A stretch of DNA of 64,000 nt, from contig NZ_JAFIDJ010000003.1 of assembly GCF_017051705.1 (NCBI RefSeq), forward strand, positions 1 through 64,000. The letters are read 5' to 3'. The notes under the pieces were generated by a model. It was not told the DNA's origin and did no database searches. It saw only the letters and a program-made list of their open reading frames with translations. The translations under genes were made by a program, and so were the position numbers. Source of the stretch: Algoriphagus lutimaris (GTDB lineage: Bacteria > Bacteroidota > Bacteroidia > Cytophagales > Cyclobacteriaceae). Shown piece after piece: positions 1 through 64,000 of this stretch (the first letter of the stretch is position 1; each line of letters starts with the position of its first letter).

Positions 1-227
1 TCCGCCGTTCGCGTCGTTTGGGAGTGCAAATATCCTACTTTTATCCGTAACAACAATATCATTCCTCAAAAAATATCTCCCCCTAACATAAACCCCTGAA
101 AAAGAAGAATAAAAATTTTAGGAAATACATTCTATTGCATTTGTATAAAATCAGATGACCTGATTTATATTTAATTTTGATAATGATTAATAAAACAAAT
201 TATAATTTTATTCGAGCTATTTAATCA
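1..227. other. Left-edge non-coding stretch
   Basis: No gene is supported here. The stretch is very AT-rich downstream of the porP stop. Read on the minus strand, positions 20-50 contain GGATATTTGCACTCCC, which resembles a Bacteroidota -7 region followed by a start site. It could be the promoter of a gene beyond the left edge, but it does not match TAnnTTTG exactly. Confidence 0.3.
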
Positions 228-1247
228 CTAATATCTGAAGGTAGGAAGCTCCGGATAGTACTTTTTGGAAGGGTCTTTACTGGAAAAAACATACCTAATC
301 GAAATTTCATGGGCACCTCCAGAATATTTTTGACCCAGCTTAGAAATAGAGAAATCAAAGCTGTATCCAAACTCCATTCTATTATCTAAACGAACACCAA
401 TCAATGAAATTATAGACTCATTATTAGGTAAACTATACTTTGTAGGAAGCCCTCTATACCAAATTCCGAGGACTAATGGTTCAAAATAAAACTCTGACCC
501 TATGTCTAATTGTGAAAATTGCCCCTGCTTTTTATAATTAAACGCAAACGAAAGGGAGCGTTCCTGATCCGTATTATTAAAATAATCATTGATATCCCCA
601 GGAGCCATATCAAATTTAACTCCTCCTTGAAGAGAATATTTTAACGCAAGTTTGTTTCCATCCATTTCCAGGTAACTGATTTCCGGTCCTAATAAATGAA
701 AAGCAGAAACCCCAAACCAAAATTTGTCATCATAATAAAGCAGACCAGTATGAAGATCAACATCTCTTAACCTACTATCCCCTTCAAAACCATTTCCCGG
801 CGAACCAAGAATCACTCCTCGATCGATATCCAACTGGGTACCTAAGACTACCTGATCAAATAATGCATCTCTTGCTACAAAAGAACCTTGAAAGCCTGCA
901 TGTAAAAACCTACGGTCTCCTAAACGAAGTCTATAACTATACAAAAGTCCAATTTCATGCACTTGACTTTGAGTAAAAGATTCCCTTGCCCCCGAAATAC
1001 TAATTCCAATCCCGGAATTATATTTTTCAACGAAATGATCAGCATAGGCAGTATAAGCAATAAAGCTTTGGTCTAATGAAGGCCATTGACTTCTAAAGTT
1101 TACCCCAAGCCTTGTCAACCCCGTGCTTCCCACAAATGCAGGGTTTAGGTAAAGTGGATTTGCATAAAACTGACTATACTGAACATCCTGCGCCCATGCA
1201 GAAGTCATTTGTAAAACCATTAGTAAAAAAAGTAACCTTCTCATCAT
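228..1247 (-). CDS. PorP/SprF family type IX secretion system membrane protein
   Basis: 339-residue outer-membrane beta-barrel protein of the PorP/SprF family. It opens with a signal peptide ending near residue 19 (TSAWAQ) and then the family hallmark QYSQFYANPLYLNPAF. PorP/SprF proteins sit in the outer membrane and help secrete or anchor T9SS cargo with C-terminal type B domains. The start codon overlaps the stop of the upstream type B cargo gene by four bases (ATGA), so the two are translationally coupled and this copy probably serves that cargo. Bacteroidota usually have many paralogues, so it need not be the PorP of the core machine. Confidence 0.9.
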   Translation of the reverse strand: MMRRLLFLLMVLQMTSAWAQDVQYSQFYANPLYLNPAFVGSTGLTRLGVNFRSQWPSLDQSFIAYTAYADHFVEKYNSGIGISISGARESFTQSQVHEIGLLYSYRLRLGDRRFLHAGFQGSFVARDALFDQVVLGTQLDIDRGVILGSPGNGFEGDSRLRDVDLHTGLLYYDDKFWFGVSAFHLLGPEISYLEMDGNKLALKYSLQGGVKFDMAPGDINDYFNNTDQERSLSFAFNYKKQGQFSQLDIGSEFYFEPLVLGIWYRGLPTKYSLPNNESIISLIGVRLDNRMEFGYSFDFSISKLGQKYSGGAHEISIRYVFSSKDPSKKYYPELPTFRY

Positions 1248-3571
1248 CTGATTAATCTGAATTTACCTGTCTTTGTTACTTTTTCACCATCAATGGCTAT
1301 TCCATTAAATCTATATATGAAGATGCCGGCATCCAGTAATTTCCCATCCAACTTTCCATCCCAGCCTTCGGTGTCTATGGCATCTGTTTGAAAAATCAAT
1401 TCCCCCCAAGTATTGAAAATTAGAAGTTCCATACTTTCTATACCTTTAAACTTGGGTACAAAAGTGATGTTTTCTGTTTCATTGGGGGTGAAGCCTGAAG
1501 GAAACATGACTCTATAACTTCTGGTTATTGAAAGCCTTTTCGTGGATGTAGCCAAACAACCCAATTCGTTTTCCACTGTCAAAACAATATCATACTCGCC
1601 TTTTGCTCCATACACGTGTGTTGGATTTTCCAACTTACTGGTACTTCCATCACCAAAATCCCAACTCCAAATCACCGATGAATCATCTGACAGATTATTA
1701 AATTGGATCACATCGTCTGGAAAAATTCCTCCATCCATATCCCCAGTAATTCCAGAACCCTGTACTTCAAACTCAAAATCGGAAACGAGCTCTTCTTCCA
1801 ATATGATTATTTCTATTAAAATAGGATTGGAATAACAATCCAGACTTTTTGGCTTCACTGTTAAATCATAGTTTCCGGAAACTGCAACTTCCTTCAGTTG
1901 TTCGTTTTTAAATGAAATCCCATTTCCAGTAAGCAAGTAATCATAGATGGACAGATCAAAGCCCTCCAAGTAAGATGTCAAATCAATTGGTTCACCTGGT
2001 ATACATCCTACAATTGGATTTTCAATATCATAGGTGGGAGCTTCGGGATAGGTAACTTCAATTTCATTGGATGAAATAGAACAGCCTCTTTCATTAAAAC
2101 CTACAATGGTATAAATCCCCGACTCTTTAACAATATATTCTAACCCTTCTGCCCCGGGAATTTTAACTCCGTCCTTCCTCCACTCTATTTGTGAATAATC
2201 AATTTCATTTATCCCCTTCAGTAAAACCGTCTCTCCTCCACAAAGAAAAATATCTTCTACTCGCTCTTCTCCTTCTGCCTGAACCAATTCCATAGGAGGA
2301 GGTGAATCAAGAATTTTGATAGTTAATGAATTCCCTTGAGATCTTTTTCCATAATTATCAGTAACGGTATAATAAATAGAAACCTCTTCCCCTACATATT
2401 CTAAATTAGGGGTAAATAAAAATCCCCCCGACTCATCAGTTGCCTGAAATATTCCTTCAGGCATCACAAGCAACCTGTTTTCTTCATTGCATTTTGCTTG
2501 TTCACAAATATCCTCAGAGATACCTTCTATCTCTTCCAAGGTCCTAAAAAACTGAAGACAGGAAATAGAAGAATTATCATTTAACAACTCCACCTGCTCT
2601 TCCGTGATATAAAATGAATTTTCGGTAGCTGCGCAGGATTCCCAATCTGAAATATCAGAACCTTCCGGATTCAATAAATCTTCATCATTTGCAACTTCCA
2701 CTATCAAATTTCTTATCTCATGGAAATTTGTAAATCCTCCCGTAGAAGCAGAAAAACCAAGTTTCAAATTCTGAGGAGCTATATAAGGGAATGGAACATC
2801 CTGAAAAATAGTAATGGTCCGGTGCTTATTTTGTTCGACCGTATAATCCATCACTAAGGTGATTAAATACCCTATCCCACTCGGGTTTGGAGTCAAGCTG
2901 ATGTTTGCTTTTCTATATCCTGGCTGATTCAAGTCAGTTACTCTGGTCGTACCTATACCACCAGAACTAATTGGGAAAAACTGGTCTTCTGCCAATCCAT
3001 CCGGTCCTGAATCCATGGTCTTTTTACCTTTTATAAATTCATATCCAGAAAATCCATTTCCAGGACCTCGTATGACGATGCTATTGGGAACATAGCTTGT
3101 TCCTGCTCCAAGAAAGCCTCCGTTTTTACCTTCTGCAGTATTTCCAAAGTTACCAAACTCATCAAAACCCACCCCCATATAAGCTCCGGCAAGCCCCGGT
3201 TCGTCAAATCTTTTTGAATAGCCCAAGGAACCACCAAACCCTCCTATAGAAAAATTTGGAACCTCGGCATCAAATAGGAAAAAAGCCAGCCCATCCGCCC
3301 CATTTCCTCCATAACTAAAAAACTCAAAAGAAGTCTTAATTCCATAAGCTGAAGAAAAGGGAATATCTATATAAACATAACCTCTCTGGTCAACCTGGTT
3401 ATTGGTAAGCCTCAAAGCGCCTTCCACTAATTGAGCATCTGCACCCAATATGGTAGTAGGCTGAGTTATTTTTGAGTCAAATGTCTCGCAATACGGAAAC
3501 CCCGATTGAGCAAAGACATTCATCTTAGCTATAAATAATAAAAGAGTAAAAAAAGCAATTTTGGTTCTCAA
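1244..3571 (-). CDS. Secreted lectin/PKD protein with gliding-motility (T9SS type B) C-terminal domain
   Basis: 775 residues. A signal peptide ends near residue 21 (NVFAQ). Residues about 25-295 look like an L-type (legume-like) lectin fold: GGNGADGLAFFLFD, GFDEFGNFGN and a Gly-rich beta sandwich. Ig/cadherin-like segments follow (about 370-515). A PKD domain lies at about 600-690, with WSWDFGDGS and PTHVYGAKGEY. The end (about 690-775) is the gliding motility-associated C-terminal domain (FPSGFTPNE, LLIFNTWGELIF, GWDGKLDGK, GIFIYRF), the type B sorting signal for T9SS export. The product should be a cell-surface or released carbohydrate-binding protein; its ligand is unknown. It is co-transcribed with the following porP gene. 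Confidence 0.88.
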   Translation of the reverse strand: MRTKIAFFTLLLFIAKMNVFAQSGFPYCETFDSKITQPTTILGADAQLVEGALRLTNNQVDQRGYVYIDIPFSSAYGIKTSFEFFSYGGNGADGLAFFLFDAEVPNFSIGGFGGSLGYSKRFDEPGLAGAYMGVGFDEFGNFGNTAEGKNGGFLGAGTSYVPNSIVIRGPGNGFSGYEFIKGKKTMDSGPDGLAEDQFFPISSGGIGTTRVTDLNQPGYRKANISLTPNPSGIGYLITLVMDYTVEQNKHRTITIFQDVPFPYIAPQNLKLGFSASTGGFTNFHEIRNLIVEVANDEDLLNPEGSDISDWESCAATENSFYITEEQVELLNDNSSISCLQFFRTLEEIEGISEDICEQAKCNEENRLLVMPEGIFQATDESGGFLFTPNLEYVGEEVSIYYTVTDNYGKRSQGNSLTIKILDSPPPMELVQAEGEERVEDIFLCGGETVLLKGINEIDYSQIEWRKDGVKIPGAEGLEYIVKESGIYTIVGFNERGCSISSNEIEVTYPEAPTYDIENPIVGCIPGEPIDLTSYLEGFDLSIYDYLLTGNGISFKNEQLKEVAVSGNYDLTVKPKSLDCYSNPILIEIIILEEELVSDFEFEVQGSGITGDMDGGIFPDDVIQFNNLSDDSSVIWSWDFGDGSTSKLENPTHVYGAKGEYDIVLTVENELGCLATSTKRLSITRSYRVMFPSGFTPNETENITFVPKFKGIESMELLIFNTWGELIFQTDAIDTEGWDGKLDGKLLDAGIFIYRFNGIAIDGEKVTKTGKFRLIR

Positions 3572-3618
3572 AACACGATCATTTGTGTTTCTAAAATAAG
3601 ATTAAAAAATCTCAGAAA

Positions 3619-3650
3619 TAAAAAAGCCTCCAGTTTTAAACTGAAGGCTT
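3619..3650 (-). terminator. Intrinsic terminator downstream of purA
   Basis: On the minus strand AAGCCTTCAGTTT pairs with AAACTGGAGGCTT and is followed by TTTTTTATTT. It separates purA from the T9SS cargo operon. Confidence 0.8.
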
Positions 3651-3670
3651 CCAAATCTTTATTTGAATGG

Positions 3671-4954
<1,284 letters not shown>

Positions 4955-5097
4955 CTATCGTTTATGCTAAAACTTTTTGAGGCGTGAAATTTGCAATAAG
5001 CCCATAGAAAACCAAGACTTAGACACAATTTATTATTGCAGCCTCTCATATTTCAGGGGTTTTCAAATAAAATCCTACTACTTTAAAAGTAAAAGAT

Positions 5098-5445
5098 TTA
5101 AGAAGCTTTCTCCTTTTTAAAAGCCTCTACCGATTCATATACCGTAAAAATATTATTCAGCTTGGTAATGATCAACAATTTTTTGACATGCTCGGAAGGG
5201 GCAGCTAAATACACTTCTCCTCCCACATTTCTCATTTTGGTCAACATAGTGATTAATAGGCCAATACCACTAGAAGAGATATATCTCACTTCGCTTAAGT
5301 CGACTACAAACGTTTTTACGCCATCCTCAATAGCATCTGATACGACCTCTACTAATTGAGGCCCTGTTTCATCCCCAATTAAATCCCCTTTAATAAAGAG
5401 ATAAGTGGCAAGATCATCCTTGCTGGTTGTATAGGTTAATTTCAT
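5098..5445 (-). CDS. STAS-domain protein (anti-anti-sigma factor-like)
   Basis: 115 residues consisting of a single STAS domain. The phosphorylatable-serine motif is present as DLSEVRYISSSGIGLLI (about residues 46-62), as in SpoIIAA/RsbV antagonists. Proteins of this family bind anti-sigma kinases and are released or blocked by phosphorylation of that serine; the partner here is not in the window. The start overlaps the fur stop by four bases (ATGA), so the pair is an operon. In Bacteroidota, which lack SigB, the real output may be a PP2C or kinase switch not tied to sigma factors; that is inference. Confidence 0.85.
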   Translation of the reverse strand: MKLTYTTSKDDLATYLFIKGDLIGDETGPQLVEVVSDAIEDGVKTFVVDLSEVRYISSSGIGLLITMLTKMRNVGGEVYLAAPSEHVKKLLIITKLNNIFTVYESVEAFKKEKAS

Positions 5446-5912
5446 TCTTCAGCTTTTTTATTTTCGCAATTGACTTTTTTACAATTGCCATATAGAATCA
5501 AGGAGTGGTGTAGAACCTGAAAATCTAAAATATCAGCAACGGTATTTTGAATATTTTGAATGCGTGGATCACAAAATTCCAACACTTTATTGCATTCAAC
5601 ACAAATCAAATGGTCATGCTGCTTATATCCGTATGATTTTTCAAACTGAGCTAAATTTTTTCCAAACTGATGTTTGGTCACCAAATCACACTCCACCAGC
5701 AAATCCAAGGTATTATATACAGTGGCTCTACTAACTCGGTAATTCTTATTCTTCATACTGATATAAAGAGACTCTACATCAAAGTGTCCAGTTCGGGTGT
5801 AAATTTCTTCGAGGATCGCATATCTTTCCGGCGTCTTACGGAGTTTTTGATTCTCCAGATACGCGGTAAATATCTTTTTCACCTCTTCGAAATGCGTGGT
5901 ATTCAAAGGCAT
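5442..5912 (-). CDS. Fur-family metal-responsive transcriptional regulator
   Basis: 156 residues. The N-terminal winged helix (about 20-85) includes RKTPERYAILEEIY and YRVSRATVYNTLDLLVECDLV. The C-terminal dimerisation and metal domain carries HDHLICVECNKVLEF, with the His-Asp-His and Cys-x2-Cys features of Fur and PerR, and a final NCKKVNCENK supplying a second Cys pair likely to bind structural zinc. Whether it senses iron, peroxide or zinc cannot be told from the sequence. It is translated with the STAS gene (4-bp overlap). A -7 box TATATTTG lies just upstream, giving a predicted 5' UTR of roughly ten bases. Confidence 0.88.
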   Translation of the reverse strand: MPLNTTHFEEVKKIFTAYLENQKLRKTPERYAILEEIYTRTGHFDVESLYISMKNKNYRVSRATVYNTLDLLVECDLVTKHQFGKNLAQFEKSYGYKQHDHLICVECNKVLEFCDPRIQNIQNTVADILDFQVLHHSLILYGNCKKVNCENKKAEE

Positions 5913-5928
5913 TTTGAGCTAATTTTTT

Positions 5929-5936
5929 CAAATATA
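5929..5936 (-). promoter_or_regulatory. Putative -7 promoter box of fur-STAS
   Basis: TATATTTG on the minus strand matches the Bacteroidota sigma consensus TAnnTTTG, 17 bases before the fur ATG. A TTTG that could serve as the -33 element lies about 23 bases further upstream, slightly longer than ideal. Confidence 0.45.
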
Positions 5937-5966
5937 ACTTTTGTACGGTAGAAATAATTCAAATGC

Positions 5967-8180
5967 TTAATCAAACCTTGAAACCTTGTGGATTCCTTCT
6001 ACTTGGGACAAGTTTTTCATGAGTTCATCTAAATGTTCGGTACTATGCACATATAACTTGATCGTTCCTTCAAAAATTCCTGCATCAGAATCTACCGTAA
6101 TGGATCTCATATTCACTTTCAATTCATTGGAAATCACCTTAGTAACGTCATTGATCAACCCTACTCTATCTGTTCCGATAATTCTGAGTCCCGCGAGGAA
6201 AGCAATTTCTTGTTGACTGGTCCATCTCGCTTTGATCACTCGATTTCCATGATTAGACAAAAGTTCCAAAGCATTGGGACAAGAAGTTCTATGAATTTTT
6301 ATTCCTTCATTGACGGTCACAAAACCAAAAACATCATCACCTGGAATTGGATTACAGCATTTTGCAAGAATATAATCCACTACATCCATGTCTTCCCCTA
6401 TCAATAACTGATCATGATCGGGTCCCTTCAGACTTTTGATTTCTTTGGTAAAAGTCGATTCATCTTTCACCTTTTCCTGAATCGCTTTGCTCTTGAGTTT
6501 CTGGTTTTCTTTAAAAGTTTTAAAAGACTTAATAGATTTGGGATCTATTATTCCCTTACCCAATCTGTAATAAAATTCATTGGCGGTTTTTAATTCAAAA
6601 TAGGCCCGAAGTTTATCGACCGCTTCAGAATTGAATTCCATTTTCATCTGTTTCAGCTTCCGCTGCAAAATCTCTTTTCCATCCAAAATCGCGGATTTCT
6701 TTTCCTCCCTCAGCGCATCTTTGATCTTTGCCTTTGCTCTGGATGTAACTACCGTATTGAGCCAGTCCTCTGTAGGCCGCTGCTTATTGGAAGTTAAAAT
6801 CTCTACCTGATCTCCATTCTTTAGTTTGTGTGAAATAGGCACCAGTTTTTGATTCACTTTTGCCCCGATACATTTCGCCCCGATCTCAGTATGGATTTCA
6901 AAGGCAAAATCCAACGCAGTGGATCCAAATGGCAATACTTTCAAATCTCCTTTAGGAGTAAAAACAAAGACTTCTTCATGAAAAAGATTTCCCCGGAAGT
7001 CATCCATAAATTCGATGGCAGAACCATCATTAGACTCCAATAAACCTCTGACCTGAGATATCCAATCATCCAAACCTGCTGTAGATTTGGTGCTGCTATC
7101 CTTATATTTCCAATGAGCGGCATACCCCCTCTCTGCAATTTCATCCATTCTTGTGGATCGTATTTGAACTTCTACCCACTGCCCGGTATTACTCATCACA
7201 GTGGTATGTAAAGACTCATATCCATTGGAGCGAGAAGTACTGATCCAATCCCTAAGTCTATCTGGGTTTGGATGATAAAAATCTGTTACGATGGAATACA
7301 CTTGCCAACAATCTGCTTTCTCATTCTCAAGATCACTATCTAAAATAATACGAATGGCAAATAAGTCATACACTTCCTCAAATGGAATCCCCTGCTTCTT
7401 CATTTTGCTGTAAATGGAATAAACAGATTTAGGCCTCCCTTTGATGACAAAATTAAATTTCTGCCTAATCAACTCATCTTCAATAGGCTGTATAAACGAC
7501 TTGATAAATCGATTCCGAATACTTTTAGACTCATTGATTTTCTGAACTATATCCATATAGGTTTCAGTATCTGTGTATTTCAGATAAAGGTCTTCCAGTT
7601 CAGATTTAATGGAATACAAACCCAGACGGTGCGCCAAAGGAGCATAGAGATACATGGTCTCTGAAGCTATCTTCAATTGTTTGTGTCGAGGCATACTCTG
7701 AAGCGTCCTCATATTATTGAGTCGATCGGCCAATTTAATCAGGATAACCCGTACATCATCAGATAGGGTCAATAGCATTTTCCTGAAATTCTCTGCTTGC
7801 TGCGAGCTACCATAATCAAAGACTCCTGAGATTTTGGTTAACCCATCAATAATGGACATCACTTTCGGGCCGAACTCCCTTTCAATATCCTCCAATTCCC
7901 ACTCTGTATCTTCTACAACATCATGCAAGAGTGCTGCAACGATAGAGGTGGTCCCAAGCCCAATTTCTTCTACGCATATCAAGGCTACCTCTAAAGGGTG
8001 ATATATATAAGGCTCACCAGATTTCCGCCTCATTTCCTTATGCGCTTCCTGGGATACATTAAAAGCCTTTTTTATAATTTTTGTATCCCCAGGCTTGAGC
8101 ACAGGTTTAGCCTGTCTCAACAAACGTCGATAGCGCTTGAGAATTTCTTTTCGTTCTTCTTCTACATCCACTTGGATCAT
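5967..8180 (-). CDS. Bifunctional (p)ppGpp synthetase/hydrolase (RelA/SpoT family)
   Basis: 737 residues with the full long-RSH layout. The N-terminal HD hydrolase domain carries the HD motif in ALLHDVVEDTEW. The synthetase domain (about 235-345) has KGRPKSVYSIYSKMKKQG and a conserved basic loop. The TGS domain (about 400-460) has VFVFTPKGDLKVLPFG, and the ACT domain is at the C terminus. The intact HD motif suggests it can both make and degrade the alarmone. It is followed by fur-STAS on the same strand after 54 bp, but fur has its own candidate promoter. Whether this is the only long RSH protein in the genome cannot be judged from one window, so no symbol is given. Confidence 0.95.
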   Translation of the reverse strand: MIQVDVEEERKEILKRYRRLLRQAKPVLKPGDTKIIKKAFNVSQEAHKEMRRKSGEPYIYHPLEVALICVEEIGLGTTSIVAALLHDVVEDTEWELEDIEREFGPKVMSIIDGLTKISGVFDYGSSQQAENFRKMLLTLSDDVRVILIKLADRLNNMRTLQSMPRHKQLKIASETMYLYAPLAHRLGLYSIKSELEDLYLKYTDTETYMDIVQKINESKSIRNRFIKSFIQPIEDELIRQKFNFVIKGRPKSVYSIYSKMKKQGIPFEEVYDLFAIRIILDSDLENEKADCWQVYSIVTDFYHPNPDRLRDWISTSRSNGYESLHTTVMSNTGQWVEVQIRSTRMDEIAERGYAAHWKYKDSSTKSTAGLDDWISQVRGLLESNDGSAIEFMDDFRGNLFHEEVFVFTPKGDLKVLPFGSTALDFAFEIHTEIGAKCIGAKVNQKLVPISHKLKNGDQVEILTSNKQRPTEDWLNTVVTSRAKAKIKDALREEKKSAILDGKEILQRKLKQMKMEFNSEAVDKLRAYFELKTANEFYYRLGKGIIDPKSIKSFKTFKENQKLKSKAIQEKVKDESTFTKEIKSLKGPDHDQLLIGEDMDVVDYILAKCCNPIPGDDVFGFVTVNEGIKIHRTSCPNALELLSNHGNRVIKARWTSQQEIAFLAGLRIIGTDRVGLINDVTKVISNELKVNMRSITVDSDAGIFEGTIKLYVHSTEHLDELMKNLSQVEGIHKVSRFD

Positions 8181-8256
8181 ACAAACCTATTTTTATTTCA
8201 AAAATGTATGCTATGAAATTATTTGCCTAATTCTTTTATTTTTTTTTCGAGACTTG

Positions 8257-8286
8257 TTGCATTTTGAAAATTACTATTTACCTTTG
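8257..8286 (+). promoter_or_regulatory. Promoter of tRNA-Leu
   Basis: TTG at 8257-8259 and TACCTTTG at 8279-8286 are separated by 19 bases, a good match to the Bacteroidota -33/-7 architecture. It would give a 5' leader of about 50 bases before the mature tRNA. Confidence 0.65.
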
Positions 8287-8345
8287 CATCCACAATCAGG
8301 AAACGGAATGAAATATCCATGATTTTCGCTCCGATTGTACCATTA

Positions 8346-8430
8346 GCGGATGTGGCGAAATTGGTAGACGCACTAGACTTAGGATCTAGCGCCGCAAGGC
8401 ATGGGGGTTCGAGTCCCTCTATCCGCACCA
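8346..8430 (+). tRNA. tRNA-Leu (anticodon TAG)
   Basis: 85 bases including an encoded CCA. The acceptor stem GCGGATG pairs with TATCCGC (one G-T). The anticodon arm CTAGA-CTTAGGA-TCTAG presents TAG, reading CUA leucine codons. A long variable arm (class II) and the T loop GGTTCGAGTCC are present. Confidence 0.96.
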
Positions 8431-8436
8431 ATACCG

Positions 8437-8488
8437 AACCCTCAATCACTCTACTGTTTGACAACAGGAAGGAGATTGAGGGTTTTTA
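8437..8488 (+). terminator. Terminator after tRNA-Leu with a nested hairpin
   Basis: AACCCTCAATC pairs with GATTGAGGGTT and is followed by TTTTTAG. The loop itself contains a second small stem, CTGTT/AACAG (8454-8467). It should end the tRNA transcript before tig. Confidence 0.75.
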
Positions 8489-8516
8489 GTTAATCATCAT
8501 AATAAATTCAAACGCC

Positions 8517-9845
8517 TTGGAAATCTCAATAGACAAGCATTCAGCAAATCAAGCTTTAATTAAAATTAAACTAAACGAAGCAGATTACCAACCAAAGGTA
8601 GATGCGAAACTGAAAGACTATGCCAAGAAAGCCAATATCAAAGGTTTTAGACCTGGCAAAGCACCGGTTTCCATGGTGAAAAACATCTATGGCACTTCTG
8701 TTTTGGTTGAGGAAATCAATTCAATCTTAGGAGAGTCATTAAATAACTACCTAAAAGAACAAACTTTTAAAGTTCTTGGTGAGCCTCTTCCAGTAGAAAA
8801 AGAAGACAATTCTATTGATTGGAAAACTCAAAAAGAATTTGATTTTGATTACAAAATCGGTTTTGTAGAAAGCATTAAAGTACCTTTGGACAAAAAATTC
8901 AAAGCAACAAAATATTCCATCAAAGTAGATGACAAGTTAGTAGAGGAAACGATCGAAAACTTGAAATCCCAATCTGGAAAAAGTACCAATCCTGAGGTAA
9001 GTGAAGCAGGTGATCACATCTATGGTGATTTGACTGCTACAGAAGGCGGTTTTACCAAAACTCTTTCTTTGGACTTATCTAAAATCACTAAAAAGCTTGC
9101 AGGCAAATTCATTGGCATCAGCAAAGATGCCGTAATAGAATTTGATTCTAAAGATGTGAAGAAAGCACAATGGAAAGATGCTTTTGGTATGTCTGATGAG
9201 GAAGTTGAATCTGCACAAGGAACTCTTACTTTCACAGTAAAAAACATTAATAGAACTGAAACTGCAGAAATGAATCAAGAATTTTTCGATAAAATTTTTG
9301 GTCCAGATGTAGTGAAGTCTGAAGAAGAATTTGTTGCTAAAGTGAAGGAAACTCTTCAAGGTAATTACGACAGGGAATCTAAAGTATTCACCGAAGAAGA
9401 GCTGAAAAAAACTTTAACTGAGTCTGCAAAAGTTGAATTGCCAGAGGAGTTCTTAAAAGAATGGTTGATCCGTGCCAATGAAGGAAAAGTTTCTGCTGAG
9501 GATGTAGAGAAAGAATTCCCTATGTATGCGAAACAACTTGTTTGGTCATTGATTTCCAATCAATTAGCTACTGAAAACAAGATTCAAGCTGAGCATGAAG
9601 ATGTAATTGCTAAGACCAAAGAAATGATCCGTGAGCAATTTGCTTCTTCTGGATTAGGTTCTCAAATGGAAGACAGCATGGACATGTTTGTAGACAATTA
9701 CCTTAAAGGTGAAGAAGGACAGAACTACATGAATATGCTTACTTCAGTTCAGAATGATAAAGTACTTGCTTTTGTTCAAGAAACTGTTGATATGAAAGAA
9801 AAAGAAATTTCTATCGATCAGTTCAAGGAACTTTTAGAAAACTAA
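8517..9845 (+). CDS. tig: Trigger factor chaperone
   Basis: 442 residues, ribosome-associated folding chaperone. The N-terminal ribosome-binding domain carries GFRPGKAPVSMVKN (about residues 43-56), corresponding to the GFRxGKxP signature. A diverged PPIase-like middle domain and a helical C-terminal substrate-binding domain follow. The start is a TTG codon at 8517; the resulting MEISIDKHSANQ fits the expected N terminus and no ATG lies nearby in frame. It is followed by a terminator and then clpP-clpX, the common tig-clpP-clpX order. Confidence 0.95.
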   Translation: MEISIDKHSANQALIKIKLNEADYQPKVDAKLKDYAKKANIKGFRPGKAPVSMVKNIYGTSVLVEEINSILGESLNNYLKEQTFKVLGEPLPVEKEDNSIDWKTQKEFDFDYKIGFVESIKVPLDKKFKATKYSIKVDDKLVEETIENLKSQSGKSTNPEVSEAGDHIYGDLTATEGGFTKTLSLDLSKITKKLAGKFIGISKDAVIEFDSKDVKKAQWKDAFGMSDEEVESAQGTLTFTVKNINRTETAEMNQEFFDKIFGPDVVKSEEEFVAKVKETLQGNYDRESKVFTEEELKKTLTESAKVELPEEFLKEWLIRANEGKVSAEDVEKEFPMYAKQLVWSLISNQLATENKIQAEHEDVIAKTKEMIREQFASSGLGSQMEDSMDMFVDNYLKGEEGQNYMNMLTSVQNDKVLAFVQETVDMKEKEISIDQFKELLEN

Positions 9846-9863
9846 TTTGATTATTGCTATCAT

Positions 9864-9893
9864 AAAAAAGCCCTTATTTAAGGGCTTTTTTTA
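9864..9893 (+). terminator. Terminator between tig and clpP
   Basis: AGCCCTT/AAGGGCT stem flanked by an A run upstream and TTTTTTT downstream. The T run leads directly into the -7 box of the clpP promoter. Confidence 0.8.
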
Positions 9894-9899
9894 TTTTTG
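9892..9899 (+). promoter_or_regulatory. -7 promoter box of clpP-clpX
   Basis: TATTTTTG matches TAnnTTTG, 21 bases before the clpP ATG at 9921. The TTG inside this box could be misread as a start codon giving an eight-residue N-terminal extension. Confidence 0.55.
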
Positions 9900-9920
9900 T
9901 TTACCACAACAAACTCGAAT

Positions 9921-10592
9921 ATGATCAATAAAGAAGAATTCAGAAAATACGCCATCCATAATCAAGGCGTAAATGGTACGGCATTTGACCAATACACCCA
10001 GCATATTGAAAATATGACTCGATCTGTGATCGAGGAGCGTCCACAGAATTTCCGTGAAATTGATGTCTTCTCTAGATTGATTATGGATCGTATTATTTTC
10101 CTTGGAACAGGCATCGACGATCACATTGCAAACATCATTGTTGCTCAGCTTTTATTCTTGGAATCAGTAGACTCCAAAAAAGATGTGTTGCTTTATGTCA
10201 ATAGTCCAGGAGGCTCTGTAACAGCAGGTTTGGGAATTTATGATACGATGCAGTACATTGGACCTGACGTAGCGACTATCTGTACAGGTATAGCTGCATC
10301 TATGGGAGCTGTGTTACTAGCAGGAGGAGCAAAAGATAAGCGATCAGCTTTGCAACATTCAAGAGTAATGATTCACCAGCCTTCCGGGGGAATGCAAGGA
10401 CAGTCTAGAGACATGGAAATTTCCTTGAAATTGATTCTTTCCATGAGACAGGAATTGTATCAGATTTTAGCAAATCATACCGGTAAATCCTTTGATGAAA
10501 TCGAAAGAGATTCAGATAGAGATTATTGGTTGAAAGCTCCAGAGGCCAAGGAATATGGTCTGATTGATGAAGTTTTAGTAAAAAAACCTTAA
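9921..10592 (+). CDS. clpP: ATP-dependent Clp protease proteolytic subunit
   Basis: 223 residues from the ATG. Serine peptidase of family S14 that forms the ClpP barrel and degrades proteins unfolded by ClpX. The catalytic serine lies in [11 protein letters not shown] (Ser127) and the histidine in VMIHQPSGG (His152). NSPGGSV forms the oxyanion strand. I chose 9921 rather than the upstream TTG at 9897 because that TTG belongs to the promoter box. clpX follows after three bases, so the two are co-translated. Confidence 0.95.
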
Positions 10593-10595
10593 GTA

Positions 10596-11822
10596 ATGGC
10601 TCAAGTTACCTGCTCTTTTTGCGGTAGAAATAAAAAAGATGTAGACCTGATGGTTTCGGGTATATCTGCCCATATCTGTAATTTCTGCATCGAACAAGCT
10701 CATTTGATTCTTGGTGAAGAAGATAAAACCAAAAAATCAGAAGGAGCCCAACCTAAATTCAAATTAAAAAAGCCAAAGGAACTAACTTCCTTCTTGGATC
10801 AATTTGTTATTGGACAGGATGAAGCAAAAAAAGTGCTAACCGTAGCGGTATACAACCACTATAAAAGGCTTTCCCAGAAAGACGAAAAAGATGATGTCAA
10901 AATTGAGAAATCAAATATCATCATGGTGGGTGATACAGGTACCGGAAAGACTTATTTAGCTAAAACTTTGGCAAAAATTCTTGAAGTACCTTTTTGTATT
11001 GCAGACGCAACGGTATTGACGGAAGCTGGGTATGTGGGAGAAGATGTAGAAAGTATTCTTACTAGGTTATTGCAGGCAGCAGATTACAATGTGGAAGCGG
11101 CTGAGCGAGGTATTGTGTACATTGATGAACTGGATAAAATTTCCAGAAAATCAGATAATCCGTCCATTACAAGAGATGTCAGCGGAGAAGGTGTACAACA
11201 GGCCATGTTAAAGCTTCTGGAAGGAACAGTAGTAAATGTACCACCACAAGGAGGCAGGAAACACCCAGATCAAAAGATGATTGCCGTGAATACGGAAAAT
11301 ATCTTATTTATCTGCGGTGGTGCTTTTGACGGGATTGCCAGACATATTGGAAAAAGACTCAATACTCAACCGATGGGATTCAGTAAGAATAATGCTGGCC
11401 CTTCTGCGGATAGAGAGAATTTATTGCAATATGTTACTGCCCAGGATTTAAAAGCCTTTGGATTGATTCCTGAATTAATCGGAAGACTTCCTGTGCTGAC
11501 TCACTTAGATCCATTGCATAAAGATTCCTTGAAAAGAATCCTTACCGAACCTAAAAATGCATTGGTAAAACAATACTCAAAACTTCTTGCTATGGAAGGA
11601 GTGAATATTGTGTTTGAGGATAGTGCCATCGAATTTATTGTAGACAAAGCAGTAGAGTACAATTTGGGAGCAAGAGGATTGCGATCCATTTGTGAGGCGA
11701 TTGTTACCGATGCGATGTATGAAATCCCATCTGATGAATCAATCACTGAATTGATCATTGATGGAAAATATGCTCAAAGTAAATTTGACAAGTCGAAATT
11801 CAAACGACTTCAGGTTGCATAA
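10596..11822 (+). CDS. clpX: ATP-dependent Clp protease ATP-binding subunit ClpX
   Basis: 408 residues. AAA+ unfoldase that feeds substrates to ClpP. The N-terminal zinc-binding domain carries [11 protein letters not shown] and CNFC (four cysteines). Walker A is [15 protein letters not shown], Walker B is IVYIDELDK, and the pore loop GYVGEDVES is intact. It follows clpP by three bases and ends at a strong terminator. Confidence 0.97.
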
Positions 11823-11840
11823 TTTAAGCTTAAAATAGAC

Positions 11841-11877
11841 AAAAGCCCTGTAATTAACTTTGCAGGGCTTTTTTTAT
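11841..11877 (+). terminator. Terminator after clpX
   Basis: AAAGCCCTG pairs with CAGGGCTTT around a 13-base loop and is followed by a T run. Confidence 0.82.
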
Positions 11878-11907
11878 ACTAAAATTTCTACCTGTAAAAC
11901 CTTCATT

Positions 11908-13437
11908 TTAGTCCAGCACCAAAGTCATTATCGATTTTGCAGGTACTTGAAAATCAGTTGAAACTAATAAAGGGGATAAATTTGACTGCTCGTTGGTCAG
12001 GTAACTTTGAATCGAAGTAATCTTGGAGCTATCACCATTCAATGAGACTTGAATAGCCTTAGGCTCGGGATTCACCAAAACGACCACTTTTTGTTTGCCT
12101 CCAGGATCTAAATAGGCAGACACCATTAATTTACCCGAATTGATGGAGGCCTCTACCCTCACAAATCCCGGTCGGACAAACCGACTATAATTTCCTAAAG
12201 TCCATAGCATTTTACTTTCATAAAAAGCCCCGTCACTCTTATCCTTATCTATATAAACCAATCCATCCTTATAATTATAGGGTGATACTGCTAGCCACCA
12301 ATTCCATGCAGATGCGTTTGAAATCGTTAAATCTTGATGAATCACTCTAGCCAAGTAAAGTGCTGATTCCATTCCTAAATCCCTTCCATTCCCATTTATT
12401 TCACCTTCATTCCCTCCGAGTATACAATATTCCGTCATCCAGTAGTTGAGTCCCGGTATTGCTTCCAATTCAGACAAAACTTGGGACCTTAGTTTTTCGG
12501 AAACAGTTGAAGGGCTAGTGGTAAAGTAACTATGAGCAGAGATCACTTGAGAAACATGGCTCAAATTCCCCAGATAATTCTCAGAGGATGGATCAAAAAA
12601 AGCTTTCACTTGTTCACCTCGATCAGGCTTATCAGCCAATTCAAAAAGGTAGTTTATTTTCCCTGCTTCCGCCACATCAATTTTGGCTTCAAACCCTTGT
12701 TCAGAAAGACTTTGATCAAGAATTTTTATAAAAGATGCTATTTCATCATTGGTATAAGGGTTTCCCTCTTGTCCACCATCAGACCAGTCCCATTGGGGTT
12801 CATTGACCGGACTAATATACTTAGGGTGAAGACCAATGTTCTGAAGCCCAATTCCCACAGAACTTATATAATCCGCAAAATCCTTTGCCTTATCTCGATC
12901 AAGATTGGACTTTCCATCGCTGGAGAATGCTTTCCCATTTTTAGTAAATTGAACTAATGGACTGTTTGAAAAAAGTAACAATTTATCCACTCCCCGATCT
13001 TTAGCTGCCTGGGCAAACCAAACTTGGCCTTTTGCTTTTGACATGTCAAGCTTTCCTTCAGAATTTAGGAAGGACTCTGCCCTTCTCCACTCGTCTTTGA
13101 TTCCACTTTCTTTTCCTTGCTCTGCACTGCCGGCACCTAAATTGAACCTCCACATGGACAAACCGATTCCCTTAGGCTTTCCACTTTCTGACTTTGTGCT
13201 AAAAAGTAAATCAGCGATTGCATTTTTTTTCCCATCTGGCCAGAGTCCTACAAATTGAATAGACCAGGCATCGGAAGCTCCAAAATGATCAATTGTTTGA
13301 AATTGATTATTTGAATTTATGGTAAGAATAACGGATTCCTCCCCTTGAGCAAAGCTACTTTTACTTAAAAATAAGCAGCCAATACTAGTGAGGACAAATA
13401 AACAGAGATGTCTGAACAAGGGTAAAAGTTGATACAT
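11908..13437 (-). CDS. Secreted glycoside hydrolase family 30 enzyme
   Basis: 509 residues with a signal peptide ending near residue 30 (KSSFAQ). It is a (beta/alpha)8 retaining glycosidase of the GH30 type. The acid/base glutamate lies in SPVNEPQW (Glu213) and the nucleophile in YWMTEYCILGG (Glu336). HFGASDAWS near residue 51 and the C-terminal beta-sandwich (about 430-509, VVVLVNPEP) are typical of the family. The closest substrate class may be beta-1,6-galactan or related plant or algal glycans, but GH30 subfamilies differ and this is a guess. No SusC/D pair is nearby, so it is not part of a recognisable polysaccharide utilisation locus. Confidence 0.85.
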   Translation of the reverse strand: MYQLLPLFRHLCLFVLTSIGCLFLSKSSFAQGEESVILTINSNNQFQTIDHFGASDAWSIQFVGLWPDGKKNAIADLLFSTKSESGKPKGIGLSMWRFNLGAGSAEQGKESGIKDEWRRAESFLNSEGKLDMSKAKGQVWFAQAAKDRGVDKLLLFSNSPLVQFTKNGKAFSSDGKSNLDRDKAKDFADYISSVGIGLQNIGLHPKYISPVNEPQWDWSDGGQEGNPYTNDEIASFIKILDQSLSEQGFEAKIDVAEAGKINYLFELADKPDRGEQVKAFFDPSSENYLGNLSHVSQVISAHSYFTTSPSTVSEKLRSQVLSELEAIPGLNYWMTEYCILGGNEGEINGNGRDLGMESALYLARVIHQDLTISNASAWNWWLAVSPYNYKDGLVYIDKDKSDGAFYESKMLWTLGNYSRFVRPGFVRVEASINSGKLMVSAYLDPGGKQKVVVLVNPEPKAIQVSLNGDSSKITSIQSYLTNEQSNLSPLLVSTDFQVPAKSIMTLVLD

Positions 13438-13478
13438 TTTTAAAAATACAACATACCCTCCAAATTCCTTTACAGGAG

Positions 13479-14597
13479 TTAATTAAGTGTATTCAAAATC
13501 AAATCCGCAGTATTTTCAGACGCACTAGTCTCTCCTAAACGCTCTTTAATCAAATTATATCCTTGCAGTACCTGACCTTTATAAACTGGATTCGACAAGA
13601 TTAAATTGAGTTCCTTCTTCAAATTTTCAATTGAAAAATCATCTTGTATCAATTCTTTGACCACCTCCTTTTCTGCAATCAAATTCACTAAGGAGATAAA
13701 ATCAATTTTCACTAGGCGTTTTGCAAAGAAATAGGTCACTGGACTGGTTTCATATACTACGATTTGGGGAACTCTAAATAAGGCTGTTTCCAAAGTGGCA
13801 GTCCCTGAAGTCACAACTGCCGCGACAGCATGAGAAAGTAAATCATAGGTTTGATTATAGACAACCTTCAACCCAGCCCGAATAGCAGGTGCATAAACTG
13901 ATTCATCCAAAGTATCCACAGCTGCGATTACAAATTGAGCTTGAGGAAATGAGGAAGATAAGGCAATCATTTTATCCAACATGGCTTTAACTTCCTGAGT
14001 TCTACTCCCCGGAAGCAATGCGATGATAGGCTGATAGTTAATTTCATTCTTTTGAAAGAAAAAATCGTGGGGGGTAAACTTTTTGATTTCGTCAAATAAA
14101 GGGTTTCCTACATAGTTGACATCCATCTCATAGGTTTTAAAAAAAGCTGGTTCAAAAGGTAATATTGAATACACATGATCCGTAAACTTTCTCAGTTTAA
14201 AAGCTCTTTTTTGGTTCCAGGCCCAGACTTTAGGAGGGATATAATAATGAACAGGAATACCATGTCCTTTCGCGAATTCCGCAATCTTCATATTAAAGCC
14301 ACCATAATCCACCAAAATAATTCCATCAGGACGATATTGAAGGATATCTTTTTTCACCAAGTTGAGGTACTTAAGTACTTTTCTAAAACCCAGGACCACC
14401 TCCAAGAAACCCATTAGCGCTACTTCAGCATAATCTACTGCCAATTCCACTCCGGCTTCTTTGGAAAACTTCCCTCCCATGCCTCTTACTTCAATACTTG
14501 GTTTTTTGTGTTTAAGAGCCAACACCAAATTGGATGCATGCATATCTCCTGATCGCTCTCCTGAGATGATATACAATTTCAATGATTTCCCGGGCAT
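13479..14597 (-). CDS. lpxB: Lipid-A-disaccharide synthase
   Basis: 372 residues, GT19 family. It joins UDP-2,3-diacylglucosamine and lipid X to form the lipid A disaccharide at the inner face of the cytoplasmic membrane. The family motifs SGERSGDMHAS near the N terminus, MGFLEVV, YYIPPKVWAW, ALLPGSRTQEV and SGTATLETAL are visible. It lies in the same direction as GH30 (about 40 bp downstream) and queD, but a terminator separates queD from lpxB. Confidence 0.95.
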   Translation of the reverse strand: MPGKSLKLYIISGERSGDMHASNLVLALKHKKPSIEVRGMGGKFSKEAGVELAVDYAEVALMGFLEVVLGFRKVLKYLNLVKKDILQYRPDGIILVDYGGFNMKIAEFAKGHGIPVHYYIPPKVWAWNQKRAFKLRKFTDHVYSILPFEPAFFKTYEMDVNYVGNPLFDEIKKFTPHDFFFQKNEINYQPIIALLPGSRTQEVKAMLDKMIALSSSFPQAQFVIAAVDTLDESVYAPAIRAGLKVVYNQTYDLLSHAVAAVVTSGTATLETALFRVPQIVVYETSPVTYFFAKRLVKIDFISLVNLIAEKEVVKELIQDDFSIENLKKELNLILSNPVYKGQVLQGYNLIKERLGETSASENTADLILNTLN

Positions 14598-14619
14598 TTC
14601 AGCTTTCTCTAAATTTTAT

Positions 14620-14657
14620 CTAAAAAAAGAAAAGTAGGTTTTCTAAACCTACTTTTC
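14620..14657 (-). terminator. Terminator after queD
   Basis: On the minus strand GAAAAGTAGGTTT pairs with AAACCTACTTTTC around a short loop and is followed by seven T residues. Confidence 0.8.
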
Positions 14658-14682
14658 CATTTAATTTTTATTTCGATCGAAT

Positions 14683-15102
14683 TCAATCTCCATAATACTC
14701 CACAAAATTCCGTGGAGTTTCGTACAAAGTCAATTTATGCAAGCCTCCTTTATTGGTGATTTCTTTCACTGCAGGCTCTAGAATCTTCCAGAACTCCATC
14801 ACTAGATTTTCACAACTAGCCAACTTCCCCTCCATAAAATCCACGTCTACGTTAAGATTCTTATGGTCTACTTTTTCAATCACTAGCTTCCTAATGATGG
14901 TACTTAATTTTTTTAAATCCACTACAAATCCGGTGTCAGGATCAGGCAATCCTTTCACCATCACAATTAACTCAAAGTTGTGACCATGCCAATTCACATT
15001 GGCACAAGGTCCAAAAACCTCCACATTTTTCTCATCAGTCCACTTTGGATTCCACAGCTTGTGGGCAGCATTAAAGTGTTCTTTTCGGCAAACGTAAATC
15101 AT
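14683..15102 (-). CDS. queD: 6-carboxy-5,6,7,8-tetrahydropterin synthase
   Basis: 139 residues from the ATG at 15102. It converts 7,8-dihydroneopterin triphosphate to CPH4, the second step to queuosine. The zinc ligands are seen as EHFNAAH and NWHGHNFEL, with the catalytic cysteine in FGPCANVNWHGH. A longer open frame reaches 15171, but it crosses a promoter box (TACCTTTG at 15129-15122), and MIYVCRKEHFNAAH is the expected N terminus. queE, the next enzyme of the pathway, lies about 2.3 kb upstream on the same strand, separated by an outer-membrane protein gene. Confidence 0.93.
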   Translation of the reverse strand: MIYVCRKEHFNAAHKLWNPKWTDEKNVEVFGPCANVNWHGHNFELIVMVKGLPDPDTGFVVDLKKLSTIIRKLVIEKVDHKNLNVDVDFMEGKLASCENLVMEFWKILEPAVKEITNKGGLHKLTLYETPRNFVEYYGD

Positions 15103-15121
15103 AGCTTTCTTAAATAGGACG

Positions 15122-15129
15122 CAAAGGTA
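15122..15129 (-). promoter_or_regulatory. -7 promoter box of queD
   Basis: TACCTTTG on the minus strand, 20 bases before the chosen ATG. The spacing supports the shorter queD start. No clear -33 element is seen. Confidence 0.5.
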
Positions 15130-15450
15130 GCTAAAAGAAAGAAAATAATGGAATTCAGAAGAATTTACCAATCAAAAAGGAGGATGAATCTGGCTTGAAT
15201 AGAAATAGATCACCTCCTACCTATTAAACTTATTAATAAAAAAACATAGTCCTTAAGGTTTTATATTGAAATTTCAAAAGCCAACCTTTTCAATAAATTA
15301 AAATTAATCTAGCTATAATTAAATTTTATTTAAGACAGCTTACAAAAATTAAAACTATCAGAAAAACCATTGATAATAAGAGGGAGAAAAAAAATCTAAG
15401 TCTTTTAAGTATTGGAGAAGCTTTTTTGGCAAAATAATGATAACCAGTAC
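15130..15450. other. AT-rich spacer between queD and the OmpA-family gene
   Basis: About 320 bases with no credible reading frame, RNA gene or terminator. Confidence 0.5.
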
Positions 15451-17373
15451 TTATAGCACTTTAATAGTAATCCTCCTGTTTAAAGCTTGATTTTCTGCTG
15501 TCGTATTCGGAACAACAGGCTCTTTATCTCCTTTTCCTTCCACCATCACTCTCCCAGGATGCATTCCCGCTCCTACGAGGTATTGTTGTACACTTTTGGC
15601 TCTTTGAAGGCTCAATTGCAGATTATAACCAGGAGAACCTACGTTATCTGTATGACCAGTAATTAAAATATTGACATTAGGATTTTCTTCTAGAAATTTC
15701 ACAAGCCTTTTCAAGGAGGACATAGACTGAGGCTTCAGTTCATATTTATCAAAGTCAAAGAATATGTTTTCAAAAACAAACTCTTCTCCTGAAGCCACCG
15801 GAACAAGCTCCACATTCAAATCCTTGACATTTTGAAGCTTATCACGCTCTACATTATAAATCTTTGGCAAAAATCCCTTTTTCTCCACATATAAGCCTGA
15901 AATTCCTTTATTGGGATACAGCATCATAAATTCTCCATTCTTGCCATCTGACTTAAATTCATACAGCGTACTATCATTGGTCAAAGAGACTAATGACAAG
16001 GTTGCATCAATAGGCTCTCCGGTCTTTTCATTAAAGACTTTCCCTCCTGTTACCGTTAAATTTTCCCCTAAGTAGATTTCTTGAGGAAACCTGAATCGAT
16101 ATAAAATAGACCGATCTTTTCCATTTTCACCGGATGTAAGCTCTGTGAAGTAGGCATAATCTTTCTGAGCTGTAATAAATAGGGCCACTTGATCTAAATG
16201 ATCGTTAATCGGTAAGCCAAGATTTTCCGGTTCAGAAAACTCACCATTTTTCACCCTGGAAAGAAATATATCCATCCCCCCAAAACCTTGATGACCATCT
16301 GAGGCGAAAAACAAGATTTCATTATTAAAAAACATAAAAGGAGAAATCTCATCCTTCGCAGTGTTCACCACACTTCCCAGGTTTTTTGCTTCAGCCCAAG
16401 ATCCATCCGATTGACGAACACTATACCATATATCATTGCCTCCATATCCTCCTCTTCGATTGGAGGAAAAGAACAAAATTCGTCCATCTGCTGATAAAGA
16501 AGGCTGAGAATCCCAAGATCTTGAGTTCACCTCTTTCCCCATATTTTTTGGTCGCTGCCAATTGCCGTTGACTTTATAAGCGATGTAAAGATCACAACTA
16601 CCTTGAGAGTCTGGAGCATCGCAGGAAGTATAAATCAGAATATTCCCATCCGCAGTAACTGAGCAGGTACCTTCATTGTATTGAGAGTTAATCGTTTGAG
16701 CGATACTTACAGGTTTGGTCCAAGCGCCATCCGGTTCCGCATAAGAAGTATAAATATCCTCTTTATCAAAATTCCCAGTCCCATCTCTTTTTGTAAACAG
16801 GATTTGTTCTCCATCGGCTGTGAGTACTGGGAAATACTGCAATTGAAAGTTATTGAGCGGATCTTCCAGCTTTTCTTTTTCTATTTCCATTGACTTATCC
16901 AACTGTGCAGTTAGAAAATCCATGCTTGTTTTCATCTGAACATAGTAGATGCTCTTTTTGAAAGACTCATCGAACAAGGGGTCTGCTTCCTGAAAAGTTT
17001 CATAGGCTTCCTGGAATCTTCCCTGAGCCATATACAGATTAGTAAAAAGCCATCCAAAATCCGCCTTATTCTTTGTTGTGGCATTTTTCCCTGCTAATCT
17101 TTTTTTTCCAGCTATTGCCACTTCTTCCGCTTGATCTAAATTACCTTGAGTAATATAGAGCTGGGACATTTTGATGTAGGCTTCCAAAAAAGAAGCCTCT
17201 CTATTGATGGCCGCTTTGTATTTTGCTATAGCCAAATCGTATTGTCGGGAAAGAGTTAGTTCTTCTCCTTCTTGATACAATTTTATTGCCTTTCCATCTA
17301 TTATGGAATAGGTTTGAGCTTGGCTCAGGCTAAAAACAAAGAAAAAGGTTATTCCTAATAGAAAACGGTGCAT
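15451..17373 (-). CDS. OmpA-family outer-membrane protein with TPR, PD40 and CRD domains (PorE-like)
   Basis: 640 residues. The signal peptide ends near residue 19 (SLSQAQ). In order come TPR-like helices (about 30-150), a PD40/WD40-like beta propeller (about 190-430, with repeats such as QPSLSADGRILFFSSNR), a carboxypeptidase regulatory-like fold (about 435-520, VTGGKVFNEKTGEPIDATLSL), and a C-terminal OmpA peptidoglycan-binding domain (about 535-640, ILITGHTDNVGSPGYN, QRAKSVQQYL). This is the domain order of PorE of Porphyromonas gingivalis, which ties the type IX secretion machine to peptidoglycan. Similar paralogues are common beside porP genes, so the PorE role is inference. It follows queE after four bases and is probably co-transcribed with it. 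Confidence 0.85.
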   Translation of the reverse strand: MHRFLLGITFFFVFSLSQAQTYSIIDGKAIKLYQEGEELTLSRQYDLAIAKYKAAINREASFLEAYIKMSQLYITQGNLDQAEEVAIAGKKRLAGKNATTKNKADFGWLFTNLYMAQGRFQEAYETFQEADPLFDESFKKSIYYVQMKTSMDFLTAQLDKSMEIEKEKLEDPLNNFQLQYFPVLTADGEQILFTKRDGTGNFDKEDIYTSYAEPDGAWTKPVSIAQTINSQYNEGTCSVTADGNILIYTSCDAPDSQGSCDLYIAYKVNGNWQRPKNMGKEVNSRSWDSQPSLSADGRILFFSSNRRGGYGGNDIWYSVRQSDGSWAEAKNLGSVVNTAKDEISPFMFFNNEILFFASDGHQGFGGMDIFLSRVKNGEFSEPENLGLPINDHLDQVALFITAQKDYAYFTELTSGENGKDRSILYRFRFPQEIYLGENLTVTGGKVFNEKTGEPIDATLSLVSLTNDSTLYEFKSDGKNGEFMMLYPNKGISGLYVEKKGFLPKIYNVERDKLQNVKDLNVELVPVASGEEFVFENIFFDFDKYELKPQSMSSLKRLVKFLEENPNVNILITGHTDNVGSPGYNLQLSLQRAKSVQQYLVGAGMHPGRVMVEGKGDKEPVVPNTTAENQALNRRITIKVL

Positions 17374-17377
17374 AAAC

Positions 17378-18004
17378 CTATGGGATGTCCATAAATTTAT
17401 GAGTTTGAAGCGAAATTTTCCAATTTGGATGACTTTTCGAGTAATTAATAATCAAAGGAGTGAATTTTTCTGCTTTACTCCATTCAGGCTGAAGTCGTAA
17501 TTCACAACTAGCCTTCACCTTAAGAGCGTGATTTTCAGCAAAGTCAAAATCACTTGCATGAAAAATAACTACTTTCAATTCATCTGCATGATCATATATG
17601 GAAGGATGAGGTGCTTTAAACTTCTTTGGCGAAAAACATACCCAATCAAAATTTCCAGAGAAAGGGTGCGCTCCTGAAGTTTCAATATTAGTTGAAAATC
17701 CTTTTTTCTTCAGCAAAGCAGTTAAAGGACCCAAATCGTACATCAATGGTTCTCCACCAGTGATTACAACTAATTTACCAGGATACTTTTCTACTTCTTC
17801 TACTATTTCATCTATGGATAAAACCGGCCATTTCCCCGCTTCCCAAGACTCCTTTACATCACACCAAACGCAACCCACATCACAGCCACCAAGCCGGATA
17901 AAATAAGCAGGATGTCCAGTAAATCTCCCCTCGCCCTGAATGGTATAAAATGCTTCCATCACTGGAAGCGAAACGCCTTTTGCAATTAAATCTTTTGTCT
18001 TCAT
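17378..18004 (-). CDS. queE: 7-carboxy-7-deazaguanine synthase
   Basis: 208 residues. Radical SAM enzyme that converts CPH4 to CDG in queuosine biosynthesis. The [4Fe-4S] cysteines appear as GGCDVGCVWCD (Cys-x3-Cys-x2-Cys), preceded by FYTIQGEGRFTGHPAYFIRLGG without interruption. VVITGGEPLM is the SAM-binding GGE motif. The start follows a TACCTTTG box at 18059-18052. The gene runs into the OmpA-family gene with only four bases between them. Confidence 0.94.
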   Translation of the reverse strand: MKTKDLIAKGVSLPVMEAFYTIQGEGRFTGHPAYFIRLGGCDVGCVWCDVKESWEAGKWPVLSIDEIVEEVEKYPGKLVVITGGEPLMYDLGPLTALLKKKGFSTNIETSGAHPFSGNFDWVCFSPKKFKAPHPSIYDHADELKVVIFHASDFDFAENHALKVKASCELRLQPEWSKAEKFTPLIINYSKSHPNWKISLQTHKFMDIP

Positions 18005-18051
18005 GAATTTTTGATGAAGCGGGCAATTGAACCGCTGGTGAAAATCAAGTG

Positions 18052-18059
18052 CAAAGGTA
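18052..18059 (-). promoter_or_regulatory. -7 promoter box of queE
   Basis: TACCTTTG on the minus strand, about 48 bases before the queE ATG. The -33 element is not convincing. Confidence 0.45.
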
Positions 18060-18115
18060 CGTCTTTGTATTGGAATATAGAAAGAATATCAAAAGCTTAG
18101 CGTATGACACTCTTC

Positions 18116-18553
18116 TCATAACTTTTTCAACATGACTATTCTAAAATTTTCAACAGAGTCCTTTCGAATCACCTCTACTATTTTAAAATTCCTACCCAGA
18201 CCAAATTTGATCATTTCAGGAAATCTATTTCGAGTTTTAAAAAACACTTTCTTGAACCCATTCTTTTTAGCCCATTCCTCTTGATAATCTGCCAATGCAG
18301 TCGCCACACCACTTTTCCTGAATGCTGGCCTCACTCCTCCTATCCAAGAATACAAGACTTCTGGTTTCTGACTTTGATACCCTACTTTAAACCCTACTAA
18401 CTCTCCGTTTTGCTCCGCAACCAAGGCTAAGTACATATTATCTTTGAGCCGCTCTTTATAAAATTCAAACTCAACCTTTTCATAAAATTCAGGAATCCCC
18501 TGATGAATCTGAAAAATCTCTTCGATGCTTCCTTCTCTAACTACTAATTCCAT
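18116..18553 (-). CDS. GNAT-family N-acetyltransferase
   Basis: 145 residues with one acetyltransferase fold. The acetyl-CoA loop is VRPAFRKSGVATALADYQEEWA (motif A, R-x-x-G-x-A), preceded by the beta strand YLALVAEQNGELVGFKVGY. The substrate cannot be inferred. It sits alone between queE and the amidohydrolase gene. Confidence 0.8.
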   Translation of the reverse strand: MELVVREGSIEEIFQIHQGIPEFYEKVEFEFYKERLKDNMYLALVAEQNGELVGFKVGYQSQKPEVLYSWIGGVRPAFRKSGVATALADYQEEWAKKNGFKKVFFKTRNRFPEMIKFGLGRNFKIVEVIRKDSVENFRIVMLKKL

Positions 18554-18649
18554 AGGAAAGTAAATTCAATCGTCCTTAAAAACATCAAAGTGGCAAAATC
18601 CGGGGATTAAACCGATTCTTGCCACCTTAATAATAAAAGCTTAAAACGT

Positions 18650-20251
18650 TTACTTTTTCACTGTAGGGTAGGTCACTCCCAATTGTTCCAAATACGTATC
18701 ATACTTGGTTTCATCAAAGTAATATTTCTCCAACATAGGACGGTATAAGTCCATAATCTGTTTATTAAGATAAATAGGTGCCTCATCGCTGTCAGAGATC
18801 ATTGGCTTGTACTGCTCCTCTTTTGTCTGCACGTTTTTAAAGTAATCCCAAGCTTCATCCACCAATTCAGGATTTAACAAGAAATCCAAAATGGTCATGG
18901 CTTCCGCTTTTGCGCCTGCAGTCACCCCTTTATGAGCAATTGGAGTAGCCATTGCAATGGCATTTGCCCAATGGTGACCTGGAAGTCCAGGGATATTTGA
19001 AGGAAATCTCAAGGTAACCGTTGGTAGCACCCAAGACACATCTCCTATATCATCAGAGCCTCCAGAACGAGGAGTAGTAACGGGCAAGCCCAACGTATCC
19101 AATTTAGTGGGAAGCCCCTCCACTCTGGTAGAGTTCACTTCCTTTTGCACCGCTTTTGCCAAAGTCTGATCTTCTTCAGACCATTCAGGTAAACCAACTT
19201 TCAAGATATTGGCATACATTTTTTCTGCGATCACCTTGTTAAAGTGTCTAGGCCAGGCTGTTCCTAAAATTTTGGAAGTCATTTCAGTATCAGTCATCAA
19301 GGCTGCACCTGCAGCCATTTTATTGGCAACTTCATACATTTCCATTATCCCATCGTATTTCACATCTCTGAAATAATACCAAATAGATGCTTTTGAAGGA
19401 ACTACATTAGGTTGGTCTCCTCCATCAGTAAAAATGGAATGAGATCTTTTTAAGGGATCTAAATGCTCTCTTCTATAATTCCAGCCAACATTCATCAATT
19501 CTGCAGCATCCAAGGCGCTTCTCCCTCTCCATGGTGCTCCAGCCGCATGAGCTGCCTCTCCACTAAAGGTATATTCTACAGAAATCAAGCCTGTACCAGA
19601 AGCCTGACCATAGCTTACTCCCAAATTATTTCCCACATGGGTGAAAATACAGATATCGATATCATCAAAAAGTCCATCTCTCACAAACCAGGCTTTAGAA
19701 GCTACCAGCTCCTCCGCAATTCCTGGCCATAAGATCAAGGTTCCTCCAATATTTTCTCTTTCCATGATTTTCTTCACGGCCAAAGCCGCCGTAATATTCA
19801 AAGGTATCCCTGCATTATGCCCTTCTCCATGACCTGGAGCTCCTTCTACAATAGGCTTATGGTAAGCTACTCCTGGATATTGAGAGGCTTTTGGAATATC
19901 ATCTACATCTGAGCCCAAAGCAATGACAGGACCTTCACCATTACTCCAAGTGGCAAACCAAGCAGTGGGAATACCAGATACTCCCATTTTGATTTCAAAA
20001 CCATTTTCTGCCAGGATACCTGTTAGGTACTTGGAGGATTCAATCTCCTGGAACCCTAATTCCGCAAAACTGAAAATCTTATCAACCATGACTTGACTCA
20101 GTTTAGCATCAGCCTGAACTAGATTTAGAGCTTCCTCTTTTAATGCTTCTTTTTGTTTGGCAGAATACTTTTTCTGGCCAAAAGCAAATTGAGAGATCAA
20201 TAAGGCAGCACAAACCGAAAGGGCTGACCGCCATAGGGTAGAAATTTTCAT
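18650..20251 (-). CDS. M20-family amidohydrolase (AbgB-like), secreted
   Basis: 533 residues with a signal peptide ending near residue 25 (SQFAFGQ). It belongs to the amidohydrolase branch of peptidase M20, closest by motif to aminobenzoyl-glutamate utilisation protein B: AELGFQEIESS, GEGHNAG, FSGEAAHAAGAPW, GSDDIGDVSW and GLPGHHWA. Metal ligands are the His of GHNAG and the His and Glu of later motifs. It probably hydrolyses an N-acyl or amide-linked amino acid in the periplasm. The true substrate is unknown. It is a single gene, divergent from leuS. Confidence 0.85.
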   Translation of the reverse strand: MKISTLWRSALSVCAALLISQFAFGQKKYSAKQKEALKEEALNLVQADAKLSQVMVDKIFSFAELGFQEIESSKYLTGILAENGFEIKMGVSGIPTAWFATWSNGEGPVIALGSDVDDIPKASQYPGVAYHKPIVEGAPGHGEGHNAGIPLNITAALAVKKIMERENIGGTLILWPGIAEELVASKAWFVRDGLFDDIDICIFTHVGNNLGVSYGQASGTGLISVEYTFSGEAAHAAGAPWRGRSALDAAELMNVGWNYRREHLDPLKRSHSIFTDGGDQPNVVPSKASIWYYFRDVKYDGIMEMYEVANKMAAGAALMTDTEMTSKILGTAWPRHFNKVIAEKMYANILKVGLPEWSEEDQTLAKAVQKEVNSTRVEGLPTKLDTLGLPVTTPRSGGSDDIGDVSWVLPTVTLRFPSNIPGLPGHHWANAIAMATPIAHKGVTAGAKAEAMTILDFLLNPELVDEAWDYFKNVQTKEEQYKPMISDSDEAPIYLNKQIMDLYRPMLEKYYFDETKYDTYLEQLGVTYPTVKK

Positions 20252-20380
20252 AGGATTGGTGGTTTGGTTAAGTTGGAAAATACTAAAAAGTACCGAGTTG
20301 ATTTAAAAAAAATGACCAGTGGATATAATTTATAGACAAGAGGAATTACAGATTTTCATTCCAAACCCAGTCAATTTTCC

Positions 20381-20388
20381 TATTTTTG
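20381..20388 (+). promoter_or_regulatory. -7 promoter box of leuS
   Basis: TATTTTTG, 37 bases before the leuS ATG. No leucine-rich leader peptide or terminator lies between it and the gene. Confidence 0.5.
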
Positions 20389-20424
20389 CAGGCGTTTAGC
20401 TAAAAAAACACGAATATTTCAATC

Positions 20425-23352
20425 ATGGCGGAATACACATTTAAGGAAATCGAGAAAAAATGGCAGGCATACTGGGAAAAGAACCAAACTTTCCTGGCTA
20501 AAGTAAATCCTGACAAACCAAAGTTTTATTCCTTGGACATGTTCCCCTATCCATCTGGAGCTGGACTTCATGTGGGCCACCCGCTGGGATATATTGCTTC
20601 GGACATTGTTTCACGTTTCAAAAAATTAAAGGGATTCAATGTATTGCATCCAATGGGCTATGATAGCTTTGGGCTACCAGCAGAACAATATGCCATTCAA
20701 ACAGGCCAACACCCTGCAATAACTACAGAACAAAATATCGCTCGCTATACCGAGCAACTTAAAAATATTGGTTTTGCATTTGACTGGAGTAAAGAGGTAA
20801 GAACTTCTGATCCCTCCTATTATAAATGGACTCAATGGATTTTCATGCAGCTATTTAATAGCTATTATGATCAAGATGCAGACAAAGCACTTCCCATTGA
20901 TTCCTTAGTCGAAAGATTTGAAGTAGAAGGAAACAGTCAAGTAAAGGCAGTCTGTGACGACGAGACTCCAATATTTTCTGCAAATGACTGGAATGCTTTT
21001 TCTGAAAAGGAAAAGCAGGAAATGCTTTTGAAATATAGATTGACTTTTCTTGCTGAAACTACTGTCAACTGGTGTGCAGCTTTGGGAACCGTACTTTCCA
21101 ATGATGAGGTAAAAGACGGGTTTTCAGAAAGAGGCGGACATCCTGTGGAACGCAAGAAAATGATGCAGTGGTCTATGCGAATCACTGCTTATGCAGACAG
21201 ACTATTAAAAGGATTGGATAAAATTGACTGGTCCGAACCAGTAAAGGAAATGCAACGTAATTGGATTGGAAAATCCATTGGGGCTGAAGTAATTTTTAAA
21301 GTCAAAGATTCTGATGAAACCATTAAAGTGTTTACAACTCGAGTAGACACGATATATGGTGTTACTTATTTAGCCTTGGCTCCTGAATCTGATTTGGCTG
21401 CTTCATTGATTACAGAAGATCAAAGAGAAACAGCAGAAGCTTATATTGAAGTAGCTAAAAATCGTTCAGAAAGAGAGCGAATGAGTGATGTAAAAACGAT
21501 TTCTGGAGCATTCACTGGTTCATATGCTATTAATCCATTCAACGGAGAAGAAATCCAAATATGGGTAGCTGATTATGTTTTGGCTGGTTATGGTACAGGC
21601 GCTGTAATGGCAGTACCGGCTCACGACGAAAGAGACTACAATTTTGCCAAACATTTCGGACTGGAAATCAGACAAGTGATCGAAGGATCGATGGAAGAAG
21701 GCTCTTTCCCAGGCAAAAATGGATTCATTATTAATTCTGGGTTCATTTCCAACATGTATATGAAGGAAGCCATGACCAAGGCTATTGAGTTTCTGGAAGA
21801 AAAAGGCATTGGAAAAGGGAAAATCCAATATAGAATGCGTGATGCGATTTTTACTCGTCAACGGTATTGGGGTGAGCCTCTTCCTGTTTATTTCAAAGAT
21901 GGACTTCCATATTTGGTAGATGAAAAAGACCTTCCATTGGTATTGCCGGAAGTGGACAAATACCTACCTACTGAAGATGGAGAACCACCTTTAGGACGAG
22001 CCAAAGACTGGACATACAAAACTTCTGAGGGAGAGTATCCATTAGAATTAAGCACGATGCCAGGATGGGCAGGATCAAGCTGGTATTTCTTCAGATATAC
22101 GGATTCTCAAAATGACTCCGTGTTTGCAGATCAAACAAAAACAGATTATTGGGGTTCGGTAGATTTATACATTGGTGGATCTGAGCATGCAACAGGACAC
22201 TTGTTGTATTCAAGGTTCTGGACCAAATTCCTTTATGATCTGGGTGTGGTAAGCATCGATGAACCTTTCCAAAAGATGATCAACCAGGGAATGATCCAAG
22301 GACGATCCAATTTTGTATATAGAGTCTTCCCTAAATTAATTATCCATACAGATGATGAAAATCTAAAACCCAATTGGCCTCAAGTTTTTGTCTCTAAAGG
22401 GAAAAGAGATAAAGTTATAAATGGGGAAATTTCAGATTTTGAGAAAAATGAAATTCTTGATTTAGTCAATACAAAATTCATTGAACTGAACCCAGGAATT
22501 GATTTCGAACCACTATCTGAAATAAAATTATCAGATATTCATGTCGATGTCAACATCGTTTACAACGATCAATTGAACCTTGAAAAATTCAAAGCTTGGA
22601 GGCCAGACTTGGCTGATGCGGAATTCATTTTGGAGGACGGAAAGTATATCTGCGGAGCGGAAGTAGAAAAAATGTCTAAATCCAAATACAATGTGGTCAA
22701 CCCAGATGATATCATTGAAAAATATGGAGCTGACACCTTAAGATTGTATGAAATGTTCTTAGGTCCTTTGGAGCAATTCAAGCCTTGGAACACCAATGGA
22801 ATCGACGGAGTTTTCAAATTCTTAAGAAAGCTTTGGAACCTTTACCATAATAATAAGGGAGAATTCCAAGTTTCGGATGCAGAACCAAGTAAAGAAGAAT
22901 ACAAAGCCCTACATAAAGCCATTAAAAAGATGGAGGAAGACATGACTAATTTCTCCTTCAACACATCTGTTTCTAGTTTTATGATCTGTGTGAATGAATT
23001 GAGTGGATTAAAATCCAATAAGCGCAAGATTCTAGAACCATTGGCGATTTTGGTATCCCCATATGCACCGCATATAGCGGAGGAACTTTGGAGTTTATTA
23101 GGACATACTACTTCTATCACCGAAACCTCCTTCCCGGCATTTGATGAAAGCTATTTAAAAGAAAGTGCTTTTGAATACCCCGTGATGATCAATGGAAAAA
23201 TGAGAGCTAAAATCAATTTAGACCTTTCACTTTCCAAAGAGGAAATAGAAAAAGCTGCGTTGGCAGACGAGATCGTTCAAAAATGGCTGGATGGAAAATC
23301 TCCTAAGAAAATGATCGTAGTACCTGGCAAAATTGTCAATGTAGTCATATAA
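20425..23352 (+). CDS. leuS: Leucyl-tRNA synthetase
   Basis: 975 residues, longer than the E. coli enzyme (860). Class Ia synthetase that charges tRNA-Leu. The HIGH motif is HVGH at residues 49-52 and the KMSKS motif is near residue 749. The CP1 editing domain shows the threonine-rich motif as [12 protein letters not shown] and the conserved Asp as PAHDERDY. Extra length comes from an insert after residue 150 (about 150-195) and from a large insertion between about 620 and 740 (from [10 protein letters not shown] to [11 protein letters not shown]) just before KMSKS. The latter corresponds to the leucine-specific domain but is enlarged. Similar inserts are known in Bacteroidota enzymes. Confidence 0.97.
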
Positions 23353-23371
23353 GTTCTGCTAAGAAGTTAGT

Positions 23372-23420
23372 AAGGAGCAAAGAAACAAACCCCTGGTTTT
23401 CTTTGCTCCTTTTCTATTTT
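23372..23420 (+). terminator. Terminator after leuS
   Basis: AAGGAGCAAAGAAA pairs perfectly with TTTCTTTGCTCCTT around a 12-base loop and is followed by a T-rich tail. Confidence 0.8.
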
Positions 23421-23432
23421 AAGGCCTATTTT

Positions 23433-23440
23433 TATTTTTG
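23433..23440 (+). promoter_or_regulatory. -7 promoter box of the glycosyltransferase gene
   Basis: TATTTTTG, 15 bases before the ATG at 23455. Confidence 0.45.
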
Positions 23441-23454
23441 TTTCAATTCCATCT

Positions 23455-24480
23455 ATGATCATCTATACCTATCCTGTACGTACTGCCTTCACAGATCGTG
23501 ATCTGGAGATGATCCGCCCAGAAATGAAAATCAAGGCGTTGGAATTTACCCAGAATCCAACCCACCTTCCATTTTTCTTTATCTTTCAGTTTTTTCAACT
23601 ACTATGGTACTTACCCAATACCACCCAATACCTTTGTTTTTTCGGAGGATACCATTCAGTGTTACCTGTTTGGTTTGGGAAAGTATTCAAAAAGAAATGC
23701 ACAATTCAGGCTGGAGGAATGGATTGCATCAACATGCCTGAAATTGGTTATGGTAACTTTAGAAAAAAATGGCTTCGGAAAGCCACCATCTATAGTTTTA
23801 AAAACTGCACATTAATTCTTCCTGTCGCCCAAGCATTAGTCAAACAGCATTATCAGTATGACTCATCAATTTCCCCTAATCAAGGATTGATCAATTTAAT
23901 CCCAAACCTGACCACTCCGATCCAGGTAATACCAAATGGTTTTGACACCGATTTTTGGAAGGATACTCAATTAAAAAGAGTCCCCTATTCTTTCATCACT
24001 GTAGCTACTGGCACCTCCAACCCTTCCAGAGCAAAAGTAAAAGGCTATGATCTAATTGAAGAGTTGGCTACAAATCATCCAGACTGGAAGTTCACCTTAG
24101 TGGGAGATTCAAGCTATCAAACTAAAAATCCCAACGTATCCGTATTAGGAAAAAAAACAGCTTCTGAGCTATTAGAACTTTACAATACACATCAATTTTA
24201 TCTACAACTTTCAGGTTCAGAAGGGTTTCCAAATTCACTAGGAGAAGCCATGTCTTGTGGCTGCATCCCAATAGGTTCTGCAGTAGGTGCTATTCCAGAA
24301 ATTATAGAAAGAAAAGAATTCATATTGTTTCAAAAAGATATTAAAAAGCTTGAGCTATTAATTGGCAACATTCTTTCAAGCGACTACCTATCTATGCAGG
24401 ATTTATTTTCTCAACGAATTCAAACGGTGTACCCTTATTCCAGAAGAAAAATGGAGCTCCTTTCAGTACTCTCAGGATAA
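23455..24480 (+). CDS. Glycosyltransferase family 1/4-like protein
   Basis: 341 residues. The C-terminal half has the GT-B nucleotide-sugar binding pattern: VIPNGFDTDFW, WKFTLVGDSSYQ, VSVLGKKTASELLELY and the E-x7-E-type motif SGSEGFPNSLGEAMSCGCIPIGS. The N-terminal half (FFGGYHSVLPVWFGK, IQAGGMDCINM) is the acceptor domain. It probably acts in surface polysaccharide or glycan assembly. It stands alone, without polysaccharide neighbours, so the acceptor is unknown. Confidence 0.82.
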   Translation: MIIYTYPVRTAFTDRDLEMIRPEMKIKALEFTQNPTHLPFFFIFQFFQLLWYLPNTTQYLCFFGGYHSVLPVWFGKVFKKKCTIQAGGMDCINMPEIGYGNFRKKWLRKATIYSFKNCTLILPVAQALVKQHYQYDSSISPNQGLINLIPNLTTPIQVIPNGFDTDFWKDTQLKRVPYSFITVATGTSNPSRAKVKGYDLIEELATNHPDWKFTLVGDSSYQTKNPNVSVLGKKTASELLELYNTHQFYLQLSGSEGFPNSLGEAMSCGCIPIGSAVGAIPEIIERKEFILFQKDIKKLELLIGNILSSDYLSMQDLFSQRIQTVYPYSRRKMELLSVLSG

Positions 24481-24528
24481 ATCAGCTCATACTAGTGTAA
24501 GGCAAGAATTGAAATGGTTCTAATTTAA

Positions 24529-24544
24529 AGTGATACATATCACT
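24529..24544. promoter_or_regulatory. Crp/Fnr-like palindrome
   Basis: AGTGATACATATCACT is a perfect 7-2-7 palindrome with the GTGA-N6-TCAC form bound by Crp/Fnr-family regulators. It lies 50 bases before a short lipoprotein-like reading frame. Confidence 0.45.
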
Positions 24545-24594
24545 GATTTACGTGGATTTTTAACAGACCTTTCTGAAGATAAAACTTCAAGGTC

Positions 24595-24679
24595 ATGAAA
24601 AATTTCATGCTATTTCTATGGATTATTATGGGTTTTTTCCTGTCAGGATGATCAAAAGCCTTTGATTGAGATTCTATAA
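24595..24679 (+). pseudogene. Frameshifted short lipoprotein-like reading frame
   Basis: An ATG opens MKNFMLFLWIIMGFFLSG and then hits TGA, exactly where a lipobox cysteine would be expected. Removing one T from the six-T run at 24633-24638 gives ...IIMGFSCQDDQKPLIEIL and a stop at 24677, a typical Bacteroidota lipoprotein start. Either a gene has decayed, the run is phase-variable or misread, or it is a genuine 18-residue hydrophobic peptide. A terminator follows at 24741, so the unit is very short in any reading. Confidence 0.4.
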
Positions 24680-24740
24680 AACCATCAAAAAGAGAAATGG
24701 ATTTTTTTAAGTTGTTGAAAATGGTTTATAGACCAAAAAG

Positions 24741-24769
24741 ACCTTCTTAACTATAGGAAGGTTTTTTTT
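24741..24769 (+). terminator. Terminator closing the short unit
   Basis: ACCTTCTTA pairs with TAGGAAGGT (one G-T) around ACTA and is followed by seven T residues. Confidence 0.65.
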
Positions 24770-24891
24770 ATCCAATTTCCATCATTTCCTCTCTAATCAA
24801 CAAGGGCTACCTAAAATTTTTGATTCTTCCCATAAAGAAAAAGCCCTCGACCATTTGACACAGATCAAAAAAGATGTAGAAAATCTTTAAA
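24757..24891 (+). pseudogene. Possible gene remnant
   Basis: A 44-codon open frame without a start codon. Its end, FDSSHKEKALDHLTQIKKD followed by VENL, has the composition of a real amphipathic helix. It may be the C-terminal remnant of a decayed gene. No family was recognised and chance cannot be excluded in this AT-rich DNA. Confidence 0.25.
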
Positions 24892-25026
24892 ACTCTTTGA
24901 AATTAATTTTTCATTAATCCCTCTTTTTTGATTCGATTTTGAAAAATCAAAATATTAAAGAAGAATTCAATCATTTTTCAAAAGAAAAGAGTCATTTGTG
25001 ATATTTCGAAAGATTTAGAAAATAAA

Positions 25027-25053
25027 AACCGGTTTTTTCAGATTTTACATTTT
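25027..25053. repeat. 27-bp direct repeat, copy 1
   Basis: Begins AACCGGTTTTTTCAGA and ends TTTTACATTTT. The identical copy is at 25079-25105, a period of 52 bases. Confidence 0.85.
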
Positions 25054-25078
25054 CCAAGGCAAAAACACCGATTTTTTT

Positions 25079-25105
25079 AACCGGTTTTTTCAGATTTTAC
25101 ATTTT
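25079..25105. repeat. 27-bp direct repeat, copy 2
   Basis: Perfect copy of 25027-25053. The spacer between them also contains a partial echo (ACCGATTTTTTT). Each copy starts with the palindrome AACCGGTT. Confidence 0.85.
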
Positions 25106-25122
25106 AGTTAATTAACCACTTC

Positions 25123-25155
25123 AAAAAAAAAGGGGGCTTTTAAAAAAAAGCCCCC
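25123..25155 (-). terminator. Terminator after the AraC-family gene
   Basis: On the minus strand GGGGGCTTTT pairs with AAAAGCCCCC and is followed by nine T residues. On the plus strand there is no T tail, so it serves the minus-strand AraC gene ending at 25312. Confidence 0.75.
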
Positions 25156-25311
25156 GCAGTGGGTCCATTGTCAATCGTCTAAAACCAAATAAAGTTTGGC
25201 AAAGATGCCTGTTAATCTGTTTTTATGACTTTTATAATTCCTTAAACTTAATAAAAATGAATTAAATCACACAAAAACAAACAAAAATTTTTTGAATATT
25301 TTCTCTTGATT

Positions 25312-26235
25312 TTAACCTGCCGAAGACTGAAAGACTTTAGGCGTTAGTCCATATTCCTGCTTAAACGCCCTAATGAAATAAGTAATATTCCGAAAGCCTG
25401 CCATATAGCATACCTCTTGAATTTGGAATTGACCAAGTTGGAGATATTGTTTGGCTAGTTTCAATCTTTCATGTAGCACAAATTCCATGGGTGTCAATCC
25501 CATATCTTGTTTAAAGGTTCTTAAAAAATGAGCTTTGCTCATGCAGGCTTCTTTGGCCAATTCATCCAGGGAAATGGTTTCCCGGATATTCTTTTTAATA
25601 TAGTCTACCACATGAGCCATTCGATTTCCTGTAGCAAGCTCCTTATAGGTTTTTTCCATCATATCTCTGGCTTGAGTCTGGCTCAATCGAATTAGTAATT
25701 CTTTCAATGCCAAGGTCGCGATCAAGTCTTTTTCTTTGGATCCATCCTTCACACCAATTCGAATGAAACGATTAATAATCTCGGAAAGATCCTTAGTATT
25801 AATCAAATGAAAATAGCTTAAATCGAGTCCCCAATCCTTGGAAATCATTTTATCAGGAAACTTTTCATTTAAAAGATTGAACGTTGCCTCTATCATTTCC
25901 TTTGAAATTGAAAGAGCAATACATTGAGTAGGGTTATCTAACTTTGCCTCGGGAAAATCAATTTTCATAACTTCATTAGGCGGAACAATAACAGATTCTC
26001 CAGGCAGGTAATCGAAGCCCGGCTTATCGAATAAGTGCATCACTTTTTTGCCTTTCAACATGGTAGTCAATACCAAGTCTCCAAAAACCAAATTCACATC
26101 ATCGGCTTGTTGATGTGTTTCAAAAATATTCAATTCACAGTTTTCAAGGGTGTAGGTGGTACGGTTCTCCACCAGCGTTTTTAAATCCCTTGCATTTCTC
26201 CAAGGTACACCTGCTACAAAGTTATTTTGGGTCAT
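25312..26235 (-). CDS. AraC-family transcriptional regulator of the aldehyde dehydrogenase locus
   Basis: 307 residues. The N-terminal half (about 1-195) is a cupin-like effector domain (PGESVIVPPNEVMKIDFPEA). The C-terminal half has two helix-turn-helix motifs: ISLDELAKEACMSKAHFLRTF and IQEVCYMAGFRNITYFIRAF, ending QEYGLTPKVF. It is divergent from the aldehyde dehydrogenase gene with about 180 bp between them, so it most likely controls that gene and DUF779. The inducer is probably an alcohol or aldehyde by context only. Confidence 0.88.
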   Translation of the reverse strand: MTQNNFVAGVPWRNARDLKTLVENRTTYTLENCELNIFETHQQADDVNLVFGDLVLTTMLKGKKVMHLFDKPGFDYLPGESVIVPPNEVMKIDFPEAKLDNPTQCIALSISKEMIEATFNLLNEKFPDKMISKDWGLDLSYFHLINTKDLSEIINRFIRIGVKDGSKEKDLIATLALKELLIRLSQTQARDMMEKTYKELATGNRMAHVVDYIKKNIRETISLDELAKEACMSKAHFLRTFKQDMGLTPMEFVLHERLKLAKQYLQLGQFQIQEVCYMAGFRNITYFIRAFKQEYGLTPKVFQSSAG

Positions 26236-26414
26236 GACAATAAAAATACTAATAATTCAACGCTTCTAATAAAGTAAAGTTTATAGTTCACCTGTTTATA
26301 TGGAATTCCAACATGCCCGAGAATATCATTTCAGGTGGATGAGATGATGATTCAGTGTAATTTTTTAGAAAAGATTATAATGAAATTTGATTTTAACCAA
26401 AATAACCGTCTATT

Positions 26415-27941
26415 ATGACAACACAAACATTATCTCAATCCAAGCCTGTAGACCGCCCAACTGTCAAGGCTAAATATGATCACTTCATTGGAGGAAAATG
26501 GGTTGCTCCAGCTTCTGAGGAATATTTTGACAACATCTCTCCAATTGATGGAAAGCCATTTACCAAAGCTGCAAGAGGGAATAAAGAAGACGTTGAAAAA
26601 GCAATTGATGCTGCACATGAGGCTTTCAAGACCTGGTCTAAAACATCAGCAGCTGAAAGAAGTAGGGTTTTAAATAAAATCGCAGACATTATTGAGGATA
26701 ACCTTGAAATGTTAGCAAGATTGGAGACAGTCGATAATGGTAAAGCACTTCGAGAAACCAGAGCTGCAGATTTACCTTTATGTGTTGACCATTTCAGATA
26801 TTTTGCCGGCGTGATCCGTGCAGATGAAAGTACGATTTCTGAGCATGATGAACACACAGTAAGTATTGCCTTACACGAACCACTAGGAGTAGTTGCTCAA
26901 ATCATCCCCTGGAATTTCCCTCTTTTGATGGCGACATGGAAAATAGCACCAGCATTGGCAGCAGGATGCTGTACCGTTGTAAAACCTGCTGAACAAACTC
27001 CAACCAGCATTATGGTCCTGATGGAGTTGATCGCTGATGTTTTACCTCCTGGAGTAATTAATGTAGTAACAGGATTTGGAGTCGAAGCGGGTAAACCCTT
27101 GGCCACATCCACAAGAGTAGCAAAAGTTGCTTTCACCGGAGAAACTACCACAGGTAGATTAATTATGCAATATGCATCTGAAAACCTGATCCCAGTAACT
27201 ATGGAGCTAGGTGGTAAATCACCAAATATCTTCATGAAATCTGTAGCAGATGCAGACGATGAGTTTTTTGACAAAGCAGTTGAAGGTGCTGTGATGTTTG
27301 CTTTAAATCAAGGCGAAGTTTGTACTTGTCCATCCAGAATCTTGGTCCATGAGGATATATATGACAAGTTTATGGAGCGCGTCATTGAACGAACCAAAGC
27401 CATTAAAATGGGGCATCCGCTAGCTGAGGATACCATGATGGGAGCTCAAGCATCCAACGATCAATACGAGAAAATTCTTTCTTACCTAGACATTGGCAAG
27501 CAAGAAGGAGCCATCACGCTATGCGGTGGAGAAAAAGCAGGATTGAATAGTGGACTGGAAACAGGGTACTATATCAAACCGACCATTTTCAAAGGAAATA
27601 ACAAAATGCGTGTATTCCAGGAAGAGATTTTCGGTCCAGTAACTTGTGTAACCACCTTCAAAACCACGGAAGAGGCAATTGCAATCGCCAATGATACCAT
27701 GTATGGCCTGGGAGCAGGATTATGGTCAAGAGATGCACATGAGTTGTATCAAGTTCCACGTGCGATTCAGGCAGGTCGTGTTTGGGTCAACTGCTATCAT
27801 GCTTATCCAGCTCATGCTCCATTTGGAGGATACAAAAAATCTGGATTTGGTAGAGAAAATCACTTGATGATGCTAGACCATTACAGACAAACTAAAAACA
27901 TGTTGATCTCCTACAGTAAGGAGAAACTTGGATTCTTTTAA
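26415..27941 (+). CDS. NAD-dependent aldehyde dehydrogenase (ExaC/AldB type)
   Basis: 508 residues. It oxidises aldehydes to acids. The NAD-binding segment is [22 protein letters not shown], the general base glutamate lies in [10 protein letters not shown], and the nucleophilic cysteine is in [11 protein letters not shown], the form typical of ExaC/AldB acetaldehyde dehydrogenases. [14 protein letters not shown] is near the end. It is divergent from an AraC regulator and followed by a DUF779 gene, the usual neighbours of this subfamily. Substrate is inferred as acetaldehyde or another short-chain aldehyde. Confidence 0.93.
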
Positions 27942-27963
27942 TTGTCAATCTAAACAAACCAGA

Positions 27964-27998
27964 AAAGGCAGGAGAAATATCTTCTGCCTTTCTTTACA
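27964..27998 (+). terminator. Possible weak terminator between aldehyde dehydrogenase and DUF779
   Basis: AAAGGCAG pairs with CTGCCTTT around a 12-base loop, followed by CTTTAC. The tail is short, so read-through into DUF779 is likely. Confidence 0.4.
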
Positions 27999-28019
27999 TT
28001 ACCCAAAAACCAAAATAAC

Positions 28020-28418
28020 ATGGAACCCATTAAAAGAGTGTTAATCACCGAACAGGCAAAAGAAGTAATTGATACCCTAAGAAAAAGATTTGGGACTGAA
28101 TTGATGTTTCATCAAAGTGGAGGATGCTGTGATGGATCTTCTCCCATGTGTTTCGAAAAAGGAGACTTCAAAGTAGGCAGTCAAGATGTATGGCTAGGGG
28201 AAGTTTATGGCTGCGATTTTTTCATGAGTGCCGACCAATTTGAATACTGGAAACATACTCAGCTCACATTGGACGTGACACCGGGAAGAGGAAGTAGTTT
28301 TTCTATAGAAATCCCAATGGGAATACGGTTTATGATTCGTTCCAAACTATTCACCGAAGAGGAGTTAAAAAACCTTAGTCCTATAAAAAGTGGAGAAGAA
28401 CTCTTAAAAGAGGACTAA
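28020..28418 (+). CDS. DUF779 family protein
   Basis: 132 residues, a DUF779 family member. Conserved features are FHQSGGCCDGSSPMCF with a Cys-Cys pair plus a third cysteine, and GEVYGCDFFMS. These cysteines suggest metal or redox chemistry. The family nearly always accompanies acetaldehyde-type aldehyde dehydrogenases, as here 78 bp downstream, and is presumed to be an accessory factor. The biochemical role is not established. Confidence 0.85.
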   Translation: MEPIKRVLITEQAKEVIDTLRKRFGTELMFHQSGGCCDGSSPMCFEKGDFKVGSQDVWLGEVYGCDFFMSADQFEYWKHTQLTLDVTPGRGSSFSIEIPMGIRFMIRSKLFTEEELKNLSPIKSGEELLKED

Positions 28419-28480
28419 ACTTATTTTGGATTCAGGTGACATTACATTTTTCGCTATCTTCAAAAGCATAACCATTAGCT

Positions 28481-29644
28481 ATGAAGAAATTATTATTTGC
28501 ATTAGGAGTAATTACGATCCTTTATTTTATAGCCACTTATTTCGTTCCTCCCTATATTGAAGAACAGCGGAACCCTGTAAAATCTCCCCCACCTTATTCT
28601 GTGTCCTCTGAAGCACAGGAAATTTATGATCGACTGGATTTTATTTCAGACCTTCATTGCGACGCATTATTATGGGGTAGGGATTTAACCCAAAAAGGCA
28701 CCATCGGACATGTTGACTTCCCAAGGATGAGGGAAGCGAATGTAGGTTTGGAAATGTTTACGATCGTTTCAAAATCCCCTTCGGGACAAAACATGAAAAG
28801 TAATAGTGCAGATACTTTCGACAATATCACCCCTCTGACAATTGCGAAGGGAGAAGCCCCCAATCAATGGTTTAGCCTAATCAATAGAACACTAGGACAA
28901 GCCGAAAGCCTACATCAATTTATCGAAGAAGAGAATGGAAAAGTAATTTTTGTTCATGACAAAAAAAGCTTCGAAGAATTAATCTCTGCTCGAAACAATG
29001 ATAAAACAGTAGTTGGTGCCATGTTGGGTATAGAAGGCGCACATGCCTTGGAGGGATCATTGGAAAACTTGGAAAAAGTTTACGAAGCTGGAATTCGAAT
29101 GATCGGCCCCACCCACTTCTTTGACAACGAACTTGGAGGCTCAGCACATGGAGAAAACGGTACTGGTTTGACTGACTTTGGAAAATCTGTCATCAAAAGA
29201 ATGAACGAGCTTAACATATTTGTAGACTTGGCTCATTGCTCACCTGCCATCGTGGAAGATGTTTTGGAAATGACTACAAAACCAGTCATGGTTTCTCATA
29301 TTGGCGTACAAAGCGTGCTAGATTCTCAAAGAAATCTGAGTGACGATCAAATCAGGAAAATCGCCGCTAACGGAGGTATTATTGGGGTTGCTTTTTTTGA
29401 TATGGCTGTAGGAGTACCAGAAATCGATGGAATTGTGGCAACGATGAAACACATTCGAGATTTGGTAGGTATCGAGTACATTGCACTTGGTTCTGATTAT
29501 GATGGAGCAGTGGAGGTACCTTTTGATATCACTGGCTTGCCCCTTATTGTAGAAGCGCTCCTAAAAGAAGGTTTTACTGAAGAAGAAATTCGGGCAATCA
29601 TGGGAGAAAATGTAAAGCGGTTCTTTCTTAAAAATTTGATCTAA
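28481..29644 (+). CDS. Membrane dipeptidase (peptidase family M19)
   Basis: 387 residues. An N-terminal hydrophobic segment (about 3-22) should anchor it in or export it across the inner membrane. Zinc ligands: DLHCDALLWG (His-x-Asp), the bridging Glu in GIEGAHAL, and later histidines in DLAHCSPAIV and VSHIGV. GSDYDGAVEVP closes the active site. Related to renal dipeptidase, it cleaves dipeptides, often with a D-residue or beta-lactam-like bond. It overlaps the next gene by one base (TAATG). Confidence 0.9.
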   Translation: MKKLLFALGVITILYFIATYFVPPYIEEQRNPVKSPPPYSVSSEAQEIYDRLDFISDLHCDALLWGRDLTQKGTIGHVDFPRMREANVGLEMFTIVSKSPSGQNMKSNSADTFDNITPLTIAKGEAPNQWFSLINRTLGQAESLHQFIEEENGKVIFVHDKKSFEELISARNNDKTVVGAMLGIEGAHALEGSLENLEKVYEAGIRMIGPTHFFDNELGGSAHGENGTGLTDFGKSVIKRMNELNIFVDLAHCSPAIVEDVLEMTTKPVMVSHIGVQSVLDSQRNLSDDQIRKIAANGGIIGVAFFDMAVGVPEIDGIVATMKHIRDLVGIEYIALGSDYDGAVEVPFDITGLPLIVEALLKEGFTEEEIRAIMGENVKRFFLKNLI

Positions 29645-30369
29645 TGAACGAATCTCAAATACATCAGGAGAGTAAATACTTTCGAAAACTTCAAGAATAT
29701 TTAAGTGAGTTTGTCTACGGAGGAATCGATGGAGCGGTCACCACATTTGCAGTAGTCGCAGGTGGATTTGGAGCAGATTTAGATGCTGGCATCATCATCA
29801 TTTTAGGCTTTGCCAATCTATTTGCTGATGGGTTTTCTATGTCCGTAGGCGCCTATCTATCTGCAAAAAGTAGTAAAGAAAACTTCAAGAAACATGAAGC
29901 CATTGAATATTGGGAAATCGAAAATCTTCCAGAAGTAGAACGAGAGGAAATTGTTGAAATCTACAAAGCAAAAGGATTCAAGGGAGAATTATTAGAAAAA
30001 GTGGTGGAACAGATCACCTCCAACAAAGAATTGTGGGTTGCGGAAATGATGAAAGATGAACTCAACCTCATGCAGGAATCCAAAAGCCCATTTAAAATTG
30101 GTCTGGCTACATTCATTTCATTTTTATCAGTAGGATTTATTCCTTTATTAGTTTACTTATGGACCTATTTTAATCCGTCTGAAATAAACATATTCCTATG
30201 GACAAGTATTCTTACCGGAATTGCTTTTATAATCATAGGCTGGCTAAAATCTATTGTCAATCAAACTTCAGAGTTTAAAAGCATTACTGAAACACTTGCT
30301 CTTGGAGTTTTGGCGGCTGTGGTTGCCTACTATGTAGGAGACCTATTAGAAAATTTTTTTCTTAAGTAA
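29644..30369 (+). CDS. VIT1/CCC1-family transporter
   Basis: 241 residues, five predicted membrane segments. The first pair spans about 30-85, with GGIDGAVTTFAVVAGGFGADL and FANLFADGFSMSVGAYLSAKS, the signature of vacuolar iron transporter homologues. A cytoplasmic helical stretch (about 85-145) rich in Glu and Lys follows, then three more segments. Family members move Fe(II) or Mn(II) out of the cytosol. It overlaps the M19 dipeptidase by one base and is followed by DUF5995 after two bases. Confidence 0.88.
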   Translation: MNESQIHQESKYFRKLQEYLSEFVYGGIDGAVTTFAVVAGGFGADLDAGIIIILGFANLFADGFSMSVGAYLSAKSSKENFKKHEAIEYWEIENLPEVEREEIVEIYKAKGFKGELLEKVVEQITSNKELWVAEMMKDELNLMQESKSPFKIGLATFISFLSVGFIPLLVYLWTYFNPSEINIFLWTSILTGIAFIIIGWLKSIVNQTSEFKSITETLALGVLAAVVAYYVGDLLENFFLK

Positions 30370-30371
30370 TT

Positions 30372-31127
30372 ATGAAAACAATCGATGAAGTTTTGTTGCG
30401 CATGGATGAGATTGTAGCAGAATGCGAGCAAAAGAATTCAAGGATAGGCTATTTCGCTATATTATATAGACAAGTGACCCGTCGGATTAAAAAAGGAATT
30501 GAACTTCAGGAGTTTGAAGACAATCTAAGAATGGAGCGACTAGACGTTCTGTTTGCAGGTAGGTTTATTGATGCATATGATACTTGGAAATCCGGACAAA
30601 AACCTACCAAAAGTTGGGATATTGCATTTGAGGCTAGTAAATCAAGTTCTTACTTAGTATTGCAGCACTTGTTTTTGGGTATCAATGCTCATATTAACCT
30701 AGACTTAGGCATTTCTGCTGCCGAAACGATGGGCAGCAAGCCTCTAGAGGGAATTCAAAAAGACTTCAATAAAATCAATTCCATCTTAGCAGAATTGGTA
30801 GACGGCGTAAAAACAAATATTAGTAAAGTTTCTCCGATTTTTGGCTTATTGATTCCTCTGGCAAAAGGACGTGATGAAATGCTCTTGAATTTCAGTATTC
30901 AATTGGCAAGAGATGGTGCTTGGAAGTATGCAGGAGAATACTATGCAGATTTGGATCGGGAATCATTAATTAAAGATCGGGATTTGAATATTTCAAACTT
31001 GGCCAACAAACTGATTCGCCCAGGAAAATTTCTTTCCTTCTTGGTGAAAATCATTGGCGTTGCTGAATGGAAATCTGTTAGCAACACTATGAATCAACTA
31101 GACATAGTAGCACATAGATCAATCTAA
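30372..31127 (+). CDS. DUF5995 family protein
   Basis: 251 residues with no signal peptide. It matches the DUF5995 pattern: IGYFAILYRQVT, ERLDVLFAGRFIDAY and QHLFLGINAHINLDLG with its conserved His-x3-Gly-x-Asn-x-His. The paired histidines suggest a metal-binding helical protein. The function is unknown. It closes a three-gene operon with the dipeptidase and the VIT transporter. Confidence 0.8.
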   Translation: MKTIDEVLLRMDEIVAECEQKNSRIGYFAILYRQVTRRIKKGIELQEFEDNLRMERLDVLFAGRFIDAYDTWKSGQKPTKSWDIAFEASKSSSYLVLQHLFLGINAHINLDLGISAAETMGSKPLEGIQKDFNKINSILAELVDGVKTNISKVSPIFGLLIPLAKGRDEMLLNFSIQLARDGAWKYAGEYYADLDRESLIKDRDLNISNLANKLIRPGKFLSFLVKIIGVAEWKSVSNTMNQLDIVAHRSI

Positions 31128-31135
31128 AAAAAATA

Positions 31136-31160
31136 AGGGCAGTAAACCGAACTACCCTTT
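31136..31160. terminator. Bidirectional terminator between convergent genes
   Basis: AAGGGCAGT pairs with ACTACCCTT with one mismatch. An A run precedes it and TTTTC follows, so it can serve DUF5995 (+) and DUF4407 (-). Confidence 0.55.
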
Positions 31161-31165
31161 TCAAA

Positions 31166-32281
31166 TTAGATTCTATATTTTGATTCCAGGTCAGCAATTT
31201 CTGACTCTGTCATTACCTCATTTTTCCGATTGGTTTTCTTCTTTTTCAAATCGGTAGCATAAAAATGGGTTTCCTGAAAGTAATCCACCCTCGCATTGGA
31301 TTCACCCATAGCTTTGGTCCATTTTTCACTCTTAAAGAGTCTCACTTTGTCTTCATGCAATTCTAGATATTCATCATAAGGACCTCTTGGCGAAATTAAT
31401 TTCACAAAAATCGGAGCAGTCTCAATTGCAATAAAAAGAAGCATAATAAAAACATTGGCCATAGCCATCGCTCCGCTTTCTTCCGTCAAACTAGATAAAG
31501 CATCCATTCGTGCTGCTAGCCCATCAAACCCTTCTATTCCAGGCTGCTGTTTTTCAAACTCAGCTTGTCGTAAAGCCATAAAGTCCCTGATTTGAGCTTC
31601 TACAGTATCTATTCTAACTTGATTTCTAGCTCTTAAATCATCCAATGCCATTTGAGCAGCATCCAGTTGTTGTTCCTTTTTCTTTGCATTGGTGCCAATC
31701 CCCACTATTCCGCTGGTACTGGCAGTTTTCTCTCCAAACCGTTCGGCATCATACTCTCTTTGTACTTGGTCTCTAAAAGCTTCTGCATTCAAAACCTCTG
31801 CTTTCAAAGTCTCTATTTTCAATTCCAACTCCTGTATTTCTGGAAATCCTTTCGCAAGGTTTGCCTTCGATTGAGCAATGAATTCGGTTCGTTTCTCATC
31901 AATTTTACGATTGATCTCACGCTCAAACATTTTTAGCTCAAGGGGTTTTGAAATAACAAGTGCAAGCAATACTGCCAACACCAACCTGGGTATCGCCAAT
32001 TTCCATTCTCCCCAAGCACTCTTCTTTTTCCTCATGCTAGACACAATAAATCGATCTAGGTTGAAGATCATAAATCCCCATAAAAGGCCAAATAAAATTG
32101 CTGGCCAAACTGATTGGAATACCGTAAATAAGGCATAACCTGCTGCCAAGGCTGCTAGTACTCCTGTAAAGAAAACAGTAGCACCAATTCCTATATATTT
32201 ATTCGATTCAGTGGGTGATCTTTTCAACAATGAAAAATTCGCTCCACTACAAAACCAAAAAAAACGAGTGAGTTGCTCCAT
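31166..32281 (-). CDS. DUF4407 membrane protein
   Basis: 371 residues. Three hydrophobic segments lie at about 30-110 (TVFFTGVLAALAAGYALF, AILFGLLWGFMIFNL, LVLAVLLALVISKPLEL) and a fourth near 275-300 (AMANVFIMLLFIAIETAPIF). Between them is a long coiled coil (about 115-255) rich in Glu, Lys and Gln. This matches DUF4407, whose role is not known. ISKPLELKMFEREINRKI at the membrane-coil border is the family hallmark. Confidence 0.82.
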   Translation of the reverse strand: MEQLTRFFWFCSGANFSLLKRSPTESNKYIGIGATVFFTGVLAALAAGYALFTVFQSVWPAILFGLLWGFMIFNLDRFIVSSMRKKKSAWGEWKLAIPRLVLAVLLALVISKPLELKMFEREINRKIDEKRTEFIAQSKANLAKGFPEIQELELKIETLKAEVLNAEAFRDQVQREYDAERFGEKTASTSGIVGIGTNAKKKEQQLDAAQMALDDLRARNQVRIDTVEAQIRDFMALRQAEFEKQQPGIEGFDGLAARMDALSSLTEESGAMAMANVFIMLLFIAIETAPIFVKLISPRGPYDEYLELHEDKVRLFKSEKWTKAMGESNARVDYFQETHFYATDLKKKKTNRKNEVMTESEIADLESKYRI

Positions 32282-32360
32282 GAAAAGGGTATTTGGAATG
32301 ATTTGCCTTTATAACGCTAAAACTTCACCAAAAAACTTGGTTCATCACGCTCAAATTATG

Positions 32361-32374
32361 AAATGTGACGAAAT
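32361..32374. repeat. 14-bp direct repeat, copy 1
   Basis: AAATGTGACGAAAT, repeated exactly at 32413-32426 (period 52). Confidence 0.7.
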
Positions 32375-32394
32375 CATGAATTAAAGGCGTTTAA

Positions 32395-32526
32395 AGGCCT
32401 TTTCCCTGGAGAAAATGTGACGAAATTCAAGATGAACAAATCTTCAATTTGTCCGAAGTGTACGAGAATGAGCATGTTATGGACGATTTTGACCATTCCC
32501 AAAAAGCGAATATCTTTAGTTTATGA
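32395..32526 (+). pseudogene. Possible coding remnant coupled to the GDSL gene
   Basis: An open frame of 43 codons without a start codon ends in TGA that overlaps the GDSL ATG (ATGA). Its C-terminal part (EIQDEQIFNLSEVYENEHV, then MDDFDHSQ and KANIFSL) is acidic and protein-like. It may be the tail of a truncated upstream gene. No family is recognised and chance remains possible. Confidence 0.3.
32413..32426. repeat. 14-bp direct repeat, copy 2
   Basis: Second copy of AAATGTGACGAAAT. Confidence 0.7.
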
Positions 32527-33185
32527 AAACAAATACCCTTTTAGCCGCTATACTTTTTACCCTATTTCTAGGAATAAATCAAGTGTTTGCCCAAGGCAAT
32601 CGATTCGATCAGGAAGTTGAAAACATCAGCCATAAAATTGACAGCATTGGATGGTCAAAGGGTGAAGTGGTTTTCACTGGTAGTTCCAGTGTAAGAATGT
32701 GGAAAAACCTGCAGGAGCAATTTCCCGATGTACCGATTATAAATACCGGCTTTGGCGGATCCACTGCCTTGGATTTATCGGAGCAGTTATTCCCCTTGGT
32801 TTTAAGATTGGAACCATCCAAAGTTTTTATTTATGAAGGTGACAACGACATCAGCGGAGGTAAAACTGCAGCAGAAATCATGGCTACTTTGGATCAAATC
32901 GTCACTAGAATCCAAAAACAACTTCCAAACACTATAGTCAACTTGATTTCCGCTAAACCAAGCCCTTCAAGATGGGAATTAAAAACTTCCTATATGGTCT
33001 TAAATGATTTGATGAGGCAATATTGCACTACGCATGATAATGTCAACTTTGTAAACGTTTGGGACATTATGTTAGATAAAAGTGGAGTTCCCAGAGCTGA
33101 TATTTTCATAGGAGACAACCTCCACATGAATGAAAAGGGATATGAACTTTGGAAAGAGGTATTCACTCCTTTCTTAGAGAAGTAA
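32523..33185 (+). CDS. Secreted SGNH/GDSL-family hydrolase
   Basis: 220 residues. The signal peptide ends near residue 20 (NQVFAQG). The SGNH blocks are present: block I as FTGSSSVRMW (nucleophile Ser), block II as TGFGGST, block III as YEGDNDIS, and block V as DNLHMNEKGYELW with the catalytic Asp and His. Members hydrolyse acetyl esters on glycans or lipids. The substrate is unknown. It stands between DUF4407 and glutaminase, both on the opposite strand. Confidence 0.87.
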   Translation: MKTNTLLAAILFTLFLGINQVFAQGNRFDQEVENISHKIDSIGWSKGEVVFTGSSSVRMWKNLQEQFPDVPIINTGFGGSTALDLSEQLFPLVLRLEPSKVFIYEGDNDISGGKTAAEIMATLDQIVTRIQKQLPNTIVNLISAKPSPSRWELKTSYMVLNDLMRQYCTTHDNVNFVNVWDIMLDKSGVPRADIFIGDNLHMNEKGYELWKEVFTPFLEK

Positions 33186-33209
33186 TTTCTATAAAATGAA
33201 GCAGAACGC

Positions 33210-34124
33210 TTAAAAAAGTGAAAACGCTAATTTATCGGTCAGCAGCTCCAAAGCCCTGATCGATTTAACGGAATTGCCTTTTTCATTGAGTTCAGGGCTC
33301 CATACAGCAATGCTAAACTTATGTGGCATTACTGCTGCTACTCCTCCCCCTACTCCACTTTTCCCTGGCAAACCTACTTTATATGCAAATTCTCCCGCTT
33401 CATCGTAAAAGCCACAAGTCAACATCAGGGCATTGACTCTTCGGGCATGGCTTTCTGATAAGATCTCTCTATTGGCATAGATGGAATATCCGTCATTGGC
33501 TAAAAAGGAAAAGGTTTTTGCTAGCTCCACGCAACTCATTTCCATGGCGCAGTGTGAAAAGTAAACATCTAATACCTCTTCAATTGAGTTTTCAAAATTA
33601 TTAAAGGACTTCAGAAAATAAGCTAATGCCGTATTTCTAGCTGCATTATTCTTTTCAGAATTCATTACCGCTTGATTAATTCTGACACAATCACAGCCTG
33701 AGATCTCGTTGATAAATGCGGATATCTGTTCTAAAGGGTTTTCAAATTTACTGCAAAGAGCATCTGTAATCACCAAAGCTCCCGCATTGATAAATGGGTT
33801 TCTCGGTATTCCATTTTCATACTCCAACTGCGCAATAGAATTAAATGGGTTTCCGCTTGGCTCCACATTCACACGAGACCATAATTTTGAATTAAATCGA
33901 TGGAATACCATGGTAAGTGTATGCACTTTACTGATACTTTGAATAGAAAAAGGTGTTTGGTAATCCCCTACTCCATAGACATTCCCTTGAAGATCCACCA
34001 AGGCAATACCGAATTGATTTGGGTCTACGTTGGCGATTTCTGGAATAAAGTCTGCGACTTTGCCTTTTAGGTTCTCTGCTTGTACATCTTGATATACTTC
34101 TTCTATTAATTGCTGGTAATCCAT
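33210..34124 (-). CDS. glsA: Glutaminase
   Basis: 304 residues, serine-dependent glutaminase with a beta-lactamase-like fold. The Ser-x2-Lys motif is FSIQSISKVHTL (about residues 60-71), with NPFINAGAL and GVGGGVAAVMP later. It hydrolyses L-glutamine to glutamate and ammonia in the cytosol. Confidence 0.95.
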   Translation of the reverse strand: MDYQQLIEEVYQDVQAENLKGKVADFIPEIANVDPNQFGIALVDLQGNVYGVGDYQTPFSIQSISKVHTLTMVFHRFNSKLWSRVNVEPSGNPFNSIAQLEYENGIPRNPFINAGALVITDALCSKFENPLEQISAFINEISGCDCVRINQAVMNSEKNNAARNTALAYFLKSFNNFENSIEEVLDVYFSHCAMEMSCVELAKTFSFLANDGYSIYANREILSESHARRVNALMLTCGFYDEAGEFAYKVGLPGKSGVGGGVAAVMPHKFSIAVWSPELNEKGNSVKSIRALELLTDKLAFSLF

Positions 34125-34331
34125 ATCACAAAAGTTAAAAATTAAATAGAGATTAATTTCTTTTGAAGAAACAATCTACCTATCATTTTAAAAGTGAAGA
34201 AGTATGTAATCTGCCGGTATAAAATCAAACTTACCTAAATCAATTCTTTACCGGGCTCATTTATTCCAAGGATTTCAGTGTTTAGATATGATCATTAATA
34301 TTTCCATAACCTAATTCCCAAATTTTATTCG

Positions 34332-34339
34332 TACTTTTG
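34332..34339 (+). promoter_or_regulatory. -7 promoter box of typA
   Basis: TACTTTTG, 20 bases before the typA ATG, giving a short leader. Confidence 0.5.
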
Positions 34340-34358
34340 CGGCTCAATTAGGCAAACC

Positions 34359-36164
34359 ATGCAGAATATTCGGAATATCGCGATCATCGCACACGTTGAC
34401 CACGGCAAGACAACATTGGTTGACAAAATCATTCATGCTTCAAAGATCTTCAGAGAGAACCAGCAGTTCGATGACCTGATTTTGGATAATAACGATTTGG
34501 AACGTGAAAGAGGAATTACTATTCTTTCAAAAAACGTATCTGTTCGATATAGAGATACCAAAATCAACATCATTGACACTCCTGGTCACGCCGACTTCGG
34601 TGGTGAAGTAGAACGTGTATTGAAGATGGCTGATGGAGTTATTCTTTTGGTAGATGCTTTTGAAGGCCCAATGCCACAAACAAGATTCGTTCTTGGAAAA
34701 GCCTTGGACCTAGGATTAACACCAATTGTTGTAGTAAACAAAGTAGACAAAGAGAATTGTCGTCCTGATGAAGTCCATGAGGCGGTATTTGATTTGATGT
34801 TCAACTTAGACGCTACTGAGGAGCAATTGGATTTTCAAACGCTTTACGGATCAGCTAAGCAGAACTGGATGGGACCGGATTGGCAAAAACCAACGGATTC
34901 CATTATTCCATTGCTTGATGCTATTGTAGACCATATTCCTGCTCCAAAAATTGACGAAGGGTCTCTTCAGATGCAGGTAACTTCATTGGATTACTCCAAT
35001 TTCGTAGGCCGTATCGCCATCGGAAGAGTAAAAAGAGGTACAATCAAAGAAGGTGCGCAAGTTACGCTTTGCAAAGCTGACGGAGTATTCAAAAAAGTAA
35101 AAGTAAAAGAACTTCACACGTTTGAAGGACTTGGAAAAGCAAAAGTTACTGAAGTAGTGGCTGGAGACATTTGTGCTGTAACCGGTATTGAAGACTTTGA
35201 AATCGGAGACACTATTGCTGCTGCAGAAAACCCTGAGCCTCTACCAAGAATTGCTATTGATGAGCCTACTATGAATATGCTCTTCACCATCAACAACTCT
35301 CCTTTCTTTGGTAAAGAAGGAAAATTTGTGACTTCTCGTCACTTGAGAGATCGTTTGATGAAAGAGACTGAGAAGAACCTGGCATTAAGAGTGGAACCGA
35401 CGGATTCTGAAGATAAATTTCTGGTTTATGGACGAGGTATCCTTCACTTGTCAGTTTTGATTGAAACAATGAGAAGAGAAGGATATGAATTGCAAGTAGG
35501 TCAGCCTCAAGTAATTTATAGAGAAATCGACGGAGTTAACTGCGAACCAATAGAAACATTGGTTGTAGATGTTCCTGCTGAATCTTCCGGTAAAGTAATT
35601 GAATTGGCTACCCAAAGAAAAGGTGAATTGTTGATCATGGAGCCAAAAGGTGATTTACAACACCTTGAATTCAAAATTCCTTCAAGAGGATTAATTGGTT
35701 TGAGAAACAATGTATTGACCGCTACGCAAGGTGAAGCGATCATGAATCATAGATTTACAGCTTACGAACCATTCAAAGGAGCTATCCCTGAAAGAAATAC
35801 AGGATCTATCATCTCCATGGAAGGCGGCCAATGTACTGCTTATGCGATTGATAAGCTTCAGGACAGAGGAACCTTCTTTGTAAATCCAGGAGAAGAACTT
35901 TATGGAGGTCAGGTTATTGGAGCTCACAACAGAGATAATGACATTGTTGTAAACGTTCAGAAAGGAAAGAAACTGACGAACATGAGAGCCTCTGGTTCTG
36001 ATGACAACACCAAAATTGCTCCTGCTGTGAAGTTTTCTTTGGAAGAATCCATGGAATACATCCAGAAGGATGAATACCTTGAAATCACTCCTAAAACTAT
36101 CCGAATGAGAAAAATTTATTTGGATGAAGGAGAAAGAACTAGAATGGCTAAGAAAGAAGCTTAA
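34359..36164 (+). CDS. typA: Translational GTPase TypA/BipA
   Basis: 601 residues. Ribosome-associated GTPase of the EF-G/EF-Tu superfamily, linked to stress adaptation and 50S assembly. G1 is AHVDHGKTTLVDK (residues 10-22), G2 ERGITI, G3 DTPGHADFGGEVER and G4 NKVDKE. The C-terminal region has the family-specific MRASGSDDNTKIAP. It is monocistronic, with its own promoter and terminator. Confidence 0.97.
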   Translation: MQNIRNIAIIAHVDHGKTTLVDKIIHASKIFRENQQFDDLILDNNDLERERGITILSKNVSVRYRDTKINIIDTPGHADFGGEVERVLKMADGVILLVDAFEGPMPQTRFVLGKALDLGLTPIVVVNKVDKENCRPDEVHEAVFDLMFNLDATEEQLDFQTLYGSAKQNWMGPDWQKPTDSIIPLLDAIVDHIPAPKIDEGSLQMQVTSLDYSNFVGRIAIGRVKRGTIKEGAQVTLCKADGVFKKVKVKELHTFEGLGKAKVTEVVAGDICAVTGIEDFEIGDTIAAAENPEPLPRIAIDEPTMNMLFTINNSPFFGKEGKFVTSRHLRDRLMKETEKNLALRVEPTDSEDKFLVYGRGILHLSVLIETMRREGYELQVGQPQVIYREIDGVNCEPIETLVVDVPAESSGKVIELATQRKGELLIMEPKGDLQHLEFKIPSRGLIGLRNNVLTATQGEAIMNHRFTAYEPFKGAIPERNTGSIISMEGGQCTAYAIDKLQDRGTFFVNPGEELYGGQVIGAHNRDNDIVVNVQKGKKLTNMRASGSDDNTKIAPAVKFSLEESMEYIQKDEYLEITPKTIRMRKIYLDEGERTRMAKKEA

Positions 36165-36186
36165 TTAGAGCATCTTGAACTATATC

Positions 36187-36223
36187 AAATCCCGTAGGTA
36201 AACGTCTACGGGATTTTTTTTTG
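36187..36223 (+). terminator. Terminator after typA
   Basis: AAATCCCGTAG pairs perfectly with CTACGGGATTT around an eight-base loop and is followed by a long T run. Confidence 0.88.
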
Positions 36224-36344
36224 ACTACTTCACTAAAAATGCAATCGGGAATATGAACTAAAATTTTAAAAAATAAATTTCTTGACTTGGAATAATTTTC
36301 CCTTTCAATAAAACTTCATACGTGAAAAAATCCGGCTTGCTTCC

Positions 36345-37331
36345 CTACCACATATGATGGACTTCTTCTTTTATATATTTTTCATATACGGTTTTTACGA
36401 CTTCCATTTGTTTTGCAGAAAGAGGTGGCAAATCCGAAACCTTAACATTACTTTCCAATTGCTCCAAATTGGAAGCTCCAGGAATCACGGTACTTACCTC
36501 TGGAAACATCAAAACCCACTTTAAGGCAAAAGATGCCAAAGAATAATCCCAGTTCAGTAAAGATCGTAATTCTTCAACAGCAGTTAATCCTAATTCTAAT
36601 GGCACACCAGAAAAAGTTTCTCCTTTGTCAAAGGCTTTGCCCTCTCGGTTAAAGTGTCTATGATCATCCTTTGAAAAAGTGGACTCTTTTGTGATTTTAC
36701 CTGTCAATAATCCACTTGCCAGAGGAACCCTTACTATGATCCCAATTTCATTTTTCTTAGCGTTTCTAAATAATAATTCATAGGGCTTTTGCCTAAACAT
36801 ATTAAATATGACTTGGATGGTAGAAACAATATCATATTTAATAGCACTTAAGCCTTCAGTGATCTTTTCTACACTGACTCCCATGGCGGCAATCTTACCT
36901 TCTGATCTTAAATCTTCAAAAAGCTCAAAAATCTCATCTCGCTTATACACAGATTCCGGTGGGCAATGTAACTGAATTAAGTCTAGTCTTTCCAACCCAG
37001 TATTACGCAAGCTATCTTCCACATACCTTCTTAGTTTTTCTGTAGAATAACCTTCATTAACATGAGGCTGGATACGTCGCCCACATTTGGTAGCAACATA
37101 TATTTTTTCTGACCTTTCCCGTACGACTTTTCCTACTGCAGCCTCGCTTAAACCAGCATCATACACGTCTGCAGTATCTACAAAATTTACTCCTTGATCG
37201 AAAGCGGAATGTAAAAGTTCTTCTGCAATTTTCGGATTAAAGGGCTTGCCCCAGCCTCCACCAACTTGCCAAGTACCTAGTCCAATTTCAGATATTTCAA
37301 ATCCTGTTTTTCCTAATTTGCGATAATTCAT
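36345..37331 (-). CDS. Aldo/keto reductase
   Basis: 328 residues, (beta/alpha)8 NADPH-dependent oxidoreductase. The catalytic tetrad appears as NFVDTADVYD (Asp, Tyr), VATKCGR (Lys) and IQLHCPP (His). VIPGASNLEQLESNV is the cofactor-binding loop. The substrate is unknown. It is a lone gene. Confidence 0.88.
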   Translation of the reverse strand: MNYRKLGKTGFEISEIGLGTWQVGGGWGKPFNPKIAEELLHSAFDQGVNFVDTADVYDAGLSEAAVGKVVRERSEKIYVATKCGRRIQPHVNEGYSTEKLRRYVEDSLRNTGLERLDLIQLHCPPESVYKRDEIFELFEDLRSEGKIAAMGVSVEKITEGLSAIKYDIVSTIQVIFNMFRQKPYELLFRNAKKNEIGIIVRVPLASGLLTGKITKESTFSKDDHRHFNREGKAFDKGETFSGVPLELGLTAVEELRSLLNWDYSLASFALKWVLMFPEVSTVIPGASNLEQLESNVKVSDLPPLSAKQMEVVKTVYEKYIKEEVHHMW

Positions 37332-37486
37332 GGATGTTTATGATAAAGAATGGCCTATAAAAAACCTAAGATTAAGGGAAGATTTAAACAGCTATCAAAA
37401 AGCAATATAAATTTTTATCTTTAGAATCTTTGACGATTCTTAAAGCAGTTTTTGAGGAATCCAGAGAGCTTATCAATCCTATTAAC

Positions 37487-37879
37487 ATGAAATCAAGAAG
37501 ACAATTCCTAAAAACCGTAGGCGTAGCAAGTGCTTCAGCCGTATTACCATTAAATTCAATCGCTAACGAAATGGCAAAACAAAAAATGATCCACCAGGTT
37601 TATTTTTGGCTTCATGATGTAGCCAATACCAAAGAGTTTTTAACAGAAGCTGTGCCCATGCTAGGAAGGTGTAAAACCGTTGGGAAATTCATTGCAGGTA
37701 CTCCTGCCGATACTGCTGATAGAGACGTAGTAGATCACTCTTTTCAGGTTTCTTGTACCTTATTCTTTGACAGTCTGGAAGATCAAGACGTATATCAATC
37801 AGACCCTCTCCATTTGGAGTTTATTGAAAAATATTCCTCCATGTGGAAGAAAGTTCAGGTGTACGATATAGCTATTTAA
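37487..37879 (+). CDS. Dabb-family (stress-responsive alpha/beta barrel) protein with Tat signal
   Basis: 130 residues from the ATG at 37487. The start MKSRRQFLKTVGVASASA is a twin-arginine signal (SRRQFLK), so export by the Tat pathway is predicted. The rest is a Dabb ferredoxin-like domain: MIHQVYFWLHD, VDHSFQVSCTLFFDSLEDQ and YQSDPLHLEFIEKY. A longer frame to 37430 exists but lacks a good start, and the Tat signal fixes the shorter one. The function of exported Dabb proteins is not known. Confidence 0.82.
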   Translation: MKSRRQFLKTVGVASASAVLPLNSIANEMAKQKMIHQVYFWLHDVANTKEFLTEAVPMLGRCKTVGKFIAGTPADTADRDVVDHSFQVSCTLFFDSLEDQDVYQSDPLHLEFIEKYSSMWKKVQVYDIAI

Positions 37880-37937
37880 AATAAAACTCATCCTGATTCC
37901 AAAGTATCACGTATCTAATTTATAAATTTCTCTAATC

Positions 37938-39257
37938 ATGAAAAGCAAACTTTGGCTGTTCAGTTTGATGTGTATCGGTTTATTCTCTTGTAATCCAGGA
38001 GATGATCCCACACCTAATCCTCAAGGTGAATTAGTAAGAGACGCAATATATGGTGCTATGGAGGAGTGGTATTATTGGAATCAGGATCTCCCCGTAAAAC
38101 CAACGGTAACTGATTTCGATTCCAACGAGGAGTTTTTAGAGGCTATAAAGTTTAAACCTCTTGATCGATTTTCATACCTCACTACCCAAGAAGCCTTTAA
38201 TAATGCATTTGTTGGAAGAAATGCTGGTCATGGGTTTGGATTTGGATTTGATGGAGAGGAAAGACTTTACCTAACCTTTGTTTTTCAGGAGGCTCCTGCG
38301 GGAAAAGATGGCTGGGAAAGAGGTTGGGAAATAATAGAAATAAATGGACAAGCTATTTCCAATTACAAAACCAGTTTCGGAGCATATGATTTCAAATTAG
38401 GACCTGCAGATCCCGGCATTACCAACACCTTTACTTTCAAATTACCAGACGGAACCACCACTACAAGAAGCAATACCAAGGCTGAATACCAATCAAATTC
38501 AGTTCTGTATAAAAATGTAATTGATTTAGGGGAAAAGAAAGTTGGATATTGGGTTTATAATAGCTTCAAGGCTACTGAAGGTTTAAATCCCACTAGAAGT
38601 CAAGAAGTTCAGGATTCATTTGAATACTTCGAATCTCAAAACATAAGCGATTTAATCATAGACCTTAGATACAATGGGGGCGGATCTGTTGCAGTAGCAG
38701 AACAAATCAACAACTACCTAATTAACACTTCCAACGGTAGTAAATTGATGTATACTAATAAGCTCAATTACCTTAAACCTAACTATGAGAAAAGTGTAAA
38801 CTTTAGAAAAACCGGAGGAATAAATCTAAATCAAATAGTATTCATCACTTCTAGAGGAACTGCTTCAGCTTCCGAGCTTATTATTAATTCTTTGGACCCT
38901 TATTTAGACATCACTTTAGTTGGGGATAATACGTATGGAAAGCCAGTCGGATCTTTTCCATTGTCAAGTTATTTCCCAATACTGAAAGAAAATGAAGTAG
39001 AATTAGTACCCATTACTTTTGCGACTGCAAATGCCCAAGGTAAAGCAGAATATTTTGATGGATTCCCAGCCGAGTTTTTAGTAGGAGATTCTCCACAATT
39101 CAACTGGGGTAATGAAAATGATTTAAGACTTGCCACTGCACTTCAATATTTGCAAAATGGAACTGTTAGTGGAAGGTTAATGAACTCTTACTATAAACCA
39201 AAATGGGAAATGATCGATGCCTTTACTGGTTTAAAGCAGGAATTCCCAGCCTACTAA
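37938..39257 (+). CDS. S41-family peptidase lipoprotein
   Basis: 439 residues. The lipobox is LFSC (Cys18), so it is a lipoprotein, probably at the outer membrane or surface. A C-terminal processing peptidase domain follows: VIDLGEKKVGYWVYNSF, IIDLRYNGGGSV, and the catalytic serine in RGTASASEL with the lysine in DNTYGKPVGS. The N-terminal part (EEWYYWNQDLP) matches the small helical domain of Bacteroidota S41 lipoproteins. It resembles the protein at 53864-55258 along its length and is a paralogue. Confidence 0.88.
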   Translation: MKSKLWLFSLMCIGLFSCNPGDDPTPNPQGELVRDAIYGAMEEWYYWNQDLPVKPTVTDFDSNEEFLEAIKFKPLDRFSYLTTQEAFNNAFVGRNAGHGFGFGFDGEERLYLTFVFQEAPAGKDGWERGWEIIEINGQAISNYKTSFGAYDFKLGPADPGITNTFTFKLPDGTTTTRSNTKAEYQSNSVLYKNVIDLGEKKVGYWVYNSFKATEGLNPTRSQEVQDSFEYFESQNISDLIIDLRYNGGGSVAVAEQINNYLINTSNGSKLMYTNKLNYLKPNYEKSVNFRKTGGINLNQIVFITSRGTASASELIINSLDPYLDITLVGDNTYGKPVGSFPLSSYFPILKENEVELVPITFATANAQGKAEYFDGFPAEFLVGDSPQFNWGNENDLRLATALQYLQNGTVSGRLMNSYYKPKWEMIDAFTGLKQEFPAY

Positions 39258-39337
39258 AGTAAAAATGTTCCGATGAGCATTTAATTTACCTCCCATTGGT
39301 TTGACATATATGGAAGACTAGAGCAATTCGAGTTACT

Positions 39338-39934
39338 TTATTTTTTATGCCGCTCAATTAAAACATCCATCACTTCATCCAATTCATACCCTTTTGCCTC
39401 CAATAACACCAAATAATGGTATAATAAATCTGCGGCCTCTCCCATAAACAATTCCTTATTGTCATCCTTCGCCTCAATGACTATTTCGACTGCTTCCTCT
39501 CCTACCTTTTGAGCTACTTTATTGATTCCTTTGGCAAAAAGTGAAGCTGTATAAGATTGATCGGTCGGGTTATTTTTACGGTCTTTTATGATGGTTCTAA
39601 GATGGTCTATGAATCCGGTTTTAGAGGAATTCACCTCAGCAAAACAGGTATCTGCTCCAGTATGGCAAACAGGACCTCTTGGATTGGCTTTAATTAAAAT
39701 CGAATCTCCATCGCAATCAAAGGCAATAGAAACTACTTCCATAAAATTGCCAGAAGTTTCTCCTTTGGTCCAAAGCCTATTTTTGCTTCTACTATAAAAA
39801 GTCACTAAACCTGATTTCTCGGTTTTTGCCAAAGCCTCTTCATTCATAAACCCCTGCATCAAAACTGTTCCGCTAAACGCATCTTGAATGATGGCTGGCA
39901 CCAAGCCATCCATTTTTTTGAAATCTATTTTCAT
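39338..39934 (-). CDS. hisIE: Phosphoribosyl-AMP cyclohydrolase / phosphoribosyl-ATP pyrophosphatase
   Basis: 198 residues, a bifunctional fusion for steps 2 and 3 of histidine synthesis. The HisI half (about 1-105) has SRSKNRLWTKGETSGN and the zinc cysteines in PRGPVCHTGADTCF. The HisE half (about 110-198) has SYTASLFAKG and KVGEEAVEIVIEAKD. It is the last gene of the partial his run. Confidence 0.95.
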   Translation of the reverse strand: MKIDFKKMDGLVPAIIQDAFSGTVLMQGFMNEEALAKTEKSGLVTFYSRSKNRLWTKGETSGNFMEVVSIAFDCDGDSILIKANPRGPVCHTGADTCFAEVNSSKTGFIDHLRTIIKDRKNNPTDQSYTASLFAKGINKVAQKVGEEAVEIVIEAKDDNKELFMGEAADLLYHYLVLLEAKGYELDEVMDVLIERHKK

Positions 39935-39946
39935 GTCTTCTCAATT

Positions 39947-39977
39947 AACCTTTGAGGTTTCAGAAACCTCGAAGGTT
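39947..39977. repeat. 31-bp near-perfect palindrome between hisF and hisIE
   Basis: AACCTTTGAGGTTTC and GAAACCTCGAAGGTT form inverted arms (15 bases, one G-T) around a central A. There is no T tail, so it is not a standard terminator. It has the form of an intergenic palindromic repeat. Confidence 0.7.
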
Positions 39978-40111
39978 TTGTTAATTATTTACTAGTTTTT
40001 TCAGGACCTAGATCCCGATAGCTAATCTGGACGATCGGCCTGACACTAGCTCCTTTTCTTGCCTTTAAAGATTCGGTTCTAGCATTTTGATACTTATATC
40101 TAGTGTCTCTT

Positions 40112-40867
40112 TTACTTCCTTATGCTGATTTCTGAACCTGCTAGATAACTCTTCAATTCAGGTATACCTATCTCCTTGAAGTGAAAAATACTTGCTGCCA
40201 GAGCTGCATCTGCTTTGCCAAAGGTAAACACATCTCGGAAATGTCCCATAGTGCCTGCCCCTCCAGATGCAATCACCGGTATGGAAAGTGAAGAAGAAAC
40301 CTCAGAAAGCAATTCATTGGCAAACCCAGCTTTGGTTCCATCATGGTCCATAGATGTCAATAGGATCTCACCTGCCCCACGATCACAAACTTCCTGAGCC
40401 CAAGCTTGGGTTTTCAACAAAGTGGCTTTACGTCCTCCATGCGTATGCACAAAATCAATCCCATCTACATTTCTGGTATCAATGGCGACCACAATACACT
40501 GTGAACCGAATTCGGCAGCCATTTCGTTGATTACCTGGGGATTCTTAACCGCTGAAGAATTGATGGAAATCTTATCTGCCCCTGCATTTAAGAGTACTTT
40601 CACATCTTCCACGGAGGATATTCCTCCCCCAACGGTAAATGGAATATTTATCGCTTTGGCTACTTTGGTCACTAACTCTGCCAAAGTCTTTCTTTTGTCT
40701 ACCGTAGCAGTGATATCCAAAAACACCAACTCATCTGCTCCCTCATCGGAATAGATTTTTGCGAGTTCGACAGGGTCGCCCGCATCCCGTAGCTCCACGA
40801 AGTTCACTCCTTTGACAGTCCGTCCTTCTTTGATATCCAGGCAGGGGATGATTCTCTTTGTTAACAT
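40112..40867 (-). CDS. hisF: Imidazole glycerol phosphate synthase cyclase subunit
   Basis: 251 residues, TIM barrel. It forms IGP and AICAR using ammonia from HisH. The first catalytic Asp is in [16 protein letters not shown] and the second in [13 protein letters not shown]. Phosphate loops VGGGISS and ASGGAGT are present. It follows hisA after 29 bases. Confidence 0.97.
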
Positions 40868-40896
40868 CTTATTGATTTCTGCTTTTAGCTTTCCTT

Positions 40897-41613
40897 TTAA
40901 ACAAACACTGCCAATTCCTCTAGGCTTACTCTTCCTTCATAATAAGCTTTTCCAACTATGGTTCCATAAACTCCTATTTTCTCCAAATCCTCCAAATCTT
41001 TGACAGAGGATACTCCTCCACTGGCAATTAATTTCACCCCTGGAATTTCTTGAAGAATTTCTTGATACAGTTCTGTAGAAGGACCTTGTAATAGACCATC
41101 TTTGGCCACATCTGTACAGATGACATAGCTGATTCCTTTGGATACATACTCTTTGATAAATGGAATCAAGTCTACTGTTGTAGTTTCTTCCCAGCCTCCC
41201 ACGGCTATTTTTCTGTTTTTTGCATCAGCTCCCAAAATGATTTTCTCGGAGCCGAACTTGGAAATCCAAGTATTAAATAATTCCGAATTCTTCACAGCTA
41301 TGCTTCCTCCCGTCACTTGTTTTGCCCCTAACGTAAATGCTTTTTCAATTTCTTCGTCTGCTTGAATTCCACCACCAAAATCAACCTGCAAAGAAGTCCC
41401 AGAACTAATTCTCTCCAGTACCTCCCCGTTGACAATCTTCTTTGCTTTGGCACCATCCAAGTCAACCAAGTGCAATCGACGAATCCCAACACCTTCAAAT
41501 CTCTTTGCCATCTCCAAAGGGTCGTCATGGTATTCTTTTTTACTGGAATAATCACCCTGACTAAGGCGAACACATTTTCCTCCGATGAGGTCGATTGCTG
41601 GGATTATTTGCAT
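40897..41613 (-). CDS. hisA: ProFAR isomerase
   Basis: 238 residues from Met at 41613 ([17 protein letters not shown]). A frame five residues longer exists but the chosen start fits the family. TIM barrel that isomerises ProFAR to PRFAR. Catalytic Asp in IPAIDLIGG and Asp in [12 protein letters not shown]. Confidence 0.95.
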
Positions 41614-41767
41614 TATCTGTAATAGCAAGTAGCAATACTTACCGGTTTTAGGTTTGAATTAAATTTATTATTCTCGGCTCCGATCGACCTGACAACTGGC
41701 AATCACTTTGTGTGTTATCGAAAGTTGAATTCACGCGAAACGAAGTCAAAGTACCATTAGAATACTT

Positions 41768-42364
41768 TCAAATACTTAAGAAATTGCTTAATAGCTTCTC
41801 TCCTACCAAACCACTCTTCTCTGGATGGGCTTGAATAGCATAATAATTATCTCTCTGTAAAATAGCTGAGAAATCATGGATATAATGAGTCTGTGCAATG
41901 GTCAAGTCACTTAACTCGGCATAAAAGCTATGAACATAATATACAAATGGATTGGCTGGCAAATCCTTCAACAATGGATTCGGTACCAAATTCTCCAATT
42001 CATTCCACCCCACATGAGGCACTTTAAATTCTTGGGAATTCTCAGGAACAAATCGCTTTACCTTCACAGGAAACACACCCAAGCATTCCGTATCATTTTC
42101 TTCTGAATGCTCACAAAGTAATTGTAAGCCGAGACATACCCCAAGAAAAGGTTGCTTCAATACTTTAATCAATTGATCGAGATTACGTCCTTTCAGGTAT
42201 TTCATGGCAGTACTTGCCTCTCCCTGTCCAGGGAAAATTACTTTATCTGCGTTCCTGATTTTTTCAGGATCATCCGTCAGCTCAGCATCTGCACCTAACC
42301 GTTCCAGAGCATATAGCACCGATTGAACATTACCTGAATTATATTTAATGACTGCTATTTTCAT
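41768..42364 (-). CDS. hisH: Imidazole glycerol phosphate synthase glutaminase subunit
   Basis: 198 residues, class I glutamine amidotransferase. The nucleophile is in FLGVCLGLQLL, and His and Glu are in IQAHPEKSG. It supplies ammonia to HisF. It is the first of four his genes here; hisG, hisD, hisC and hisB are not in the window. Confidence 0.95.
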   Translation of the reverse strand: MKIAVIKYNSGNVQSVLYALERLGADAELTDDPEKIRNADKVIFPGQGEASTAMKYLKGRNLDQLIKVLKQPFLGVCLGLQLLCEHSEENDTECLGVFPVKVKRFVPENSQEFKVPHVGWNELENLVPNPLLKDLPANPFVYYVHSFYAELSDLTIAQTHYIHDFSAILQRDNYYAIQAHPEKSGLVGEKLLSNFLSI

Positions 42365-42456
42365 TTTTAGAAGGAGGAAGATAGGAGACAGAAAACAGAA
42401 GCAATGGTCTTCAGCCTCTCTCCTCTCGTCTCCGGTCAGATTTTATAATAAGGCGA

Positions 42457-42499
42457 CGTCATTACGAACCTCCCCGACAGCAGTCAGGGAGCCATGACG
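42457..42499. repeat. Intergenic palindromic repeat
   Basis: CGTCAT at 42457-42462 pairs with ATGACG at 42494-42499, and CTCCC/GGGAG form an inner stem. The form CGTCATTACGA...ATGACGAAGC resembles widespread intergenic palindromes of many bacterial genomes. Confidence 0.6.
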
Positions 42500-42511
42500 A
42501 AGCATTCTATT

Positions 42512-43294
42512 TTAATTTTTCTTATTCTCAAGAAGCATTTCCTCTAGCACTCGTTCTATTTCCGGAAGTGATTCGTAAAGCTGCTCGTAATTCTCGATCA
42601 CAAAATATTTATCCTGAAAGTGATCTTTCCAGTATTCCTGATTCAAAATCCTCCTCACATCATATTCGTAATGCTTTGGTTCATTTGAAAGGCTGAATTT
42701 AGTCTCTCCAGCCGAACTTAAGATACCAGCCCCGTAAATTTTTAACTCTCCACCCTCTTTTATTAAGCCAAACTCAATGGTAAACCAATAAATCCTACTC
42801 AACAACTGAATAGCCCAAGGATTATCAATATGTTTTAAGGCAATTCCTGATAGCTTCTCCAAAAAATCAACATAGGGTTGATTGGTCAACATCGGCATAT
42901 GGGCAAAAGCATCATGAAACATATCCGGTTCTTCCAAATAATCCAATTGCTCCATTTTTCTCAGCCAAGTAGAAGATGGAAACCTCCGATTATTTAATAA
43001 ACCAAAGAACAAATCATCGTCAATTAAACCGGGGACAACTTGGACTGCCCATCCTGTGCTTTTTTCGAGAATCACATTCAACTCCTCAAAATTTGCGATT
43101 TTATTGGCAGTAAATCCAACTTCTTTCACACCTTGTAAATAGGCTTTAGAAGCAGCTTTGGGTAAGTTAGGCATCTGCCTGTCAAAGAGAATTTTCCAAA
43201 CCTTAAAATCCTCCTCGGTATACTGATCATATTCCTGCCTAAGTTTTTGAAGTCGCGGGTCACTAAAGACCCAATTTTTAGGTTTCATGTTCAT
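42512..43294 (-). CDS. phhA: Phenylalanine 4-monooxygenase
   Basis: 260 residues, an aromatic amino acid hydroxylase without a regulatory domain. It converts phenylalanine to tyrosine with tetrahydropterin and oxygen. The iron ligands are His127 and His132 in FHDAFAHMPML and Glu174 in YWFTIEFGL. The start may be Met1 or Met3. It lies downstream of aroF in the trp block, with a terminator and short leader-like frame between them, and upstream of the his genes. Confidence 0.93.
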   Translation of the reverse strand: MNMKPKNWVFSDPRLQKLRQEYDQYTEEDFKVWKILFDRQMPNLPKAASKAYLQGVKEVGFTANKIANFEELNVILEKSTGWAVQVVPGLIDDDLFFGLLNNRRFPSSTWLRKMEQLDYLEEPDMFHDAFAHMPMLTNQPYVDFLEKLSGIALKHIDNPWAIQLLSRIYWFTIEFGLIKEGGELKIYGAGILSSAGETKFSLSNEPKHYEYDVRRILNQEYWKDHFQDKYFVIENYEQLYESLPEIERVLEEMLLENKKN

Positions 43295-43440
43295 GGTATT
43301 TGGGTATATTCTATATTCTGTTTAACTGTTCTTTTGTATATAAGTTCATCATTAGTTAGTAATACAAAACGAGTAAATCACATTACATATTTGCATTCCA
43401 AACCTTGTTTTTCCAGTTTTCATACTGGATTGGCCTAAAC

Positions 43441-43471
43441 AAAAAGGCCTACTCCAGGAAGGAATAGGCCT
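43441..43471 (-). terminator. Terminator between aroF and phhA
   Basis: On the minus strand AGGCCTATTCC pairs with GGAGTAGGCCT (11 bp, one G-T) around TTCCT and is followed by TTTTTGTTT. It may simply end the trp-aroF transcript, or act as an attenuator of phhA. Confidence 0.75.
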
Positions 43472-43543
43472 CTATATTTTTTTACCAAAAAACCATAGCA
43501 TTCCTACCCCTTCATTGAGAATGGTGGTAAGAATGGTGTACAA
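43472..43543 (-). other. Short leader-like reading frame abutting a terminator
   Basis: A 23-codon frame opens at a TTG (43543) or at the internal ATG (43501) and ends at a TAG touching the terminator stem. The short version is MLWFFGKKI, with Trp-Phe-Phe in a row. The position, before phhA, and the aromatic residues recall a leader peptide. However, the only antiterminator pairing I find (GGGGTAGG with CCTATTCC, including two G-T pairs) lies upstream of the aromatic codons, which does not fit simple stalling control. Confidence 0.4.
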
Positions 43544-43649
43544 AGGTTCTTGGTGTCGGATTCACGATCGATTTTTACTAATACTTCTGTAAATCTTGAT
43601 TAACAATTACTGCATCTAATTTACAGAGAGTTTTCTCTAAAACAATAAC

Positions 43650-44669
43650 TTATAGCAATTCGAATCCCTTTCTCATCGCGAAGCTCTCTCTAATCCAAGA
43701 AATCAACCTTGCACTTTGGGCAAAATCAAGTGTTTGTTGACCATCTGAATAGGCTTTCTCAGGAATTTCATGGGACTCATAGATAATTCCATCAGCTCCT
43801 GACATCACACCAGCCAAAGCCATCTGAGAAACATAAGCGCGTATTCCAATACCATGAGATGGATCCACTATCACAGGTAAATGTGATTTTGCTTTCAGGA
43901 TTGGAATTGCATTCAAATCCAAGGTATTTCTGGATGCCCTCTCGTAAGTTCTAATCCCTCGTTCACATAGGATCAACTTTTCATTTCCTCCAGAAAATAC
44001 ATATTCTGCAGATTGCAATAATTCTTCAATCGTTCCAGAAATCCCGCGCTTGATCATTACTGCTTTATCTACTTTACCCAATTCATCGAGCAAATTAAAG
44101 TTTTGTGAATTTCTAGCCCCTACTTGATATACATCCACATATGGATACATTTCTTCTATTTGAGAAGTCTGCATCACTTCCGTGACGATCTTTATTCCTG
44201 CTTCATGAGCGATTTCATACCAAAGTTTCAGCCCCTCTAAGCCTAACCCTCTAAATGCATAAGGGCTGCTTCTAGGTTTGAAAACTCCACCTCGCATCAT
44301 CTTCACATTGTTTTGAACACAATGGGCTACCACGGCACGAATCTGCTCTTCGGACTCAATAGAACAAGGACCGGTAATAATGGCCATTTCCCCATCTTTG
44401 ATAAACACATTATCTCCCAAATCAATGGAAGTAGGTTTTGCTTTCCATTTTTTTGAAACCAATTTATATTCATCAGAAACGATGTGGATATCAACAATTC
44501 CATCCAATTGGCCTATTTTCCGGATATCAAATTCCTTTTTCCCTATCCCGATTAAGTAATCTCCTAATTGAGTTTTTACTTCAGTAGTCTTATAACCGAT
44601 GCCATTGACTTTTTGAATCAATTTTTCCTTTTGTGCTTCGGAAATATCGGGTTGCAATTGAATAATCAT
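43650..44669 (-). CDS. aroF: 3-deoxy-7-phosphoheptulonate (DAHP) synthase, type I-beta
   Basis: 339 residues from Met at 44669 (MIIQLQPDISEAQ). The N-terminal ferredoxin-like regulatory domain (about 1-75) is followed by the catalytic barrel: ITGPCSIESEEQIR, GGVFKPRSSPYAFRG, QVGARNSQNF and VIVDPSHGIG. It makes DAHP, the entry to the shikimate pathway, from PEP and erythrose 4-phosphate. The N-terminal domain suggests feedback inhibition by an aromatic amino acid. It lies at the end of the trp operon. Confidence 0.93.
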   Translation of the reverse strand: MIIQLQPDISEAQKEKLIQKVNGIGYKTTEVKTQLGDYLIGIGKKEFDIRKIGQLDGIVDIHIVSDEYKLVSKKWKAKPTSIDLGDNVFIKDGEMAIITGPCSIESEEQIRAVVAHCVQNNVKMMRGGVFKPRSSPYAFRGLGLEGLKLWYEIAHEAGIKIVTEVMQTSQIEEMYPYVDVYQVGARNSQNFNLLDELGKVDKAVMIKRGISGTIEELLQSAEYVFSGGNEKLILCERGIRTYERASRNTLDLNAIPILKAKSHLPVIVDPSHGIGIRAYVSQMALAGVMSGADGIIYESHEIPEKAYSDGQQTLDFAQSARLISWIRESFAMRKGFELL

Positions 44670-44695
44670 TTCTAAATACGAATTATGAACTATAA

Positions 44696-44727
44696 AGTAC
44701 GAATCGAACAATTCAGGAATTCGTACT
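44696..44727. repeat. Inverted repeat between trpA and aroF
   Basis: AGTACGAAT (44696-44704) and ATTCGTACT (44719-44727) are perfect inverted arms. A further ACGAATT lies 20 bases to the left. There is no T tail. Confidence 0.65.
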
Positions 44728-44739
44728 ATAAATCAGTTT

Positions 44740-45513
44740 TTAATGTAACACCTCTTTTAAATATGCTTGAATATCCTGTTTAAGGTCTTTTGAATTTTTC
44801 AATACTTTGATAAATGCTGAACCAATAATTGCCCCATTACTATACTCAGAAGCCTTTGAGAATGTTTCTGAATCGGAAATTCCAAAGCCGATCAATCTAG
44901 GATTTTGTAATCCCATCGCCTTCACTCGCTTGAAATAAGCAATTTGTTCCTCAGAAATTCCTGCTTTCGCCCCTGTAATGCTATGAGACGAAACCATATA
45001 GATAAAGCCATTGGAATGCTCGTCAATTTCACGAATCCTGGACTCAGAAGTCTGAGGAGATATTAGAAATGTATTCACCAAACCGTACTGTTCAAATAAC
45101 TCTTTGTATTCATCTAAATATTGCTGCATAGGAAGATCTGGAAGAATCAATCCATCAATTCCCACTTCTTGACATTTCTTGCAAAAAGCCTCCATCCCAT
45201 ATTGCATGATGGGGTTGAGATAACCCATTAATACCACTGGAAGTTGGATTTTATCACGAAAACCCTCAAGTTGAGCAAATAGCTTTTTCATGGAAATACC
45301 ATTTTCCAAAGCAACCATATTACTTTCCTGAATGGTAGGACCATCAGCAACCGGATCAGAATAAGGAACTCCAATTTCAATGATATCAGCTCCTCCTTCC
45401 TGAATAGCCTCCATGATAGGCAATGTATCCTCTAGCTTCGGAAAACCAGCTGTGAAATAGATCGAGAGCACCCGATCCTTTTTTGTATTAAATAGTTTAT
45501 GTATTCGGTTCAT
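44740..45513 (-). CDS. trpA: Tryptophan synthase alpha subunit
   Basis: 257 residues, TIM barrel. It splits indole-3-glycerol phosphate to indole and GAP and passes indole to TrpB. The catalytic Glu is in IIEIGVPYSDPVADGPTIQ, the Asp in GLILPDLP, and the phosphate loop in GFGISD. It is 84 bp downstream of trpB. Confidence 0.96.
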   Translation of the reverse strand: MNRIHKLFNTKKDRVLSIYFTAGFPKLEDTLPIMEAIQEGGADIIEIGVPYSDPVADGPTIQESNMVALENGISMKKLFAQLEGFRDKIQLPVVLMGYLNPIMQYGMEAFCKKCQEVGIDGLILPDLPMQQYLDEYKELFEQYGLVNTFLISPQTSESRIREIDEHSNGFIYMVSSHSITGAKAGISEEQIAYFKRVKAMGLQNPRLIGFGISDSETFSKASEYSNGAIIGSAFIKVLKNSKDLKQDIQAYLKEVLH

Positions 45514-45597
45514 GATTTTAGTGATAATTAAAAATGGCAGGTGACCTGTGACTGAAGTAATAGTTCACTTCAACCTTCTTACATCTCATTTCTGACT

Positions 45598-46776
45598 TCA
45601 ATACTTTCCCCATTTAATATAAGTATCTAGGTCTTTGTCACCTCTCCCAGATAGGTTGATTACTATCACATCGTCTTTAGCATATTCTATTAAATTCAAT
45701 GCATATAAGGCATGAGCAGACTCAATTGCAGGAATAATCCCTTCTAGCTTACTCAATTCAATCCCTGCTGCCATGGCATCTTTATCCTCCACGGCAACGA
45801 ACTCACCTCTACCTACATCGAATAAATGTGCGTGAACAGGGCCTATACCTGGATAATCCAATCCAGCAGAAATGGAATGCGGCTCTACCACTTGTCCATC
45901 CTCCGTTTGCATTAAAATGGTTTTGGATCCATGTAAAATACCCGGGGTTCCCAAAGCTGTAGTTGCGGCAGACTTGCCAGAACTTACTCCAAGACCAGCT
46001 GCCTCCGCCGCCACAAGTCTCACCTCTGGCGTATTATAATAATGGTAAAAAGCACCAGCAGCATTCGAACCTCCACCTACACAAGCGATGACGATGTCAG
46101 GGTTTTCTCTTCCTTCTTTTTCTTTTAATTGCCACTTGATTTCTTCAGAAATGACGGACTGAAATCTGGCCACCATCTCAGGATAAGGGTGTGGTCCTAC
46201 CACCGAACCGATGATGTAATGCGTATCGACGGGATTATTGATCCAAGCCCGCATGGCTTCATTGGTAGCGTCTTTCAAGGTTTTTGAACCGGAAGTTGCA
46301 GGTACTACCGTCGCTCCCAAAATCTTCATCCGCTCCACATTGGGATGCTGCCGAGCAATATCCACTTCACCCATATAAACCGTGCATTCCATTCCCATCA
46401 AAGCACATACGGTAGCCGTAGCTACTCCGTGTTGACCCGCTCCTGTCTCCGCAATAATTCGCTTTTTACCTAGTTTCTTTGCTAAAATAATCTGACCGAT
46501 GGTGTTGTTTACTTTATGAGCTCCGGTATGACACAAATCCTCTCTTTTAAGATAGATTTTAGCTCCGTATTTCTCTGAAAGTCTAGATGCGAAATACAAT
46601 GGAGTAGGTCGACCTACATAATCTTTCAACAGCCCTCTGAATTCATCCTGAAACTCTTGAGAGGCCATAATCGACTCATAATTCTCCCGTAACTCTTCCA
46701 CATTGGGATGAAGCATTTCAGGAATATAAGCTCCACCAAACCTGCCGTAAAATCCCTTTTCGTCTACTTTGATCAT
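45598..46776 (-). CDS. trpB: Tryptophan synthase beta subunit
   Basis: 392 residues, PLP enzyme that joins indole and serine to tryptophan. PLP lysine in [13 protein letters not shown], phosphate loop in GGGSNAAG, and the substrate-binding [10 protein letters not shown] at the start. It forms the alpha2beta2 complex with TrpA. Confidence 0.97.
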
Positions 46777-46798
46777 TTTTATTCTAGTTTATTGGCTT

Positions 46799-47431
46799 TT
46801 AAAAACTGCCAATTAATTTCTTTTTAAAATTTCTCAGTTTTCCAATATTCTTTACTCCCGGAGCATCTTCAAACTTTGAGTTTAAATCCAACCCTACTAA
46901 TTGGGGCTGCCTTTGGGCTAAATCCAACACTTCTAAAGCTGAATTCTCGTCTAATCCACCGCTGAGAATAAAACCTTTCTCAAAAGGATAGCTCTCCAAA
47001 ACAGCCCAATTAAATTTCTTTCCCGATCCTCCGTGAGCCGGAGTCGCTGTATCAAATAGAAAATATTCCACCAAGTCCACATATTCCCTCAAAGACTCCC
47101 AATCAATTTCCTCAACTACAGAAATCACCTTCCATATCTTTTTATCGGTCTTTGACTTTAATTCGGTCACATAAGCCGGACTTTCATTTCCATGCAATTG
47201 AATGACTGATAAATTAAATTCTTCAATTTTAGAAAGTATGGTCTCAATTGAATCATTGACAAACACTCCGACCTTCATGACTTCAGCACTTTTCAAGTCT
47301 TCTGATAATTCTGAAGAAATATACCTAGAGGATTTGGGGTAGAATATTAGTCCCATCCAATCAGGTTTAATTTCCTGAAGAAGCTGCTGCACATTCCCGG
47401 AATCTCTCATTCCGCAAACTTTGATTTTCAT
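46799..47431 (-). CDS. trpF: Phosphoribosylanthranilate isomerase
   Basis: 210 residues, TIM barrel. The catalytic Cys is in KVCGMRD at the N terminus and the Asp in FLFDTATPAHGGSGKKF. FILSGGLDENS is the phosphate loop. Its ATG overlaps the trpC stop by one base. Confidence 0.95.
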   Translation of the reverse strand: MKIKVCGMRDSGNVQQLLQEIKPDWMGLIFYPKSSRYISSELSEDLKSAEVMKVGVFVNDSIETILSKIEEFNLSVIQLHGNESPAYVTELKSKTDKKIWKVISVVEEIDWESLREYVDLVEYFLFDTATPAHGGSGKKFNWAVLESYPFEKGFILSGGLDENSALEVLDLAQRQPQLVGLDLNSKFEDAPGVKNIGKLRNFKKKLIGSF

Positions 47432-48249
47432 CAGATACCCACCTTCTCCTCTTCCACAAGGAATTTTTTATATTCTTTAATGAAATTGTATGCTGCTTGT
47501 TCCGGCCTACTTGACTTCATGAAGTTTTCTCCAATCAGAAACCCATCAAATCCCGCTTTCTTCAAAGTCACAAGCGTAGAAGGATTAGATATTCCGGATT
47601 CGGAAATCTTCACAAAATTGGAAGGTATTTTGTCTACCAATTCCAAAGAGGTGTCCAAGGAAACATCAAAGTTCTTCAAGTTCCTGTTGTTGACACCTAC
47701 TAAATCCAACTCATCACAAATGCTACTTTCTAATTCTTCTCCATCATGTACTTCCATCAGTACTTCCAGCCCCAAAGATTTAGCAAAGGAAGCTAACTCT
47801 TTTAACCTGGAAGGCTCCAGAGCTGCAGCAATAAGTAAGATACAGTCAGCTCCAATTGATTTCGCTTCAATAATCTGATATTCATCGATCACAAAATCTT
47901 TTCTTAGGATTGGACAGAAATTAAATTTTCTTGCTTCTTTTAAATCTGCATTGTTCCCTCCAAAGAAATCGGTATCAGTCAAAATAGATAGGGCTGAAGC
48001 TCCTGCTTGCATATAGCCTATACTTACAGCCTCCACCAATGCAGCTCCGTTGATCAGTCCTTTGGATGGAGATTTCCTTTTGAACTCAGCGATAATCCCA
48101 GATTTTTCAGGATCAGTCACATATTTTTTCATGGAAACCACTTTGCCTTCGAAAAAAACACTTTTCTCCAACAATTTTACAGGCACCAAACTGCTCTTTT
48201 CAGCTACTTCTTCCTGCTTACGAGCGATAATTTTATCTAGAATATTCAT
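47431..48249 (-). CDS. trpC: Indole-3-glycerol phosphate synthase
   Basis: 272 residues. Motifs: IIAEFKRKSPSKG, ILRKDFVIDEYQI, LLIAAAL, LMEVHDGEEL, GVNNRNLKNF and ISESGIS. It closes the indole ring from CdRP. It is a separate gene from trpF and overlaps it by one base, so equal expression is expected. Confidence 0.97.
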   Translation of the reverse strand: MNILDKIIARKQEEVAEKSSLVPVKLLEKSVFFEGKVVSMKKYVTDPEKSGIIAEFKRKSPSKGLINGAALVEAVSIGYMQAGASALSILTDTDFFGGNNADLKEARKFNFCPILRKDFVIDEYQIIEAKSIGADCILLIAAALEPSRLKELASFAKSLGLEVLMEVHDGEELESSICDELDLVGVNNRNLKNFDVSLDTSLELVDKIPSNFVKISESGISNPSTLVTLKKAGFDGFLIGENFMKSSRPEQAAYNFIKEYKKFLVEEEKVGI

Positions 48250-48255
48250 GATTTA

Positions 48256-49266
48256 TCAGGCTAATGAGATGCTGGTTTTTGGATTTACAAGACCTTCAAA
48301 TACTTCCAGTGCTTTACCCGAAAGCAATACTTCCTCCGCTTTTCCCACTGCATCTGAGAAAGACAATCCCTCTTCTGCTGTAACCAAGGCTGCAGCAGAA
48401 TTGGCCAACACCACCGAATTCTGGCTTTTTGTCCCTTTTCCTTTTAATATATTTTCAAAGATTTTTGCTGACTCCTGAACAGTACTTCCTCCTAAAATTG
48501 AATCTACGCTCAAGGTAGGTAAACCAATATTCTCTGGATTTAATACTCGTTCGCCTTCATTGGAAATCATTTTAAATGGTCCTGTCAGGGAGATTTCATC
48601 ATACCCATCCAAGGCATGGAGAATAGAAAACCTTCCATTCATATCTTGATATAGATAACCATATAAACGAGCCAATTCAAGACTAAAGACACCCACCAGC
48701 TGCTTTCTTGGAAAGCTTGGGTTTACCATAGGACCCAGCATGTTGAAAAAGGTTTTGACACCTAACTCTTTTCTGATTGGGGCTACATTTTTCATCGCTG
48801 GATGAAACAAGGGTGCATGTAAAAAACAAATCCCAACATCATCCAGACTTTGTCGGATTTTATCGATATCATTCGTGAATTCATAGCCAAAATAGGCTAA
48901 TAAGTTAGAGGATCCACATATAGAAGAAACGCCAGTATTTCCATGTTTTGCCACATTTTGGCCTGCTCCTGCTACCACAAAAGAGGAAAGGGTGGAGATA
49001 TTAAAAGTATCTTTCCCATCTCCGCCCGTCCCGCAAAGGTCCATGGCATCGTACTCCGCAATTTCCACTGGCACACAAAGTTCAAGCATTGCCTCTCTAA
49101 AACCTGACAATTCTTCTACTGTGATGCTTCGCATCAGGTAAATCGTCATAAAAGCGGCAATTTGACTTTGGTTGTAATTACCACTGGTTATATTTTTCAA
49201 TACCTCCTTTGCCTCTAATTGGGTAAGGGTCTTATGGGCAATGAGGTGGTTTAAAATATCTTTCAT
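48256..49266 (-). CDS. trpD: Anthranilate phosphoribosyltransferase
   Basis: 336 residues. It transfers phosphoribosyl from PRPP to anthranilate. The PRPP loop is LCGTGGDGKDTFNIST, and KHGNTGVSS and RPLF-type LGPMVNP segments follow. It is a monofunctional TrpD; the glutaminase TrpG is encoded separately just upstream. Confidence 0.97.
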   Translation of the reverse strand: MKDILNHLIAHKTLTQLEAKEVLKNITSGNYNQSQIAAFMTIYLMRSITVEELSGFREAMLELCVPVEIAEYDAMDLCGTGGDGKDTFNISTLSSFVVAGAGQNVAKHGNTGVSSICGSSNLLAYFGYEFTNDIDKIRQSLDDVGICFLHAPLFHPAMKNVAPIRKELGVKTFFNMLGPMVNPSFPRKQLVGVFSLELARLYGYLYQDMNGRFSILHALDGYDEISLTGPFKMISNEGERVLNPENIGLPTLSVDSILGGSTVQESAKIFENILKGKGTKSQNSVVLANSAAALVTAEEGLSFSDAVGKAEEVLLSGKALEVFEGLVNPKTSISLA

Positions 49267-49296
49267 GATGGGATTGATTTAGCGTTAGAAGAATGA

Positions 49297-49866
49297 TCAG
49301 GAATTCTCTAACCAATTTTGAATTATTTGTACTCCATTCTCGGTAAGAATGCTTTCTGGGTGGAATTGAAGCCCTCTTACATCATATGTTTTATGTCTTA
49401 CTCCCATGATTTGATTATCAGGAGTTTGAGCAATGATCTCTAGTTCTGACGAAAGGGTGGATTCGTCAATAACCCAAGAGTGATATCTAGCTATCTTAAA
49501 TGTATCGGGAACGCCTTTAAAAAGCAAATCAGGTCTAACAGTCACTTGGGAAGCTACTCCATGAAGTACTTCTGACAAGTTAATCAAACTGCTTCCAAAT
49601 GCCTCCCCAATAGCTTGATGGCCTAAGCATACTCCCAAAATAGATTTTGTAGCACTATATTTCTTTAACAATTCAGGCATTATCCCTGCATCTTTCGGAA
49701 CACCCGGTCCTGGCGAAAGCAAGATTTTGTCATATTGGTCGACCTCCTCTAGAGAAATTTTATTATTCCGGAATATATCCATCTGAGTTCCATACCCTAA
49801 CTGCCGCACGATGTAGACCAGATTATATGTAAAGGAATCGTAATTATCGAGAACTAAAATTCGCAT
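49297..49866 (-). CDS. trpG: Anthranilate synthase glutaminase component
   Basis: 189 residues, class I amidotransferase. The nucleophile is in ILGVCLGHQAIGE and His-x-Glu in FHPESILT. It delivers ammonia to TrpE. In many bacteria TrpG also serves PabA; here its place in the trp operon favours the tryptophan role. Confidence 0.95.
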   Translation of the reverse strand: MRILVLDNYDSFTYNLVYIVRQLGYGTQMDIFRNNKISLEEVDQYDKILLSPGPGVPKDAGIMPELLKKYSATKSILGVCLGHQAIGEAFGSSLINLSEVLHGVASQVTVRPDLLFKGVPDTFKIARYHSWVIDESTLSSELEIIAQTPDNQIMGVRHKTYDVRGLQFHPESILTENGVQIIQNWLENS

Positions 49867-49911
49867 TGTTATTTCTTATTATTTTTCTATTCAGTTATTA
49901 GCCCTTGATAA

Positions 49912-51324
49912 TTAAATGCTTTCTGCTGCTCTTAAAGCCACTCTAAGTGCTTCAAGCTTATTAGAAACCTCTTGTAATTCTGAAGGGATAGAAGATTTTG
50001 CAACTACGCCAGCACCTGCCTGAAAACGCAAATAGTTATTTTCAGAAACAAAAGAGCGGATTAGGATGGCGTGGTTAAAATCTCCGTTAAAACCCAAATA
50101 CCCAATGGCCCCTCCATAAAATTCACGGGAGGTATTTTCCAATTCATCTATCAATTCCATCGCTCTATACTTTGGAGCTCCTGAAAGCGTTCCTGCCGGA
50201 AATGTATCTGCTACTAATTGGAGTGGATTGGCGCCAGGGGAGAGTTCACCGTTCACTTTAGAAACCAGGTGGATCACATGGGAGTAATATTGAATTTCCT
50301 TAAACACCTCCACATTGACATGGATAGATGATCTGGATAAATCATTTCTTGCCAAGTCCACCAACATCACGTGTTCAGAATTCTCCTTTGGGTCGTCATA
50401 TAGTTTCCTTGCCAATACCGCATCTTTTTGGTCATTCCCTGTTCTTCTGAAAGTTCCTGCAATTGGGAAAATGGTGGCTTTGTTATTCTTTACTACAATC
50501 TGGGCTTCAGGTGAACTTCCAAAAATTTTAAAAGACCCATAATCGAAATAAAATAAATAAGGAGAAGGGTTCACAGATCGTAGCGCTCGATAAACATTAA
50601 ATTCATCCCCTTTAAATGCAGTTTTAAATCTTCTTGAAAGAACTATTTGAAACACATCTCCTTTAAAACAATGTTCCCTACCCTGATTAAGGATTTTCAA
50701 AAACTCTTCATCAGTGTAGTTGGAAGTTTCTTCTCCAATTCTTTTAAAAGAGTAAGAAGGGATATTTTTATTATTTAACAGGATTTCAATTTCATCTAAT
50801 TGAGGCTCTTCCTCATGGCCTTCAATCTGATGTTCAAACATATGCAGTTCATTCTTGTAGTGATCCACTACAATGATATTTTGATAGACCGCGTATTGAA
50901 GCATGGGAACATCACTTGGCTTAGTGTTTTTCAGTTGGATGTCCTCAAAATAAGAGACCGTATCATACTGAATGTATCCAAAAAGTCCATTTGTGCTAAA
51001 TTTAAAGCCATCAGATTCACTTGAGAATTTATTCCCAAAAGCCCTTAAGCTATCCATAAGCCTTAGGTTACTATCCACTGAATAGGTTTCCGTTTCACCA
51101 TTAGGAAGCTTTTCTTCTACCTGACCTACATTAAAAGTGAAAGTTGCCAAGGGATTAAAGCAGATATAAGAATAACTGTTTTCCTGACCATGATAATCTG
51201 AGCTTTCCAATAAAATCGGGTTGACAAATCTATCTCTTATTTGTAAGTAGATACTTACCGGCGTAATCGTATCCGCTAACCGCTTGCGGTAAGATGTGAT
51301 GATTTGAAAATTTGACTGGGACAT
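49912..51324 (-). CDS. trpE: Anthranilate synthase component I
   Basis: 470 residues. It converts chorismate and ammonia to anthranilate. LLESSDYHG near residue 39 corresponds to the tryptophan-binding LLES site, so feedback inhibition is likely. The chorismate-binding domain has FQIVLSRRFKT, YLFYFDYGSF, FPIAGTFRRTGN, LARNDLSR and TLSGAPKYRAME. The leader attenuator lies directly upstream, with the terminator T run ending 20 bases before the ATG. Confidence 0.97.
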   Translation of the reverse strand: MSQSNFQIITSYRKRLADTITPVSIYLQIRDRFVNPILLESSDYHGQENSYSYICFNPLATFTFNVGQVEEKLPNGETETYSVDSNLRLMDSLRAFGNKFSSESDGFKFSTNGLFGYIQYDTVSYFEDIQLKNTKPSDVPMLQYAVYQNIIVVDHYKNELHMFEHQIEGHEEEPQLDEIEILLNNKNIPSYSFKRIGEETSNYTDEEFLKILNQGREHCFKGDVFQIVLSRRFKTAFKGDEFNVYRALRSVNPSPYLFYFDYGSFKIFGSSPEAQIVVKNNKATIFPIAGTFRRTGNDQKDAVLARKLYDDPKENSEHVMLVDLARNDLSRSSIHVNVEVFKEIQYYSHVIHLVSKVNGELSPGANPLQLVADTFPAGTLSGAPKYRAMELIDELENTSREFYGGAIGYLGFNGDFNHAILIRSFVSENNYLRFQAGAGVVAKSSIPSELQEVSNKLEALRVALRAAESI

Positions 51325-51344
51325 TGTTAGGATTTTTTGATCAT

Positions 51345-51378
51345 AAAAAAAGGCTTACTGGGAATTCCAGCAAGCCTT
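51345..51378 (-). terminator. trp attenuator terminator
   Basis: On the minus strand AAGGCTTGCTGG pairs with CCAGTAAGCCTT (12 bp, one G-T) around AATTC and is followed by TTTTTT. The left arm can instead pair with CAGAAAGCC inside the leader (51416-51408). Confidence 0.88.
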
Positions 51379-51398
51379 AGTATTTCGTGCAACAAACT

Positions 51399-51476
51399 TT
51401 AGGCACGGGCTTTCTGAGCTTCCCCTTGGAAAGAATCAAAATGCCACCACCAATATTTTACTGCTATTGTTTTCAT
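51399..51476 (-). CDS. trpL: trp operon leader peptide
   Basis: 25 codons: MKTIAVKY, then three consecutive Trp codons (51452-51444), then HFDSFQGEAQKARA and TAA. This is a classic tryptophan attenuation peptide. The codons for Gln-Lys-Ala near the end (CAG AAA GCC) pair with GGCTTGCTG of the terminator arm, 8 of 9 bases. Stalling at the Trp codons would leave this segment free, form the antiterminator and allow trpE transcription; completion to the stop covers it and lets the terminator form. A good promoter lies just upstream, so the leader RNA starts about five bases before the ATG. Confidence 0.85.
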   Translation of the reverse strand: MKTIAVKYWWWHFDSFQGEAQKARA

Positions 51477-51486
51477 AAGTTTCGGA

Positions 51487-51517
51487 CAAATTTAGAAACG
51501 GATCTGATATGGCAAAA
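51487..51517 (-). promoter_or_regulatory. Promoter of the trp operon
   Basis: TTTTG at 51517-51513 and TAAATTTG at 51494-51487 are 18 bases apart on the minus strand, matching the Bacteroidota -33/-7 pattern. Confidence 0.65.
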
Positions 51518-51539
51518 CTTCTTTTCAAAATTTTACGGT

Positions 51540-51547
51540 TATTTTTG
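51540..51547 (+). promoter_or_regulatory. -7 promoter box of the small conserved gene
   Basis: TATTTTTG, 22 bases before the ATG at 51569. It is divergent from the trp promoter. Confidence 0.45.
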
Positions 51548-51568
51548 AAAAAAAATTCAGTTTGATCC

Positions 51569-51796
51569 ATGGCTACTTTATTATTTCAGTATTTCAAAAG
51601 AGTTTTCGATGATTATCAGGTGCTCGTACAAGTAAATCCCAACGATTATACTGGAATAGAATTGATTATTCACCCAGATGGAAAGGTGGAGAAGACCATC
51701 ATGGAATTTGACGAAGAAATTTTTGAGGATTTGGAAGTGGACGAATTTAAGGCCTGTAGTCCTTTGGAATTCCAACTCCAATTAACTAAAACTTGA
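51569..51796 (+). CDS. Small hypothetical protein
   Basis: 75 residues, acidic, no signal peptide or membrane segment. It reads as a small alpha/beta fold (YQVLVQVNPNDYTGIELIIH, then FDEEIFEDLEVDEF). It has a promoter box and a clean ATG, so it is likely real. It probably recurs in related genomes, but the family is not recognised. Confidence 0.6.
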   Translation: MATLLFQYFKRVFDDYQVLVQVNPNDYTGIELIIHPDGKVEKTIMEFDEEIFEDLEVDEFKACSPLEFQLQLTKT

Positions 51797-51877
51797 TGTA
51801 AATTAGTGCATACTTAAATTATTCGCCTGATATTCAGTATCACCAGACATTATTTAAGCAAATAATGCATTTATGGA

Positions 51878-51907
51878 TTGTAAACCGTAATTTTTGCCTT
51901 ACCTTTG
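51878..51907 (+). promoter_or_regulatory. Promoter of the SRP RNA gene
   Basis: TTG at 51878-51880 and TACCTTTG at 51900-51907 are 19 bases apart, the same arrangement and -7 sequence as the tRNA-Leu promoter. Confidence 0.65.
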
Positions 51908-51910
51908 TGG

Positions 51911-52000
51911 CCTAGCGGCACGACCAGCTCCTGCTGAATCCCCCAGGTCCGGAAGGAAGCAAGGGTAGGCGGTTGTAGCGGTGCGATGCCGCTTCTTTTT
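51911..52000 (+). ncRNA. ffs: Small bacterial signal recognition particle RNA (4.5S)
   Basis: The conserved SRP core CCCAGGTCCGGAAGGAAGC (Ffh-binding hairpin with GGAA loop) lies at 51942-51960. The ends close by GCGGCA (51915-51920) pairing with TGCCGC (51987-51992), followed by a T-rich stop. The RNA is about 85-90 bases, of the short bacterial type that lacks an Alu domain. It binds Ffh for co-translational membrane targeting. Confidence 0.92.
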
Positions 52001-52057
52001 TGCCCATTTTTTTTGTGAAGGCATCTTAATTCCAGTTCCTAATCTTGATTAATCTTC

Positions 52058-52065
52058 TAACTTTG
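52058..52065 (+). promoter_or_regulatory. Possible -7 box of the transaldolase-like gene
   Basis: TAACTTTG matches TAnnTTTG, but it lies 116 bases before the ATG, implying a long 5' UTR. Confidence 0.35.
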
Positions 52066-52180
52066 CTCAGGCAATTAAATCTATTTAACCTTGGGTTTCT
52101 GCCTTTTAAAGGACTTTCCTGATTTTTGGAACATCCCGAAGGAAGAAAACCAAATTCACACCTATTTTAATTTATCAAAC

Positions 52181-52840
52181 ATGAAATTCTTTATCGACAC
52201 CGCTAATCTGAATGATATCAGAGAAGCTTATGATTTAGGCGTATTGGATGGAGTTACCACCAATCCTTCTTTAATGGCAAAAGAAGGGATCAGTGGCGAA
52301 AGCGCAGTTAGAGACCATTATAAAGCGATTTGCGATATCGTAGATGATAAAGTCAGTGCTGAAGTTATTTCCACTGACTTTGAAGGAATGATCAAGGAGG
52401 GCAAAGAACTTGCGAAAATTGACGATAAGATTGTAGTGAAAATCCCAATGATTAAAGATGGGGTAAAAGCAATAAAATATTTCCATAGCGAAGGAATCAG
52501 AACTAATTGTACTCTGGTATTTTCTGCAGGACAAGCCATCCTAGCAGCCAAAGCTGGAGCAACCTACCTTTCTCCATTTATTGGAAGATTGGATGATATT
52601 TCTTTCGACGGGCTTCAATTGATTGAGCAAATCGTACACATCTATCAGACTTATGGCTATAACACCGAAGTTTTGGCAGCATCTGTAAGACATACCATGC
52701 ACTTAATTAAATGTGCTGAAATTGGAGCAGATGTAGTTACTTGTCCTTTGAAAGTAATTACAGGCTTATTAAATCATCCATTAACCGATTCAGGATTGGC
52801 ACAGTTTCTGGCTGATCATGCGAAAGCGGCTGGAAAATAA
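52181..52840 (+). CDS. Transaldolase / fructose-6-phosphate aldolase family enzyme
   Basis: 219 residues from ATG 52181 (MKFFIDTANLNDIREA). The frame extends upstream to 52091, but the shorter start fits the family exactly. TIM barrel with the Schiff-base lysine in KIPMIKDGV and further motifs TTNPSLMAKEG, GRLDDI and TCPLKVI. The length matches the short TalC/MipB class. It transfers or releases dihydroxyacetone units in the pentose phosphate route. Sequence alone does not decide between transaldolase and FSA activity. Confidence 0.92.
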   Translation: MKFFIDTANLNDIREAYDLGVLDGVTTNPSLMAKEGISGESAVRDHYKAICDIVDDKVSAEVISTDFEGMIKEGKELAKIDDKIVVKIPMIKDGVKAIKYFHSEGIRTNCTLVFSAGQAILAAKAGATYLSPFIGRLDDISFDGLQLIEQIVHIYQTYGYNTEVLAASVRHTMHLIKCAEIGADVVTCPLKVITGLLNHPLTDSGLAQFLADHAKAAGK

Positions 52841-52849
52841 TCTGAAGAA

Positions 52850-52875
52850 GGCCGACTATTGTCGGTCTTTTTTTT
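52850..52875 (+). terminator. Terminator after the transaldolase-like gene
   Basis: GGCCGAC pairs with GTCGGTC (one G-T) around TATT, followed by eight T residues. Confidence 0.85.
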
Positions 52876-52886
52876 AATTTCCCCAT

Positions 52887-53090
52887 ATGTACATCATTAA
52901 AGTAAAAGGCAAAGCAAAAATCCCTGATTACATCCAGATTCGAGATGAAAATTTCGTATTGGTCGCCTATTTTAGGGCAGATAGACCTTTAAAGAATATT
53001 GAAAAATTTGGTCTAGGTGGAAAAGAGGAGGAATTGGAGTCATTGATACAGGGACTGCCCTTTGGTAAACTTCAAAAATTAGATCTTTAA
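52887..53090 (+). CDS. Small hypothetical protein preceding ftsE
   Basis: 67 residues, soluble, basic at the start (MYIIKVKGKAKIPDYIQIRD) and mixed beta/alpha. It ends three bases before ftsE, so it is translated with it. The tight spacing argues that it is real and perhaps linked to the FtsEX pathway. No family is recognised. Confidence 0.65.
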   Translation: MYIIKVKGKAKIPDYIQIRDENFVLVAYFRADRPLKNIEKFGLGGKEEELESLIQGLPFGKLQKLDL

Positions 53091-53093
53091 ACA

Positions 53094-53804
53094 ATGGATT
53101 TCAGTACTGATCCCGTATTGCAAATTAGCAATGCCACTATCTTTCAGGGAATAGAACCTATACTTACTGATGTGGACTTCTCAGTAGAGCCCCATGAGTT
53201 TGTTTTTTTGATAGGTAGAACCGGAAGTGGCAAGAGCTCGCTTCTCAAAACCTTGTATGCAGATCTAGAACTCAAAAGTGGGAAGGTAGAAATCGCAGGG
53301 TTTGACCTCACCAAAATAAAAACTAAGGAAATCCCCTATTTAAGAAGGAAAATAGGAATCGTCTTCCAGGATTTCCAACTATTCAATGATAGAACTGTTG
53401 CCGAAAACCTCATTTTTGTCATGAAGGCGACAGGATGGAAAGATTCTTCTAAAATCAAAGCTAGAATGGCAGAAGTTCTTTTATTAGTAGGATTAAACAA
53501 TGCCGCTAGTAAAATGCCCCATCAACTATCAGGAGGAGAACAACAAAGAGTAGTAATTGCTAGGGCATTACTAAATGAACCTTCTATATTATTGGCTGAT
53601 GAACCCACAGGAAATCTTGATCCAGATGTAGCCGATGGTATCTTCAAATTATTTCAAGAGATCAATAAAAAAGGAACGGCTATCCTCATGGCAACCCATA
53701 ACCATGAATTATTACGTAAGTACCCTTATAGAGTCTTAAAATGTGAAAACGGAAAATTATTGGATAGTAAAACCCATGATGTTTCTTTTGGATCAACTTA
53801 TTAA
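53094..53804 (+). CDS. ftsE: Cell division ATP-binding protein FtsE
   Basis: 236 residues, ABC ATPase. Walker A GRTGSGKSS, Q-loop VFQDFQLF, signature LSGGEQQR, Walker B ILLADEPTGNLD and the H-loop ATHNHELL are all intact. With FtsX it couples septal peptidoglycan hydrolysis to division. ftsX is not adjacent, as often in Bacteroidota. LolD-like or MacB-like ATPases are similar, but the short ATPase without its own permease nearby and the YxxLRRKIGIVFQDF region favour FtsE. Confidence 0.85.
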   Translation: MDFSTDPVLQISNATIFQGIEPILTDVDFSVEPHEFVFLIGRTGSGKSSLLKTLYADLELKSGKVEIAGFDLTKIKTKEIPYLRRKIGIVFQDFQLFNDRTVAENLIFVMKATGWKDSSKIKARMAEVLLLVGLNNAASKMPHQLSGGEQQRVVIARALLNEPSILLADEPTGNLDPDVADGIFKLFQEINKKGTAILMATHNHELLRKYPYRVLKCENGKLLDSKTHDVSFGSTY

Positions 53805-53863
53805 AAAAATTCAAACATCCCTCCCCTTATTTCGTTCATATAGAGCCCTTTAATACAAATCAT

Positions 53864-55258
53864 ATGAAATCAACCAAATTGCTTAAACTATCCCTACTCC
53901 TTTCATTAACTGTATTTGGTTGGAGTTGTAAGGATAAAGAGGACACTGAACCAGTAATTGATCAAGGATCAAATACAGCTGTGAATAACTGGATTCTAGA
54001 TGTCATGGATGAGGTATATTATTGGCTTGACAATCTAGGGACGCCAATAGCTGCAGATTCTGATCCTGAGGATTATTTCAATGCTTTACTTTATAAGCCC
54101 ACCGACAGATTCTCTGTCATCTATCCTGATTATCAGGAATTAATCAATAATTTAAGTGGTGTAACTTTGGAAGCTGGGTATGAATTCCAACTTTACTTAG
54201 AAAATCAAGCTAGCAACAATGTCATTGCAGAGATTTCCTATGTCAAAAAAGGTAGTCCTGCAGAAAGTGCCGGGTTGGTAAGAGGAGACATCATTACGAA
54301 GATCAATGGCACCCAAATCACCACTGATAATTATCGAGATTTGTTAAGCGAGATCGAATCCCAGCATTCCATCACTTACCTGAGCTTGAATCCTACCACT
54401 TTGGTTTACGAACAACAACCTCCAATAACTTTGGAAACTGTTCAACTAGCTGAGAACCCGAATTACATCGATTCTATTTATACCATAGAGGGGCAAAAAA
54501 TAGGGTATTTCATGTATAATTTCTTTGCCCCTGGCAATGGAGGGACAAGTACTACCTATGATGATCAAGTGGATGAAATTTTTGCGAAGTTCAAATCTGA
54601 AAACATCAATCACTTAATAATCGACTTCAGATATAATGGAGGTGGCTATGTTACTTCTGCTACTAATTTGGCAAGTTTGATTGCTCCAGCTGTCACTACC
54701 TCAGATATTTTCTCAAAAACTAAATACAATAGCTTTTTGATGTCGGAGATTCCTGAGTTAAGTGATGTCAAAACTACCTTTAGATCCAAAACTCAGAATC
54801 TGGGTAATATTTTGGATGGTAACAGAGTTTATATTTTGACTTCTCCTCGTACAGCATCAGCTTCTGAATTACTAATCAATGGATTGAAACCCTATATGGA
54901 TGTCTTCTTAATTGGTGATAAAACCTATGGTAAGAATGTAGGATCCATTCCATTTGAAGATGAAGAAAATCCCGAGAATTCTTACGGATTATTACCTATA
55001 GTAAGTAGAAGCTTCAATAGTCTTGACCAATCAGATTATACTACAGGATTCACACCTAACATCTCTGTAAAAGAGTCTTCTGAAAGGTTAAGACCACTTG
55101 GAGATATTACTGAGCTATTATTGAGAACGGCGATTTCCCAAATTACTGGAACTCCTTCTTCTGGTAGGTTTGAAACCCTAGATCGAGTAGACATAGGCAG
55201 TACGCTGGACCGAAAAGTCCGAACAGGAAAATTGATAGAAGAAAAGATCATCAAATAA
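53864..55258 (+). CDS. S41-family peptidase lipoprotein with PDZ domain
   Basis: 464 residues. Lipobox FGWSC (Cys22). An N-terminal helical part has DEVYYWLDNL, a PDZ domain is at about 100-185 (GSPAESAGLVRGDIITKINGT), and the S41 catalytic domain has IIDFRYNGGGYV, the serine in SPRTASASELL and the lysine in DKTYGKNVGS. It is a paralogue of the protein at 37938-39257 but keeps a clearer PDZ motif. It probably cleaves C-terminal ends of envelope proteins. Confidence 0.9.
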   Translation: MKSTKLLKLSLLLSLTVFGWSCKDKEDTEPVIDQGSNTAVNNWILDVMDEVYYWLDNLGTPIAADSDPEDYFNALLYKPTDRFSVIYPDYQELINNLSGVTLEAGYEFQLYLENQASNNVIAEISYVKKGSPAESAGLVRGDIITKINGTQITTDNYRDLLSEIESQHSITYLSLNPTTLVYEQQPPITLETVQLAENPNYIDSIYTIEGQKIGYFMYNFFAPGNGGTSTTYDDQVDEIFAKFKSENINHLIIDFRYNGGGYVTSATNLASLIAPAVTTSDIFSKTKYNSFLMSEIPELSDVKTTFRSKTQNLGNILDGNRVYILTSPRTASASELLINGLKPYMDVFLIGDKTYGKNVGSIPFEDEENPENSYGLLPIVSRSFNSLDQSDYTTGFTPNISVKESSERLRPLGDITELLLRTAISQITGTPSSGRFETLDRVDIGSTLDRKVRTGKLIEEKIIK

Positions 55259-55266
55259 ATGCATTT

Positions 55267-55297
55267 TGGCCTCAAGAAATTGAGGCCATTTTTTTTG
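55267..55297 (+). terminator. Terminator after the S41 lipoprotein gene
   Basis: TGGCCTCAA pairs with TTGAGGCCA around a four-base loop and is followed by eight T residues. Confidence 0.88.
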
Positions 55298-55417
55298 ACT
55301 TAATTTTTTTGATAGTAAAAATTGGTTTTAACTCAAAATTTCATGACATTTTAATCTCTTAAAACCAAATATCAACCAATCTGGTGTCTAAATCACCAAT
55401 TTTTAACCAAACATATT

Positions 55418-56647
55418 ATGAGTTACCAAAACAAACTTTGGAGAAAGCCATTGCTATTTGCAGGCTTATCCTTGGGGATTCTAGCATTTTCTTGTCAGCC
55501 CCAAGATGAATCCCCCCTATCTTCCGACACTGTAGAATTCATCGGATATAATCATGGAGACATGATCCCTGGAAAGTTCATCGTGACTTTGCAACCTACC
55601 GGTTTAAACTTTAGAAAAGATATGTCTTACGATGCGGTACAAGCTGCGATGAGGAAAACCGGTTCTGAACTTTTAGCCAAGTATAGAATCGGAGATGAAA
55701 ACCTGGGTTTTGTATACGGAAGTAGTATTGAAGGTTTTTCAGTTACTTTAACTGATGACCAAGCTGAAATTTTAGCAAAAGATCCTTCTATCAAGTCTAT
55801 TGAACCAGATAGAGTAATTGCTTTGGCACCACCTCCAGGAAAAGGACCAGGAAACGGAGGAGGAGGCACTCCTGCTGCACAGCAAGTCCCCTACGGAATC
55901 ACCCGCGTTGGTGGAGGCCAGACCTATACAGGAACCAAGAAAGCTTATATAATAGACTCAGGGATTGATTCAAGTCATGAAGACCTGAATGTCGATGCAA
56001 GTTCAGGGTATAATGCTTTTACTTCTGGGAAAGATTCTGACATCTTAGTGGATGGGAATGGACATGGAACCCATGTTGCTGGTACAGTAGGTGCAATCAA
56101 CAATGAAATTGGAGTAGTTGGTGTAGCAGCTGGTGTGACTGTTGTTCCGGTTAAAGTTCTTAATTCAAGAGGTTCAGGATCTTATTCTGGTGTCATCGCA
56201 GGAGTGAACTTTGTTGCAGCCAATGCCTCTGCTGGTGATGTTGCAAACATGAGCTTAGGAGGTCCTGCATCTAATGCCCTCGATGCTGCTGTTGAAGCAT
56301 TAGGGACAAGTGATGTAAAAGTAGCTTTGGCTGCAGGGAATGAATCTACTGATGCAAATAATTCTTCACCTGCACGTGCCAATGGGAATAACATTTACAC
56401 TATTTCTGCAGTAAACAGTAGCGACGTTTATGCTTCATTTTCCAATTATGGTAATCCTCCTATAGATTTTGCAGCTCCTGGTGTAGCAGTGTTATCAACT
56501 GTTCCAGGAGGAGGATATGCTAGCTATAGCGGTACTTCCATGGCAGCTCCTCATGTTTGTGGAATCCTGATATGGAACAATCCAAGAAATGGAGGAGAAG
56601 TTATCGGAGACCCTGATGGAACCATAGATCAAGTAGCCATCAAATAA
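55418..56647 (+). CDS. S8-family (subtilisin-like) serine protease lipoprotein
   Basis: 409 residues. Lipobox ILAFSC (Cys26). Residues about 50-135 form an inhibitor I9-like propeptide (GKFIVTLQPTG ... IKSIEPDRV). A Gly/Pro linker (about 138-152) leads to the peptidase domain with Asp180 in YIIDSGID, His216 in GNGHGTHVAG and Ser374 in SGTSMAAPH. The fold is close to proteinase K/aqualysin. The C-terminal tail is short, so there is no T9SS sorting domain. It is expected on the cell surface or in the periplasm. Confidence 0.92.
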   Translation: MSYQNKLWRKPLLFAGLSLGILAFSCQPQDESPLSSDTVEFIGYNHGDMIPGKFIVTLQPTGLNFRKDMSYDAVQAAMRKTGSELLAKYRIGDENLGFVYGSSIEGFSVTLTDDQAEILAKDPSIKSIEPDRVIALAPPPGKGPGNGGGGTPAAQQVPYGITRVGGGQTYTGTKKAYIIDSGIDSSHEDLNVDASSGYNAFTSGKDSDILVDGNGHGTHVAGTVGAINNEIGVVGVAAGVTVVPVKVLNSRGSGSYSGVIAGVNFVAANASAGDVANMSLGGPASNALDAAVEALGTSDVKVALAAGNESTDANNSSPARANGNNIYTISAVNSSDVYASFSNYGNPPIDFAAPGVAVLSTVPGGGYASYSGTSMAAPHVCGILIWNNPRNGGEVIGDPDGTIDQVAIK

Positions 56648-56667
56648 TAGCCAAGATTAGAAATTAT

Positions 56668-56697
56668 AAAAAGCGACTCAATTGAGTCGCTTTTTTG
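56668..56697. terminator. Terminator after the S8 protease gene
   Basis: AAGCGACTCAATTGAGTCGCTT is a perfect palindrome between an A run and a T run. Confidence 0.8.
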
Positions 56698-56777
56698 CTT
56701 ATTATCAAATTGTTAAGTTTTAATATTCTGGTTTCTAAAACTCTACATAATTTTAAATTTGTAAAAAAGAGATCGAT

Positions 56778-56990
56778 ATGGAACTTGTAGCTAGTTTATT
56801 ATTATTACTTACTGTTTACTTTTTCGGCTCACTCTCGCTCATTCAAGAAGTAATCCAACCAAAAATCTCAATAGAAATTGATCAGGTTTCTCATAAAAAA
56901 AACATTGTATCCAATTATTCCAAAATATTGCTTTTAAGCTTTACGACTTCTCTTTTACCTACCACAATCGCTTACTTTTTATTCTTTTAA
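56778..56990 (+). CDS. Small two-span membrane protein
   Basis: 70 residues. Two hydrophobic segments at about 3-25 (LVASLLLLLTVYFFGSLSL) and 49-70 (LLLSFTTSLLPTTIAYFLFF) flank a short polar loop with KK. It is bracketed by terminators on both sides, so it is an independent unit. The function is unknown. Confidence 0.5.
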   Translation: MELVASLLLLLTVYFFGSLSLIQEVIQPKISIEIDQVSHKKNIVSNYSKILLLSFTTSLLPTTIAYFLFF

Positions 56991-57004
56991 ATAGAATTGA
57001 CATC

Positions 57005-57043
57005 AAAAAAAGAGAGCTGAATCTAATTCAGCTCTCTTTTTTT
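57005..57043. terminator. Bidirectional terminator between convergent genes
   Basis: AAAGAGAGCTGAAT pairs perfectly with ATTCAGCTCTCTTT around CTA, with A and T runs at the two ends. It serves the small membrane protein (+) and the TPR gene (-). Confidence 0.88.
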
Positions 57044-57059
57044 ACCAAAACTTTATAGT

Positions 57060-57764
57060 TTATTGTGCCTTTTTCAAGTTCTCCTTGGCCAATTCATAGG
57101 TAGGGTCTAATTGAATAGCTTCTTCAAAAGCAGTTTTAGCTTCGGGCTTTGAGCCTTGGTCTAGATAAATCATCCCTTTCAAGTTTAAAGCAGCTGCTTT
57201 CATACTCACTTCTTGAGTGTCTCCATCAGAGTTATTAAATCCAATCTTATCATCCGCCTTTGCATTTTTAATCAACATGTTTGTTGAATTTAAGGCTTCA
57301 TCATATCGTTTTATCGAATATTGGATAAATGCAGACTTGTAAAGACTGAAGTTATCTCCAGTCAAAAGGTATAAGCTTTCAAAATGTGGCAATGCTCTAT
57401 CCAAAGCTCCAACTTGCTCTAAGGCGTATGCTGCTATTTCTAAAGCTCCTACACTTTTATCATTTACACTAAGTACATCCATTGCCACCAAAGCAGCAGA
57501 GGTATATAAGTTGTTTTCAAAATACAATCCTGCTAATAGTTCTGGATACCTCATATCCTCTGGGTTCCTAACCATTAATTCATATAGTTTTGTTCTGGCT
57601 ACCAGTGGGTCCGCATAGCGTAAAGCCAATTGGTAAGATGCCTGATCCTGGGTATTCAAAACTTTTTTGGTTTTCTGATCCAATCTAGGGATAGAATCTG
57701 CTGTTTGGGCAATAATTGGGCTGGCACAAAGGGCCAGGAGCAGCATGAATAATACGCGCTTCAT
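57060..57764 (-). CDS. TPR-repeat exported protein
   Basis: 234 residues. The signal peptide ends near residue 19 (ASPIIAQ). Four to five TPR-like helical pairs span about 40-230, the last with the clear consensus ALNLKGMIYLDQGSKPEAKTAFEEAIQLDPTYE. It is probably a periplasmic scaffold; no partner is known. It follows the CCA-adding enzyme gene by 12 bp. Confidence 0.82.
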   Translation of the reverse strand: MKRVLFMLLLALCASPIIAQTADSIPRLDQKTKKVLNTQDQASYQLALRYADPLVARTKLYELMVRNPEDMRYPELLAGLYFENNLYTSAALVAMDVLSVNDKSVGALEIAAYALEQVGALDRALPHFESLYLLTGDNFSLYKSAFIQYSIKRYDEALNSTNMLIKNAKADDKIGFNNSDGDTQEVSMKAAALNLKGMIYLDQGSKPEAKTAFEEAIQLDPTYELAKENLKKAQ

Positions 57765-57776
57765 TTTTCGATTAAT

Positions 57777-59228
57777 TTATTTTGATGATGATTTTGGAAG
57801 TTCACTGACTGGAAATAGGCCTTTCGACTTGGCTATTTCAAACATCAATGCTCTTGCCTCTTCGGGCTTATTTTGAATTTTGCCCTCCAATATAGCTTCT
57901 TTAATTTCTTCTTTTATCTCTCCCACGATTTTTGATGGAGGAAGTCCGAAAATTCGCATAATTTCCTCTCCTGAAACCGGTGGTTGGAAGTTTCTTACTT
58001 GATCTTTCTCCTCAACTTCCAGCAATTTCTTTTCCACTTTATCAAAGTTGTCAAGATACCGCTTTACACGCCTATTATTTTTTGACGTTACGTCAGCTCT
58101 ACAAAGCTTCATTAAGGAATCTATGTCATCCCCGGCATCAAATAATAGTCTTCTAAGTGCTGAATCAGTTACTTCATCTTTTACGAGAGCAATAGGTCTC
58201 AAATGTAGCCGGACTAACTTTTGGACAAACTTCATACGATCGTCCATTGGCAACTTTAACCTTCTAAAGATTCCTGGAGTCATTTTAGCTCCTTTGTCCT
58301 CATGACCGTGAAATGTCCATCCCACTTTTGAGTTAAAACGTTTAGTAGCAGGCTTTGCAATATCATGTAATACTGCCGCCCACCTCAACCAAAGATCATC
58401 ACTCATCTGAGATACATTATCCAATACCTGTAAGGTATGATAGAAATTATCTTTGTGGGATTTATCATCTACAGAATCTACTCCTTGAAGGTCTACCATT
58501 TCCGGAAAAAACTCATGGAGCAATTTTCCTACAAACAAAAGTTTAAATCCATAAGAAGGTTTAGGCTCCAATAAAATCTTATTCAACTCGTCAATAATTC
58601 TTTCTTTGGAAATTATTTTGAGTCGGGAAGCATTTTGAGTTAGTGCGTAAAATGTATCCGCATCTATATCAAAATTCAACTGAGACGCAAAGCGGATGGC
58701 TCGCATCATCCGAAGTGGATCATCAGAAAATGTCACATTAGGGTCTAAAGGAGTCCTAATGATTTTTCTTTTAATATCATTGAGCCCACCAAAAGGATCC
58801 AACAGCTCCCCGTAGTTATCCTTATTTAAGGAAATGGCCATGGCGTTGATGGTGAAATCCCTTCTTTCAAGGTCTTCCAAAAGAGTACCATCCTCTACTA
58901 TAGGTTTTCTGGATTCGGTGCGGTAAGATTCCTTTCTGGCTCCAACAAACTCAAGTTCCCAATCATCCAACTTGATCATCGCCGTCCCAAAATTCTTAAA
59001 AACTGATAGGGGCACATGCTCTTCATAGCTGTCTGCTACTTCTTTTGCCAACGCTATGCCACTCCCTACACAAGTGAAATCAATATCCTTTTTTGATTTT
59101 TTATTTCTTTCTAGGATCAAATCACGAACATAGCCTCCTACTACAAATGCTTCCACATTTAGCTTTTCTGCTGCTTTTGCAACTTTTTCAAAGACTTCTA
59201 TCCCTTCTAAATGTGCTTTAAAATTCAT
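57777..59228 (-). CDS. CCA tRNA nucleotidyltransferase with HD domain
   Basis: 483 residues. The class II polymerase beta fold at the N terminus has VVGGYVRDLIL with KDIDFTCVG catalytic acidic residues and RDFTINAMA. A neck and body follow, and the HD domain is at about 265-370 with LHDIAKPATKR and FHGHEDKGA. It adds or repairs the 3' CCA of tRNAs; tRNA-Leu in this window already encodes CCA, so repair is the likely role for that one. Its start overlaps the upstream gene by four bases. Confidence 0.93.
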   Translation of the reverse strand: MNFKAHLEGIEVFEKVAKAAEKLNVEAFVVGGYVRDLILERNKKSKKDIDFTCVGSGIALAKEVADSYEEHVPLSVFKNFGTAMIKLDDWELEFVGARKESYRTESRKPIVEDGTLLEDLERRDFTINAMAISLNKDNYGELLDPFGGLNDIKRKIIRTPLDPNVTFSDDPLRMMRAIRFASQLNFDIDADTFYALTQNASRLKIISKERIIDELNKILLEPKPSYGFKLLFVGKLLHEFFPEMVDLQGVDSVDDKSHKDNFYHTLQVLDNVSQMSDDLWLRWAAVLHDIAKPATKRFNSKVGWTFHGHEDKGAKMTPGIFRRLKLPMDDRMKFVQKLVRLHLRPIALVKDEVTDSALRRLLFDAGDDIDSLMKLCRADVTSKNNRRVKRYLDNFDKVEKKLLEVEEKDQVRNFQPPVSGEEIMRIFGLPPSKIVGEIKEEIKEAILEGKIQNKPEEARALMFEIAKSKGLFPVSELPKSSSK

Positions 59229-59713
59229 CCTTTTAATATTTTCACATCCCCTTCTGCCCCTAAATACAATTCTTTTGTACTAGTGCTGAATAAAGGAAAA
59301 TAAATATTGGTTTTGACCTCTGGCTTCTCCTGAGAATTTAGCTTTACCAAAACAGGTTGTGAAATTTGAAAAAGTAGTTTATTCCAATTAGGTTCTCGAA
59401 TCAATGAAAACTGGATCAGTTCATTTCCTCTTGGTCCCTCTTTCAAAATCCGATTTGGCTTGCTATGGTAAATCGTTGGTTTTGAAGCAAACTCAACAAT
59501 ATCCAAGGAGACCTCAGAAAAAGGCTCACAGATTGTTCTGATCTGGAATAGATCAAACAATAAATAAACCCAGTCATTTCCCATAGATGGGGACCATTGA
59601 TCCTGAGACAGGATGGTTATGGTATTTCCATTTCCATCTTGAATGGAAAGCTTGCCTTCTTTTCTAAATAACTTTAGATACTCTGAATGGTCCAATGTCT
59701 GTTTTTTTGTCAC
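59225..59713 (-). CDS. Hypothetical protein translationally coupled to the CCA-adding enzyme
   Basis: 162 residues, soluble, no signal peptide. It looks like a mainly beta protein (SIQDGNGNTITILSQDQW, KTNIYFPLFSTSTKELY). The ATGA overlap with the tRNA nucleotidyltransferase gene shows they are co-translated. No family is recognised and no catalytic motif is obvious. Confidence 0.65.
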   Translation of the reverse strand: MTKKQTLDHSEYLKLFRKEGKLSIQDGNGNTITILSQDQWSPSMGNDWVYLLFDLFQIRTICEPFSEVSLDIVEFASKPTIYHSKPNRILKEGPRGNELIQFSLIREPNWNKLLFQISQPVLVKLNSQEKPEVKTNIYFPLFSTSTKELYLGAEGDVKILKG

Positions 59714-59761
59714 AAAAATAATCAGAATATTGAGAGCAACCCTTTTCTAGCCAATTCAAAC

Positions 59762-59790
59762 AAAAAAACCTCCCGATTTAGGGAGGTTTT
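59762..59790 (-). terminator. Terminator after the DUF6249 gene
   Basis: On the minus strand AACCTCCC pairs with GGGAGGTT around a six-base loop and is followed by seven T residues. Confidence 0.82.
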
Positions 59791-59810
59791 CAAGTTTAAA
59801 TCAAGTTGGT

Positions 59811-60155
59811 TTAGTTTTCCTGTTTGGCGAGTTTTCGATTAACAAAGAAGCTAACCAACAATCCTAACCCACCGAAAATAAATATGCAGGCAGGAAATGA
59901 AACATCTGAATCCATCCCACCTTGTTCCAAGCTAGCTCCAATAAGAACTCCTACACCGATTCCAATTGCAAGCAAAGCAATATTCAAAATACCCTCAGAG
60001 AAACTAAATTTCCGTCCTGAATTGAAAACAGATGCATCTGCACCCTTTTCAATTAGCGCCAATCTTTCTTTGTTTCTACTAGTTAGGTATACATAGACAA
60101 TCCCAAATAGAGAAGAGAAGATTATCAGGTTTACAAGCACTGTGGTTGCGTTCAT
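59811..60155 (-). CDS. DUF6249 membrane protein
   Basis: 114 residues with three hydrophobic segments: about 5-24 (VLVNLIIFSSLFGIVYVYLT), 57-76 (NIALLAIGIGVGVLIGASL) and 87-106 (FPACIFIFGGLGLLVSFFV). After the first, RNKERLALIEKGAD is the DUF6249 hallmark. It is divergent from a sigma factor gene with about 115 bp between them, so it may be a target of or partner in that sigma system. The function is unknown. Confidence 0.8.
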   Translation of the reverse strand: MNATTVLVNLIIFSSLFGIVYVYLTSRNKERLALIEKGADASVFNSGRKFSFSEGILNIALLAIGIGVGVLIGASLEQGGMDSDVSFPACIFIFGGLGLLVSFFVNRKLAKQEN

Positions 60156-60270
60156 AAGTATAATTTTTTAGGTTTTATTTTCTTTGATGGGGGTAACACC
60201 ACAAAAGGTTACAAAAACTAAAAAAAAATAATTCGTAACTTCTTTGGAAGTTTTTGCATCTAAGTTAAAA

Positions 60271-60846
60271 ATGCATTTCAAAGAAGACCTCCACTACATA
60301 GAAGAGACCTTACTAGGCAACTTAAATGCTTTTGGGCAATTGATCCAAAAGCATGAAAAGTACGCCTATACCTTAAGCTATAGAATCTTGAGAAACCATG
60401 AAGAAGCGGAGGAAGCAACACAGGATGCATTTATGAAAGTTTATAGTGCTCTAAAGAATTTTGAAAGAAAATCTAAATTTACTACTTGGCTTTACAAGAT
60501 TGTCTACCATGAGTCTTTGGATAGATTGAGAAAATCCAAAAAAGACACCATTGAACTAGACCTAATTCTTGAAACGGAAGAAACTCCAACTGAATTTGTG
60601 AATGGACTAAATCTATTGCATAATCAGGAACGAAAAAAATTGATCAAAAAAGCGCTAAATAACTTGAAGCCAAGAGAGTCAGCGGTATTGACATTATTCT
60701 ATTTAGAAGAGCAAAGCATAAAAGAAATAGAACAAATAACTGACCTGACTGAATCGCATATTAAAATACTTTTGCACAGAGGTAGAAAAAACATGTTATC
60801 CTCTTTACAAAAGATCACCAAACAGGAATTAATCAATTTGCTATGA
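60271..60846 (+). CDS. ECF-type RNA polymerase sigma factor
   Basis: 191 residues from the ATG at 60271; a nine-residue extension from a TTG is less likely. Region 2 includes YTLSYRILRNHEEAEEATQDAFMKVY and FTTWLYKIVYHESLDRLRK. Region 4 includes LKPRESAVLTLFYLEEQSIKEI and ESHIKILLHRGRKNM. The next gene overlaps it by four bases and encodes a small membrane protein, the usual sigma/anti-sigma pairing. Target promoters are unknown; the divergent DUF6249 gene is a candidate. Confidence 0.9.
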   Translation: MHFKEDLHYIEETLLGNLNAFGQLIQKHEKYAYTLSYRILRNHEEAEEATQDAFMKVYSALKNFERKSKFTTWLYKIVYHESLDRLRKSKKDTIELDLILETEETPTEFVNGLNLLHNQERKKLIKKALNNLKPRESAVLTLFYLEEQSIKEIEQITDLTESHIKILLHRGRKNMLSSLQKITKQELINLL

Positions 60847-61250
60847 AAAATCTAACTAACCAGGAAGATGCTTTTATGAAAAAACTTTTCTCAGAAGCAG
60901 GAAGCGAATCCCCTTCTATGGATTTTCATCAAAGAATACTATCTCGCATAGAAGCAAATAAAACAATTGTATATCAACCTTTAATTTCACCGGGAATTTT
61001 AAAATTATTAGGTATGGGGATTATTTCTTTAGTATTGATTACTGTTTTATTTTTACCAGGCCAGGAAAGTTCAACACCCTATTTGAAAAACATATCAGAT
61101 TTGATTTCAAGTCCGGTTTCCATTAGTTTACCTAAATTACACTTCCCTAAAATACAATTGGGACCGGTATTTAATACTTCCTTATTTGCATTTTGTTTTT
61201 TAATGGGGACTTGGATAATTTATTTAAGGAAAAAATATGATTTACAATAA
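60843..61250 (+). CDS. Putative anti-sigma membrane protein
   Basis: 135 residues. The cytosolic N-terminal part (about 1-50, AFMKKLFSEAGSESPSMDFHQRI) precedes two hydrophobic segments, at about 52-70 (LKLLGMGIISLVLITVLFL) and 108-127. No zinc-finger anti-sigma motif (H-x3-C-x2-C) is present. The four-base overlap with the sigma gene is the main evidence for the role, so it is inference. Confidence 0.6.
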   Translation: MKNLTNQEDAFMKKLFSEAGSESPSMDFHQRILSRIEANKTIVYQPLISPGILKLLGMGIISLVLITVLFLPGQESSTPYLKNISDLISSPVSISLPKLHFPKIQLGPVFNTSLFAFCFLMGTWIIYLRKKYDLQ

Positions 61251-61278
61251 AAAAAGGCAGCTCAATGGCTGCCTTTCT
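61250..61278. terminator. Bidirectional terminator between convergent genes
   Basis: AAAGGCAGC pairs with GCTGCCTTT around a six-base loop, with an A run on the left and TTTCTT on the right. Confidence 0.75.
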
Positions 61279-61297
61279 TGTGAAATTATATTGAATA

Positions 61298-61705
61298 TTA
61301 ATCTCTTAACCAATTAATGAAAGTTTGATAGCCTACTCCAATCTCTCTTGCGAAAGCTGCTTTGGTCTTCTTACCAGCAGCCTCAACTTTTTTCCACTCT
61401 TCTACTATTTTACTTTTTTCGGAATCTGAAAAAGTTCTTCTTTTGCCAGACTTTCCTTTAGTAGAACCAGAGCCACTTAAAAGGGAAATCAATTCATTTA
61501 GATCATTTAAAAATTTAGAATCTGTTAAATCTAAACCTGCAGCTTCAAGCTTTTTGATCACCTCACTTTTTGGGTTCACTGGAGTTACTGCTATTCCCTT
61601 TGCAGCAGCCTCATGTAAATCTATTTTTTCACCTTCAGCAGTCACATAAACAAAGCCATCACTTTTCTTCAGGTCGCTAATAGATTCTTTAATCAAGTCT
61701 TTCAT
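61298..61705 (-). CDS. HTH-domain protein of unknown function
   Basis: 135 residues, Lys- and Ser-rich. The C-terminal 50 residues form a homeodomain-like or transposase-type helix-turn-helix (RRTFSDSEKSKIVEEWKKV, then FAREIGVGYQTFINWLRD). The middle has a linker rich in Gly, Ser and Lys (about 78-88). The N-terminal part is not recognised. There is no transposase catalytic domain or inverted repeats, so it is probably a DNA-binding protein rather than an insertion-sequence relic. Confidence 0.6.
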   Translation of the reverse strand: MKDLIKESISDLKKSDGFVYVTAEGEKIDLHEAAAKGIAVTPVNPKSEVIKKLEAAGLDLTDSKFLNDLNELISLLSGSGSTKGKSGKRRTFSDSEKSKIVEEWKKVEAAGKKTKAAFAREIGVGYQTFINWLRD

Positions 61706-62447
61706 AATTCGAATAGTTTGTCCGATTTTTTTTTAATTAGATGCAATATATATAAATAACTAAACAGGAAAAACTTATCTAATAAATTTTAATATAATTA
61801 AATCACTTAAACATATCAATATATATTTCTCAAAAAAGGATCTAAAATGAATACCTTTTAAAAAGAACCAATGTTCACATAAATCAAGTTTACAATGAAT
61901 TTAGATTCCATTTTTTTTAGAGCCCATAGAATTCAAATTAATTTACTCAGGGAATTAGATAGAGCTTCAAGGATTATTCATAACGGCAATTAGAAGGAAT
62001 AACCCATTTGGGTCAAGTATATTTCTTTCCTGAATTAACTAACCAATTCAAAACGACTTAACTCTTTAAATTATTTAAATAAAAAGACGATTTTTTTTTA
62101 TAGAAATATACAACTGTAAATAACACTTACTTATTAAAATACTTAACACATAAAAGTCATCAAGCATATAAATAATTCCTATGAATCAATTGATAATCAA
62201 TACTTTTCAATAGAAAACAATAAAACATCAATAAATATCAGTTTGAAACAACGGTAAAAAATCAACAAAAATTGCTTGGCAAACTCTTTATAAACCATTC
62301 GAACTTGGATTTCCAATTTTCATACACAATCAGATTTGTCACATATTGTCGAGAGCTAAATAGGCTTTTAGATCAAGCTCGAAAAAATCCTTTTTCGGAA
62401 AATGAGAAAAATCAAAAGGATAAAAGCCCTTAATCGGGAATTTTCCG
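61706..62447. other. AT-rich spacer upstream of pyrG
   Basis: About 740 bases, very AT-rich. It holds one small plus-strand frame (61895-61993), the small palindrome CCCATTTGGG near 62006-62015, and CGAAAAA/TTTTTCG near 62381-62398. No RNA gene or recognised protein is seen. Confidence 0.5.
61895..61993 (+). CDS. Possible small basic protein
   Basis: 32 codons from ATG to TAG, MNLDSIFFRAHRIQINLLRE then LDRASRIIHNGN. The peptide would be an Arg-rich amphipathic helix. It has no evident promoter or ribosome site, so it may be a relic or chance. Confidence 0.25.
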   Translation: MNLDSIFFRAHRIQINLLRELDRASRIIHNGN

Positions 62448-62455
62448 TAATTTTG
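62448..62455 (+). promoter_or_regulatory. -7 promoter box of pyrG
   Basis: TAATTTTG matches TAnnTTTG. Transcription should begin a few bases downstream, at or next to the CCCC run 62458-62461. No clear -33 TTG is seen. Confidence 0.5.
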
Positions 62456-62458
62456 AGC

Positions 62459-62504
62459 CCCATAAGAATTAAACCAAAAATCATTCTGCCTCCATTCTTA
62501 TGGG
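62459..62504 (+). promoter_or_regulatory. pyrG 5' UTR hairpin enclosing the start codon
   Basis: CCCATAAGAAT (62459-62469) and ATTCTTATGGG (62494-62504) are perfect 11-base inverted arms around a 24-base loop. The pyrG ATG (62500-62502) is inside the 3' arm and would be fully paired. The 5' arm coincides with the predicted start of the transcript. There is no T tail, so it would act on translation rather than as a terminator. Confidence 0.65.
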
Positions 62505-64000
62505 ATCATCAACAAAGTACATATTCATTACAGGAGGGGTTACCTCCTCACTTGGAAAAGGCATCATTGCCGCCTCTCTTGGCAAATTGCTACAGTCCAG
62601 AGGATTTAAAGTAACCATCCAAAAATTCGACCCCTATCTCAACATTGATCCAGGAACATTAAATCCATATGAGCATGGAGAATGTTACGTGACAGATGAT
62701 GGAGCTGAAACCGATTTGGATCTTGGACATTATGAGCGGTTTTTAAATATTACTACTTCTCAAAACAATAATATCACTACAGGTAGAATCTACAACAATG
62801 TCATTACCAAAGAACGCAAAGGTGAGTTCCTTGGTAAAACAGTCCAAGTGATTCCGCATATCACAGATGAAATCAAAGCCAATTTCTATAAACTTGGTGA
62901 AGATGGTAAATACGATGTTGTCATTACTGAAATAGGAGGATGTGTAGGTGATATCGAATCCCTCCCTTTTATAGAGGCTGTTAGACAGGCTAGATGGGAT
63001 TTAGGCGCTAATAATTTTCTAGTAATCCACCTTACGCTGATTCCTTACTTAAAAGCAGCAAAGGAATTAAAAACCAAACCTACCCAGCACTCTGTCAAGC
63101 AACTTCTTGAGGCCGGTATCCAACCAGATATCTTGGTTTGTAGAACAGAGCATCACCTACCAAATGATGTGAAGAAGAAATTGGCATTGTTCTGTAACGT
63201 GCAATTGAACTCTGTCATTGAGGCAATGGATGCAGACTCCATCTATGATGTTCCTTTATTGATGAAAAAGGAAAAGCTGGATGAAAGAGTCATGACCAAA
63301 TTGAAGCTATCCTCCAAGGAAAATACAGATCTAGAAAACTGGAAAGACTTCTTGGGCAAACTTAAAAACCCTACTCAGGAAGTAACGATTGGTCTAATAG
63401 GAAAATATGTATCCTTACCGGATTCCTACAAATCCATCATTGAGTCCTTTACTCATGCTGGAGCTTCCATCGAGTGCCATGTCAACCTTAAGTTGATGTC
63501 TTCTGAAGAGATCAATGCGGGAAATTATATTGAGAAGCTTGAGGAATTAGATGGTATTCTCGTAGCTCCTGGTTTTGGAGAAAGAGGTTTTGAGGGAAAA
63601 ATTGAGACTGTAAAATATGCTAGAGAAAATAAAATCCCATTCTTTGGAATTTGCCTAGGAATGCAAGTCGCAGTTATAGAATTTGCCAGAAATGTATTGG
63701 GCCATGCAAAAGCCAATAGTACTGAAATGGATCCATATAATCCTTACCCAGTCATTGCTTTGATGGAAGAGCAGAAAAAAATTGACCAAATGGGAGGAAC
63801 TATGCGTTTAGGATCCTACGCATGCGATTTGAAAAAGGGAAGCAAGGCTTTTAATGCCTATGGAAAAACCAAAATCCAGGAAAGACATCGTCATCGCTAT
63901 GAGTTCAACAATGATTTCTTAGAGGAAATTGAGAAAAATGGTATGCTGGCGACTGGTAAAAACCCTGATACAGGACTTGTGGAAATCGTTGAAATTAAAA
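62500..64000 (+). CDS. pyrG: CTP synthase (right end cut off)
   Basis: 500 codons are visible; about 40 residues are missing at the window edge. The amidoligase domain starts [21 protein letters not shown] with [19 protein letters not shown] and the allosteric region [16 protein letters not shown]. The glutaminase domain has the nucleophile Cys in [13 protein letters not shown]. It makes CTP from UTP and glutamine. The start codon is buried in a predicted hairpin. Confidence 0.97.

Follow-up and report, generated by a model that had tools for sequence, protein, structure and literature searches.

Start-site switching at the enterobacterial pyrC and pyrD genes, reportedly worked out by Wilson et al. 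in 1992, Sorensen et al. in 1993 and Liu and Turnbough in 1994, is known to be CTP-dependent. The geometry of our locus, which an initial annotation had likened to pyrC, with a C start, a purine 2 nt on and a hairpin over the translation start, fits the Escherichia coli pyrC sequence (TATCCT-TTGTGT-CCGG and CCGGC/GCCGG). At pyrG of Bacillus subtilis, extra G's prevent termination in the leader. That gene is attenuated by CTP-sensitive reiterative transcription, and the available text of the same source describes for thyA of Streptococcus agalactiae a choice of start at T or G beside the Shine-Dalgarno sequence, the U start being prone to slippage (PMC4448216).

How does pyrG of the Bacteroidia compare with these systems? 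Starting from one Algoriphagus lutimaris locus within a window of 64,000 nucleotides, the whole stretch of DNA analysed, we consider it likely that pyrG carries a pyrC-like, CTP-sensitive translational control by start-site switching, which here acts on CTP synthase. Like pyrC and pyrD, the gene has C's at the start and a purine 2 nt further on, as judged here by sequence and register only, and a stem that joins the first nucleotides and the translation start. It differs in that it encodes CTP synthase itself, in its type of promoter, and in that the stem partner is not the Shine-Dalgarno sequence of pyrC or pyrD but CUU-AUG-G, including the start codon, or a set of Val-Thr-Gly codons; CTP dependence, shown for pyrC and pyrD, is something we infer for Bacteroidia pyrG. 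As no sequence kinship with pyrC or pyrD is evident, such a switch would be convergent, and we file the element as start-site switching in a new form rather than as a member of the pyrC leaders. With B. subtilis pyrG it shares the gene, the proposed effector and a control exerted through the first RNA nucleotides, and with S. agalactiae thyA, likewise a nucleotide gene, a choice of pyrimidine or purine start adjacent to the translation signal; unlike at Bacteroidia pyrG, no hairpin is described for thyA in the available text of PMC4448216. The contrast with the Bacillus leader, already drawn in the initial annotation, holds: the run at the start consists of C's, not of G's, and the stretch from the C-run to the ATG contains no terminator-like site, the single one found lying upstream of the promoter box at 62435-62447.

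In the window, a -7-type promoter box, TAATTTTG (TAnnTTTG), occupies positions 62448-62455 of the plus strand, on which all features of the pyrG site lie. It is followed by AG, by a CCCC run on the predicted start at 62458-62461, and by ATAAGAAT, with the ATG of pyrG at 62500. The closeness of the C-run to the box is thus as previously reported, and so is the perfect 11-bp inverted repeat with arms of 11 nt at 62459-62469 and 62494-62504 and a loop of 24 nt, which carries the ATG in its 3′ arm. The canonical +1 would be C62460, as placed by the sigma-A box of Flavobacterium psychrophilum, located at -12 to -5 (PMC9723704); the proposed alternative start is the purine A62462, at about +3 according to the purine register in relatives. 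The reading frame beginning at 62500 has a single in-frame start candidate and continues past the end of the window (62500-63999); it encodes CTP synthase (Pfam PF06418 and PF00117; 539 aa in the genome). The codons for Ile-Thr-Gly-Gly (ATT ACA GGA GGG) at 62527-62538 form the site of the second partner used by relatives, and are unused here, Thr being ACA and not ACG.

The folding energy of the 89-nt window leader is not significant, with a z-score of -0.68 and 49 of 200 shuffled sequences folding as well; the case therefore rests on conservation. A search with Rfam 15, in which E values up to 5 were considered, gave no match to the leader; its nine weak matches all fall at 61210-61342. By eye, no TTG/TTTG -33 box was seen at the usual distance upstream of TAATTTTG, and a sigma-70 promoter scan returned a single site, fewer than the mean of 3.7 for shuffled sequences. 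Perfect inverted repeats of at least 11 bp with loops of 3-40 nt number 10 in the 64-kb window, whereas six order-1 Markov sequences had 0-3 each. Terminators may account for some of the others, perhaps including the longest of them, an 18-bp perfect repeat with a 3-nt loop at 57005-57043; further inverted repeats (I2-I5) lie just upstream of the promoter box, at 62363-62450, and reach into it.

For a comparative survey, pyrG starts were taken from 80 named loci and from whole-genome draws that covered the levels of genus, family, order, class and phylum, extended with hand-picked stretches from match lists, such that only part of the genomes with hits is included. The resulting 353 pyrG loci, each with one recognisable N-terminal motif, yielded 346 distinct upstreams, 337 from Bacteroidia and 9 from other classes. 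The element was defined as a T[AG]nnTTTn box, 1-5 nt, two to five C's, a purine and a T. It is found in 230 of the 337 Bacteroidia rows and missing in 107; of 2080 control windows from coding sequence, 57 match it, and of 1685 shuffled upstreams, 58 do. Counted over the named loci, it occurs in 25 of 25 Sphingobacteriales, 27 of 30 Cytophagales, one of four Flavobacteriales, one of three Chitinophagales and not in the one Bacteroidales locus. The pattern also turns up in three outgroup rows (L345-L347), where it looks spurious; these rows are included in the totals of 233, 226, 122 and 92 rows used here, and excluded from the 230 of 337 and from the 82-row pair counts.

Within the element, the purine keeps a fixed register. 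Its distance from the box is 7 nt in 223 of the 230 Bacteroidia rows, compared with 6 of 57 coding control matches, and in 226 of 233 rows with the outgroup included, despite varying lengths of spacer and C-run (3+3 in 153, 2+4 in 60, 4+2 in 11 and 1+5 in 2 of these 226 rows); the C-run comprises at least three C's in 218 of 233. Given the F. psychrophilum box position (PMC9723704), this register places C's at positions -1, +1 and +2 and the purine at +3. The available text of the Bacteroidota start-site papers PMC7366714 and PMC9723704 does not mention pyrG.

What, then, do the first nucleotides pair with? We scored the first 12 nt from the C's onwards against the start site and against the codons for Tyr-Ile-Phe-Val-Thr-Gly-Gly. 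A duplex score of at least 14 was reached in 193 of 233 rows, compared with a mean of 8.5 for shuffled elements and 41 for reversed ones, and a score of at least 18 in 132 rows, compared with 0.7 and 0; the other 40 of the 233 pair with neither partner at the cut-off of 14. In the start class, which includes the window and all 30 other rows fetched from its genus, CC-R-UA-AG (R, purine) pairs with CUUAUGG and hence with the AUG, while in the codon class, represented by many relatives, CCC-G-UAAC pairs with GUU-ACG-GG, the Val-Thr-Gly codons. Partner classes were predicted from the leader alone, which avoids circularity; a label built on the codon itself is circular against ACG and was excluded from the evidence.

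So predicted, the classes differ at the sites of their partners. CTT precedes the ATG in 67 of 92 start pairers (genus rows excluded), in 0 of 111 codon pairers and in 6 of 113 rows without the element; the corresponding counts for G at +4 are 74, 24 and 31. CTT is not the context expected of ribosome selection, since in Flavobacterium johnsoniae an A at -3 favours initiation (PMC6847099). The Thr codon is ACG in 85 of 111 codon pairers as opposed to 14 of 122 start pairers, and within the window's own family in 15 of 15 as opposed to 5 of 46. In full-length genes of codon pairers (76 rows), ACG makes up 80.3% at the pairing site versus 15.4% among their other Thr codons; the figures are 12.2% versus 13.2% for start pairers and 16% versus 15.6% for rows without the element. 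When synonymous codons were sampled gene by gene, a procedure of low power per gene, p was below 0.05 in 42 of 128 genes and below 0.01 in 3.

These enrichments bear on whether the C's are transcribed at all. Since purines (A or G) account for 86% of the transcription starts in Bacteroides thetaiotaomicron (PMC7366714), starting on C is uncommon, at least in that species, and the C-run could be taken for an untranscribed promoter element, with the RNA starting at the purine and the pairing due to chance. We give this account hardly any credence, because the matching class is enriched for the bases that can pair only with the C's, namely the G at +4 and the last base of the ACG codon, which argues that the C's are present in at least part of the RNAs. 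It is also very improbable that the inverted repeat serves as a DNA operator for some regulator. While its arms are inverted copies of each other at the DNA level, the C-run and the ATG lie 16-130 nt apart in the codon class and 19-75 nt apart in the start class, and the stem is maintained through a G-U pair in 15 of 82 start-class rows, both of which are natural for an RNA and not for an operator.

Several rows depart from the two main pairings. In several rows of the family, the leader contains CCCGUAAG, which is able to form a duplex with CUUAUGG by means of G-U and to pair partly with UUACGGG, and which could be a bridge between the two kinds. Three pyrG upstreams with leaders of about 90 nt (L068, L226, L257) carry CCCATATAG, which finds a local match inside the leader and not at the pyrG start, the match in L068 being CTATATGG; possibly, the ATG region of a short upstream reading frame serves there as a third partner. 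In five nearly leaderless genes (L034, L037 and L039 from Hymenobacter, L145 and L241), CCCGTC runs straight into the ATG, Thr is ACC and no pairing was found; another Hymenobacter row (L038) has CCCGTTATG with CGTAACGGG. In L324 and L329, CCCGTA matches a TACGGG that lies not at Val-Thr-Gly but in a stretch by which PyrG is extended at its N-terminus, which is not significant alone (p ~0.11).

The initial annotation had staked its reading on conservation of the pairing in relatives, and the pairing is indeed conserved, with compensatory changes. Where CCCGTA leaders occur with ACG, Val is GTT in 80 of 84 rows; where CCCGTT leaders do, it is GTA in 6 of 6, three of which (L338-L340) come from one family. 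In the start class, the pairs at R+3, R+4 and R+5 are kept in 76, 69 and 58 of 82 distinct rows, exceeding the best of 500 shuffles in each case (72, 66 and 49), shuffles which ignore kinship. Pairs beyond 62467 are no better than shuffles in these 82 rows, and the outermost C-G pair, kept in 30, is at the shuffled level. Thus, the 11-bp repeat stands as such, while the part of the hairpin common to relatives shrinks to 62460-62467 with 62496-62503.

To take kinship into account, we also used tree-aware independent pairs from a tree of 266 PyrG proteins built with FastTree, on which the type of purine has changed no fewer than 20 times. The leader class is associated with CTT (5.6 versus 0.0 pairs, median p 0.03) and with the absence of ACG (6.3 versus 0.2, median p 0.03); for G at +4 the association is not significant (3.3 versus 0.0, median p 0.25), nor is it for single pair positions of the start class. 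Codon-class leaders are associated with ACG when set against all other rows (9.9 versus 1.1, median p 0.012) and against those rows that lack the element (7.6 versus 1.1, p 0.039). The purine type alone, tested against ACG, gave 6.2 versus 1.2 (median p 0.125); this test is underpowered, for which reason the partner prediction from the leader alone was used.

The first C of the run is nevertheless kept as C in 75 of the 82 start-class rows, though paired in only the 30 mentioned. This, together with the prevalence of C-runs of at least three, favours reiterative transcription, which is known elsewhere at pyrG and other nucleotide genes (PMC4448216): at high CTP, slippage on CCC would produce abortive poly-C RNAs, or extra C's that strengthen the stem, and productive pyrG expression would fall. 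On its own, slippage leaves unexplained both the covarying partner bases and the fixed position of the purine, and as the explanation of the element we regard it as unlikely; it could act together with the hairpin, and slippage in the C-run may add to start-site switching.

Would the choice of start matter for the fold? In the window, the predicted energy to open the region from -6 to +15 drops from 12.6 kcal/mol for the C start to 4.5 kcal/mol for the purine start, making it about 8 kcal/mol easier, and the mean of the start class drops from 8.8 to 4.2 kcal/mol once the C's are removed. For the codon class, removing the C's had no effect on this region (3.42 to 3.27), because the partner lies further in; the region was therefore widened to the Gly codons, and opening through these falls from 12.2 to 7.1, with the same result when AAA replaces CCC. 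Folding of a 57-nt fragment of the window gave -12.5 for a start at 62459 and -9.4 for one at 62460, and the long stem was absent for a start at 62462. The initial annotation had expected a remnant of eight pairs upon starting at this A; the minimum-energy fold from A62462 has other pairings instead, the shorter of two folded fragments giving a small hairpin, UCCAU/AUGGG, in contact with the AUG. Of its pyrC-like reading, the conserved pairing, the involvement of the C's and the register are borne out, while this picture of the A-start fold is not. Modelling thus predicts that the C-start RNA folds over the translation start and the purine-start RNA does not.

When whole leaders were folded, the mean pairing probability between element and start site was 0.84 in start pairers, with at least 0.5 in 96 of 102, and between element and Val-Thr-Gly-Gly codons 0.86 in codon pairers, with at least 0.5 in 77 of 84 when 4 short leaders are excluded; as the classes are defined by pairing, all that follows from this is that folding, too, favours the duplex. 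That the stem is predicted as the main fold in both classes would also suit a fixed translational brake, in which every RNA begins with the C's and the stem does no more than keep CTP synthase at a steady low level, or react to temperature, CTP not being sensed. Such a brake leaves unexplained that the run consists of C's and coincides with the start, that its first C persists although it has no partner, and that the purine stays 2 nt past the canonical start; we consider it a poor candidate.

The comparative data, which at the level of sequence demonstrate the fixed register, the pairing, the covariation and the use of the C's, support the existence of a C-start RNA that pairs. With C's on the expected start, a purine 2 nt on and a gene whose product makes CTP, start-site switching is the economical reading. 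Both starts are presumably used, RNA polymerase beginning either on the C's at the canonical start or on the purine 2 nt downstream. By analogy with pyrC, the level of CTP would set the choice; in bacteria, start choice follows the levels of the initiating NTPs (PMC5730371). When CTP is plentiful, transcription would begin on a C, and the initial C's would pair with the translation start region, that is, with the AUG in the window and with the Val-Thr-Gly codons in many relatives. The stem would presumably block ribosomes and hold down translation of CTP synthase. When CTP is scarce, the start would shift to the purine, leaving the RNA without the C's; the stem is predicted to be lost, and CTP synthase would be made.

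Is the element specific to pyrG? The genome of the window contains TANNTTTGNNNCCCRTA 3 times, and 2 times backwards, and only the pyrG site pairs downstream; the other two lie before a pgi-like reading frame and antisense within a pgk-like one, both named by eye from their translations. Among 33 matches examined in this genome (3 of TANNTTTGNNNCCCRTA and 30 of 42 of TANNTTTGNNCCC), 11 pairs form at pyrG only, the others reaching at most 8; one of the 12 TANNTTTGNNCCC matches outside the examined 30 is the pyrG site itself. Across 69 genomes of the order, the pattern has 116 matches as compared with 132 backwards, with 28 of the 116 just upstream of pyrG by hand count. Being no commoner than the backwards control, the pattern is not enriched beyond pyrG.

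Going beyond the single switch, we lean somewhat towards an evolutionary scenario in which a Bacteroidia-wide CTP sensor, independent of pyrC, operates without protein or ligand pocket. The polymerase would read CTP through the first nucleotide, and the initial C's would constitute a 5′ antisense tag that moved several times between the start codon and codons ~6-9, fixing synonymous codons. Among the literature matches listed, in which subscription journals are thinly covered, no title concerned pyrG control in Bacteroidota, which is weak evidence of absence. If the scenario is true, a large bacterial group possesses a simple feedback circuit for CTP synthase, start-site switching emerged anew on a different gene with a different type of promoter, and RNA pairing explains a case of synonymous codon choice. 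It would also offer a rare view of a regulatory RNA changing its target, between start codon and nearby codons, while its sensor is kept. Beyond the end of the window, in L082, a long reading frame follows pyrG after 45 nt, which, judging by its first residues, we take to resemble YidC; if the two are cotranscribed, the switch could also affect membrane-protein insertion.
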